Shown: positions 1 through 41,938 of the stretch, piece after piece
Position numbering within the stretch: the stretch's first letter is position 1
Layout of the letters: each line of letters begins with the position of its first letter
NCBI GenBank assembly: GCA_029210625.1
Contig: JARGFU010000038.1
Span: 1-41,938, forward strand
DNA: 41,938 nt
Origin: Deltaproteobacteria bacterium
GTDB lineage: Bacteria > Myxococcota > Myxococcia > SLRQ01
Direction of reading: 5' to 3'
The notes under the pieces: model-generated
Told to the model about the DNA's origin: nothing
The model's input: only the letters and a program-made list of their open reading frames with translations
The model's database searches: none
Translations under genes and position numbers: made by a program

Positions 1-131
1 GTACACGCCGCCGTCAAGCGCCGGTATCGGTCATCGGGAGGATGCGGGTCGATTCCCTGGTAACGCGATGCGTCATTACGTTGGGGTGGGCCGGTGGCCA
101 GCTTCGGAGCCCTTCTGCTAGTTTCCGCGCC

Positions 132-1964
132 ATGCACCGCTCGATCGTCGTATTCGCTCTCCTCGCCCCCCTCCTCTCCGTCTCCCTCGGTGGCAGCGGC
201 TGCAGCTGTGACGGCCCGGAGGTCAACCGCACCTCCGGCACCCTCGAGCTGGGGACCGGCAACCTGCAGTTCGGTCGGGTCTGCGTGGGCGACACGGCGA
301 TCTTCAACCTCGAGGTGCGCAACGACGGGAACGTGCCCCTGCACATCTCCGGCGCGGTGGTCGTGGGCTCCGGGGTCTTCGCGGTCGAGTCCTTCCCCGA
401 GACCCTCGCCGCGGCCTCGAACCAGGCCGAGGCGATCGGGACCATCCGGGTGACCTTCACCCCCTCGGGCGAGGGCGAGTTCTTCGCGGACCTGGTGGTC
501 TCCAGCGACGATCTCGAGCGCCCCGAGGTCACCGCCCGGCTCTCGGGCTCGGGGGACGGCGGCGCCCGGGTCGACTTCAACTTCCTCTGCGAGTCGGCCA
601 GCGGCGCGAGCCTCGAGGACTGCCCGGCCACCCTCTCCTTCGGCGACGTGGGCGTGGATCTCTCCAAGGAGATCCCCCTGGTCATCGAGAACGCCGGCTG
701 CGCCCTGCTGCGGGTCGACAGCATCGTGATCCAGGACATCGGGGGCAGCGGCCCCGCGCCGGGTTTCTCCCTGACGGCCCCCGAGACCCCCTTCAACGTC
801 ACCAACGTGATCCAGCAGACGGTGGTGCCGACCCTCACCCCCACCGCGGCGGACACCTACGTCGGCCGGCTGATCCTCGACTACACCGACGCCGGCAACT
901 CGACCAGCGACACCGCCTCCCTCTCCATGGTGGGCACCGGGGTGCAGCTCCAGCTGCTGGTGCGGCCCCCCTCGTTCAACTTCGCCGAGGCGGACATCAG
1001 CACCCCCCAGACCCAGACCTTCACCATCGAGAACACGGGCGGCCTGGCCGGCGAGATCGTCTCCATCGCCCTCGAGACGGGGGACCCCGAGTTCACGGTC
1101 ACCCCGCCCACGACCATGCCCGCGCCGATGGCGGCCTTCGGCACCGTCGAGTTCGACGTGACCTACACCCCGGTGGACGCCGAGCCCGATCAGGACGCGG
1201 TCCTGATCGTCACCGGCTTCGGCGCCCTGAACCCGGTGCCCGTCGCCGGCGGCCCCGTGCCCTCGATCGAGGTCACCCCCTCGACGACCATCGACTTCGG
1301 CACCGTGCCCACCGCCGGCACCGCCTCCCAGGTGGTCACCATCGCCAACGTCGGCCAGGCCGATCTGAACGTCACGGGCTTCAACTTCACGGTGAACCCC
1401 TCCGACGTCTTCTCCCTGGCCTCGGCGCCGCCCCTCCCGCAGGTCGTCGCCCCCGGCGCCTCCTTCGACATCACGGTGCAGTTCGACGACGACCCGGGCA
1501 TCGGCCGCGACGCCAACGGCGCCGGCCAGAGCGAGGTCGGTGAGCTGGCCATCGCCAACGACGACCCGGCCTACGCCACCCTCGGCGGCGAGTACCTGCT
1601 CTTCATCGACACCGACACCCAGGCCAACCACGTGCCCCTGGCCAACATCCGCACCTTCGTCGCGGGCACCGAGTGCTTCGCCCAGCCCTGCAACCTCGAC
1701 GTCTGCGCCGCGGGCGGGGCCGAGGTCGCCGCCTTCGACGGCACCGGCTCCTCGGATCCCGACAACGACACGCTGCTCTACCTCTGGGAGATCACGCAGG
1801 TCCCGACCGGCGGCACCGAGACCCTGAGCTCGACCAACGCCCCGACCACCCAGCTCGCCCCGACCTTCCCCGGGCGCTGGACGGTGCGGCTCACCGTCGA
1901 GGATCCCTACGGCAACACCGCCACCGCCCTGAGCGAGCTCTCGGTCTCCCGCACCGGCTGCTAG
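132..1964 (+). CDS. Exported lipoprotein-like protein with choice-of-anchor-D (ASH-like) domains and a PKD-like C-terminus
   Basis: A 610-residue secreted protein of unknown specific role. The ATG at 132 is preferred over an in-frame ATG at 42 because it puts a signal peptide (MHRSIVVFALLAPLLSVSLG) at the N-terminus. A Cys in GGSGC follows; it could be lipidated, but Gly at -3 makes the lipobox non-canonical. At least four domains share the choice-of-anchor-D pattern (a FG-x-V or similar strand, then a strand such as FNLEVRNDGNVPL or VVTIANVGQADLNV). The last 120 residues have a PKD/Ig-like pattern, with FDGTGSSDPDNDTLLYLWE and a final WTVRLTVEDPYGN strand. Such domains are protein-binding beta-sandwiches common on delta-group cell surfaces. 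rsgA begins 5 bases after its stop, so the two may be co-transcribed. The function is not assigned. Confidence 0.85.
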   Translation: MHRSIVVFALLAPLLSVSLGGSGCSCDGPEVNRTSGTLELGTGNLQFGRVCVGDTAIFNLEVRNDGNVPLHISGAVVVGSGVFAVESFPETLAAASNQAEAIGTIRVTFTPSGEGEFFADLVVSSDDLERPEVTARLSGSGDGGARVDFNFLCESASGASLEDCPATLSFGDVGVDLSKEIPLVIENAGCALLRVDSIVIQDIGGSGPAPGFSLTAPETPFNVTNVIQQTVVPTLTPTAADTYVGRLILDYTDAGNSTSDTASLSMVGTGVQLQLLVRPPSFNFAEADISTPQTQTFTIENTGGLAGEIVSIALETGDPEFTVTPPTTMPAPMAAFGTVEFDVTYTPVDAEPDQDAVLIVTGFGALNPVPVAGGPVPSIEVTPSTTIDFGTVPTAGTASQVVTIANVGQADLNVTGFNFTVNPSDVFSLASAPPLPQVVAPGASFDITVQFDDDPGIGRDANGAGQSEVGELAIANDDPAYATLGGEYLLFIDTDTQANHVPLANIRTFVAGTECFAQPCNLDVCAAGGAEVAAFDGTGSSDPDNDTLLYLWEITQVPTGGTETLSSTNAPTTQLAPTFPGRWTVRLTVEDPYGNTATALSELSVSRTGC

Positions 1965-1969
1965 CCCGG

Positions 1970-2857
1970 ATGAGCGCTGCAGCGTCGACGCCCGCCGACG
2001 AGGGCCTCCTCGTCCTGCGAGCCGCCCGGCGCCACGTCTGGCTCCTCGAGGAGGAGGGCCCCCGGCGCCACCGGGTGCGCGGGGGCGAGCGCCTCGTCCC
2101 CGGGGATCGGGTGATCCCGGCCGCGGACGGGGCCATCGACGGCCCCGCCGAGCGGCGCAACGCGCTGGAGCGGCGGACGGTGAAGGGCGACCGCCTCCTG
2201 GCGGCCAACCTCGACGGCCTGCTCATCCTGCTGGCCCACGGCACCCGCGACGGGGGAGAGGGCTTCATCGCCCGCTGCGTGGCCGCTGCGGCCGCCGAGG
2301 GCATCGAGCCCCTCCTGGTCTTCAACAAGGCCGATCTCGACACAGAGGGCGACCTGGGGGCCCGGATGGCGCTCCATGAGCGCCTCGGCTTCCGGGTCCT
2401 GCGGGTCTCCGCCCAGAGCGGTGAGGGCCTCGAGGCCCTGGAGGCGCTCCTGGCGGGCAAGGTCACCGCCCTGGTCGGCTTCTCGGGGGTCGGCAAGTCG
2501 ACCCTGATCAACGCCCTCGACCTCGAGGCCGAGATCCCCGAGGGGGATGTCGACGAGAAGGGGAGGGGCCGCCACACCACCACCCTGGGCCAGGCCTATC
2601 CCTGGAAGGGGGGAGCGCTGATCGATCTGCCCGGGATCCGCTCCTTCGGCCTCCTCTCCGAGGACGGAATCGACGCCGCCTTCCCCGAGCTCGCCGGCCT
2701 GGCCGAGGGCTGCCGCTTCGCCGACTGCCAGCACCTCACCGAGCCCGACTGCGCCGTCCTCGAGGCGCTGGAGGCGGGGGAGGTGGAGGAGGAGAGGTTG
2801 GAGGTGTGGAGGGGGATCCGGGAGTCGGTGGAGAGCGATGGAGAGGGGCGCTGGTAG
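1970..2857 (+). CDS. rsgA: Ribosome small subunit-dependent GTPase A
   Basis: A 295-residue circularly permuted GTPase that checks late maturation of the 30S ribosomal subunit. Visible in order: an OB-fold-like N-terminus (residues 12-60), G4 NKAD (119-122), G5-like VSAQSG (146-151), P-loop GFSGVGKS (170-177), G2 region GRGRHTTT (198-205), G3 DLPG (219-222), and the RsgA zinc site C248/C253/H255/C261. The G4-G5-G1-G2-G3 order is diagnostic of the family. The reading frame is open upstream to 1673, but that extension is an Arg-rich overlap with the preceding gene, so the ATG at 1970 is chosen. Length is normal to slightly short. Its 3' end faces nuoN across the inverted hexamer element at 2881-2985. 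Confidence 0.95.
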   Translation: MSAAASTPADEGLLVLRAARRHVWLLEEEGPRRHRVRGGERLVPGDRVIPAADGAIDGPAERRNALERRTVKGDRLLAANLDGLLILLAHGTRDGGEGFIARCVAAAAAEGIEPLLVFNKADLDTEGDLGARMALHERLGFRVLRVSAQSGEGLEALEALLAGKVTALVGFSGVGKSTLINALDLEAEIPEGDVDEKGRGRHTTTLGQAYPWKGGALIDLPGIRSFGLLSEDGIDAAFPELAGLAEGCRFADCQHLTEPDCAVLEALEAGEVEEERLEVWRGIRESVESDGEGRW

Positions 2858-2880
2858 CGTCCTTCTCGCCGTCCGTATTC

Positions 2881-2985
2881 GTACACGTACACGTGCCCGT
2901 ACACGGCTTTTCCTCGGGGCGAGGTCGGCGCCGACGGGTTCGATGGAGAACCCGTGGACGTGTACGTGGACGTGTCCGTGGACGG
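2881..2985. repeat. Inverted hexamer-array element, copy A
   Basis: The left arm (2881-2904) is four 6-bp units, mostly GTACAC. The right arm (2954-2983) is five 6-bp units, GTGGAC, GTGTAC or GTGTCC. Right-arm units are the reverse complement of the left-arm type GT[A/C]CAC, so transcripts can fold into a long imperfect hairpin. The inner boundary is also partly symmetrical: CACGGCTTTTCC on the left and, read in reverse complement, CACGGGTTCTCC on the right. It begins 23 bases after the rsgA stop and ends 13 bases before the nuoN stop. A second copy is at 37921-38027, and both share the 18-mer GGAGAACCCGTGGACGTG. It may act as a bidirectional terminator or a dispersed repeat. Confidence 0.75.
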
Positions 2986-2998
2986 CTCGTGCGTCGAG

Positions 2999-4621
2999 CT
3001 AGCGGCGCGCCAGCTTCGTCGGGTCGTCGTGCTCTGCGGCAGCCACGGCGCTGCCGCTCACCTGCGCCGAGAGCGGAGCCTCCCTCACTGCCTCTCGCGA
3101 GGTATCCACCAGCGGCGACCAGTAGAGGCCGAAGACGAGGGTCGGGATCAACATCGCGCCGGCCAGGGCTGCGGTGCTCCAGCCGATCCGCACCGGCGTG
3201 GGATCGACGGCCTTCTCGAGGTACATCGCCCGCACGATCTTCGCGTAGTAGAAGAGGCTGATGGCCCCGTTGAGGGCGCCGACCAGGGCGAGGATCCACA
3301 TCAGGGAGCCGCCCTTCAGGATGACGGCGTAGAAGACGTAGAACTTCCCGATGAAGCCGGCCAGGGGCGGGAGGCCCGTGAGGCTGAAGAGGAAGGCGGC
3401 CAGGGTGAAGGCGGCCCAGGGAGCCCGCTGCGAGAGGCCCCGATAGCCCTCGACGGTCTCGGTGCCCAGGCGGGTGCCGATGGCGGAGACGATGGCGAAG
3501 GCGCCGAGGTTCATGAAGAGGTAGATGATCGCGTAGACGATCACCGCCTCGACCCCCAGGACGGTGCCGGTGGCCAGGCCCATCAGCATGGTGCCGGCGT
3601 GGGCGATGGAGGAGAAGGCCAGCATCCGCTTGACGTTCTCCTGCCGCAGGGCGGTGATGTTGCCCACGGTCATGGTGGCCATGGACATCAGGGCCAGGAT
3701 CTCCATCCAGGGGAGGCTGCCCAGGCTCTGCACCGTGCCCGCGGCCCAGGCGGCCGGATCGTGGCTGGTGAAGATCCCGAAGAAGAAGCGGATCATCAGG
3801 GCCAGGCCGGCGGCCTTCGGGCCCACCGAGAGGAAGGCCGTGAAGGGGGTCGGCGCGCCCTCGTAGGCGTCGGGCGTCCAGAGGTGGAAGGGCGCCGCGG
3901 CGATCTTGTAGCCGAAGCCCACCAGGACGAAGACCGTCGCGGTGGCCAGGGCCAGCTTGATGGCGGTCGGATCGCCGAGGGTCGAGACCTCGCCCATGGC
4001 CCGGGCGAAGCCCGCCTGCAGGTCGACCAGGCTGGTGCCGCCGCAGAGGCCGTAGAGGATCGAGAAGCCGTAGAGCATGGTGCCCGTGGCCACCCCGCCG
4101 AAGATGACGTACTTCAGCGCACCCTCGGCGCTCGGCCGGTTGCCCTTGCGGTAGCCGGTGAGCACGTAGCTCACCAGGGAGACCAGCTCGAGGGAGAGCA
4201 CGATCATCAGCAGATCGGTCGAGGCCGGCAGGAGGAGCAGGCCGAGCACGATGGTGAGCAGCAGGGCGTAGAACTCCCCGATCCGCGAGGTGGGGATCTC
4301 GCGGTAGTCCGGCACCATCACGATCACGACGAGGGTCGAGAGCAGGGCGAAGGCCCGGAAGAACCACGCGAAGGCGTCGTGGACCAGCAGCCCGTTGAAG
4401 AGGCTGGCCGGCTCCCAGGCCCGCATCGCGAAGAGGAGGCCGGTGGCGACCAGGAGGACCACCACGACCGCCGCGGTGTGGATCACCCGGGCTGCCGTCG
4501 ACTTCTTCAGGAAGAGGTCGAGGAGGAAGAGGCCCAGGATGCCCGCGATGACCACGATCTCGGGGAGAACGTAGGCGAAGGAGCCCTGGTTGTCGGCGAT
4601 GAGCTGCGCTGCGTTCTGCAC
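2999..4621 (-). CDS. nuoN: NADH-quinone oxidoreductase subunit N
   Basis: A 540-residue polytopic membrane protein, one of the three antiporter-like proton-pumping subunits of complex I. Family signatures are visible: the TM5 glutamate region LSLELVSLVSYVL, the segment GYRKGNRPSAEGALKYVIFG, and the broken-helix lysine region GFGYKIAAAPFHLWTPDAY followed by EGAPTPFTAFLSVGPKAAG. The start is GTG at 4621, because no ATG lies close enough to preserve the first helix. It is the last gene of the nuoA-N operon, 13 bases after nuoM. Its 3' end faces rsgA across the hexamer-array element. Confidence 0.95.
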   Translation of the reverse strand: MQNAAQLIADNQGSFAYVLPEIVVIAGILGLFLLDLFLKKSTAARVIHTAAVVVVLLVATGLLFAMRAWEPASLFNGLLVHDAFAWFFRAFALLSTLVVIVMVPDYREIPTSRIGEFYALLLTIVLGLLLLPASTDLLMIVLSLELVSLVSYVLTGYRKGNRPSAEGALKYVIFGGVATGTMLYGFSILYGLCGGTSLVDLQAGFARAMGEVSTLGDPTAIKLALATATVFVLVGFGYKIAAAPFHLWTPDAYEGAPTPFTAFLSVGPKAAGLALMIRFFFGIFTSHDPAAWAAGTVQSLGSLPWMEILALMSMATMTVGNITALRQENVKRMLAFSSIAHAGTMLMGLATGTVLGVEAVIVYAIIYLFMNLGAFAIVSAIGTRLGTETVEGYRGLSQRAPWAAFTLAAFLFSLTGLPPLAGFIGKFYVFYAVILKGGSLMWILALVGALNGAISLFYYAKIVRAMYLEKAVDPTPVRIGWSTAALAGAMLIPTLVFGLYWSPLVDTSREAVREAPLSAQVSGSAVAAAEHDDPTKLARR

Positions 4622-4634
4622 GTTCGTGGCCCCG

Positions 4635-6233
4635 CTACTTCAGGAGAGCGAAGAGGCCGACGTTGACCATCTCGAAGATGGGCGCGGGCCAGAAGCCGAG
4701 GACGATGGTGACGATGGCGAGCGGGTAGAGGGTCAGCCGCTCGATCCAGACCACGTCGGGGAGCTTCTCGTACTTGGTGTTGAAGCCGCCGAGGAAGACC
4801 CGCTGGATGGCCCAGAGGTAGTAGGCGGCGGTGATGATCACCGCGGTGGCCGAGATGGCCACGTAGATCGTCTGCTGGGCGAAGGCCCCGAGGAAGACCG
4901 TGACCTCGCCGATGAAGCCCGCGAGGCCCGGCAGGCCCAGGGAGGCGAAGAAGGCCAGGCCCATCAGGCCCGTGTACTCGGGCACCTGCTTGGCCAGGCC
5001 GCCGAAGCCCTCGATGTTCCGGTGGTGTGCCCGGTCGTAGACGACCCCCACAATCAAGAACAACATGGGGGAGACGACGCCGTGGGCGATCATCACGAAC
5101 ATCGCGCCGGAGAGGCCCTGCGGCGTGAGCGCCGAGAGGCCCAGGAGGACGAAGCCCATGTGGCTCACGGAGGAGTAGGCGATGAGCTTCTTCAGGTCGG
5201 TCTGGCCCATGCAGACCATCGCCGCGTAGACGATGGAGACCGTGCCGATGACCGGCAGCAGGGGGACGCCGCCCTCGAAGCCCGCGAAGAACTCGGTGCT
5301 CTCCGGCAGGAAGCCCAGGCAGAAGCGGAAGATGCCGTAGCCGCCGGTCTTCAGGAGGATGCCCGCCAGGATGACCGAGATGGGGGTGGGGGCCTCGACG
5401 TGGGCGTCGGGGAGCCAGGTGTGGAAGGGGAAGATCGGCACCTTGATCGAGAAGCCGATGAAGAGGCCCAGCCAGACCACGTGGGTGAAGGTGAAGCCGA
5501 GGATCGGATCCACCGAGGCGTAGACGCCGCTCTGGGCGGCCCACTTCCAGCCGACCATCGAGAAGGTGTGGGCGACATCGGTGCCGTCCACCAGCTTCCA
5601 GGCCGGGGAGTTGTAGTAGAGGGCGATGATCGCGAGCAGCATCAGCACGCTGCCGGCGAGGGTGTAGAGGAAGAACTTGATCGCCGCGTACTCCTTGCGC
5701 GGGCCGCCCCAGATGCCGATGAGGAAGTACATCGGCAGGAGCATCACCTCCCAGAAGACGTAGAAGAGGAAGACGTCCTGGGCGAGGAAGGTGCCGTACA
5801 TGCCGGTCTGCAGGATCAGGAACATCACCTGGTAGCCGGCCACGGCCCGACGGGAGAAGTGGTGGTCGTCGGCGTGCTCGTGGGGGATGGAGGCCACCCA
5901 GGCGATGAGGCTGATGAAGCCCGTCAGCAGGATGAGCGCGATGGAGAGCCCGTCCACGCCGAGGAAGAACTCGACGTTGAAGGAGCGGATCCACACGAAG
6001 TGGTCGACGAATTGCAGCTCGGAGGTGCCGGTGTCGAAGCCGCCCCAGGCCACCAGGGCCATGACGAAGGCACCGAGGGTGCCCAGGCCGGCGACGCCGC
6101 GGGCGAAGTTGTCGAGCGCGGTGCTCGGGCCCGACCTGCCGAGGGCCGCGCGCCCGATCCAGCCCAGGAGGATCACGAGGGCCGCGGCGAAGGGGATGAA
6201 GACGACGCCAGTCAGGATGCCTTGGAAGAGCAT
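4635..6233 (-). CDS. nuoM: NADH-quinone oxidoreductase subunit M
   Basis: A 532-residue antiporter-like membrane subunit of complex I. The key charged residues of the proton channel are in place: the glutamate in YVFWEVMLLPMYFLIG and the lysine in GFSIKVPIFPFHTWLPDAH, followed by VEAPTPISVILAGILLKTGG. About 14 hydrophobic segments fit the family, and the length is typical. The ATG at 6233 opens directly into the first helix. It lies 45 bases after nuoL and 13 bases before nuoN in the same operon. Confidence 0.96.
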   Translation of the reverse strand: MLFQGILTGVVFIPFAAALVILLGWIGRAALGRSGPSTALDNFARGVAGLGTLGAFVMALVAWGGFDTGTSELQFVDHFVWIRSFNVEFFLGVDGLSIALILLTGFISLIAWVASIPHEHADDHHFSRRAVAGYQVMFLILQTGMYGTFLAQDVFLFYVFWEVMLLPMYFLIGIWGGPRKEYAAIKFFLYTLAGSVLMLLAIIALYYNSPAWKLVDGTDVAHTFSMVGWKWAAQSGVYASVDPILGFTFTHVVWLGLFIGFSIKVPIFPFHTWLPDAHVEAPTPISVILAGILLKTGGYGIFRFCLGFLPESTEFFAGFEGGVPLLPVIGTVSIVYAAMVCMGQTDLKKLIAYSSVSHMGFVLLGLSALTPQGLSGAMFVMIAHGVVSPMLFLIVGVVYDRAHHRNIEGFGGLAKQVPEYTGLMGLAFFASLGLPGLAGFIGEVTVFLGAFAQQTIYVAISATAVIITAAYYLWAIQRVFLGGFNTKYEKLPDVVWIERLTLYPLAIVTIVLGFWPAPIFEMVNVGLFALLK

Positions 6234-6278
6234 GAGGCTTTCTCTCTTTGCGTTGGCGTTTGCGCGCCAGGAAGCGCG

Positions 6279-8645
6279 CTAGAAGAGCACGTAGTTGAGG
6301 ACGACGATGACCAGCGCACCGCCGAGAACCGAGTAGAAGTAGGTGCGCACCGTGCTGGCCTGGAGCTCGGTGAGCCCCTTGCCGGCGCGGTCCAGGACGC
6401 GGGCCACGCCGAGCACGGCCCCGTCGACGCCGATGCGATCGACGGCGCTCATGGACTCGCAGACGATGCGGCCGGTGTGGCCGACGACGTTCACCGCCCC
6501 GTCCACGACCCACTTGTCGAAGGCGGCGGCGGCGCGGGTGGCCTTCATGAAGGGCTGGATGATCAGCCAGTCGTAGAGCTCGTCCACCCGGTACTTGTCG
6601 TAGAGCAGCCGGTAGACCGGCCCGTAGACCGAGGCCTTCAGGGGCAGCGGGCCGAAGGAGGTGTCCTGGTTCTCGGCCAGCGCGTCGCGCAGGGCCATGC
6701 CCTTGCCCTCGTAGAAGTAGCGCGCCACGAAGTAGCCACCGATGGGAACCACCAGGCCGCCCACGATGATGAGGGTCCACTCGATGCCCACCGGATGCTC
6801 GCCGAGGGCGGCGAAGGCCAGCAGCGGCTCGGAGCCCGCCATCACCGGGGAGAGGAAGGCCTCCAGCCAGGGGTGGAAGCCCAGGGCGTGGGGCAGGCCG
6901 AGGAAGAGGGTGAGGATCGAGAGCACGGCCAGGAAGACCAGCACCCAGGTCATCGACCTCGGCGACTCGTGGGGGAGGCCGCCGTGGTGGCCGTGGTCGT
7001 CCCCGTGCTCCTCGCCGTGCGCCTCGTGGACCTCGCCCCGGTACTCACCCTTGAAGGTGAAGACGTAGGAGCGCCACATGTAATAGGCGGTGCCCATCGC
7101 GCCGATGAGGCCGAGGAGCCAGGGGATCCAGCCGGGGACCAGGAGGTTCTCGCCGGTGAGCGCCTTCCAGAGGATCTCGTCCTTCGAGTAGAAGGCGTTG
7201 GCGATGGGCAGGCCCACGATGGCGATGGTCGCCACCAGGTAGGTCCAGGCCGTGATGGGCATGAGCTTCTTCAGGCCGCCCATCTTCCGCATGTCCTGCT
7301 CGTGGTGGCAGCCGTGGATCACCGAGCCCGAGCCGAGGAAGAGGCAGGCCTTGAAGCAGGCGTGGTTGAGCAGGTGGAAGATGCCCAGCCAGTAGGCGCC
7401 GATGCCGACGCCGACGAACATGTAGCCGAGCTGGGAGACCGTCGAGTAGGCCAGCACCTTCTTGATGTCGTGCTGGAAGAAGCCGATGGTCGCGGCCAGC
7501 AGGGCCGTCGTCGCGCCGACCATGGCGACCACGGTCATGGCGATGGGCGAGAGCGAGTAGAGGAAGTTCAGCCTCGCCACCATGTAGACGCCGGCGGTGA
7601 CCATCGTCGCCGCGTGGATGAGCGCGGAGACGGGGGTCGGGCCGGCCATGGCGTCGGGGAGCCAGACGAAGAGGGGTATTTGGGCCGACTTCCCGGTGGC
7701 GCCGATGAAGAAGAGGATGCCGATGATGGCCATCAGGGGCAGGCCCCAGAAGGTCATGCTCACCAGCCGCACCGCCACGCCCGTCTCCTGGATGACGATC
7801 TGGTTGCGCAGCTCGCGGAAGTTCAGGGTGGGGCCGACCGGGATCTCGGTCTGGCTCGCGCCCACCACCATCGTGGGGGCGGCGGCCTCGTGGCGCATGG
7901 CCTTGGCGCCCTCCTGGGGCCGCCAGTCGCCGCCGACGAAGTTGCCGCCGAGGGCCCAGAAGAGGGCGAAGAGGCCGAGGATGAAGCCGAAGTCACCGAA
8001 GCGGTTGACGATGAAGGCCTTCGAGCCGGCCTTGGCCTTCTCGACGTCCTGGTGCCAGAAGCCGATGAGGAGGTAGGAGGCGAGCCCCACGCCCTCCCAG
8101 CCGAAGAACATCACCAGGAAGTTGTCGCCCATGACGAGCAGCAACATCGAGAAGACGAAGTAGTTCAGGTAGACGAAGAACTTCCAGTAGATGGGGTCTC
8201 CGTGCATGTAGCCCACGGAGTAGATGTGGATGCCCGTGGCGATGGTGAGGATGATCAGGACCATCACCATCGAGAGGGGGTCGATGGCGAAGGCCATCTC
8301 CACGTTCAGGCTGCCGGCCGAGAACATCGACCAGACCGTGTCGCCCAGGTAGCGCTGATCGACCGGCTGCCCCAGGAGGGTGGGGAGCACGGAGAACCAG
8401 GCGTAGAGGGTCGCCAGAACCATCACCCCGACGGCGATGGACGAGGCGATGTTCTCCTTGCCGGCGCGCTGCAGCCGGGCGCCGATGGCGAGGTTGATGG
8501 CGGCGCCGAGGAGGGGGAGGGCCGGGATGATCCAGAGGAGGTGGTTCGTCCCGACGAGGGCTTCCGTCGGGAAGGCCGCGGCCTCTGCGGCGGCCTCGTG
8601 GGCCGCCTCCGTTCCGGCGAGCAGGAGCGTGATGAGGGCGTTCAT
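6279..8645 (-). CDS. nuoL: NADH-quinone oxidoreductase subunit L
   Basis: A 788-residue membrane subunit, the most distal antiporter-like pump of complex I. Signatures: GWEGVGLASYLLIGFW carrying the TM5 glutamate, FVWLPDAMAGPTPVSALIHA, and HAATMVTAGVYMVARL. It is longer than most NuoL proteins. Extra length lies in a polar loop near residues 240-290 and in a His-rich loop near residues 535-560 (GEEHGDDHGHHGG), just before the C-terminal helices and the lateral-helix region. The start is 5 bases after the nuoK stop, which suggests translational coupling. The charged pattern needed for proton transfer looks intact. Confidence 0.96.
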   Translation of the reverse strand: MNALITLLLAGTEAAHEAAAEAAAFPTEALVGTNHLLWIIPALPLLGAAINLAIGARLQRAGKENIASSIAVGVMVLATLYAWFSVLPTLLGQPVDQRYLGDTVWSMFSAGSLNVEMAFAIDPLSMVMVLIILTIATGIHIYSVGYMHGDPIYWKFFVYLNYFVFSMLLLVMGDNFLVMFFGWEGVGLASYLLIGFWHQDVEKAKAGSKAFIVNRFGDFGFILGLFALFWALGGNFVGGDWRPQEGAKAMRHEAAAPTMVVGASQTEIPVGPTLNFRELRNQIVIQETGVAVRLVSMTFWGLPLMAIIGILFFIGATGKSAQIPLFVWLPDAMAGPTPVSALIHAATMVTAGVYMVARLNFLYSLSPIAMTVVAMVGATTALLAATIGFFQHDIKKVLAYSTVSQLGYMFVGVGIGAYWLGIFHLLNHACFKACLFLGSGSVIHGCHHEQDMRKMGGLKKLMPITAWTYLVATIAIVGLPIANAFYSKDEILWKALTGENLLVPGWIPWLLGLIGAMGTAYYMWRSYVFTFKGEYRGEVHEAHGEEHGDDHGHHGGLPHESPRSMTWVLVFLAVLSILTLFLGLPHALGFHPWLEAFLSPVMAGSEPLLAFAALGEHPVGIEWTLIIVGGLVVPIGGYFVARYFYEGKGMALRDALAENQDTSFGPLPLKASVYGPVYRLLYDKYRVDELYDWLIIQPFMKATRAAAAFDKWVVDGAVNVVGHTGRIVCESMSAVDRIGVDGAVLGVARVLDRAGKGLTELQASTVRTYFYSVLGGALVIVVLNYVLF

Positions 8646-8650
8646 TCAGT

Positions 8651-9010
8651 TCACCAGATGCGGTCGGTGGCGAGCGACTCGAGGGTGGGGCCGCGCTGGG
8701 CCTCGAGGGTGTCCACGTCGATGGTGTGGGCGTTCTGGTAGAGCGCCAGCACGATGGCCAGGGCCACGGCCGCCTCGGCGGCGGCCAGGACGATGACGAA
8801 GAGGGCCAGGATCTGGCCGGTGACGCCGGCGGAGAGGCCCTCGACGTAGCGGCCGAAGGCCACGAAGTTCACGTTGGCGGCGTTGAGGATCAGCTCGACG
8901 CCCATCAGCAGCCCGATGGCGTTCTTGCGGCTCATCACGCAGATGAAGCCGAAGACGAAGAGGACCGCGCCGAGGATCAGGTAGTGGGTCAGCCCGATGG
9001 CAGGAAGCAT
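8651..9010 (-). CDS. nuoK: NADH-quinone oxidoreductase subunit K
   Basis: A 119-residue, three-helix membrane subunit linking the antiporter-like pumps to NuoH. The conserved glutamates are in GVELILNAANVNFVAF (TM2) and AAAEAAVALAIVLALY (TM3). Slightly long because of a polar C-terminal tail. A clear GAGGAG ribosome-binding site lies about 9 bases before the ATG. It lies 18 bases after nuoJ and 5 before nuoL. Confidence 0.95.
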   Translation of the reverse strand: MLPAIGLTHYLILGAVLFVFGFICVMSRKNAIGLLMGVELILNAANVNFVAFGRYVEGLSAGVTGQILALFVIVLAAAEAAVALAIVLALYQNAHTIDVDTLEAQRGPTLESLATDRIW

Positions 9011-9028
9011 GGTGTCGTTCTCCTCGCG

Positions 9029-9670
9029 TCAGGCCCGGGGGCCAGCCTCGTCGGCGTCGGGGCGGACCTCCTTGCGGACGACGATCACCGCGCCGATGAT
9101 CACCGCCACCAGGAGCACCGAGGCCACCTCGAAGGGCAGCAGGTAGGTGGTCAGGAGGGCGTGCCCGAGAGAGGCCGTGGACTCGGTCGGGGCGCCGACC
9201 GCGGCCACGCTCCAGCCGGTCTGACCGAGGCCGTAGGCCAGCAGGCCCAGGAGCAGTACGCCGAGGCCCACGGCCACCGGGAGCTTCACCGAGGGGTTGG
9301 TCACCACGTCGGTGCCGATCCGGTTGGTGAGCATCACCGCGAAGAGGATCAGCACCAGGATGCCGCCGATGTAGACGGCGACCTGGGTGACGGCCAGGAA
9401 GTCGGCCGAGAGAAACACGAAGATCGCCGCGATCGCGCCGAAGGTGCCCAGGAGGGAGAGGCCGGCGTAGATGATCTTCGGGTGCAGGGCCGTCAGGGCC
9501 GCCGTGGTCACCGCGAGGGCGGCGAAGACGTACCAGAGGAGGGTGGTCAGGTCGGTGGCGGGCGCTCGCTCGAACGCCGCGCCGCCGGCGGGGGCCAGCT
9601 TCGCGACGGCCACCAGGGTCAGGCCCAGGAGAGCGAGGACGCCGAGGATGGTCAGGATGTGCTTGCTCAT
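9029..9670 (-). CDS. nuoJ: NADH-quinone oxidoreductase subunit J
   Basis: A 213-residue membrane subunit of complex I with five predicted helices. The TM3 pi-bulge segment common to the family, AVTQVAVYIGGILVLILFAV, is present, and the last helix has FEVASVLLVAVIIGA. There is an N-terminal helix, then a loop, before the conserved core. The start overlaps the nuoI stop by 4 bases (ATGA), a typical coupled junction. Confidence 0.95.
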   Translation of the reverse strand: MSKHILTILGVLALLGLTLVAVAKLAPAGGAAFERAPATDLTTLLWYVFAALAVTTAALTALHPKIIYAGLSLLGTFGAIAAIFVFLSADFLAVTQVAVYIGGILVLILFAVMLTNRIGTDVVTNPSVKLPVAVGLGVLLLGLLAYGLGQTGWSVAAVGAPTESTASLGHALLTTYLLPFEVASVLLVAVIIGAVIVVRKEVRPDADEAGPRA

Positions 9671-10290
9671 GAGGCGTCGGCCTCCAAGGCGGGCTCGGCC
9701 TCGGGCGCTGCCTCAGGCTCGGGCTCCGGCTCGGGATCGGGGAAGACGGGGGGCGGGGCGTCCCAGGGCTTGATGATGCCGGAGAGGATCGAGCCCAGCG
9801 GCTTGCGCTGGTAGCTGTCGACGCCCTTCTCGACCTTGTAGGGGGGGACGCCCTGCACCGGGTCCGAGATGAAGCGGAAGGTGAGGTTCTCCATCGCGAG
9901 GGCGGAGGCCTCGAACTCGGGGGTGTGCTGGATGGCCCCCGTGGGGCAGTTCTCGGTGCAGAGGCCACAGAACATGCACTTGGCGATGTCGATGTCGAAG
10001 CGCGTCATGTAGCGCTCCTTGCCCTTGCCCTCGATGTCGATCCGGATGCAGTCGATCGGACAGTCCTTCTGGCAGGCCTGGCAGGCCGTGCAGATGTCCA
10101 TGTCGACCTCGAGGAAGCCTCGATAGCGGTCGGGCAGGGTGTCCCGGACCGGGACCTCGGTGCGGTCCGGGTACTGCACCGTGATCGGGCGCCGGAACAT
10201 GTAGGAGAGCGTGATGCTCATCCCGTGCCAGATGGTCCGGGTGCTGTTCTTGATGTTGGCGAAGTAGCCAGAGCCTACCTGTGCGCGCAT
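9667..10290 (-). CDS. nuoI: NADH-quinone oxidoreductase subunit I (2x[4Fe-4S])
   Basis: A 207-residue peripheral subunit carrying clusters N6a and N6b, which pass electrons towards NuoB. The two ferredoxin motifs are complete: C67/C70/C73/C77 (CTACQACQKDCP) and C105/C108/C111/C115 (CMFCGLCTENCP). An amphipathic N-terminus precedes them. The acidic tail with DPEPEPEPEAAPEAEP repeats is longer than in most NuoI. Its ATG overlaps the nuoH stop by one base. It is clearly different in sequence from the second NuoI at 34404-35069. Confidence 0.96.
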   Translation of the reverse strand: MRAQVGSGYFANIKNSTRTIWHGMSITLSYMFRRPITVQYPDRTEVPVRDTLPDRYRGFLEVDMDICTACQACQKDCPIDCIRIDIEGKGKERYMTRFDIDIAKCMFCGLCTENCPTGAIQHTPEFEASALAMENLTFRFISDPVQGVPPYKVEKGVDSYQRKPLGSILSGIIKPWDAPPPVFPDPEPEPEPEAAPEAEPALEADAS

Positions 10291-11537
10291 CAGAAGTTCT
10301 CCAGGCTCGGGGTGTCACCGGAGAGCTCGAAGTTCCGGTAGGTCTGGCGCAGGAAGGCGAAGAGCAGCCCGGCGCTGACGAGCGTGAGCAACCCCGGGAA
10401 CATCCACTTCAGCGACGGGACCTCGTACAGGACGAGCTCCCAGGCCGCGGTGAGGATGACCAGCAGGATGCCGACGGGCACCAGGTACTTCCAGCACAGG
10501 GCCATCATCTGATCGATGCGCAGGCGGGGCAGGGTCCAGCGCAGCCAGAGGACCACGAAGACGCCCACGCTGACCTTGGCCAGCAGCACGAGGAGCGAGA
10601 CGAAGGTCCACACGAGAGCCCAGCCATCGAAGGCGCCGTCGGCGATGATCGGAGCCGTGAACCGGTCGTTCAGGAAGGGGAGCTGCCAGCCGCCGAAGAA
10701 GAGGACCACGCCGACGATGTTCATGATCCAGATGTTGGCGAACTCGGCCATGAAGAAGGCCGAGAAGCGGAAGCCGGAGTACTCGGTGTTGAAGCCCGAG
10801 ACGAGCTCGGACTCGGCCTCGGGGAGGTCGAAGGGCGTCCGGTTGCCCTCGGCCAGCGCCGCGGTGGCGTAGAGGAAGAAGGCCACGAAGTGCATCGGGC
10901 TGTGCACCAGGTACCACTCCCAGGGCCACGGACCCTGCGCCGCGACGATGCCGCCGAGGGAGAGGGTGCCGGCGGAGAGGGCGACGACCATGAAGGTCAG
11001 GGCCACCGGGATCTCGTAGGAGATGATCTGCGCGGCGGAGCGGAAGCCGCCGAGCAGCGACCACTTGCTGTTCGACGCCCAGCCCGAGACCAGGATGCCC
11101 ACCACCTCGATGGAGGTGACGGCCATCAGGTAGAAGAGGGCCAGGTTCATGTCGGCGATGGTCGAACCGGCCGCGAAGGGCAGGACGACGACCGAGGCGC
11201 ACAGGCCGACCATCACCAGGTGAGGCCCGAGCCGGAAGAGCAGGTGGTCGGCCTCGGCGGGGATGAGGTCCTCCTTGAGGAAGAGCTTCACGCCGTCGGC
11301 GATCCAGACGAAAAAGCCGTGGGGGCCGGCCCGGTTGGGGCCGATCCGCGACTGCATCCGGGCCGAGACCTTCCGCTCCAGCCAGGTGCTGATGCCCGCG
11401 AAGAGCGGCAACACCAGCACGAAGAAGAGCAAGCAGATGAAGGCCAGCATGACCCCCGCGTAGAAGATCTGGGTGTACTCCCAGGTGGCCGGGTCGTGCT
11501 CGAGGAGCTGGATGAGCTTGTCAGCGAAGGCTTGCAC
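10290..11537 (-). CDS. nuoH: NADH-quinone oxidoreductase subunit H
   Basis: A 415-residue membrane subunit forming the quinone chamber entrance between the peripheral and membrane arms. The conserved loops are present: ERKVSARMQSRIGPNRAGP, SGWASNSKWSLLGGFRSAAQ, and AEGNRTPFDLPEAESELVSG followed by FNTEYSG. The start is GTG at 11537, supported by GGAG about 9 bases upstream. It lies 22 bases downstream of nuoD and overlaps nuoI by one base. In this operon nuoD is followed directly by nuoH, with no nuoE, nuoF or nuoG between them. Confidence 0.96.
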   Translation of the reverse strand: MQAFADKLIQLLEHDPATWEYTQIFYAGVMLAFICLLFFVLVLPLFAGISTWLERKVSARMQSRIGPNRAGPHGFFVWIADGVKLFLKEDLIPAEADHLLFRLGPHLVMVGLCASVVVLPFAAGSTIADMNLALFYLMAVTSIEVVGILVSGWASNSKWSLLGGFRSAAQIISYEIPVALTFMVVALSAGTLSLGGIVAAQGPWPWEWYLVHSPMHFVAFFLYATAALAEGNRTPFDLPEAESELVSGFNTEYSGFRFSAFFMAEFANIWIMNIVGVVLFFGGWQLPFLNDRFTAPIIADGAFDGWALVWTFVSLLVLLAKVSVGVFVVLWLRWTLPRLRIDQMMALCWKYLVPVGILLVILTAAWELVLYEVPSLKWMFPGLLTLVSAGLLFAFLRQTYRNFELSGDTPSLENF

Positions 11538-11559
11538 GCGCGTTTCTCCGGAGAATTCG

Positions 11560-12705
11560 CTAGCGGTCGATCTCGGGGGCGACCACGTCGATGGAGGCGA
11601 AGAAGGCGATGAGGTCCTGGATCATCAGGCCTCGCGAGATCTTCTCGACGATGGTCATGACGGCGAAGGAGCCGGTGCGGGCCCGCACCCGGTAGGGGTT
11701 CTCGCCGCCGTCGGCGACGACGTAGTAGGCCATCTCGCCTCGGGCGCTCTCGATGCGCGACTGGGCCTCGTTCGCCTTGGGCTTGAGCTTGCGGGGCACC
11801 TTGGCCGCGACGAACTCGCCCTCGGTGGGGTACTTCTCGATGGCCTGGCGCAGGATCCTGGCGGACTGGAGGATCTCGCGCACCCGCATCAGCCAGCGGT
11901 CGTAGCAGTCGCCCACCGTGCCACGCTCGCCCCGGCCCACCGGGACCTCGAAGTCGAAGTCGGGGTAGACGCCGTAGGGCACGTCGCGGCGCAGATCCCA
12001 GTCGACGCCGGAGGCGCGCAGGTTGGGGCCCACCAGGCCGAAGGCGATGGCCTCCTTGGCGCTGATCGGCGCGATGTTCGCCAGACGCTGGACGTAGATC
12101 TCGTTCTCCGTGATGAGGCGGTTGAACTCGATCATGATCGGCTCGAGGTGGTCGAGGAAGCGGGAGAGCTTGTCGAGCCAGCCGATGGGCACGGGCGCGG
12201 AGACGCCGCCGATCCGCATGTAGTTGTAGGTGAGGCGGGCGCCGCAGAGCTCCTCGAGGAGATCGTTGGCGTACTCCCGCTCCCGGGTGGCGTGGAGCAG
12301 CGGGGTCACGGCGCCGATGTCGGTGGCGTTGGTGCCCACGGCGATCATGTGGGAGGCGATGCGGCAGAGCTCACAGGCCAGCACCCGGCAGTACTCGGCC
12401 TGCTGGGGGACCTCGATGCCCTGGAGCCGCTCGATGACCCGGGCGTAGCCCTCGTTGGCGAACATCGCCGCCACGTAGTCGATGCGATCGGTGTAGGGCA
12501 TGTAGCCGTGGTACGTGCACTTCTCGCCGATCTTCTCGAGGGAGCGGTGCAGGTAGCCCACGTCGGGGATGGCCCGGGTGATGACCTCACCGTCGGTCTC
12601 GACGACCAGGTTGATCACGCCGTGGGTGGAGGGGTGCTGCGGCCCGAAGTTGATCAGCAGGTCGTCGCCGGGGGCGTCCTGCCGCTGGATGCTCAGCTGG
12701 CTCAC
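11560..12705 (-). CDS. nuoD: NADH-quinone oxidoreductase subunit D
   Basis: A 381-residue peripheral subunit that forms the quinone-binding site with NuoB. The quinone ligands are in place: H28 in GPQHPSTHG and Y77 in PYTDRIDY, 49 residues apart as in Thermus Nqo4. The [NiFe]-hydrogenase CxxC ligand pairs are absent, so it is a complex I subunit rather than a hydrogenase. It ends with the usual [13 protein letters not shown]. The start is GTG at 12705, overlapping the nuoC stop by 4 bases (GTGA). Confidence 0.96.
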
Positions 12706-13298
12706 GATGCGCTCTCCTCGCTGCTCTCGCCCTCGCCGGTGGCCGCGGCGAGCTGGGCCGCGGTCTCGGCCGCGATCTGCCGCAGCTTCTCGTCGACCCG
12801 GGTGAAGCCATCGATGGGGGAGGGCCGGTCGTGGGAGATGCCGTGGTACTCGGTGGGGTCCTCGTAGTCCTTCCGCAGGGGGTGCCCCTCCCAGTCGTCC
12901 GGCAGCATGATCCGGCGCAGGTCCGAGTGGCCCTCGAAGTCGACACCGAAGAGGTCCCAGACCTCCCGCTCGAGCCAGTTGGCCACCGGCCAGAGCCCCT
13001 CGAGGGTGGGCACCTTCGGGGCCGCCCGGTCGAGCTCGACCTTCAGCACGATGCCGTGACGGTGCTGGTAGGAGAAGAGGTGGTAGACCATCCGGATGAG
13101 GGACTCGTCGGGGTAGTCGACGGCCGTCTCGTCCTGGAGGAAGTCCATCTCCAGGCCGGCGGTGTCCTTCAAGAACCCGGCGATCTCGAGGAGGTCCTCG
13201 GCCTTCAGGGTGAGGAAGGGATCGAGGGTCTCCGAGAGCTCGCCCACCTTCTCTCCGAAGGTGGCCTTCAGCTGCTCGACGATCTCCTGCACGGTCAT
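12702..13298 (-). CDS. nuoC: NADH-quinone oxidoreductase subunit C
   Basis: A 198-residue peripheral subunit of the quinone module. The family signature is visible as [19 protein letters not shown] followed by [21 protein letters not shown]. The C-terminal 35 residues are a low-complexity Ala/Glu/Ser tail. The ATG overlaps the nuoB stop by 4 bases. It is encoded separately from NuoD, unlike the fused NuoCD of enterobacteria. Confidence 0.95.
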
Positions 13299-13822
13299 GA
13301 CTGCGTCCCCTCCCTGCGAGCGCGCATCTTGTCGGCCCAGCGCTCCTTCGTGACGAGGCTGTGGATCTTCATCAGGCCCTCGGTGAGGGCCTCGGGGCGG
13401 GGCGGGCAGCCCGGGACGTAGACGTCGACCGGGATGATCTTGTCCACGCCCTTCACCACCGAGTACGAGAGCTGGAAGAGCCCGCCGCAGGTGGCGCAGG
13501 AGCCCATCGAGATCACGTACTTGGGCTCGGGCATCTGGTCGTAGAGGAGCTTCGCCCGCTCGGCCATCTTGTAGGTGAGGGTGCCGGCGACGATCATCAG
13601 GTCGCTCTGCCGGGGGGTGGCCCGGAAGACCGCTCCGAAGCGCTCGAGGTCGGCGCGGGGCCCGCCGGTCTGGAGCAGCTCGATGCCGCAGCAGGCCAGC
13701 CCGAAGAGCAGGTACCAGACCGAGTTCTTCCGGGCGAGGTTGATCAGGTCGTCGATCTGCGAGGTGTTGGCGAAGAGGATCTCACCTCCACCTTCCCCCG
13801 CCGAGTCGTAGCGCTTGCTCAT
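13295..13822 (-). CDS. nuoB: NADH-quinone oxidoreductase subunit B (cluster N2)
   Basis: A 175-residue subunit that holds cluster N2, the last iron-sulfur cluster before quinone. The ligands are present: tandem C44-C45 in GLACCGIE, C109 in GSCATCGG and C139 in VPGCPPRPE. The frame stays open further upstream, but ATG 13822 is chosen because AGGAG lies about 8 bases before it and the protein then begins like other NuoB. It lies 41 bases after nuoA and overlaps nuoC by 4 bases. Confidence 0.95.
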
Positions 13823-13863
13823 GATGATGGGCTCCTGTCGAGGGGAGCTGGATGGAGAGATTC

Positions 13864-14304
13864 CTAGGCCGCCTTCTTCAGCTTGGCGGCGTCGTCGGCG
13901 TCGGTGCGGCTGTTGATGTCCGCGATGGTGTTCTTCACCCAGGCCAGGTCGCCGCTGGCCCAGACGTAGGCGAGGGCGACGCTCAGGATCCCGACGAAGG
14001 CGAAGATCTCGAGGAAGGCGACGAGGCCGTGCCCGGCCTGCACCCACTCCCGGTAGATCGCGACCACCGGGAACATGAACGCGACCTCGACGTCGAAGAT
14101 CACGAAGACCAGGGCGACGAGGTAGAAGCGCGGGTTGAACTTGAACCAGGCCGGACCGATGGGGCGCTCACCGCACTCGTAGACGGTGGCCTTCTCGGGA
14201 TCCGGGATGTCGGGACGCACCCAGGAGCCGACCAGGAGGGCTCCGGCGAGGAATCCGACGGCGACGAGCGTGAAGACGAGGACAGTGGCGAAGTCGAATG
14301 CCAT
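13864..14304 (-). CDS. nuoA: NADH-quinone oxidoreductase subunit A
   Basis: A 146-residue, three-helix membrane subunit, the first gene of the first complex I operon. The TM1-2 loop has the conserved YECGERPIG (C44), and later [19 protein letters not shown] carries the family acidic residues. ATG 14304 is preferred, with purine-rich GGAGGAAGAGAG upstream. An in-frame GTG at 14328 would add eight polar residues and is possible. The Ala/Lys-rich C-terminus is longer than usual. Confidence 0.93.
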
Positions 14305-14401
14305 CTTTTCTCTCTCTTCCTCCGGCACTCATTCCAGAGGGCCTCGGGCTAGAGCTGCGGCGACCGGATGATCCCGGGGGATCGGGTCTGAAGGGTGGCG
14401 G

Positions 14402-14430
14402 AGTGTGTTCAATGTACGGAGAGCTGTCAA
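14402..14430 (-). promoter_or_regulatory. Candidate sigma-70-type promoter for the nuoA-N operon
   Basis: Read on the minus strand, a perfect -35 box TTGACA (14425-14430) is followed after 17 bases by CACACT (14402-14407), a weak -10. It lies about 100 bases upstream of the nuoA ATG, between the cyclase gene and the operon. Only the -35 is strong. Confidence 0.4.
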
Positions 14431-14449
14431 CGCCACGGGGGTAGGCATT

Positions 14450-14466
14450 CCGGGCACTTGGCCCGG
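14450..14466 (-). terminator. Possible hairpin downstream of the first cyclase gene
   Basis: A 6-bp GC stem (CCGGGC/GCCCGG) with a 5-base loop begins about 20 bases past the cyclase stop. No T-run follows, so an intrinsic terminator is doubtful. It could stop read-through into nuoA or merely be a structured leader. Confidence 0.25.
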
Positions 14467-14485
14467 GCGCGCGGCGGAGGCGAAC

Positions 14486-15913
14486 CTAGGCGCGCGGCGT
14501 GCCTGCGGCCACCATCCCGTGCAGCTCGATGCTCTCCTGGCGGCCCCGGATCGAGCGCGCGCCGCAGGACTCGAAGCGGGCCGCGAGATCGGGGGGGAGG
14601 CGGGAGAGGACCTCGCCGGAGACGAGGAGGTCGGCCTCGAGCTCGCGGGTCAGGCCCTCGAGGCGGCTGGCGGTGTTCACCGTGTCGCCGAAGACCGTGT
14701 AGGTGCGCCGGGCGTCGGTGCCCACCGAGCCCGCCACGAGGGTGCCGAAGTGGATGCCCACCCCCATGCGCATCCGCACGCCCTCGGCCAGGGGCAGCTC
14801 GTCGTTGAGCACCTCCAGCTCGGCCAGCAGGCCCTCGGCGCAGCGCACGGCGTTGGCGCAGGGGTCGGGCAGCTCGGGCAGGGCCCCGAAGACCGCCAGC
14901 ACGGCGTCGCCGATGAGCTTGTCGACCATGCCCTGCTCGGCGAGGACCCGGGCGCTCATCCGGGTGAAGAAGGCGTCCACCCAGCGCACCAGCACCTCCG
15001 GGGGGAGGGTCTCGCTGTAGGTGGTGAAGGCCCGCAGATCCGCGAAGAGCACCGCGGCCTCGGTCTTGCGGGGCTGCGCCAGGGCGTCGAGGAGCGTGCT
15101 GCGCTGCCCCACCTCGTGCTGCTCCAGCCCGGACACCGGCAGGTAGGCCATCAGGCTCTCCCGCTCCCGGGCCAGCCGGGCCATCCCCCGGGCGCGCTGC
15201 CGGACGAAGTAGAAGAGGAGGAAGAGGAAGGGCAGGGAGAGGATCGGGGAGAGGCGGGCCCCGGTCGAGCTGTAGCCGGCCCCCGGCATGATGTTGGTCG
15301 CCACGATGCCCACCAGCAGCGTGACGTGGATGGTGGCGATGACGGCGCCGTCGATCCGGTCCCGGCGCTCGGTCTGCTTCCACGACCAGCGGGCGAAGAG
15401 GACGCTGCTGACGAGGGTGAAGAGGAGCAGCTCGGTGGCGTGGGCCCGCTGGAGGATCTCGTACCAGAGCAGCTCGTCGGTGACCTGGCCCAGCTCGAAG
15501 CCCTTCCCCCCCCGGATGAACTCCTCGGCCATCCGCCGGTAGATCGGCGGATCGAGGATCCAGAGGAGGACGTTGCTCACCGTGCCGAAGAGCCCGGTGC
15601 ACATCACCAGCCCCGCGCGCCAGTCGAGGCGGCGCAGCACCCGGGTGTAGGCCAGGGTGAAGAGGAGGAGCAGGGGACCGAAGAAGCCCGAGAAGAGCTG
15701 CGAGGTCTGGACCAGCCGGGGCTCGGCCACCCCCAGCTCGGTGAAGGCCAGGCCCATCCAGAGGGTCCACCAGGCCGCCACCAGGGTCAGCGCCGAGAGC
15801 AGCCTCGCGGTGAGCAGGCCCCGGGCCTCGAACCAGGAGAGGCCCGAGAGATAGAAGTTGTTCACCGCGGCCAGGAGGGAGACCCCGGCCAGCAGATCGA
15901 TGGTGATCCCCAT
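14486..15913 (-). CDS. Membrane-bound class III adenylate/guanylate cyclase
   Basis: A 475-residue protein with an N-terminal membrane region (six or more hydrophobic segments in residues 1-235) and a C-terminal class III cyclase domain (about 285-470). Catalytic residues are visible: metal-binding D292 (LFADLRAF) and D336 (IGDAVLAVFG), exactly 44 apart; K332 at the base-recognition position; and N413/R417 in GDTVNTASR for transition-state binding. The lysine favours ATP, hence cAMP, but substrate is inferred. The gene is in the same direction as the nuoA-N operon and ends 181 bases before nuoA. A coiled-coil-like linker (ARGMARLARERESLM) joins membrane and catalytic parts. The membrane part resembles no sensor I can name. 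Confidence 0.92.
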   Translation of the reverse strand: MGITIDLLAGVSLLAAVNNFYLSGLSWFEARGLLTARLLSALTLVAAWWTLWMGLAFTELGVAEPRLVQTSQLFSGFFGPLLLLFTLAYTRVLRRLDWRAGLVMCTGLFGTVSNVLLWILDPPIYRRMAEEFIRGGKGFELGQVTDELLWYEILQRAHATELLLFTLVSSVLFARWSWKQTERRDRIDGAVIATIHVTLLVGIVATNIMPGAGYSSTGARLSPILSLPFLFLLFYFVRQRARGMARLARERESLMAYLPVSGLEQHEVGQRSTLLDALAQPRKTEAAVLFADLRAFTTYSETLPPEVLVRWVDAFFTRMSARVLAEQGMVDKLIGDAVLAVFGALPELPDPCANAVRCAEGLLAELEVLNDELPLAEGVRMRMGVGIHFGTLVAGSVGTDARRTYTVFGDTVNTASRLEGLTRELEADLLVSGEVLSRLPPDLAARFESCGARSIRGRQESIELHGMVAAGTPRA

Positions 15914-15990
15914 GCCGACCCCACCCTATAGCCGAAGGGGGGCGCCGGGGAGGCTTTCCATCACGCACCCGGGGTCCTAGATTCCCGCCC

Positions 15991-16749
15991 ATGAAGGCCC
16001 TCGCCATCGCCGCCCTCGCCCTCGCCGCCCTCTCGGGCATCTTCGCGCTGCGCCACGGAGGCCGGATCGCCGAGCTGGAGCAGGCCCTCGAGTCCCGCAC
16101 CGGCCCTTCCGCCGGGGAGTCCCCCGCGCGCGACGCCGGGGGCGCGCTGCCCGAGGGCGACCAGGAGGTGCTGCTGCGCTCCCTCCAGTCGCGGGTGACC
16201 CGCCTGGAGGCCGAGCTGGCCGTGCTGCGCTCGAAGGCGGGCCTCCCCGCCGCGCCGGCCGCCGAGGAGACCGGCGACGCGCCGGCCGCCGCCCCCGAGA
16301 CCCAGGAGGCCGTCCACCAGATCCGCGAGCAGGTCGACGCGCTGATGGTGGGGGAGGTCCTCGAGACCGAGGCCGCCCGCGAGCGCCTCAAGGAGCTGGT
16401 GCAGGAGACCCGCCGCCAGGAGCACGCGGAGCGGATGCAGCGCTGGCAGGAGTCGCGCGCCGAGGAGGTCAAGGAGGAGGTCGCCCGGCTGGCCGAGGCC
16501 CACGACCTCTCCAACCAGCAGGCCCGGGACCTCACGAATCTCATGAACGCCGAGATGGCCGCCATGAACGATCTCTTCCGCCAGGCGCAGGAGGGCGACC
16601 GCAGCCACCGGGAGCTGCGCGGCGAGATCCGCACCCTCCGCGACGAGACCGACGCCTCGGTGAAGGGCCTGCTCAACGAGGACCAGTTCACCGCCTACGA
16701 GGCCATGCGCGACGAGATGGGCGGCCCGGGCCGGGGCCGGCGGCGCTAG
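15991..16749 (+). CDS. Membrane-anchored coiled-coil protein of unknown function
   Basis: A 252-residue protein with an N-terminal hydrophobic segment (residues 1-20, either a signal anchor or an uncleaved signal peptide) without a lipobox. A first helical segment (about 25-90) and a longer charged coiled coil (about 105-180) flank an Ala/Pro linker. The C-terminus has two short motifs, LSNQQARDLTNLM and LLNEDQFTAYEAM, reminiscent of the LTxxQ motifs of CpxP/Spy-type periplasmic chaperones, but that relation is only suggestive. It starts 78 bases from, and divergent to, the cyclase gene, and ends 13 bases before the next gene, so it probably heads a three-gene unit. Confidence 0.75.
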   Translation: MKALAIAALALAALSGIFALRHGGRIAELEQALESRTGPSAGESPARDAGGALPEGDQEVLLRSLQSRVTRLEAELAVLRSKAGLPAAPAAEETGDAPAAAPETQEAVHQIREQVDALMVGEVLETEAARERLKELVQETRRQEHAERMQRWQESRAEEVKEEVARLAEAHDLSNQQARDLTNLMNAEMAAMNDLFRQAQEGDRSHRELRGEIRTLRDETDASVKGLLNEDQFTAYEAMRDEMGGPGRGRRR

Positions 16750-16762
16750 GCTCGTGGGGCGG

Positions 16763-17695
16763 ATGATCGAAGGGCGCTGGACCACCGAGTGGTACCAGCC
16801 CGACGCGCAGGGTCGCTTCGTGCGGCCTCCCACCCAGTTCCGCGGGAGGGTCGCCGCCGGGGAGGTCACCGCGGGCCGCTACCACCTCTACGTCTGCCTG
16901 GCCTGCCCCTGGGCCCACCGGACCCTGCTCGCCCGGGAGCTGCTGGGCCTGCACGACCTGCTCGGCGTCTCGCTCGTGCACCCCGACATGCTCGAGAACG
17001 GCTGGGAGCTGCGGGACGACGCCGGGGCGAGCACCGATCCGGTGCTGGGCAAGCGCTACCTCTGGGAGGTCTACCGCGAGGCCCGGGCCGACTACACCGG
17101 GCGGGTGACGGTGCCCGTCCTCTGGGATCGCGAGGCCGGCACGATCGTCTCGAACGAGAGCCGGGAGATCTTGCGGATGCTCTCGACGACCTTCGCCCGG
17201 GCGGCGGGCGCGCAGCTCGAGCTGGCGCCCGAGGCCCTCCTCCCCGAGATCGACGCGATGATCGACGCCAACTACGAGCCCATCAACAACGGCGTCTACC
17301 GCTCGGGCTTCGCGACCTCTCAGCAGGCCTACGAGGAGGCCGTCGGGCAGCTCTTCGAGCGCCTCGGTGAGCTCGAGGCCCTCCTCGCGGGGCAGCGCTA
17401 CCTCGTCGGTGAGCAGCTCACCGAGGCCGACCTCTGCCTCTGGACCACCCTGGTGCGCTTCGACGCGGTCTACCACGGTCACTTCAAGTGCAACCGGCGG
17501 CGGATCCAGGACTACCCGGCGCTCTGGGGCTACCTGCGGGATCTCTACCAGCGGCCGGCCTTCCGGGAGACGACCGACCTCCCGGCGATCAAGCGCCACT
17601 ACTACTACTCCCACGAGTCCCTGAACCCCTCGCGGGTGGTGCCGGTGGGGCCCGAGCTCGATCTCGACGGCCCCCACGGCCGCGAGGCAATGTAG
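16763..17695 (+). CDS. yqjG: Glutathionyl-hydroquinone reductase (Xi-class glutathione transferase)
   Basis: A 310-residue cytoplasmic enzyme of the ECM4/YqjG family, which reduces glutathionyl-hydroquinones. The catalytic motif CPWAHRTL (Cys48) is in place, with the family markers NYEPINNGVYRSGFA near the domain junction, a C-terminal helical GST domain, and the typical ending RHYYYSHESLNPSRVVPVGP. ATG 16763 is chosen; a GTG three codons upstream is less likely. It sits between a coiled-coil protein and a radical SAM gene 4 bases downstream. The family uses glutathione in well-studied members; here the thiol donor is not known. Confidence 0.93.
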   Translation: MIEGRWTTEWYQPDAQGRFVRPPTQFRGRVAAGEVTAGRYHLYVCLACPWAHRTLLARELLGLHDLLGVSLVHPDMLENGWELRDDAGASTDPVLGKRYLWEVYREARADYTGRVTVPVLWDREAGTIVSNESREILRMLSTTFARAAGAQLELAPEALLPEIDAMIDANYEPINNGVYRSGFATSQQAYEEAVGQLFERLGELEALLAGQRYLVGEQLTEADLCLWTTLVRFDAVYHGHFKCNRRRIQDYPALWGYLRDLYQRPAFRETTDLPAIKRHYYYSHESLNPSRVVPVGPELDLDGPHGREAM

Positions 17696-17699
17696 GGCC

Positions 17700-18578
17700 A
17701 TGCCGCTCGTCTACGAGGGCCGGATGTACCGGCCGCCCAGCGAGGCCGACGCGCTCATCGTCCAGGCCACCATCGGCTGCTCCTGGAACCACTGCACCTA
17801 CTGCGAGATGTACCGGGACAAGGCCTACCGGGTGCGGTCCACCGAGGAGGTCTGCGAGGAGCTCGTCGAGGTCGCCGCCGAGGTCGGGCCCTACGTGAAG
17901 AAGCTCTTCGTCGCCGACGGGGACGCCCTGGCCATGCCCCTCGAGGCCTGGCTCCCGCTCCTGGAGACCGCCCGCAAGGAGCTGCCGCGCCTGAAGCGGG
18001 TGAGCGCCTACGCCACCGCGGCCAACCTCCTCGAGAAGTCCGAGGACGAGCTGCGGCAGCTGCGCGAGGCCGGGCTCTCCCGCCTCTACCTCGGCCCCGA
18101 GTCCGGGGACGATCCGACCCTGAAGGCCATCGCCAAGGGCAACGACTTCGCCGAGCACGTCGAGGCCGCCCGCCGGGCGAAGGCGGCGGGGATGGAGCAG
18201 TCGGCGATCTTCCTTTTCGGCGCCGGCGGCACCGCCCGCAGCGCCGAGCACGCGCAAGGATCGGCGCGCCTGGCCACCGAGATGGATCCCGAGTTCCTGG
18301 CCCTGCTCACCCTCACGGTGGTGCCGGGGACCCCCATCGCGAAGCTGCAGGCGCAGGGGCGCTTCGAGCTGCCCGACCAGCTGGGCTTCCTGCGGGAGCT
18401 GCGCACCTTCGTGGATCTCGCCCGCCCGACCGACGCCGTCTTCCGGACCAACCACGCCTCGAACTACCTGCCCCTGCGGGGCAAGCTCCCGGCGGACCGG
18501 GAGGCCATGCTCGAGGCCCTCGACGCGGCCCTCGACGGCCAGATCCCCCTGCGCCCCGAGTGGAGCCGGGGGCTATAG
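17700..18578 (+). CDS. Radical SAM protein with CX4CX2C cluster motif
   Basis: A 292-residue radical SAM enzyme (YgiQ/COG1032-like). The cluster motif is C27-x4-C32-x2-C35 (CSWNHCTYC), one residue longer than the canonical CX3CX2C. Before it is RPPSEADALIVQATIG, and near the C-terminus RTNHASNYLPLRGKLP, both of which I associate with a widespread uncharacterised family. A GPESGDD motif near residue 130 fits the SAM-binding barrel. No B12-binding or accessory cluster domain is seen. It starts 4 bases after the preceding gene. Its last 6 bases overlap the convergent beta-barrel gene. The substrate is unknown. Confidence 0.85.
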   Translation: MPLVYEGRMYRPPSEADALIVQATIGCSWNHCTYCEMYRDKAYRVRSTEEVCEELVEVAAEVGPYVKKLFVADGDALAMPLEAWLPLLETARKELPRLKRVSAYATAANLLEKSEDELRQLREAGLSRLYLGPESGDDPTLKAIAKGNDFAEHVEAARRAKAAGMEQSAIFLFGAGGTARSAEHAQGSARLATEMDPEFLALLTLTVVPGTPIAKLQAQGRFELPDQLGFLRELRTFVDLARPTDAVFRTNHASNYLPLRGKLPADREAMLEALDAALDGQIPLRPEWSRGL

Positions 18579-19208
18579 GCCGAAGTAGAAGCGGTAGCCG
18601 ACGTTGAGCGAGAGCATGCCGGTGTTGGTCTCCTGGAAGACCAGCCCGTCGAGGGGCGCGTAGCCGAAGGCCAGCTCGCCCACGAGGTGGCCGGGCCCCA
18701 GGGCCCACTCGACCCCACCGCCGAGGACGAAGCCGCCGCTGGTGCCGGTCTCGAGGTTCTCCCCCGGATCGATGCCATCGATGTCACCGCGGATCCGGGT
18801 GCGCATCAGGTAGAGGCGGGCGCCGAGGAGGCCGTAGGCCGAGAGGGAGTCGGTGAGCTCGAAGAAGGTGCGGCCGCCCAGGGTGAGGATGGCCTCCTCC
18901 TGGAGCAGCGTGTACTCGTGCACCTGGCTCCCCGGCAGGCGGGGGTCGACGGGCAGGGCGTCCTTGCTCGGCAGGCCGGCGTAGCGCAGGCCGAGGAAGG
19001 CCGAGATCCTCCCCTCGAGGAAGGGCAGGACGTAGCCCAGCTCCAGCTCGGGGGTGAAGCCCGCGCCCAGGGGGCCGGTGCCGACGCCCAGGCCGACCTT
19101 GGCGCCCACCACGAAGGGGGCGTCGGCGCCGGCGTCGGCCCGGAGGGGCGCGGCGAGGAGCAGGCCGAGGAAGAAGACGAGACCGAAGGTTCGAGTCGTG
19201 TGACGCAT
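18573..19208 (-). CDS. Outer-membrane beta-barrel protein
   Basis: A 211-residue exported protein with a clean signal peptide (cleavage probably after APLRADA, near residue 26). The mature part alternates short amphipathic strands with Gly-rich turns (VVGAKVGLGVG, FTPELELGYVLPF, GRISAFLGLRYAG, GGFVLGGGVEWALG, LVGELAFGYAPL) and ends in LSLNVGYRFYFGL, an aromatic-rich terminal strand as in small OmpA/OmpX-like barrels. A GGAGG site precedes the ATG. It is the last gene of a four-gene operon with the lipoprotein 14 bases upstream. The specific role is unknown. Confidence 0.8.
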   Translation of the reverse strand: MRHTTRTFGLVFFLGLLLAAPLRADAGADAPFVVGAKVGLGVGTGPLGAGFTPELELGYVLPFLEGRISAFLGLRYAGLPSKDALPVDPRLPGSQVHEYTLLQEEAILTLGGRTFFELTDSLSAYGLLGARLYLMRTRIRGDIDGIDPGENLETGTSGGFVLGGGVEWALGPGHLVGELAFGYAPLDGLVFQETNTGMLSLNVGYRFYFGL

Positions 19209-19222
19209 GGTTTCCCTCCTCC

Positions 19223-22200
19223 CTACTTGACCGTCTGGTCGACGCTGTTGGTGACCGCCGTGCCGTTGAAGCCGCCGGCGATGAAGAAGAAGGCGCTCTC
19301 CTGGGTCATGCCCGGATCCTCGCGGCCCTCGCTCAGGCTGATGCCCAGCCCGTTCCAGTTCTGGAGGTCCGGAGGCTCGGGCGGCCCGCCGGTGCAGCCG
19401 GGATCGCCGGCCGCGCAGAGCCGGGCGGAGACGCCGCTGGTCAGGGCTCCGGCGCCGCCGATCAGGAAGAGGAAGCCGTTGCCGTCGGCGGCCCCCGCGC
19501 GCTCCCGGCCGTTGGGCGCCGAGACCTGGAGGAAGGTCGTGATGTCTCCGCCCGCGGCGACCTCGAAGGCATTCATCTCGGCCACCGAGGCGCCGGCGCC
19601 GTCCTCGCCCGGCCCCACGTAGATCCAGGTGCTGCCGGTGGGCACCACCGCGAAGTCGTCATGGCTCACGACGAAGGTGCCGTGGCTCTCGCGGGCCGAG
19701 GGCAGCGCCGCGGTGGTGAGGCCCGCCGCCGTGAGGGTCTGCTGCTCGCTGGCCTTCGGCAGGGCGGGCGGCGTCACCTGGACGGTGAAGACCTCCACGC
19801 TCGCCAGGGCGTTGCCGGCGCCGTCGTCCCCTCCGAAGGCATAGAGGTAGTGGGTGCCGGGGAGCGCCGGGTCCGGACCGGAGGCGGCCGCGAGCCGGTA
19901 GCGGGGCGTGCCGAGGCTCATCCCGGCCTCGTGCCAGCGGCCCAGCGAGCCCGGAGGCAGGGGCAGGGCGCCGGCGGTGGTGGTGTCGGCGCCGGTGTCG
20001 ACGTAGGTGGTGGTGCCGCTGACCGTGGCCAGGAGCTCCGCGGTGTCGACGCTCGCGCCGGCGGTGGGCGTCCGGTAGACGCGGTAGCCGTCGGCGCCGG
20101 GGATGGCGTCCCAGACGAGGGTCAGCTCGACGCCGCTGATGTCCGGCACCAGCACGCCGAGCACCTCGCCGGGGAGGGACTCGCCGCCCGGGTTCGCGCC
20201 GTCCGAGGTCGGGAAGGTGGCCGCGATCCGGTAGGAGTAGAAGCCCGGGGCCAGGCCGCTGCCCTCGCCCAGGTCGAGGGAGAGGTCGACGACCTCGGGG
20301 GTGGCCAGGGGATCGAGGATCTGGGCCCGGAGGATCGTCGCCACCGGGGCGGCGCCGTCGTGGCCGCCCACCGCGTAGAGGAAGCGTCCGATCTTGGTGT
20401 GGCCGGCGAGGGTGCGGGGCGCGGGCCCGGTGGCGGTCTGCAGGCCGTTGCGCTGATCGACCCAGCTCGAGAGCTGCCCGTAGACCCCCACGTTCACGCC
20501 CTCGACCGTGCTCCTGGCGCCGGCGAGCGCGCCGTCGTCACCGCCGATGGCGTAGAGGTAGCGGCTGGTCGCGGTCGGGCGTCCGGCCTGCAGGCCCAGG
20601 CCCCGGCGCGCCGCGAGCATCGGCGCGGTGCCCGTCCAGGAGTTGAGGTTCTGGGAGGGCGTCTTGATGGAGATCGCCGAGTAGTCGAAGTGGGCGCCGT
20701 CGAAGTTGGTGAGGCGCACGACGCAGACCGCCCCGGCGGAGACCGCGCCGCCGCCGCCGTCGACGATGGCGCCGACGTTCACCGTCGCCGTGGTGCTGGT
20801 GGGATCGACGACGACCGGTGAGGCCGCGCTGCCGGTGTAGATCACGCCGGCGGGGTCCCGGCAGATCAGGTCGACCGTCGCGCCGCCCACGGTGTCGAAG
20901 GCCTGGCCCTGCACCTCGATGCTCACCGTGGCGTTCGCGTCGAGGGAGCCGGGGACCACCGCGGTGACCACCGGAGGATCGTTGGCGTTGATGGTGAAGG
21001 CGTTGGAGACGACGCCCACGGTCGCGTTCGGGTTGACGACGATCAGATCGTAGCTGCCGGTGGCGAGGCCCGGGGGCACCACGGCGGTGAGGGTCTTGGC
21101 GTCGACGTGGACCGTCGCCTGCAGGGCAGCGGCGGTGGTGCCGGGGCCCGAGGGGTTCGGGTTCAGGTAAGCCCGCGGGGTGGAGACGAAGTCCACCTCG
21201 CCGGCGCCCAGGGGATCCGGCCGGGCGGTGACGATCACCGGCGTCTGGAGGTTGGTCGAGCCGAAGGGGGGATCGATGCCGGCCAGCGCCAGGGAGGTGT
21301 TGTTGGTGATCTCCAGGCCACCCACCAGGGTGCCCAGGCAGCCGGTGGTGCTGGTGACCTCGACGTCCCAGGTCCCCGGCGCGAGGCCGGCGGGGATCGT
21401 CACGAAGATCTGGTTGGGCCGGCCGGCCACCGAGGAGCCCGAGAGGGCCTCGACCTCGCCGTTGGGGCCGAGGAGGCGCACCGAGGAGGCCTGGCTGGTC
21501 AGCCCGTCGCTGTAGATCGTCGCCTGGATGGCCACGCCGTTGTAGGCCACCGGGGGATCGATGAAGAAGACGAAGGGCCGCGGCTCGATGGAGACGGCGC
21601 CCGGCAGGGTGGCGTCACAGGAGGGGCCGTTCGAGACGGTCAGATCGTAGCTGCCCCGGGGCAGGCCGACGCCCCAGGAGGCCTCGAGCTCGGTGTCCGA
21701 GACGAAGGTCACGCTGTCCGCGGGCAGCGCGGCGCCGCCGGCGTCGGTGAGGGTGACGCTGGTCGTCGCATAGAAGCCGGTGCCGGTGAGGGTGAGGGTG
21801 CCGCCGAGCTCGGTGCAGAACTCGGTGGGGACGACGCTGGTGAGGGAGGGCACCACCGAGGCGGAGAAGACGCCGGTGGCCGACTCGGTGCAGGCGGCGA
21901 GGCCGGGGTTGGTGACGATCACCTCGACGTCCCCGGTGGGCAGGGTGTTGGGCTGGAGGGTGACCAGCAGCTCCTCGCAGGCCTGGACCTGCTGGCCGGC
22001 GACCGTGAGGTCCTGGCAGGTGCCGAGGCCGTCCACGGTGACGGCGCTGCCGCCGAAGGTCACCGTGGGGAGGGCGCCGTCGACGTCCAGGAAGCCGGTG
22101 CCGGTGATCGTCACCTGGGTCGGGGGGCTGGCCTCGCACATGCCGGAGGGGGCGGTGGAGACGATGGTCAGCGGCGGTGGCGCGTCGAGCACGGCGCTGG

Positions 22201-23965
22201 AGCTGCCCCCGCAGACCAGGGGCGGCGGGTTGGTGACGGTGACCTCGACGTCACCCTCGACCAGGCTGCCCTGCGGGGCCGTGGCGACCAGCTCGGTGCA
22301 GCGCTCGGCGGCCACCGGGCCGATCGTGGTCGGGGTGCAGCTCGCGGCGGTGACGGTGGAGGTGACGGCGGTGCCCCCGAGGGTCACCGCGGGGCCCTGC
22401 CCGCCGACCACCAGGAACTCGGTGCCGGTGATCGTGATGGCCTGGCTGCCGTCCTCGGTGCAGACCAGGGCAGGGACGGCCGAGAGGATCGCGGGCGGCG
22501 TCATCAGGGGGAGGGGGTCGGCCCAGGTCGAGATGCAGCCCACGGGGTCGGGGTTCTCCACCTCGACCCTCACCTCGGTGCCGGTGAAGCCGGTGGTGGG
22601 GAAGGTGGCGGTGAGGGTGGTGCAGAGCTCCACGGCCTGCCCGGCCACCGTCTGCGGGGTGCAGTCCGAGGCGGTGACCGTCGGCGCGTCGCTGCCGTCC
22701 ACCCGCACGGTCGGGGGCGTCGTCCCCAGGACCGTGAAGTCGGTGCCGGTGAGGACGAGGGTGGCGTCGCTGCCGTCGTCGCAGAGGGCCGGGGGCTGCA
22801 CGTCGGTGATCACCGGCGGGGGCATCAGGCCGAGGAGGGCGGTGGCGCTGCCGCTGCACCCGGCCGGATCCGGGTTGGTGACGACGAGCTCGGGCTCCTC
22901 CGGCGCGGTCACCACGCCCTGGGGCAGGGTCAGGGCCAGGGTGTCGCAGCGCAGCACCGTCAGGCCGGTGGTCGGCAGGGGCGCGCAGTCGGTGGCGCCG
23001 GTGACGGTCACCGGGGTGCCGCCGACGGTGGCGGTCGGCGGGACGCCGTCCACGTTCAGGAAGTCGGCGCCCCGGACGATGACATCGCGCGTGCCATCGG
23101 CGGTGCAGACCAGGGCCGGCTCGACGACGCTGATCGAGGGGGGCGGCACCACCCGGAGGGTGACGAGCTCCTCGGTGTGGCAGGCGGCGGCCTCGGGGTT
23201 GGTGAGCACGAGGTCGTGGGTGCCCTCGGCCAGGCTCCCGTCGGGCAGGGTGTAGGTGGCGGTGTCGCAGACCTCGGCGGCGATGCCGGCGTGGTCGATG
23301 TCGGCGCAGCCGGAGAGGACCACCTGGTCGAAGCGCGAGGCGCCGGTGGTGAGGGTGGGCAGCCGGACCTCGTCCCGCAGGAAGGTCGTGCCCGAGAGCA
23401 CGAGGTCGCGCGGTCCCTGCGCCAGGCAGAGCAAGGTCGGGGCGGCGCCGGTGAGCGTGGGCCGCGGCGCCACGGCGAGGGCGCCGAGGCTCCGGCCCTC
23501 GTTGCCGTTGGGGTTGGTGACGGTGATGTCGAAGATCCCGTCCTCGAGCAGGCCCACCCTGTCGGCGGCGAGGAGCAGGCTCTGGTTCACCACCAGGGTC
23601 ATCTGCTCCTGGCCCTGCCAGGAGAGGAGCTCGCTGTTCGGCTCGTTGGGGTCTCCGGGGTAGGTGAAGCTGAAGGCCTCCGCGCCCTGGCCGTCGAGGG
23701 TGCTGCGGCGGGAGAGGGTGATCGAGGGCAGCGCGGTGCGGGGATCGTGGGGGATCCCGATCGGCACCGGAGAGAAGCCCACGCCGCGCACCACCACCGA
23801 CGTCTCCAGCTGATCGCGACAGATCAGGGCGGGGTCGGCGGGGAGGGGGGTGCCGGGCAGGGGGGCGGGCAGGACCGTCACCGGGCCGTCCACCTCGGCG
23901 GGGCAGCCGGCGAAGAGGAGGAGGGCCGGGAGGGAGAGCAGGAGGGTGCGCAGGTTCGTTCTCAT
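19223..23965 (-). CDS. Giant IPT/TIG-domain and kelch-repeat lipoprotein
   Basis: A 1580-residue surface protein. The N-terminus is a lipoprotein-type signal peptide ending LLLFAGC (Cys21). Residues about 45-1090 hold roughly ten IPT/TIG-like Ig domains. About seven of these carry conserved cysteines and share the pattern P-x-x-x-C-x(6)-D/R-x-x-I-x-G-T-x-F-L and V-T-N-P-x-P-x-x-C. Residues about 1105-1580 hold kelch-like motifs (YLYAIGGDDGA, FLYAVGGHDGA, YLYAFGGDDGA, FLFLIGGAG, FFFIAGGFNG) interrupted by a fibronectin-III-like domain (about 1235-1325, LTLVWDAIPGADGYRVYRT). The start overlaps the upstream gene by 4 bases. It is probably a cell-surface adhesion or binding protein, inferred from its architecture. 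Confidence 0.88.
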   Translation of the reverse strand: MRTNLRTLLLSLPALLLFAGCPAEVDGPVTVLPAPLPGTPLPADPALICRDQLETSVVVRGVGFSPVPIGIPHDPRTALPSITLSRRSTLDGQGAEAFSFTYPGDPNEPNSELLSWQGQEQMTLVVNQSLLLAADRVGLLEDGIFDITVTNPNGNEGRSLGALAVAPRPTLTGAAPTLLCLAQGPRDLVLSGTTFLRDEVRLPTLTTGASRFDQVVLSGCADIDHAGIAAEVCDTATYTLPDGSLAEGTHDLVLTNPEAAACHTEELVTLRVVPPPSISVVEPALVCTADGTRDVIVRGADFLNVDGVPPTATVGGTPVTVTGATDCAPLPTTGLTVLRCDTLALTLPQGVVTAPEEPELVVTNPDPAGCSGSATALLGLMPPPVITDVQPPALCDDGSDATLVLTGTDFTVLGTTPPTVRVDGSDAPTVTASDCTPQTVAGQAVELCTTLTATFPTTGFTGTEVRVEVENPDPVGCISTWADPLPLMTPPAILSAVPALVCTEDGSQAITITGTEFLVVGGQGPAVTLGGTAVTSTVTAASCTPTTIGPVAAERCTELVATAPQGSLVEGDVEVTVTNPPPLVCGGSSSAVLDAPPPLTIVSTAPSGMCEASPPTQVTITGTGFLDVDGALPTVTFGGSAVTVDGLGTCQDLTVAGQQVQACEELLVTLQPNTLPTGDVEVIVTNPGLAACTESATGVFSASVVPSLTSVVPTEFCTELGGTLTLTGTGFYATTSVTLTDAGGAALPADSVTFVSDTELEASWGVGLPRGSYDLTVSNGPSCDATLPGAVSIEPRPFVFFIDPPVAYNGVAIQATIYSDGLTSQASSVRLLGPNGEVEALSGSSVAGRPNQIFVTIPAGLAPGTWDVEVTSTTGCLGTLVGGLEITNNTSLALAGIDPPFGSTNLQTPVIVTARPDPLGAGEVDFVSTPRAYLNPNPSGPGTTAAALQATVHVDAKTLTAVVPPGLATGSYDLIVVNPNATVGVVSNAFTINANDPPVVTAVVPGSLDANATVSIEVQGQAFDTVGGATVDLICRDPAGVIYTGSAASPVVVDPTSTTATVNVGAIVDGGGGAVSAGAVCVVRLTNFDGAHFDYSAISIKTPSQNLNSWTGTAPMLAARRGLGLQAGRPTATSRYLYAIGGDDGALAGARSTVEGVNVGVYGQLSSWVDQRNGLQTATGPAPRTLAGHTKIGRFLYAVGGHDGAAPVATILRAQILDPLATPEVVDLSLDLGEGSGLAPGFYSYRIAATFPTSDGANPGGESLPGEVLGVLVPDISGVELTLVWDAIPGADGYRVYRTPTAGASVDTAELLATVSGTTTYVDTGADTTTAGALPLPPGSLGRWHEAGMSLGTPRYRLAAASGPDPALPGTHYLYAFGGDDGAGNALASVEVFTVQVTPPALPKASEQQTLTAAGLTTAALPSARESHGTFVVSHDDFAVVPTGSTWIYVGPGEDGAGASVAEMNAFEVAAGGDITTFLQVSAPNGRERAGAADGNGFLFLIGGAGALTSGVSARLCAAGDPGCTGGPPEPPDLQNWNGLGISLSEGREDPGMTQESAFFFIAGGFNGTAVTNSVDQTVK

Positions 23966-25902
23966 GAGCGTCTCTCGCGGAGCAGGACCGAGGTCAGGAA
24001 GAAGATCGAGAAAAGGGCGAGGCCGGCCGGGCTCTCGACGTGGTCACACGACCAGCCGAAGACGGGCTCCAGCTCGTCGGTGGTGCCCCCGTCGGCGTCG
24101 CCGCCATCGCCGCCGCCGCCGTCGGGCTGCTCGCCGCCGGGCGCCTCGAAGGGCGCGGAGTTGAGGGTCGTCTCGAGGCCCGCGGCGTCGCGCAGGCTGA
24201 TCTCGACGGCGTAGCTCCTGCCCGCCACCAGGGCGAGGCCGCCGGCGCTCGCGCTGTGCTGAGTGCCCACCTCGATCGGGCCGTGCACCGTCTCGGCCTC
24301 GAGATCGTCCACCGGCTCCACGCTCCAGAGGGTGGAGACGATCCGGGTGTCGGCGTCGCTGGCGGTCCAGCTCGCGTCGACCTGGTAGGTGCCGGCGCCC
24401 TCGGCGGTGAAGGTCGCCACGAGGTCACCCAGCAGGGGCGGCGTGGCGTCGTCGAAGAGGGGGCGGGAGAGCAGGAAGGTGTTGGTGCCCGCCGGGGTCC
24501 GGCCGCTGGTGGCGAGGAAGTCGGTGGAGTCGGTGTTGCCGGCCACGGTGACCGTGAAGCTCGGGTTGGCGTGGACCCGCAGGTTGGGCGCGCGCTCGTC
24601 CCCGGCGCCGCCCGCCACCTCCGACCAGAGGAGGGTGAGGCCGTCGGCGTCGTAGACCGAGAAGAAGGCGTCGGACGGGCCGGCGAGGCCGCCGGGGTTG
24701 CCCACCACCGGATCGACCGGGAGGAGGTCGGCCGAGGCCGTGGCGCCGCTGACGGCGATCTGCCCGTCGGGGAAGACCGAGACCCCGAGGTAGCGATCGA
24801 CGCCCTGGCCGCCGGCGAAGGTCCACCAGGCGATGCTGGCCCGGCTGCCCTCGTCGACGAGGCGCAGCACGAAGCCGTCCAGGCCGGTGGGGGTGCCGGA
24901 GAGGGTCGCCCGGGCGGCCGGGGCAAAGTTGCTGGAGTCCGAGTCGCCGACCACCGCCAGGCCGTCGGGCAACACCGCCAGGTCGCGGACCACGTCGTCG
25001 GAGAGCCCGCCGAGGAAGCTGCTCCAGGCCAGCTCGAAGCCCCCGCCGCTCGCCGGATCGAGGGCGAGGAGGAGGCCCTCCATGGCGCTGGCCGTGTCGT
25101 CGAAGGCCTGGGTGAGGGAGAGGGTGGCCGAGTCGCTGGAGGTCCAGCCGCCGAGGTAGACCCGGCCGCTCTCGCTCACCACCACCGCGCGCAGGGCGTC
25201 GTCCCGGTTGCCGCCCAGGTAGGTGGAGTAGGTCAGGGTCATCCCGCCGGCGCCGTCCTCCTTCAGGTGAGCGAGGAAGCCGTCGTTGCCGCCGACGTCG
25301 TTGCCGTGGGTGCCCTGGAGATGTCCGCCCCGCATCGGGAAGGCGGTGGAGCGGGTCTTGCCGACCACCAGGACCCCGTCGTCCACGGCCTGGATCCCCA
25401 GGGGCTCGTCGTCCCGGCCGTCCTCCCGGCCGCCGAGGGTGGTGGCGAAGAGGAGGGTGCCGTCCCGGGCGAAGCGGGCCACGAAGATCTCGAGGCCGCA
25501 GCCGGAGCAGGCGCCGCCCTCGGCCAGGGGGGAGAGGAGGGGCAGGTCCGCGGAGGTGGTGGTGCCGGTGACCCAGATCGTGCCGTCGCTCGCCACCGAG
25601 AGGGCCCGGGCCGCCTCGTCGCCCGAGCCACCATAATAGAAGGTGTGGGCGGGGTTGGTCTGGTCGAAGATCGCCAGCACCAGATCGGTGCCCCCGGCGA
25701 GGCTCGTCGCGCCGGCCTGGGGCCAGTCGGGGGAGTCCGAGGTGAGCGCGGCGACCGCGACCCCGTCCGGGCCGAGGTCGAAGCCGCCGAGGCTCTCGTC
25801 CCCCCCGGCGCCGACCAGGTAGCCGGTGCCCTGGGCCCGGGCAGGGCCGGCGAGGGCCAGCCCGAGGAGGAGGGGGAGGATCCGGCTCGTCGAGGTGCTC
25901 AT
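23962..25902 (-). CDS. Exported beta-propeller-repeat protein with C-terminal sorting-like tail
   Basis: A 646-residue protein. ATG 25902 is chosen because it gives a good signal peptide (MSTSTSRILPLLLGLALAGP then ARAQG); the frame is open much further upstream but only as an Arg/Pro-rich shadow. The body contains repeated blocks of the SBBP (beta-propeller repeat) type: FYYGGSGDEAARALSVASDG, STYLGGNRDDALRAVVVSES, SSFLGGLSDDVVRDLAVLPD. A fibronectin-like segment follows (about 500-590), then a Gly/Asp linker, a Cys (WSCDHVES), a hydrophobic helix and RERRS. This tail resembles MYXO-CTERM-type sorting signals, though not a perfect match. It overlaps both neighbours by 4 bases. Confidence 0.85.
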   Translation of the reverse strand: MSTSTSRILPLLLGLALAGPARAQGTGYLVGAGGDESLGGFDLGPDGVAVAALTSDSPDWPQAGATSLAGGTDLVLAIFDQTNPAHTFYYGGSGDEAARALSVASDGTIWVTGTTTSADLPLLSPLAEGGACSGCGLEIFVARFARDGTLLFATTLGGREDGRDDEPLGIQAVDDGVLVVGKTRSTAFPMRGGHLQGTHGNDVGGNDGFLAHLKEDGAGGMTLTYSTYLGGNRDDALRAVVVSESGRVYLGGWTSSDSATLSLTQAFDDTASAMEGLLLALDPASGGGFELAWSSFLGGLSDDVVRDLAVLPDGLAVVGDSDSSNFAPAARATLSGTPTGLDGFVLRLVDEGSRASIAWWTFAGGQGVDRYLGVSVFPDGQIAVSGATASADLLPVDPVVGNPGGLAGPSDAFFSVYDADGLTLLWSEVAGGAGDERAPNLRVHANPSFTVTVAGNTDSTDFLATSGRTPAGTNTFLLSRPLFDDATPPLLGDLVATFTAEGAGTYQVDASWTASDADTRIVSTLWSVEPVDDLEAETVHGPIEVGTQHSASAGGLALVAGRSYAVEISLRDAAGLETTLNSAPFEAPGGEQPDGGGGDGGDADGGTTDELEPVFGWSCDHVESPAGLALFSIFFLTSVLLRERRS

Positions 25903-26810
25903 CGTCCCACCACCCGATAGGCGAGGCCGAGGTTGAAGAGGATCCCGAAGCGCCGGAAGTCCTCGCTGGCGTCGAAGAAGGCGACGCCGGCGTCGGCGGA
26001 GAGCTCGAGCCCGCCGGTCAGGGCGAGGCGCAGCCCCACGAACTGCCCGCCGCCCCAGCCCGCGTCGGGCACGAAGGTGGCGCGCACCCCCAGCCGGGGC
26101 TGGAGGTCTCCGGAAAGGAAGGCGTAGGCCAGCTCGATCTCGCCGCCGAGGTGCGCGCCGAGGAGGAGGCGGGGGGAGAGCTCGACCCCGGCGTAGCCGA
26201 CGACGACCGCCGCGCCCGCGCCCAGGCTCGGGCCGGTGAGCTCCGAGAGGCCGAAGACCCCGGCGCGCAGGGAGAGGCCGCGCACCTTCGGCGTCGCGGG
26301 ATCCGCCGGCGCCGGCGCGGGGGTGGCCGCGCCGCCGGTGTTCGCGGGCGGCGCGGGGTCGGCGGGCTCCTTGGTCTCGACCGGGCCCGGCTCGACCGGC
26401 GGGGCCGGCACTTCCACCGGCGGTGCGGGCCGGGCCGCGAGATCGGCCTCGACCTCTCTCCGGGCCTCCTCGGCCAGGGTGACCAGGGCCGGGACGAAGA
26501 CGCCGGGGGAGACCTCGGCCTCGAGGTCGGCCTGGAAGAGCTCGACCAGCACCGCCCGGGCCCCGGCGAGATCGCCGCCGGCGAGGAGGGCCGCGGCCAG
26601 GTACTTGCGGGCGCGGGAGGCGTCGGCGGGCGGCAGGGCCTCGTCCTCCAGGGCGCGCGAGAGCACGGCCTTCGCCTCGGGCAGCTCGGCGCTCTCGTAG
26701 AGGCGCACGCCCTCGCTGACCCGGACGTCCGCCTCCGTGTCCTGGCTCCACGCCGGCAGCGGCGCGCAGCAGAGCACGAAGAGCAGGCAATGAAGTCCCC
26801 TCGTTGCCAT
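25899..26810 (-). CDS. Exported protein: TPR-like N-terminus, Pro-rich linker, beta-barrel-like C-terminus
   Basis: A 303-residue protein with a signal peptide (cleavage near AWSQD, residue 22). Residues 25-125 are Ala/Leu-rich helices in a TPR-like rhythm (EGVRLYESAELPEAKAVLSR, ARKYLAAALLAGGDLAGARA). Residues 130-175 are a Pro/Ala/Glu linker that could span the periplasm. Residues 180-303 alternate strands (RAGVFGLSEL, AVVVGYAGVEL, FVGLRLALTGGLELSADAGV) and end LFNLGLAYRVVGR, consistent with an outer-membrane barrel. A near-perfect Shine-Dalgarno site precedes it, and it is the first gene of the four-gene operon. Function unknown. Confidence 0.8.
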   Translation of the reverse strand: MATRGLHCLLFVLCCAPLPAWSQDTEADVRVSEGVRLYESAELPEAKAVLSRALEDEALPPADASRARKYLAAALLAGGDLAGARAVLVELFQADLEAEVSPGVFVPALVTLAEEARREVEADLAARPAPPVEVPAPPVEPGPVETKEPADPAPPANTGGAATPAPAPADPATPKVRGLSLRAGVFGLSELTGPSLGAGAAVVVGYAGVELSPRLLLGAHLGGEIELAYAFLSGDLQPRLGVRATFVPDAGWGGGQFVGLRLALTGGLELSADAGVAFFDASEDFRRFGILFNLGLAYRVVGR

Positions 26811-26811
26811 G

Positions 26812-26820
26812 TCACCTCCT
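26812..26820 (-). promoter_or_regulatory. Strong ribosome-binding site of the surface-protein operon
   Basis: AGGAGGTGA on the minus strand, complementary to the 16S 3' end, stands immediately before the ATG at 26810. It fixes that start and is the strongest such site I noticed in the window. Confidence 0.75.
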
Positions 26821-26879
26821 CGCGACAGCAGCCCCCATCCTACTGTGGATCGCCCCGGAGGCTCGACCCGCCGCGGAGC

Positions 26880-27407
26880 CTACTTCGGCAGCAGCTTCAC
26901 CTTCAGGGTGCGCTCTTCACCGGCGCGCAGGCGGAGCACCTGGCGGTGGGTCTGGCGCAGGGGGTTCTCGATCACCACCTCGTGCCGGCCCGGGGCGAGC
27001 TCGACCGGGGCGATCGGCGTCTGGCCCCGGTTGATGCCGTCGATCTTCACCTGGCCCCAGCCGCCGGTGACGATGACCTTGAGGGTGGCGGGCCCCCGCG
27101 CCTTCGCGCTGCGCTGGCCGGTGAGCTCCCGGCCGGCCCGCGAGGGGGGATCGGCCGCCAGGGGCTCGAGGGGCAGGCGCTCGATGCCGGCGGCGAGGGG
27201 GTCCTCGGCCGTCGCCTCGGGCGCCGGGTCGGCGGGCAGGGCGGCGGGCCCGCCGGGCGCCGCCGGAGGCGCGTCGGCCGCCGGCTCCTTCGCCGGGGCG
27301 GCCGCGGTGGCGGCTGCTGGTGCCGGGGCCGCGCCGCCGCGCAGGGCCAGGTAGGCCCCGAGCCCCACCGCGCCGGCCAGGGTCAGGATGCCCAGCACCG
27401 CCAGCAC
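26880..27407 (-). CDS. Membrane/PEGA-domain segment, probably the detached C-terminal half of the cyclase upstream
   Basis: A 175-residue frame beginning at a GTG inside a hydrophobic helix (residues 1-22), then an Ala/Pro linker and a PEGA-type domain (about 105-175: LKVIVTGGWGQVKIDGINRG, then LAPGRHEVVIE). Upstream of the GTG the same frame stays open and reads a natural Pro/Ala linker ending in LTFTSPLFVLAVLG. The preceding cyclase frame instead turns into an unnatural Arg/Pro tail over the same bases. A one-base loss in one of several G runs (27435-27485 on the plus strand) would explain this. As one protein the two would give a cyclase, linker, TM helix and PEGA domain of about 450 residues. 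Confidence 0.65.
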   Translation of the reverse strand: MLAVLGILTLAGAVGLGAYLALRGGAAPAPAAATAAAPAKEPAADAPPAAPGGPAALPADPAPEATAEDPLAAGIERLPLEPLAADPPSRAGRELTGQRSAKARGPATLKVIVTGGWGQVKIDGINRGQTPIAPVELAPGRHEVVIENPLRQTHRQVLRLRAGEERTLKVKLLPK

Positions 27408-27427
27408 GAAGAGGGGGCTGGTGAAGG

Positions 27428-28252
27428 TCAGCCCCGGCGGGGGCGCCGGCGCCGGGGCGGGGGTCGCCGCCTCGGCGGGGGCGGCAGGGCCTCGATCGGT
27501 CCCGAGGTCTCGGCGGGGAGGGTGGCCGGGAGCTCGACCTCCGGCAGGGTGGGGCGCTGGTGCTTGCCCGTCCCCACCCAGCGCACCTCGAAGAGGGGGT
27601 AGGCGTCGGTCTTGCCCTTGAGGGTGAAGGTCCCGGCAGGCCGCAGGCGGATCCGGTCGGGCATCCGGGCGCGGACCGAGTCGGAGACGAAGATCTGGTC
27701 GGGGCCGGCCTGGGACTGCACCCGGGCCGCCACGTTCACCATGTCACCGTAGACGTCGCCGTCCTTGTCGTTGACCAGGGCGTCGCCGAAGTTGATCCCG
27801 ATGCGGATCGAGAGCTGATCCTCGGCCCGCCGGGCGAGGGACTGCAGCTGGGCGACCGCCTCCTGCATGCCGATCGCCGCCAGGACCGCCGCCTCGGGGT
27901 CGGGGAAGGTGGCCATGATGGCGTCCCCGATCGTCTTGATGATCCGGCCGTCCTGCCCCTCGATGATGGGCATCAGCAGGTCGTTGTGCCGCTGGACCAT
28001 CTTCCGGCCGGCCAGGTCCCCGTGGGTCTCGAAGTAGGAGGTGGAGCCCGCGATGTCCGAGAAGAGGACCGCCAGGGTGTGGTAGCGCTCGCGCAGGCGC
28101 TCGTCGAGGACGGTCTGGAGGCGCAGGATCCGGGTGATCGAGGCCCGCTCCAGGCTCGACTCCAGGCGATCGATCTCGCCCGAGGCGAGGTCCGCCACCG
28201 AGGCCTGGCGGGTCCGCTCGCCCGAGTCACCGTCCCGGCTCATGCGGGACAT
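27428..28252 (-). CDS. Class III adenylate/guanylate cyclase, apparently frameshifted near its C-terminus
   Basis: A 274-residue protein with a helical N-terminus (about 10-58) and a class III cyclase domain (about 60-225). D66 (LFSDIAGS) and D110 (IGDAIMATF) are 44 residues apart, K106 is at the base-recognition position, and N173/R177 lie in GDMVNVAAR. All catalytic residues are present, so the catalytic part should be active; ATP as substrate is inferred from the lysine. The last 20 residues become Pro/Arg-only, where the other frame continues as a sensible linker into the 26880-27407 segment. ATG 28252 is chosen; 28243 is an alternative. It is divergent from the second nuoA, 153 bases away. 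Confidence 0.85.
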   Translation of the reverse strand: MSRMSRDGDSGERTRQASVADLASGEIDRLESSLERASITRILRLQTVLDERLRERYHTLAVLFSDIAGSTSYFETHGDLAGRKMVQRHNDLLMPIIEGQDGRIIKTIGDAIMATFPDPEAAVLAAIGMQEAVAQLQSLARRAEDQLSIRIGINFGDALVNDKDGDVYGDMVNVAARVQSQAGPDQIFVSDSVRARMPDRIRLRPAGTFTLKGKTDAYPLFEVRWVGTGKHQRPTLPEVELPATLPAETSGPIEALPPPPRRRPPPRRRRPRRG

Positions 28253-28304
28253 CCTATCCCAGGTGCGCGGAGGTCGACCCAATCGCCGCAAGCCCCAGGA
28301 ACAG

Positions 28305-28334
28305 TTGACTCTTTTCCGGCGCCGCGACTAACTA
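28305..28334 (+). promoter_or_regulatory. Candidate promoter of the second complex I operon
   Basis: TTGACT (28305-28310) and TAACTA (28329-28334) are separated by 18 bases, about 70 bases before the nuoA ATG at 28406. A small GGCCC/GGGCC hairpin (28363-28378) lies in the presumed leader. The match is only moderate. Confidence 0.35.
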
Positions 28335-28405
28335 CGGCTCCCCAAACCACCAGGTTTTTCCCGGCCCATTTTCGGGCCACAAACCCGCTGGACGAGAGAC
28401 ACATC

Positions 28406-28837
28406 ATGGTCCCTACGCTCCTTGCTTCCGGGTCAGCGGCCGAAGGCGACATCGGCGCCTACCTCCCGGCTGCCATCGCCCTCGCCCTCGGCGGCTTCAT
28501 CGCCGCCCTCCTCATCGGTCTGGTCACCGCGATCGGCACCGTGAAGGAGAAGAGCCACTACAAGCGCATGCCCTACGAGGCCGGCTCGATCCCCGTCGGA
28601 TCGGCCCGCAGGCGCGTCAACGTGCAGTTCTACATCGTGGCGCTGCTCTTCATCGCCTTCGACCTGGAGACGATCTTCCTCTTCATCTGGGCCCCCGTGG
28701 CCCGGGAGTTGGGCGTCTACGGCCTCCTGGCCATGGGCGTGTTCCTGCTGCTCCTCATCCTGGGACTAGTCTACGAGTGGAAGAAGGGCGCCCTTCAGTG
28801 GTCGCCCCGCACCGCTCCCGAGGGAGACGAGGCATGA
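28406..28837 (+). CDS. nuoA: NADH-quinone oxidoreductase subunit A, second set
   Basis: A 143-residue, three-helix subunit, first gene of the second complex I operon. ATG 28406 is chosen although the frame is open much further upstream over the divergent cyclase gene. The core matches NuoA: KRMPYEAGSIPVGSARRRVN, then FYIVALLFIAFDLETIFLFI with the conserved acidic residues. The loop reads YEAG instead of the YECG of the first NuoA, so the cysteine is absent here. It overlaps nuoB by 4 bases (ATGA). Confidence 0.93.
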   Translation: MVPTLLASGSAAEGDIGAYLPAAIALALGGFIAALLIGLVTAIGTVKEKSHYKRMPYEAGSIPVGSARRRVNVQFYIVALLFIAFDLETIFLFIWAPVARELGVYGLLAMGVFLLLLILGLVYEWKKGALQWSPRTAPEGDEA

Positions 28838-29385
28838 CCAAGCTCGACGAGACCGGCGGCCTGCCGATCATTCCCACGAGCCGCGAGGACGCCATCGGCT
28901 TCTTCTCGGCCCTCAAGACCGGAAAGGCGCACGGCGGCCTGAACTGGGCCCGGCGCTTCTCCCTCTTCCAGTACCCCTTCGTCACGGCCTGCTGCGGCAT
29001 GGAGTACATGTCGATCTCCAGCGCCCGCTTCGACATGGGCCGCTTCGGCGCCGAGGTGCCGCGCTTCACCCCCCGGCAGGCCGATCTGCTGATGGTGGTC
29101 GGCACGATCACCCACAAGCAGGCGCCGGTGCTCCGCCGGGTCTGGGAGGCCATGCCCGAGCCCCGCTGGGTGATGGCCTTCGGGGTCTGCGCCTCCACCG
29201 GCGGCTTCTACCAGAACTACACCGCGGTCGAGGGGATCGACCGGATCATCCCGGTGGACGTCTACGTCCCGGGCTGCCCGCCGCGCCCCGAGCAGGTCAT
29301 CGATGCGCTGATGCTGCTCCAGGACAAGGTGTCCACCGAGGTTCGCGGCGTCGCTGGCGCCCGCCGGCCCGTGGTCGTCGAATAG
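28834..29385 (+). CDS. nuoB: NADH-quinone oxidoreductase subunit B, second set
   Basis: A 183-residue N2-cluster subunit. Ligands: C53-C54 (TACCGMEYM), C119 (FGVCASTGG), C148 (VPGCPPRPE). It has a longer N-terminus than the first NuoB and a different sequence type after the CC pair (MSISSARFDMGRFG rather than [15 protein letters not shown]). The two genes are therefore distant paralogues or of separate origin, not a recent duplication. The start is fixed by the 4-base overlap with nuoA. Confidence 0.95.
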   Translation: MTKLDETGGLPIIPTSREDAIGFFSALKTGKAHGGLNWARRFSLFQYPFVTACCGMEYMSISSARFDMGRFGAEVPRFTPRQADLLMVVGTITHKQAPVLRRVWEAMPEPRWVMAFGVCASTGGFYQNYTAVEGIDRIIPVDVYVPGCPPRPEQVIDALMLLQDKVSTEVRGVAGARRPVVVE

Positions 29386-29405
29386 GCGAAACGAGGAACA
29401 TCGAG

Positions 29406-29975
29406 ATGAGCAAGAAGGTACTCGCGGCCCTGCAGGAGCAGTTCGGGGAAGAGGTCGTCCTGAAGACCCACTCCCACCGTGGCGACGACACCGCCGAGAT
29501 CGTCCCCGAGATGATCCGGGAGGTCTGCCGCTGGCTGAAGAGCGACCCGGAGATGGCCTTCCAGCAGGTCTCCGACATCACCTGCGTGGACTGGCTGGGG
29601 CAGTCGCCCCGCTTCGAGGTCGTCTACCAGCTCTACTCCCTCACCCGGCGGCACCGGGTGCGGCTGAAGTGCCGGGTCGACGAGAGCGATCCCCGCCTGC
29701 CGAGCGTGCAGCCGGTCTGGAAGGGCGCCAACTGGCTCGAGCGCGAGGCCTACGACATGTACGGCATCGTCTTCGAGGGGCACCCCGACCTCCGGCGCCT
29801 CCTGCTCTACCCCGAGTTCATCGGGCACCCCCTGCGCAAGGACTACCCGATCCGCGGCGAGCAGCCCCTGGTCACGATGCGCGATCCGGAGAGCCAGCGG
29901 CCGGTGATGCCGGGCGGAACCCTGATCCAGCTGAAGCGCCCTGAGGGCGTGCGGCCCGTGGCGGAGGAGAACTGA
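29406..29975 (+). CDS. nuoC: NADH-quinone oxidoreductase subunit C, second set
   Basis: A 189-residue subunit of the quinone module. The signature is ANWLEREAYDMYGIVFEGH followed by [21 protein letters not shown]. It lacks the long Ala/Glu tail of the first NuoC. A GAGGA site lies about 9 bases before the ATG. It follows nuoB after 20 bases and precedes nuoD by 2. Confidence 0.95.
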   Translation: MSKKVLAALQEQFGEEVVLKTHSHRGDDTAEIVPEMIREVCRWLKSDPEMAFQQVSDITCVDWLGQSPRFEVVYQLYSLTRRHRVRLKCRVDESDPRLPSVQPVWKGANWLEREAYDMYGIVFEGHPDLRRLLLYPEFIGHPLRKDYPIRGEQPLVTMRDPESQRPVMPGGTLIQLKRPEGVRPVAEEN

Positions 29976-29977
29976 CG

Positions 29978-31276
29978 ATGGGCGCCCCCGACAAGATCAA
30001 GTCCCGCGACGAGTCCGCCGCCGAGATGGCGAAGGTGCGCCGCACCCTGGGCCCCGGCAGCAACCCGCCGCCGGCGAGCTTCTTCGGCTCCGAGGTGGAG
30101 GGCCTCCCGACCGAGGAGATCCTCGTCAACGTCGGCCCCTCCCACCCGGTCACCCACGGCACCGTCCGCTTCCTGATCCGCTTCGACGGCGAGACCATCG
30201 CCGCCATCGATCCGGAGATCGGCTACCTCCACCGCGGCTTCGAGAAGCAGGTCGAGGCGGCCACCTGGACCCAGGCCTTCCCCTACACCGATCGCCTCAA
30301 CTACGTCTCGCCGATGCTCAACAACGTGGGCTACGCGATGGCGGTCGAGAAGCTGATCGGCATCGAGGCGCCACCCCGGGCCCAGAACATCCGCACCTTC
30401 GTCGGTGAGATCCACCGCATCTGCGACCACCTCACCGCCATCGCCGCGATGGCCCTCGAGCTGGGCGCGATGACGGCCTTCCTCTACGCCGTCGAGATGC
30501 GCGATCACTGGTACGACCGGATCGCCGAGCTCACCGGCGCGCGGCTGATGGTCTCCTACTGCCGCGTCGGCGGCCTCGCCCGGGACATCCCCGACGATCA
30601 GTGGGTCCCCAAGGTCCGCGAGTGCCTGAAGCGCACCCTCGAGATCGTCCGCGAGCTCGACGCGCTGCTGACCCGCAACCGGATCTTCATCGACCGGACC
30701 CGCGACACCGGCATCATCAACGCCGAGGACGCCATCGACTGGGGCTTCACCGGCCCCTGCCTGCGGGCCACCGGCGTCGACTACGACGTCCGCAAGGACC
30801 ACCCCTACCTCCTCTACGGCGAGCTCGACTGGGACGTGCCGGTGGGTGAGCGGGGCGACAACTACGACCGCTACCTCGTCCGGATGGAGGAGATGCGGCA
30901 GTCGGTGCGGATCGTCGAGCAGTGCCTCGACCGGCTCCCCGACGGGCCGATCATCATCGACGACTGGCGGTGGGCGAAGCCCGCCAAGACCGACGTCTAC
31001 CACTCGATCCAGGGCACGATCGCCCACTTCGAGCTGGTCATGTACGGCATGCAGGTGCCCGCCGGTGAGGCCTACGGCTACACCGAGGGCGCGAACGGCG
31101 AGCTCGGCTTCTACGTCGTCAGCGACGGCGGCGGGAAGCCCTACAAGTGCAAGGTCCGCTCGCCCTGCCTGTCGCTGATGCAGGCGCTCCCGTCGATGGT
31201 GACGGGCTCGCTCATCGCCGACCTGGTTCCCACCTTCGACTCGATCAACATGATCGGTGGGGAGATCGACCGCTGA
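29978..31276 (+). CDS. nuoD: NADH-quinone oxidoreductase subunit D, second set
   Basis: A 432-residue subunit, with an N-terminal extension of about 30 residues compared with the first NuoD. Quinone-site residues are conserved: H60 (GPSHPVTHG) and Y109 (PYTDRLNY), 49 apart. Hydrogenase CxxC pairs are missing, which excludes a [NiFe]-hydrogenase large subunit. It ends FDSINMIGGEIDR. The stop overlaps the nuoG start by one base. Confidence 0.95.
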   Translation: MGAPDKIKSRDESAAEMAKVRRTLGPGSNPPPASFFGSEVEGLPTEEILVNVGPSHPVTHGTVRFLIRFDGETIAAIDPEIGYLHRGFEKQVEAATWTQAFPYTDRLNYVSPMLNNVGYAMAVEKLIGIEAPPRAQNIRTFVGEIHRICDHLTAIAAMALELGAMTAFLYAVEMRDHWYDRIAELTGARLMVSYCRVGGLARDIPDDQWVPKVRECLKRTLEIVRELDALLTRNRIFIDRTRDTGIINAEDAIDWGFTGPCLRATGVDYDVRKDHPYLLYGELDWDVPVGERGDNYDRYLVRMEEMRQSVRIVEQCLDRLPDGPIIIDDWRWAKPAKTDVYHSIQGTIAHFELVMYGMQVPAGEAYGYTEGANGELGFYVVSDGGGKPYKCKVRSPCLSLMQALPSMVTGSLIADLVPTFDSINMIGGEIDR

Positions 31277-32970
31277 TGGCTCCCGAGACACAGACAACCG
31301 AGAAGACCGACAACCGGATCACGATCACCCTCGACGGCGTCGAGATGAAGATCGAGCCCAAGAAGGGCCAGACGATCATGCAGCTCTGCGACGAGCTGGG
31401 GATCGAGATCCCGCGCTTCTGCTACCACGAGGAGCTCACCATCCCGGCGAACTGCCGGATGTGCCTCGTCGAGGTCGAGAAGGCGCCCAAGCTGCTGCCC
31501 GCCTGTCACACCACGCTGATGGACGGCCAGGTGATCAACACCCGCAACGCGCGGGTGAAGCGCTCGCAGGAGGCGGTGCTCGAGTTCATCCTCGTGAACC
31601 ACCCCATCGACTGCCCGATCTGCGATCAGGCCGGCGAGTGCCCCCTGCAGGATCAGTACGCCCAGTACGACGCCCGGGCGGCGCGCATCGGCGATCCGGT
31701 CCTCAAGGTGAAGAAGCGCAAGCGGGTCGAGCTCGGGCCCCGGGTCACCCTCGACCAGGAGCGCTGCATCCTCTGCTCGCGCTGCGTGCGCTTCATGGAC
31801 GAGGTGGCGAAGGAGCCGCAGCTGGCGATCTTCTGGCGCAACGACCACGCCTACCTCGAGACCTTCCCCGAGGAGCCCCTGACCTCGAACTACTCGCTGA
31901 ACACCGTGCAGATCTGCCCGGTGGGCGCGCTGACCTCGAGCGACTTCCGCTTCCGGGATCGAGTCTGGAACCTCCAGACCTCCGCGGGCATCTGCGACGG
32001 CTGCGACCGGGGCTGCAACACCTGGGTCGACCAGAAGCAGTCGCGGGTCGAGCGCCTCCGGGCGCGGGACAACCTCGCGGTGAACCGCTACTGGATGTGC
32101 GACGAGGGCCGCACGACCTACAAGTTCGTGAACGAGGCCCGGATGCTGACCCCCCGCCACGAGCGCGGGCAGGTCGCGCCCGCCGGCTCCTCCCTCGAGC
32201 TCGTCGGCCGGCTGGCCGAGAAGGTCGAGAGCCTCAAGGGCAAGCGCGAGCTGGCCTTCCTGATCAGCCCCCGCGTCTCCACCGAGGACGCCCTGGCGAC
32301 CGCCTGGGTGGCCAAGGAGCTCTTCGGCGCCAGCCGCCTCTACGTGGGCGGCCGCGAGCCCGGCGAGGCCGACAAGATCCTCCTGCGCGAGGACCGCAAC
32401 CCGAACCGCCTGGGCGTGAAGCTGGCGGCCGAGGCCTTCGGCCTCGAGCTCAAGGGCTTCGGCGCCCTCCTCGAGGCGGTGGACGGCGGCGAGGTGACCC
32501 GCCTGCACGCGGTGGGCCTCGACGTACCGACCGACCCGCAGCTCGTCGCGGGCACCTTCTCGGGCCTCAACTGGTTCTCCTGCTCGGCGACCAACCTGGG
32601 GCCCTTGGTGGAGCAGGCCGACATCGCCCTGCCGGCGGCCACGATGGTCGAGACCGAGGGCACCTTCGTGAGCGCCTTCGGGCGCGCCCAGCGCTTCACC
32701 CGGGCCTTCGAGCCCCGCGGTGAGGCGGCCGCTCACTGGGAGTGGCTGCTGGAGCTCGCCCGCGCCCTGGGCGAGGAGCTGGACGCCGAGGATCCGGCCT
32801 CCCTCTGGGCCGAGCTCGGAGGCCGCTCGCCGGTCCTGGGCTCGGTGGAGTGGGGCGAGGTCCCGGCCGAGGGCGTGACCCTCGACGGTGTTGGAGTCAG
32901 TGAGGACGACAGCCAGACCGGCGGTCGGGGTGTGCGGCACGAGCGCGGCATCTCCCGGTGGCCCCGGTGA
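31276..32970 (+). CDS. nuoG: NADH-quinone oxidoreductase subunit G, short form with N1b, N4, N5 and N7 ligands
   Basis: A 564-residue electron-input subunit. ATG 31276 is chosen (TGATG overlap with nuoD). Ligand sets: [2Fe-2S] N1b C49/C60/C63/C77; N5 H109/C113/C116/C122; N4 C164/C167/C170 with C214; and N7-type C240/C243/C247/C275, spaced CX2CX3CX27C as in Escherichia and Thermus. After residue 290 only part of the molybdopterin-oxidoreductase-like domain remains (for example DIALPAATMVETEGTFVSAF). The protein is therefore much shorter than the roughly 900-residue enterobacterial NuoG. No nuoE or nuoF adjoins it, so its electron donor subunit must be elsewhere. Confidence 0.93.
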   Translation: MAPETQTTEKTDNRITITLDGVEMKIEPKKGQTIMQLCDELGIEIPRFCYHEELTIPANCRMCLVEVEKAPKLLPACHTTLMDGQVINTRNARVKRSQEAVLEFILVNHPIDCPICDQAGECPLQDQYAQYDARAARIGDPVLKVKKRKRVELGPRVTLDQERCILCSRCVRFMDEVAKEPQLAIFWRNDHAYLETFPEEPLTSNYSLNTVQICPVGALTSSDFRFRDRVWNLQTSAGICDGCDRGCNTWVDQKQSRVERLRARDNLAVNRYWMCDEGRTTYKFVNEARMLTPRHERGQVAPAGSSLELVGRLAEKVESLKGKRELAFLISPRVSTEDALATAWVAKELFGASRLYVGGREPGEADKILLREDRNPNRLGVKLAAEAFGLELKGFGALLEAVDGGEVTRLHAVGLDVPTDPQLVAGTFSGLNWFSCSATNLGPLVEQADIALPAATMVETEGTFVSAFGRAQRFTRAFEPRGEAAAHWEWLLELARALGEELDAEDPASLWAELGGRSPVLGSVEWGEVPAEGVTLDGVGVSEDDSQTGGRGVRHERGISRWPR

Positions 32971-34388
32971 GTGAGACGACGATGAAGACGAACAACGACC
33001 GTACGGCGATGAGCGGCGCGCTGCGCGCCTTCTACATCACCCGGGCCCTGGTCCTGATGACGACCGTCTTCCTGGCCATCGGCGCGATCGTGCTGGTGGG
33101 CATCTTTGGCGTGACCAAGCTGCTGGCCGTGATCGCAGAGAAGATGGAGTGGGCCTGGCTCAACATCTCCGGCACCGAGTGGGTGGGCGTCCTGGCGCTG
33201 CTCGTCATCGGCCTGGTGGTGGTGATGGCCACCGCCGCCCTCCTCACCCTGGCCGAGCGGAAGTGGTCGGCGAAGATGCAGAACCGCATCGGGCCGAACC
33301 GGGCGCGCATCATCAAGGGCTCCGGCCCCTGGATGGGCCTGCCCCACGTCCTGGCCGACACGGTGAAGATGCTCACCAAGGAGGACTTCGTGCCTCCGGC
33401 GGGCAACGCCTTCCTCTTCAACCTCGGGCCCTTCATGGCCATGGCCCCGGCCTTCGCCCTGATCGCCGTCGTGCCCTTCGGGCCGGACCTCTCCGCCTTC
33501 GGCGTCGACGTCCGCTTCCAGGCGGCCCGCCTCGACTTCGGCATGCTCTGGGTCTTCGCCATCGCCTCCCTGGCGGTCTACGGCACGACCCTGGCCGGCT
33601 GGGCCTCGAACAACAAGTTCAGCCTCATGGGCGCCCTGCGCGCCTCGGCCCAGATGATCTCCTACGAGGTCACCCTGGGCCTGACCCTGGTCGGCGCCTT
33701 CCTCCTCTACGAGAGCCTGCAGCCGATGGGCATCGTGGCCTGGCAGGACGGCGTCCTCTACGGCCTGCCCAAGTGGGGCGTCATCTACCAGCCGGTCGCC
33801 TTCCTCTTCTTCATCGTGGCGGCCTTCGCCGAGATCAAGCGGGCGCCCTTCGACCTGCCCGAGGCCGACCCCGAGATCGTCGGCTACTTCATCGAGTACT
33901 CGGGCATGAAGTTCGGCATCTTCATGGTCTCCGAGTTCGTCGAGCTGGTGATCCTCTCGGGCATCATCGTGACCCTCTTCTTCGGCGGCTGGTCCATCCC
34001 CTGGCTCCCCTACGGCGAGCTGCAGGCCTGGCTCTCCGGCACGGCCGGCCTCGGTGACTGGGGCGCCCTGCTGGCGGCCTGGATCGCCCTGACGGTCTTC
34101 GCCGGCAAGATGATGTTCTTCGTCTGGCTGCAGATGCTGATCCGCTGGAGCTTCCCCCGCTTCCGCTACGATCAGCTCATGGACGTGGGCTGGAAGATGA
34201 TCCTGCCCCTCTCCCTGGTGAACGTCGTCATCACCGCCGTCGCGGTCATCCTCGACCCCTCCCTGAAGTGGGCGCTGGGGATCGGCCTCGTCGAGTGCCT
34301 GGTCTTCGCGGGCTACTACCTCTCGGTGAAGGCCCCGGCCCGGACCGACCCCCTCCACGCCGAGACCGCGCACTCGCACGGTCACTGA
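32967..34388 (+). CDS. nuoH: NADH-quinone oxidoreductase subunit H, second set
   Basis: A 473-residue membrane subunit, longer than the first NuoH because of an N-terminal extension and extra loop. Conserved loops: ERKWSAKMQNRIGPNRARI, GWASNNKFSLMGALRASAQM, and AEIKRAPFDLPEADPEIVGY followed by FIEYSG. GTG 32967 is chosen because it overlaps the nuoG stop (GTGA); ATG 32982 is an alternative. The C-terminus is His-rich (HAETAHSHGH). It is the only membrane subunit besides NuoA in this operon. Confidence 0.94.
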   Translation: MSETTMKTNNDRTAMSGALRAFYITRALVLMTTVFLAIGAIVLVGIFGVTKLLAVIAEKMEWAWLNISGTEWVGVLALLVIGLVVVMATAALLTLAERKWSAKMQNRIGPNRARIIKGSGPWMGLPHVLADTVKMLTKEDFVPPAGNAFLFNLGPFMAMAPAFALIAVVPFGPDLSAFGVDVRFQAARLDFGMLWVFAIASLAVYGTTLAGWASNNKFSLMGALRASAQMISYEVTLGLTLVGAFLLYESLQPMGIVAWQDGVLYGLPKWGVIYQPVAFLFFIVAAFAEIKRAPFDLPEADPEIVGYFIEYSGMKFGIFMVSEFVELVILSGIIVTLFFGGWSIPWLPYGELQAWLSGTAGLGDWGALLAAWIALTVFAGKMMFFVWLQMLIRWSFPRFRYDQLMDVGWKMILPLSLVNVVITAVAVILDPSLKWALGIGLVECLVFAGYYLSVKAPARTDPLHAETAHSHGH

Positions 34389-34403
34389 TCCAAGGAGCGA
34401 CGC

Positions 34404-35069
34404 ATGGCAACCAAGACCATCAAGCTTCCCGAGCAGCGCCCCATGGATGCCCTCGAGCGGACCTTCTTCAGCGAGGCAGTGAAGGGCCTGAAGGTCATCG
34501 GCGGCAAGTGGGTGACCAACATGCTCTACCCCCACGACCGGAACTTCGACGTCCTGGAGCGGAAGGGACCGAGCGAGGTCGTCACCTGGGAGTACCCGGA
34601 CGAGGCGCCCCCCTATCCCAAGGGCTACCGCGGTCAGCACCGCTTGACCTACCGCGAGGACGGCCGGCCCCGCTGCGTGGCCTGCTTCATGTGCTCGACC
34701 CACTGCCCGGCCAACTGCATCACCATCGAGGCCGGTGAGCTCGAGGACGACCCCATCGAGAAGTACCCGGTGCGCTTCGAGATCGACGAGCTCAAGTGCA
34801 TCGTCTGCGGTCTCTGCGTCGAGGCCTGCCCGAAGGACGCCATCCGGATGGACACCGGCCGGCACGCCACCCCGGTCCTCGACCGCAGCGCGGCGATCAT
34901 GAGCCGCGATCAGCTCATGGCCGAGTCCAAGCCCTTCGGCTCGACCCTGCCGGTCGGCACCCCCTTCGACGTCTCCCGCGAGCACCTGCGCTACCTGCAG
35001 ATGAAGGGCGAGAAGGAGCGGGGCGCCGAGAACGAGGAAGAGCGGATCGGGCCGGATCACAGGCGGTAG
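34404..35069 (+). CDS. nuoI: NADH-quinone oxidoreductase subunit I, second set
   Basis: A 221-residue ferredoxin-type subunit with both [4Fe-4S] motifs: C91/C94/C97/C101 (CVACFMCSTHCP) and C132/C135/C138/C142 (CIVCGLCVEACP). The N-terminal 85 residues are longer than in the first NuoI. An AAGGAG site precedes the ATG. The last gene of the second set; nuoJ to nuoN do not follow. The TAG stop lies inside the stem of a strong hairpin (35058-35088) that opens the heptamer element. Confidence 0.95.
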   Translation: MATKTIKLPEQRPMDALERTFFSEAVKGLKVIGGKWVTNMLYPHDRNFDVLERKGPSEVVTWEYPDEAPPYPKGYRGQHRLTYREDGRPRCVACFMCSTHCPANCITIEAGELEDDPIEKYPVRFEIDELKCIVCGLCVEACPKDAIRMDTGRHATPVLDRSAAIMSRDQLMAESKPFGSTLPVGTPFDVSREHLRYLQMKGEKERGAENEEERIGPDHRR

Positions 35070-35232
35070 CCTTCGGCTACCGGCTGTGAGCTTCGAGCTG
35101 TGAGCTTCGAGCTTGGTCGTGCTCGCACGGCGCGCTCGAGGCGTCCGCGCCAGATGATGTGCCACGACCGGCCCGTGCGGCTGCGTGCCACCGAAGATCA
35201 CAGATCATAGCTCGCAGCTCATGGCTCGCAGC
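35064..35232. repeat. Inverted heptamer-array element
   Basis: The left part (35069-35117) is seven 7-bp units in exact register, mostly alternating GCTGTGA and GCTTCGA. The right part (35191-35232) is six contiguous 7-bp units that, read in reverse complement, are of the same family: GCTGCGA (twice), GCCATGA, GCTATGA, TCTGTGA, TCTTCGG. A GCACGG/CCGTGC pair (35125-35130 and 35173-35178) continues the symmetry inward. It begins with a hairpin of an 8-bp stem (CGGTAGCC/GGCTACCG, 35064-35082), extended after one mismatch by six more pairs. It fills the gap between nuoI and the symporter gene. It could end transcription or be a dispersed repeat. Confidence 0.75.
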
Positions 35233-35290
35233 CGGTGCCCCTCCACCGGCATCGACACGACCCCGCCCCGTCAGGCAATCTGCCGCGCGC

Positions 35291-37117
35291 ATGCCTGCAC
35301 TGGATTGGTCCATCGTCATCGCGTACCTGGTGATCGCCGTCGGCGTCGGAGCCTTCTTCGCCCGCAAGGCCTCGGAGAGCACCGCCAGCTTCTTCGCGGC
35401 CGGGCGGACCCTGCCCTGGTGGATCGCCGGCACCTCGATGGTGGCGACCACCTTCGCCGCCGACACCCCCCTGGCGGTGACCGGGATCGTGGCGGCCAAG
35501 GGCGTCGCCGGGAACTGGTTCTGGTGGAACCTGGCCATCGCCCACGTCTTCGCCGCGGTCTACCTCGCCCGTCTCTGGCGGCGCTCCGAGGTCCTCACCG
35601 ACGCCGGCATCATCGAGTCGCGCTACTCGGGCAAGCCGGCGGCGACCCTGCGGGCCTTCAAGGCCTTCTTCTTCGCCGTGCCCATCAACTGCATCACCAT
35701 GGGCTGGGTCATCCTGGCGATGCGGAAGATCCTCGGGGTCTTCGTCGACTGGGAGGCCATCCTCCCCGCCGGCTGGTTCGAGGCCGTGGTGGCCCTCTGG
35801 CCCGCGGGCAACCAGGTCGACCCGCAGACCGGCCTCTCGGTCCTCTTCGCCATGGTCCTGGCCGTGGGCTACTCGGTCCTCGGCGGCTTCCGGGGCGTCG
35901 TCATCACCGACCTCATCCAGTTCTCCCTGGCCATGATCGGCTCGGTCGCCGTGGCGGTGCTCGCGGTGCGCGAGGTCGGCGGCCTGGGCGAGCTGATGAC
36001 GAAGCTCGAGGCCACCACCGGGGACGCGGCGGGCCTGACCGCCTGGGTGCCCGCCAGCGACAGCGAGTGGATGCCCCTGCACCTCTTCGGGGTCTACGTG
36101 CTCATCCTCTGGTGGGCCCAGAAGTACTCCGACGCCGGCGGCTACCTCATGCAGCGGATGGCCGCCTGCAAGGACGCCCGCCACGCCGCCGGGGCCACCC
36201 TCTGGTTCACGGCCTGCCACTACGTCGTGCGCACCTGGCCCTGGCTGCTCGCGGGCCTCGCCGCCCTGGTCCTCTACCCCGTGGCCGAGAACGCCGGCCT
36301 CGACCGCGAGACGACCTACCCGATGTTGATCCGCGACCTGCTCCCCACCGGCCTGCTCGGCATCGCCGTGGCCTCGCTGATCGCCGCCTTCATGTCGACG
36401 ATCGACACCCACGTGAACTGGGGCGCCTCCTACCTCGTCACCGACCTCTACCAGCGCTTCCTCAAGAAGGACGCCTCCGAGCGGCACTACGTCGCCGCCT
36501 CGCGCTGGGCGGTGGTGATCATGGCGGTGATCGCCGCCATCTTCGCCCTGAACATGAACAGCATCGCCGACGCCTGGGTCTTCTTCGTGACCCTGGGCTC
36601 GGGGCTGGGCCTGGTGGCCCTGGCCCGCTGGCTCTGGTGGCGGGTGAGCGCCTGGAGCGAGCTCGCGGCCCTCGGCGCCACCCTCCTGGTGACCCTCGTC
36701 CTCTACCTGCCCGGCGTCCCCGAGCTCGGGGAGGCGGCCCGGGTGCTGGTCACCGTGAGCTTCTCCACCACGATCTGGGTGACGGTGACCTTCCTCACCC
36801 CGCCCACCGACGACGCGACCCTCGACGCTTTCTACCGGAAGGTGCGGCCCCTGGGCTTCTGGGGGCCGGTGCGGGCGCGCTGCCCGGACGTCGACCTCAC
36901 CGAGCGCAAGTGGGACGTGGCCCTGGGCTGGGCCACCGGCGTGGCCTTCGTCTACCTGCTCCTCTTCGGCTTCGGCGAGCTCTTCCTGGGCTCGACTGGC
37001 CTCGGCCTGGTCCTCCTCGTCCTGGGCGTGGTCTGCGGCTGGCTGACCTACCGGGTCATCGTCGACGGGCGCCTGCCCTTCGGCCCCCGCGCGACCTCGC
37101 CGGCCTCCTCCGGCTGA
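35291..37117 (+). CDS. Sodium/solute symporter family transporter
   Basis: A 608-residue inner-membrane transporter with about 13-15 hydrophobic segments, of the SSS (SSF) family. Recognisable parts: SFFAAGRTLPWWIAGTSMVA, VLGGFRGVVITDLIQF, and AAFMSTIDTHVNWGASYLVT followed by DLYQRFLKK, the latter including the usual Ser/Thr-rich TM8 sodium site. ATG 35291 is chosen; the frame is open upstream through the heptamer element. The substrate cannot be deduced from sequence. It follows the second complex I operon by 221 bases and ends 14 bases before a lipoprotein gene. Confidence 0.9.
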   Translation: MPALDWSIVIAYLVIAVGVGAFFARKASESTASFFAAGRTLPWWIAGTSMVATTFAADTPLAVTGIVAAKGVAGNWFWWNLAIAHVFAAVYLARLWRRSEVLTDAGIIESRYSGKPAATLRAFKAFFFAVPINCITMGWVILAMRKILGVFVDWEAILPAGWFEAVVALWPAGNQVDPQTGLSVLFAMVLAVGYSVLGGFRGVVITDLIQFSLAMIGSVAVAVLAVREVGGLGELMTKLEATTGDAAGLTAWVPASDSEWMPLHLFGVYVLILWWAQKYSDAGGYLMQRMAACKDARHAAGATLWFTACHYVVRTWPWLLAGLAALVLYPVAENAGLDRETTYPMLIRDLLPTGLLGIAVASLIAAFMSTIDTHVNWGASYLVTDLYQRFLKKDASERHYVAASRWAVVIMAVIAAIFALNMNSIADAWVFFVTLGSGLGLVALARWLWWRVSAWSELAALGATLLVTLVLYLPGVPELGEAARVLVTVSFSTTIWVTVTFLTPPTDDATLDAFYRKVRPLGFWGPVRARCPDVDLTERKWDVALGWATGVAFVYLLLFGFGELFLGSTGLGLVLLVLGVVCGWLTYRVIVDGRLPFGPRATSPASSG

Positions 37118-37131
37118 TCTAAAAGGTCGCC

Positions 37132-37899
37132 ATGCGCCGGACTCTCCCGACCCTCGCGACCCTCCTCGTCCTCTCCCTGACCGCCGCCTGCGGCACCGGC
37201 GGCAACGACGACCCGGACGGCGGCGTGACGGACGGCGGTGGGGCGGCCATCGGCGAGGCCTGCCCGGGGGGAGATCCCCTGGCCTGCGCCGAACGGATCT
37301 GCCTCTCGGGCACCGAGGGCCAGACCTACTGCAGCGCCTACTGCGGCGTCAGCGACCAGGGCAGCTGCCCGGCCGACTTCCCCTGTCAGCGCTACCTCTT
37401 CGGCGATCCCGCCGGCCAGCCGGCCGACCTGCGGGACGTCTGTGCGCCGCCCTGCCAGAGTGACGGCCAGTGCCAGTCGGGGGTCTGCGAGCTCCCCGCG
37501 GGCCTCTGCACCTCGCCCGCGCGGGGCCTGCAGGCGGCCCGGGAGCCCTGCGGCGGCTCGGCCGGGGTCTGCCTCGAGAACCATGTCTGCCAGCAGGTGC
37601 AGGGGCAGCTGGTCTGCCTGCCGACCTGCGACCCCACCGTCAGCCCCTTCTGCGGGGACGGAGCCTTCTGCTGGGCCGCCAATGTGCCCCGGGGAGGGCG
37701 CTGCTGGCCGGGGGGGACCTCCGAGGATGGGGATCCCTGCACCGATCACCTCGACTGCGCGAAGGGGATGCTCTGCATCCTGCAGAATGGGGAGAGTACC
37801 TGCAGGATCGGGTGTGTGCCGGGGGGGACTCCCTCCTGTGCGGGGGGCGCGGCGTGTCTGCCTCTCGAGGGGCGGAGCTACGGGTTCTGTCAGGGCTAG
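37132..37899 (+). CDS. Cys-rich lipoprotein
   Basis: A 255-residue protein with a lipoprotein-like N-terminus (signal peptide ending SLTAAC, Cys20), an Asp/Gly linker (NDDPDGGVTDGGG), and about 29 cysteines. These fall in short repeats of the pattern C-x(3-6)-C-x(4-8)-C (CAPPCQSDGQCQSGVCELP, CTDHLDCAKGMLC). This is a typical outer-surface Cys-rich protein of delta-group bacteria, likely disulfide-braced. No enzymatic motif is seen. AAAGG lies before the ATG. Its 3' end faces another gene across hexamer element copy B. Confidence 0.82.
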   Translation: MRRTLPTLATLLVLSLTAACGTGGNDDPDGGVTDGGGAAIGEACPGGDPLACAERICLSGTEGQTYCSAYCGVSDQGSCPADFPCQRYLFGDPAGQPADLRDVCAPPCQSDGQCQSGVCELPAGLCTSPARGLQAAREPCGGSAGVCLENHVCQQVQGQLVCLPTCDPTVSPFCGDGAFCWAANVPRGGRCWPGGTSEDGDPCTDHLDCAKGMLCILQNGESTCRIGCVPGGTPSCAGGAACLPLEGRSYGFCQG

Positions 37900-37920
37900 G
37901 CCGGCCGGTAGGCCGACCCC

Positions 37921-38027
37921 GTACACGTCCACGTCCACGTACACGTACACGGCCTTTCCGAGGGGCGATGGCTCTCAGCCTCGAGGTTTACCGGAGAACC
38001 CGTGGACGTGGACGTGTACGTGTACGG
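37921..38027. repeat. Inverted hexamer-array element, copy B
   Basis: The left arm (37921-37950) is five 6-bp units, GTACAC or GTCCAC. The right arm (38002-38025) is four units, GTGGAC or GTGTAC, each reverse complementary to the left type. 37921-37938 is a perfect inverted match of 38002-38019 (18 bp). Shares with copy A (2881-2985) the core GGAGAACCCGTGGACGTG before the right arm and GTACACGG plus a T-rich box after the left arm. It begins 21 bases after one stop codon and ends 16 bases before the other. The spacing is nearly the same as in copy A. Confidence 0.75.
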
Positions 38028-38043
38028 CTCTCGATCCGGGGCT

Positions 38044-38811
38044 CTAGGGCGTCGACTTGAACACCCGCGCGCTAACCCTCTCCGCCCGGATACTCGAATC
38101 CCCACAGAACCCCTCATCCACCAGGCCAACGTTCGACCGCAGCACTACCAGCTCGCTCTTGCAGCTTCCGCTCCCCGAGAGCGCCGGCAGGGCCAGGGTC
38201 CCGGCGGGCAGCACGAAGCCGTCGTCCCGCCGGCCGAGCTCGAGGTCGCCGCGGAAGTCGGGCGCCTGATCCTCGCTGGAGCAGGCCTCGGCGCCCCGGA
38301 CCTCCCAGGCCGCCCGGTCGGCGCCCAGGCTGCCCTCGTCCTCGCCCCGCAGCGGTGACCAGCGCACCGCGAGGTCCTCGGTGCCCCGGGAGACGGGCTC
38401 CCGGCGGGCGGGGGAGGTGATGCGCACCTTCGCCGGCATCATCACCGTGGCGCCCGGCCGGGCGCGGGAGCCGGGGGTCCGCAGCAGCACCATCGAGACC
38501 TCTCCGCTCTCGGTGCCCCGGGGGAAGATGCCCTCGTAGGTCCCGCCCAGGGAGAAGATCGGCGGCGAGAGCTCGATCGTCTCGCCGTCCAGGCTCGCCT
38601 CCAGGCGGTCCGTGCCCGCCAGGGTGATGCGCTCCCAGGAGACGCCGCAGTGGTTCAGGGTGACCGAGACCCGCACCCGCCCGCCCCGGGTCTCGTCCAC
38701 CGTGGCCTGCAGGTCGAAGGCCTCCAGGGAGAGGCCGGAGGAGGGGACCGTGGTGAAGCAGGCCGTGGCCGTCAGGAGGGCGAGGAGGGGAGCGAGGAGC
38801 GCCGGTCGCAT
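38044..38811 (-). CDS. Hypothetical lipoprotein
   Basis: A 255-residue protein with a lipoprotein-like signal (MRPALLAPLLALLTATAC, Cys18). The mature part is beta-rich with no recognised domain; it has six further cysteines, four of them in the C-terminal third (around residues 176, 216 and 234-240). It is encoded in the same direction as the aldehyde dehydrogenase upstream, but 146 bases separate them and hold a strong palindrome, so a separate transcript is likely. Function unknown. Confidence 0.75.
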   Translation of the reverse strand: MRPALLAPLLALLTATACFTTVPSSGLSLEAFDLQATVDETRGGRVRVSVTLNHCGVSWERITLAGTDRLEASLDGETIELSPPIFSLGGTYEGIFPRGTESGEVSMVLLRTPGSRARPGATVMMPAKVRITSPARREPVSRGTEDLAVRWSPLRGEDEGSLGADRAAWEVRGAEACSSEDQAPDFRGDLELGRRDDGFVLPAGTLALPALSGSGSCKSELVVLRSNVGLVDEGFCGDSSIRAERVSARVFKSTP

Positions 38812-38901
38812 CGCCAGGGATGGAGCAAGGGGGGTGCCATCACGAGGCCCGGGTATTCAAGGGGTTACGTACCCGGGGACCGGGAAATCATGTTCTCACC
38901 C

Positions 38902-38915
38902 TGACACCCCTGTCA
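38902..38915. other. Small inverted repeat
   Basis: TGACA CCCC TGTCA: a 5-bp stem with a 4-base loop, 12 bases from the larger palindrome, in the gap upstream of the hypothetical lipoprotein gene. It could be an operator or part of a terminator. Confidence 0.3.
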
Positions 38916-38926
38916 CGCTTCCGCGC

Positions 38927-38944
38927 ACGCGCACGCGTGCGCGT
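38927..38944. repeat. Perfect 18-bp palindrome in an alternating purine-pyrimidine run
   Basis: ACGCGCACGCGTGCGCGT is identical to its reverse complement and sits 13 bases past the aldehyde dehydrogenase stop. The 23 bases 38922-38944 alternate strictly between purine and pyrimidine, which favours Z-DNA. It has a repeating 6-bp rhythm that recalls the hexamer elements, but unit sequences differ. Confidence 0.6.
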
Positions 38945-38957
38945 TGGTGGAACCTCG

Positions 38958-40349
38958 CTAGCCGAGGATCTTCAGGTGGAACGACTTCGGCCGCGTCACC
39001 GCCTCATACCCCAACGAGCTCAGCGTGCACCCCCGCCCCGAGTCCTTCACCCCGGTCCACGCCAGCGCCGGATCCAGATAGTCGCAGCGGTTCAGGAAGA
39101 GGGTCCCCGTCTCGACCCGGTCGCCGAGCGCCACCGCCGCCTCGAGATCCCGCGAGAAGATCGCCGCCGTCAGCCCGAAGTCGCTGTCGTTCATCAGGGC
39201 CAGCGCCTCCTCGTCCGAGGCCACCTTCATCACCCCGAGCACCGGCCCGAAGGTCTCCTCCTTCATCACCGCCATCTCGTGGGTGACGTCCACCAGCAGC
39301 TCGGGGGCCAGGTAGGGCCCGAAGGGGGTGGCCAGGGGGAACTCGTCCGGGGTCACCAGCCGCCGGGCGCCGCGGGTGAGGGCGTTGGCGACCTGCTGCC
39401 GGATGAAGTCGGCGGCGCTGGTGCGCACCACCGGCCCCAGGGTCGTCTCCGGCTTCGTGGGGTCGCCCAGGTGGTAGGTCCGCACCAGCTCGGCGGCGCC
39501 GGCGATGAAGTCGTCGTAGAGGTCGGCGTGGACGTAGGCCCGCTCGATGCCGCAGCAGCTCTGGCCGGCGTTGTAGAAGGCCCCGTCGATCACCGTCTCG
39601 ATGGCGTGCTTCAGATCCGCGTCCGCCCGCACGTAGGCCGGGTCCTTGCCGCCCAGCTCCAGACCGGTCGCGATGAAGCGGCCCGAGGCCGCCTCCTGCA
39701 CCGCGTGGCCCCCCGGCACCGAGCCGGTGAAGGCGACGAAGCCCACCCGGGGGTCGCCGATGACCTTCGCCACGTCCTCGTGGGAGAGGTGGAGGTGGGT
39801 GAGCAGGCCCTCGGGCAGGCCCGCCTCGACGGCCGCCGAGGAGAAGGCCTCTGCCACCAGGGGGGTCTGGGAGGAGTGCTTGAGCAGGACGCTGTTGCCC
39901 GCCGCCAGGGCCGGGATCACGGCGTTGACGGCCGTCAGATAGGGGTAGTTCCAGGGTGCGACGACGAAGACCACGCCGAGGGGCTCGCGGCGGATGAAGC
40001 GCCGGAAGCCCTCCTTGGGGCCCACGTCGAGGTCCGCCAGCGCCCGCGGGGCGATGGCCAGCATGTGCCGGGCCCGCTCCTCGAGACCCTTGAGCTCGCC
40101 GCCCCCGTGGGCGACCGGCCGGCCCATCTGCCAGGCCAGCTCGGTGGCCGTGCGCTGCGGGTCCGCGATCATCGCGTCCACCCAGCGGGAGAGGGCCTCG
40201 CAGCGGGCCTCGACCGTCAGCGAGCGCCACTCGCGCTGCACCGCCGCGGCCCTCGCCAGGGCCGCCTCGATCTGGGCCTCCTCGGCGAGCTCGCGCTCGA
40301 GGTAGACCGTGTCATCGACGGGGGAGATCGTCTTCTGGATGCGGCTCAT
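38958..40349 (-). CDS. NAD(P)-dependent aldehyde dehydrogenase
   Basis: A 463-residue soluble enzyme of the aldehyde dehydrogenase superfamily, which oxidises an aldehyde to the acid. Catalytic residues: N134 (APWNYPYLT), E231 (GLELGGKDPAYV), nucleophile C265 (NAGQSCCGIER, five residues after the conserved Asn). Nucleotide-binding region FTGSVPGG is also present, and the C-terminal ALDH motif EETFGPVLGV. The length is slightly below the family average but complete. The aldehyde substrate is not deducible. It starts 25 bases after the lipoprotein gene upstream, so the two may be co-transcribed. Confidence 0.95.
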   Translation of the reverse strand: MSRIQKTISPVDDTVYLERELAEEAQIEAALARAAAVQREWRSLTVEARCEALSRWVDAMIADPQRTATELAWQMGRPVAHGGGELKGLEERARHMLAIAPRALADLDVGPKEGFRRFIRREPLGVVFVVAPWNYPYLTAVNAVIPALAAGNSVLLKHSSQTPLVAEAFSSAAVEAGLPEGLLTHLHLSHEDVAKVIGDPRVGFVAFTGSVPGGHAVQEAASGRFIATGLELGGKDPAYVRADADLKHAIETVIDGAFYNAGQSCCGIERAYVHADLYDDFIAGAAELVRTYHLGDPTKPETTLGPVVRTSAADFIRQQVANALTRGARRLVTPDEFPLATPFGPYLAPELLVDVTHEMAVMKEETFGPVLGVMKVASDEEALALMNDSDFGLTAAIFSRDLEAAVALGDRVETGTLFLNRCDYLDPALAWTGVKDSGRGCTLSSLGYEAVTRPKSFHLKILG

Positions 40350-40374
40350 GATCGATTCCTATGCACGGAGGGCG

Positions 40375-40941
40375 TCAGTTGCAGATCGTGGAGCCCTGGC
40401 CCGTCACCGGGTCGGCGGAGAGGGAGTGACCCAGGGCGTTGCTCAGGGTCGCGGTGACCGTACCGATGCCGAGGATGCCCAGGGGGACGGACAGGTTCTC
40501 CGCGGCGTACTCGTAGAGGTAGTAGACCACCGTCAGGTAGCGGCCGCTGTCGCCCAGGCGCAGCTGGTAGGTCCAGCTGGCGGTCGCGCCAGCGCCCAGG
40601 TCGATGGTCCCCTCGGCGCCGAGGTGGGCGCCGTTGATCATGACCAGCTCGGGGGGGCCCAGGCCGTAGGTCTCCTCCGCCCACTCCCGCAGGTGGGGGA
40701 GGTTGTCGCGGTAGTCGAGGGCCGAGGGATCACCCTGTCCGGGCAGGCCGATGATGCTCGTGGGGAAGCAGACGGCCTCCGTCGTAGAGGTGGCGCCCTG
40801 GCAGTGCCGGCCGCCGTCGCAGTCCGCGTCGATCCCGCAGCCGATCAGCCCCTGGGGGAGGAGGCCGGGCATCTCGAAGTCCCGCCCGCAGCCCGGGAGG
40901 GCCGAGAGGAGCACGAAGAGGCTGCAGATCCTCCAGGACAT
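40375..40941 (-). CDS. Hypothetical lipoprotein
   Basis: A 188-residue protein. ATG 40941 is chosen over an upstream in-frame start because it yields a signal peptide with lipobox-like LLSALPGC (Cys18). A short Cys-rich segment follows (GCGIDADCDGGRHCQG), then a beta-rich domain (about 90-188; WTYQLRLGDSGRYLTVVYYL). Related in style to the Cys-rich lipoprotein at 37132-37899. Function unknown. Confidence 0.75.
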   Translation of the reverse strand: MSWRICSLFVLLSALPGCGRDFEMPGLLPQGLIGCGIDADCDGGRHCQGATSTTEAVCFPTSIIGLPGQGDPSALDYRDNLPHLREWAEETYGLGPPELVMINGAHLGAEGTIDLGAGATASWTYQLRLGDSGRYLTVVYYLYEYAAENLSVPLGILGIGTVTATLSNALGHSLSADPVTGQGSTICN

Positions 40942-40981
40942 GGGCCCCCATGCTAGCAGCCAAGCCAGGGCCGATGGGCGC

Positions 40982-41010
40982 TTGACCAATGGGCCCCCAC
41001 GGGGTACGAA
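40982..41010 (+). promoter_or_regulatory. Candidate promoter of the tRNA gene
   Basis: TTGACC (40982-40987), 17 bases, then TACGAA (41005-41010). The predicted start would be about 45 bases before the tRNA. The -35 is good, the -10 only fair. Confidence 0.4.
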
Positions 41011-41063
41011 TCCCGCCCCCAGCCACCTTCAGGGTGGTCCTGAGGACAGCAGGAACGGAATAC

Positions 41064-41140
41064 GGCGGTGTAGCTCAGGTGGCTAGAGCAGGGGTCTCAT
41101 AAGCCCCGTGTCGGTAGTTCGAGTCTACCCACCGCCACCA
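41064..41140 (+). tRNA. tRNA-Met (CAU anticodon)
   Basis: A full cloverleaf can be drawn: acceptor GGCGGTG pairs with CACCGCC (41130-41136); D-stem GCTC/GAGC; anticodon stem GGGGT/GCCCC with loop CTCATAA, anticodon CAT at 41098-41100; T-stem GGTAG/CTACC with loop TTCGAGT. Discriminator A and encoded CCA at 41138-41140. The first base pair G-C rules out an initiator tRNA, which lacks that pair. Elongator Met is the likely identity; a tRNA-Ile read with lysidine shares the CAU anticodon and cannot be fully excluded by eye. Confidence 0.93.
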
Positions 41141-41146
41141 ATTTTC

Positions 41147-41184
41147 AAGGGTTTGCGGACCGATTTTGGTCCGCAAACCCTTTG
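41147..41184 (+). terminator. Strong intrinsic terminator after the tRNA
   Basis: A perfect 15-bp stem (41147-41161 with 41168-41182) with loop GATTTT, ending in CTTTG. It begins 6 bases after the tRNA CCA end. The A/T-bearing ends of the stem and the T tract fit a Rho-independent terminator that may work in both directions. Confidence 0.85.
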
Positions 41185-41938
41185 TCGTCCGTCCGGGACG
41201 CAGAACCATGGCACACATAGGGCACACTGGTTCGGCTCGTCGGGGTCAAGATTCGTACCCTTGAGGGTTCATCTTCGCTCCCTCTGGTCCGCTCAATAGG
41301 TCCAGCCGTTCGGGCCTGGCTCGATGCATGAACTGCCCATCCAGGGGGACGACCTAGAGCGTCTGCTCCGCGTGGCTGAGTGCCGACCAGGGGCCTGGCA
41401 CTTCGAAGAGGAACTGGCAGCCAACAAGATGACCTACTTCCCAGTAGTAAACGAACGAGCCCACGGCGGCACAGAATTGGCTGGCGCAGACCGTAGGGTC
41501 CAGGGCTAGATGGATGGAGGTTAAATTGGCCGGGTTCCATGGTGGTACGAATGTTGAGGACGTTGACCGAAACAACGAACTGGGTTTGTTCAATGCCTCT
41601 GCGAGACCAGCATCGATAGATACCAGGTAGCGTTCGATAGGGCGGAGGGACGATTTCCATGTGTACAATGTTAGACTCAGCGGTGGTAAGCATGGGCAGA
41701 CCCATTCGTGATCGGTTAAGAGCCATGGTCACCTCGCCGGCACCAGCTCCAGGCACAGTCTCCAGCGGGTTGGATGACGATTCCTGTTCGGATCCATGGC
41801 GCGTCTCGCGAGGTCTCGCCACGTGATTCTCGGCGGTCTCCAGCCCCGGCCCTTGCGAGGCAGGAGCTCCTCGACCGCCTTCTGCTGCGGATTTCGGTCG
41901 ATCGTGAACACCCAGATCGGCCGAACGTGAACACCTAG
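41185..41938. other. Lower-GC stretch without a convincing gene
   Basis: Base composition is visibly nearer balanced than in the rest of the window and lacks its third-position GC bias. Short open frames exist on both strands, but none has a clear start, ribosome site or family. On the minus strand, two overlapping frames in 41354-41822 could be remnants of one decayed gene (QFVVSVNVLNIRTTMEPGQF in one, LDPTVCASQFCAAVGSFVYY in the other). This is only a guess. It follows a tRNA gene, a common site for integration. Confidence 0.45.
41891..41935. repeat. Pair of 22-bp direct repeats at the window edge
   Basis: 41891-41912 and 41914-41935 match at 18 of 22 positions and both end CGTGAACACC. Closely spaced direct repeats of about 20 bp recall the multiple terminal repeats of some insertion sequences such as the IS21 family. 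The element itself, if any, is not visible in the window. Confidence 0.45.

What the first reader, a model, noticed from the sequence alone, without database searches (positions are those of the whole stretch)
35058..35237. Inverted array of 7-bp units in perfect register between nuoI and the symporter gene
Seven heptamers on the left and six on the right, in opposite orientation, all variants of GCTNNGA, flank a 73-base centre that itself continues the symmetry. The layout parallels the 6-bp elements (unit arrays in inverted orientation after a stop codon) but with another period and sequence. Heptanucleotide short tandem repeats (STRR) are known in heterocystous cyanobacteria; an inverted, paired arrangement is different. 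Two element classes with the same architecture suggest a general mechanism that builds hairpins from short units.
Basis: seen in the sequence. Interest (0 to 1): 0.65.

Follow-up and report, generated by a model that had tools for sequence, protein, structure and literature searches.

The report
Dispersed palindromic elements with heptamer arms
A short DNA element behind the nuoI gene is one of dozens of copies in this genome, each made of two facing rows of a 7-base unit (AGCTnnG) placed just after gene ends; such paired rows are known with other units from Xanthomonas and Geobacter, but this unit keeps reappearing in unrelated bacterial phyla and nobody knows what makes or maintains it.

Summary
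The array is real. Left arm 35082-35116 (five units, AGCTNNG type), 75-bp centre, inverted right arm 35192-35233 (six units, the inner two degenerate). It lies 12 bp after the nuoI stop codon. The counts "seven and six" are generous, and this copy's centre folds no better than shuffles.

It belongs to a family. In 2.18 Mb of the own genome, 82 arrays of three or more units were found. Of these, 62 lie in facing (+ then -) pairs within 250 bp, none in back-to-back pairs. In the 1.57 Mb sampled without regard to hits, 24 of 24 are intergenic (8% of that DNA is). Of 36 paired elements, 20 lie between convergent genes. A subset shares a homologous ~70-bp palindromic centre, giving a canonical ~126-bp element.

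AGCT--G is nearly invariant. The two variable bases are D and Y, do not covary between arms, and are almost random even between copies with related centres. A second family with 6-bp units (CGTNCA) has the same plan.

One of 195 Myxococcota genomes has the dispersed family, yet unrelated phyla have their own. Xanthomonas and Geobacter precedents make this a new member of a known, unexplained kind. Best reading: a non-autonomous palindromic repeat whose arms are read unit by unit by an unknown factor.

The parts
35082..35116 (+). left arm: five heptamers, GGCTGTG AGCTTCG AGCTGTG AGCTTCG AGCTTGG (two copies of a 14-bp dimer)
35117..35191 (.). 75-bp centre; not homologous to the canonical ~70-bp centre of other copies; folds no better than shuffles
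35192..35233 (-). right arm: six heptamers in inverse orientation, CGAAGAT CACAGAT CATAGCT CGCAGCT CATGGCT CGCAGCC; the two inner units degenerate; outer end AGCC mirrors the outer GGCT of the left arm
35058..35088 (.). 31-nt palindrome CACAGGCGGTAGCC-TTC-GGCTACCGGCTGTG that includes the nuoI stop codon and overlaps the first unit of the left arm
34404..35069 (+). nuoI-like gene (two 4Fe-4S motifs); element starts 12 bp after its stop codon
35291..37117 (+). sodium:solute-symporter-like gene downstream, 57 bp from the element
2880..2984 (.). hexamer element (CGTNCA units): left arm 2880-2903, 51-bp centre, inverted right arm 2955-2984; same plan, other unit
37920..38026 (.). hexamer element: left arm 37920-37949, 53-bp centre, inverted right arm 38003-38026

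Best explanation
It is one copy of a lineage-specific family of dispersed, palindromic intergenic elements (canonical form about 126 bp: GGCTNNG-(AGCTNNG)3-AGCAA...~60 bp palindromic centre...TTGCT-(CNNAGCT)3-CNNAGCC) that spread through this genome by being copied as non-autonomous units into the spacer just behind stop codons, as MITE-, ERIC- or REPIN-type repeats do. The heptamer arms are its identity: an unknown trans-acting factor (a transposase-like or DNA/RNA-binding protein) reads AGCTDYG unit by unit with a fixed polarity, so AGCT--G is kept while the D and Y positions drift; in single-stranded DNA or RNA the facing arms also fold into a long stem with mismatches recurring every seventh base or so. 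Shown: family, boundaries, fixed polarity, intergenic and 3'-end placement, homologous centres at several loci, conservation of 5 of 7 positions. Inferred: copying by a trans-acting machinery, recognition of the arms, a role of the hairpin. The factor is not identified.
For: 104 strict 3-unit matches against 3 in the control. Arms have a narrow length, 3-5 units in 60 of 72 arms, and a fixed outer unit beginning GGC (first base G in 30/36 and 31/36 arms, A inside). Inner boundary AGCAA in 25 of 72 arm ends. Eleven elements share a homologous 58-71 bp centre (nhmmer E 1e-14 to 1e-7; best pairwise BLAST E 1e-10), always with arms, and no armless centre was found in 2.18 Mb. All 24 strong arrays are intergenic. 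62 arrays in + - pairs, 0 in - +. 20 of 36 elements between convergent genes against 17% of gene pairs (p 8e-8), and within tandem gene pairs -8 to 34 bp from the upstream stop. Unit positions 1-4 and 7 are 93-100% conserved (position 1 as A or G) while the two middle positions are D and Y; copies with 70-91% identical centres agree at those positions only 42-43% against 38% at random. 33 of 34 elements fold with z below -2.
Against: No target-site duplication. No empty site could be shown; the only same-family genome lacks synteny here. No autonomous element with such ends was seen. Four Y1_Tnp (RAYT/IS200 type) matches exist in the genome, three of them over the cut-off, and were not linked to the elements. 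Many copies, this one included, have centres without detectable homology to the canonical one. Constant positions are partly guaranteed by how arrays were found. Tandem growth does contribute: units two apart share their variable bases too often (40 against 22 expected in arrays of 3-6 units). In other phyla most arrays are single arms.
Confidence: 0.5

Rival explanations
1. Host-functional 3'-end element: a bidirectional transcription terminator, an mRNA 3'-end stabiliser, or a docking array for gyrase or a nucleoid protein (BIME-like), kept by selection on the host.
For: Strong enrichment between convergent genes and hugging of stop codons; stable stem-loop in 33 of 34 elements; near-invariant AGCT--G with free D/Y positions looks like selected binding sites.
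Against: No T-run and no terminator-like site at the window copy; only 6 of 212 convergent gene pairs in the unbiased contigs carry one; absent from the same-family genome and dispersed in no other of 195 genomes of the phylum, so nothing ancestral depends on it; placement away from promoters is also what an insertion tolerated only there would show; no arm covariation at the variable bases.
Confidence: 0.27
2. In-place growth: short heptamer and 14-bp repeats expand by replication slippage and become palindromic by template switching or gene conversion, with no mobile unit.
For: Variation of unit number from 2 to 13 and excess identity of units two apart, a 14-bp step; plain one-type tandem arrays of the same unit in Halomonas, Hymenobacter and others; centres differ between many copies.
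Against: Same degenerate unit at dozens of loci, narrow arm length, fixed GGCT outer and AGCAA inner boundaries and homologous centres at unlinked loci; neighbouring units are no more alike than chance (lag 1: 30 against 32); strict + - polarity; slippage should homogenise the variable bases and template switching should make the arms match, and neither is seen.
Confidence: 0.18
3. Chance or composition: GC-rich sequence with incidental short repeats.
For: Short two-copy repeats are common in any genome.
Against: 104 against 3; period-7 runs 26.7 per Mb against 0 in a 0.4-Mb sample of a class relative; 24 of 24 intergenic, p about 5e-27.
Confidence: 0.01

Closest known systems
GGGAATC / GGGGA(C/T)T heptameric repeats of Xanthomonas and Nostoc (Rehm et al. 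2015, PMC4692102)
   Same: 7-bp units, four units most common, about 180 arrays per Xanthomonas genome, 70-75 convergent close pairs, near stop codons, rare between divergent genes and in coding DNA.
   Different: Unit is G-rich and quadruplex-forming; AGCTDYG has no G-tract. No discrete element with shared centre and boundaries is described in the passages I read. In Xanthomonas most lie between co-directional genes (16% convergent), here 20 of 36 are convergent.
Geobacter metallireducens paired 'global regulator binding sites', classes 1-3 (PMC2700814)
   Same: Tandem arrays of 3-5 units of 7-8 bp, mostly in pairs on opposite strands, multicopy, unique to one species and absent from G. sulfurreducens.
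   Different: Units GTTGCTYN, TCTCCGTS[Y], MTYCTGA; spacing of pairs variable; proposed IHF/HU sites without test; some lie next to insertion sequences.
TAACTGA direct repeats of Beggiatoaceae, Cyanobacteria, Bacteroidetes (MacGregor 2015, PMC4679880)
   Same: Intergenic heptamer arrays with a scattered distribution over phyla.
   Different: Almost all direct, one inverted case; usually just upstream of start codons.
ERIC, REPIN/BIME and bacterial MITEs
   Same: Dispersed palindromic intergenic element of about 100-130 bp, behind or between genes, lineage-specific burst.
   Different: Arms built of tandem heptamers; no target duplication; no GTAG/CGTC foot; no known RAYT or transposase link. 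ERIC and BIME details from my own knowledge.
STRR heptanucleotides of heterocystous cyanobacteria
   Same: Heptanucleotide tandem repeats.
   Different: Direct repeats with other units. Known to me second-hand only (Calothrix, cited in PMC4692102).

Membership tests
Paired convergent heptamer arrays (Xanthomonas type) | tandem 7-bp units, mostly about four, with near-fixed consensus | tested here: met
   3-5 units in 60 of 72 arms; consensus AGCTDYG
Paired convergent heptamer arrays (Xanthomonas type) | close pairs in convergent orientation | tested here: met
   62 arrays in + - pairs, 0 in - +
Paired convergent heptamer arrays (Xanthomonas type) | intergenic, near stop codons, avoiding divergent gaps | tested here: met
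   24/24 intergenic; tandem cases -8 to 34 bp from the stop; 3 of 36 divergent; the shortage in divergent gaps is not significant against gene-pair counts (p 0.13)
Paired convergent heptamer arrays (Xanthomonas type) | G-tract units able to form G-quadruplexes | tested here: not met
   unit AGCTDYG has no run of G; so kin in layout, not a GGGAATC member
MITE (DNA-transposon derived) | terminal inverted repeats | tested here: met
   outer GGCTNNG...CNNAGCC at both ends
MITE (DNA-transposon derived) | target-site duplication | tested here: not met
   no direct flank repeat of 3-9 bp in 26 elements with clear ends; 2-bp matches as expected by chance
MITE (DNA-transposon derived) | autonomous partner with same ends | tested here: inconclusive
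   none seen among pattern hits; only 36% of the genome was read
REP/REPIN with RAYT | GTAG or CGTC tetranucleotide at the foot of the hairpin | tested here: not met
   element ends are GGCT/AGCC
REP/REPIN with RAYT | RAYT (Y1_Tnp) gene in the genome, flanked by the repeats | tested here: inconclusive
   4 Y1_Tnp matches, 3 over the cut-off; their flanks were not checked for arrays
Intrinsic terminator | GC-rich stem followed by a T-run | tested here: not met
   none found at 34900-35500
Known Rfam RNA family | match to a covariance model | tested here: not met
   no match up to E = 1

The most novel reading that the evidence does not exclude
The same degenerate heptamer, AGCT[AGT][CT]G, in arrays that when paired always face each other, arose as independent genome-wide bursts in members of Myxococcota, Chloroflexota, Planctomycetota, Deinococcota, Bacteroidota and Patescibacteria, because one unrecognised array-building or array-copying machinery with a fixed unit specificity moves between bacteria or recurs in them; the 6-bp elements of this genome would be a product of the same kind of machinery with another template.
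Probability: 0.2. Interest if true: 0.85.

Novelty: new member of a known kind. Interest (0 to 1): 0.5.

Why it matters
Heptamer arrays are known to be over-represented in bacterial genomes without an explanation. This family gives handles that earlier reports lack: a discrete element with fixed boundaries and, in some copies, a comparable homologous centre; an exact split between constant and free positions; a strict polarity rule; a second family with 6-bp units in the same genome; and natural replicates in unrelated phyla. That makes 'what makes or maintains these arrays' testable by strain comparison, pull-down with array DNA, and gene-content comparison between array-rich genomes and array-free sisters.

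Tried and rejected
Target-site duplications: none. Orthologous empty site: the same-family genome G001 has nuoI on a 4.9-kb contig without the symporter gene, and none of the other relatives examined keeps the neighbourhood. Paralogous empty sites: element flanks are not convincingly repeated elsewhere, apart from one flank that is itself another repeat. Compensatory pairing of the arms: absent. Centre-only copies: none. Horizontal transfer of the whole element: no canonical centre beside the arrays of other phyla. Rfam: no match. Terminator and promoter scan: none. A first gene caller picked antisense shadow ORFs and was discarded; the second, seeded on third-position GC, recovered the nuo operon. 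For hexamers the + - rule was checked loosely only (12 + - against 8 - +, with some hits in coding DNA), so polarity is not claimed for them.

Full report
WHAT IS THERE. Between nuoI (34404-35069) and a symporter gene (35291-37117), both on the + strand, the window holds two rows of heptamers facing each other. Left arm 35082-35116: GGCTGTG AGCTTCG AGCTGTG AGCTTCG AGCTTGG. Right arm 35192-35233: CGAAGAT CACAGAT CATAGCT CGCAGCT CATGGCT CGCAGCC. A 75-bp centre lies between. A separate 31-nt palindrome, 35058-35088, carries the nuoI stop codon and overlaps the first unit. The whole stretch folds better than every shuffle.

A GENOME-WIDE FAMILY. The strict pattern of three units occurs 104 times in the 6.11-Mb genome, against 3 for the reversed control. 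I read 2.18 Mb of it: five contigs wholly or in long contiguous stretches (1.57 Mb, taken without regard to hits) plus 20-kb pieces, most of them around hits. In the 1.57 Mb all 24 arrays of three or more units are intergenic, where 8% of bases are intergenic. Of 82 such arrays in all, 62 have a partner within 250 bp in the order + then -, none in the order - then +, one in ++, and 19 have no partner at the threshold used. A scan for periods 5 to 11 in gaps shows excess at 6 and 7 only. Period-7 runs are 26.7 per Mb here and 0 in a 0.4-Mb sample of a class relative.

ARCHITECTURE. Thirty-six paired elements were extracted. Arms have 3-5 units in 60 of 72 cases. The outermost unit begins GGC where inner ones begin AGC, so the ends are defined. 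The bases inside the arms are AGCAA in 25 of 72 arm ends. Gaps cluster at 68-72 bp and at 32-36 bp. Eleven elements share a homologous palindromic centre (58-71 bp), detected by nhmmer with E 1e-14 to 1e-7 and always flanked by arms. Others, including the window copy, have short or unrelated centres. My inference is that short centres are internal deletions of the palindrome. No target duplication was found.

HOW IT EVOLVES. Unit positions: A/G 100%, G 99%, C 100%, T 93%, then G .44 A .29 T .21 C .06, then C .55 T .37, then G 97%. The two variable bases do not complement between arms (0.363 identity after reverse complement against 0.392 expected, n = 262). Between copies whose centres are 70-91% identical, the variable bases agree only 42-43%, against 38% at random. 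So AGCT--G is held while the D and Y positions turn over faster than the centre. Part of the constancy follows from how arrays were found, but the arms around centre-defined hits show the same picture. Units two apart share their variable bases more often than chance (40 against 22 in arrays of 3-6 units), neighbours do not. Growth in 14-bp steps therefore also seems to happen.

PLACE. Of 36 elements 20 lie between convergent genes, 12 between co-directional genes, 3 between divergent genes, 1 at a contig edge. Convergent pairs are 17% of gene pairs (p 8e-8); the shortage in divergent gaps is not significant against gene-pair counts (p 0.13). In co-directional gaps the element starts -8 to 34 bp from the upstream stop codon. 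No terminator-like T-run is present at the window copy. Stem-loops are strong: 33 of 34 elements have z below -2.

DISTRIBUTION. Among 195 genomes of the phylum only this one has the dispersed family; three others have a single one-type array. The same-family genome has none. About 0.5 matches would be expected at even base use (my estimate: 257 Gb, both strands, 20 fixed bases). Some are plain one-type tandem repeats (AGCTTCG in Halomonas). Others are dispersed and mixed like ours: Roseilinea 30, Deinococcales 126, Bacteroidales 114, Planctomycetota 129, Peregrinibacteria 31, each with a control of 0-2 (organism names). Requiring a pyrimidine at position 6 keeps 25, 126, 111, 127 and 21 of them. 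In mixed arrays of other phyla, C is rare at position 5 (7 of 116 distinct unit types) and A/G rare at position 6 (19 of 116). Where arrays pair in these phyla with opposite orientations they again do so only as + - (19 arrays, 0 in - +), but most are single arms. The canonical centre is not found there.

HEXAMERS.

LITERATURE. Rehm et al. 2015 (PMC4692102) describe Xanthomonas GGGAATC arrays, mostly of four units, 70-75 convergent pairs per genome, near stop codons. The Geobacter metallireducens genome paper (PMC2700814) describes paired opposite-strand arrays of 7- and 8-bp units, some with insertion sequences near by. MacGregor 2015 (PMC4679880) describes TAACTGA arrays scattered over phyla. 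So the layout is known and unexplained; I found no report of the AGCTDYG unit in the library searched, which lacks most subscription papers.

VERDICT. I read the element as a non-autonomous dispersed palindromic repeat whose arms are read unit by unit by an unknown factor (0.5). A host 3'-end function (0.27) and growth in place (0.18) remain possible. Family, polarity and placement are shown. Mobility, recognition and the role of the hairpin are inferred.

Noticed in passing
window 2880-2984 and 37920-38026; G000 C2:244191, C5:191397, C10:65903, C12:51030: Second family with 6-bp units (CGTNCA arms, 44-53 bp centre bounded by CGG...CCG). Like the heptamer it is built on a self-complementary core (ACGT here, AGCT there) plus variable bases.
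   Followed up: partly
G000 C4:22550-22717, C5:110330-110406, C5:239498 onward, C1:376895-376968: Another multicopy repeat (ends TAAACCAGAGATCATGATTCCCG) with inverted ends sits inside or directly against heptamer elements, a nested insertion that suggests such palindromes are targets.
   Followed up: partly
G000 C5:115057-115334 and C18:109-237: Inner arrays of a third heptamer (AGCTGAN / NTCAGCT) nested between AGCTNNG arms; the two loci share a segment 84% identical over 75 bp.
   Followed up: no
L283, L293, L303 (Roseilinea): Arrays whose heptamer drifts along the run (AGCTGTG to AGTTCTG, or to AGATTNG) and then, in L283, meets inverted TCAATTC heptamers.
   Followed up: no
L312-L329: Eighteen IMG/VR viral contigs carry four-unit AGCTNYG arrays; whether they are phage or host sequence was not examined.
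   Followed up: no
L131 / G211 (Deltaproteobacteria MAG NC_groundwater_1657, 72% GC): A second GC-rich deltaproteobacterial genome has 20 matches at about 12 places, with at least one + - pair (C153:26204 + / 26264 -).
   Followed up: partly
window 35054-35069: The last codons of nuoI (D-H-R-R-stop) lie in the palindrome that overlaps the element, so the insertion may have supplied the gene's end.
   Followed up: no
PMC2700814, Geobacter class 1 sites: The Geobacter octamer GTTGCTYN resembles the inner boundary GGTTGCTC of the canonical element here.
   Followed up: no
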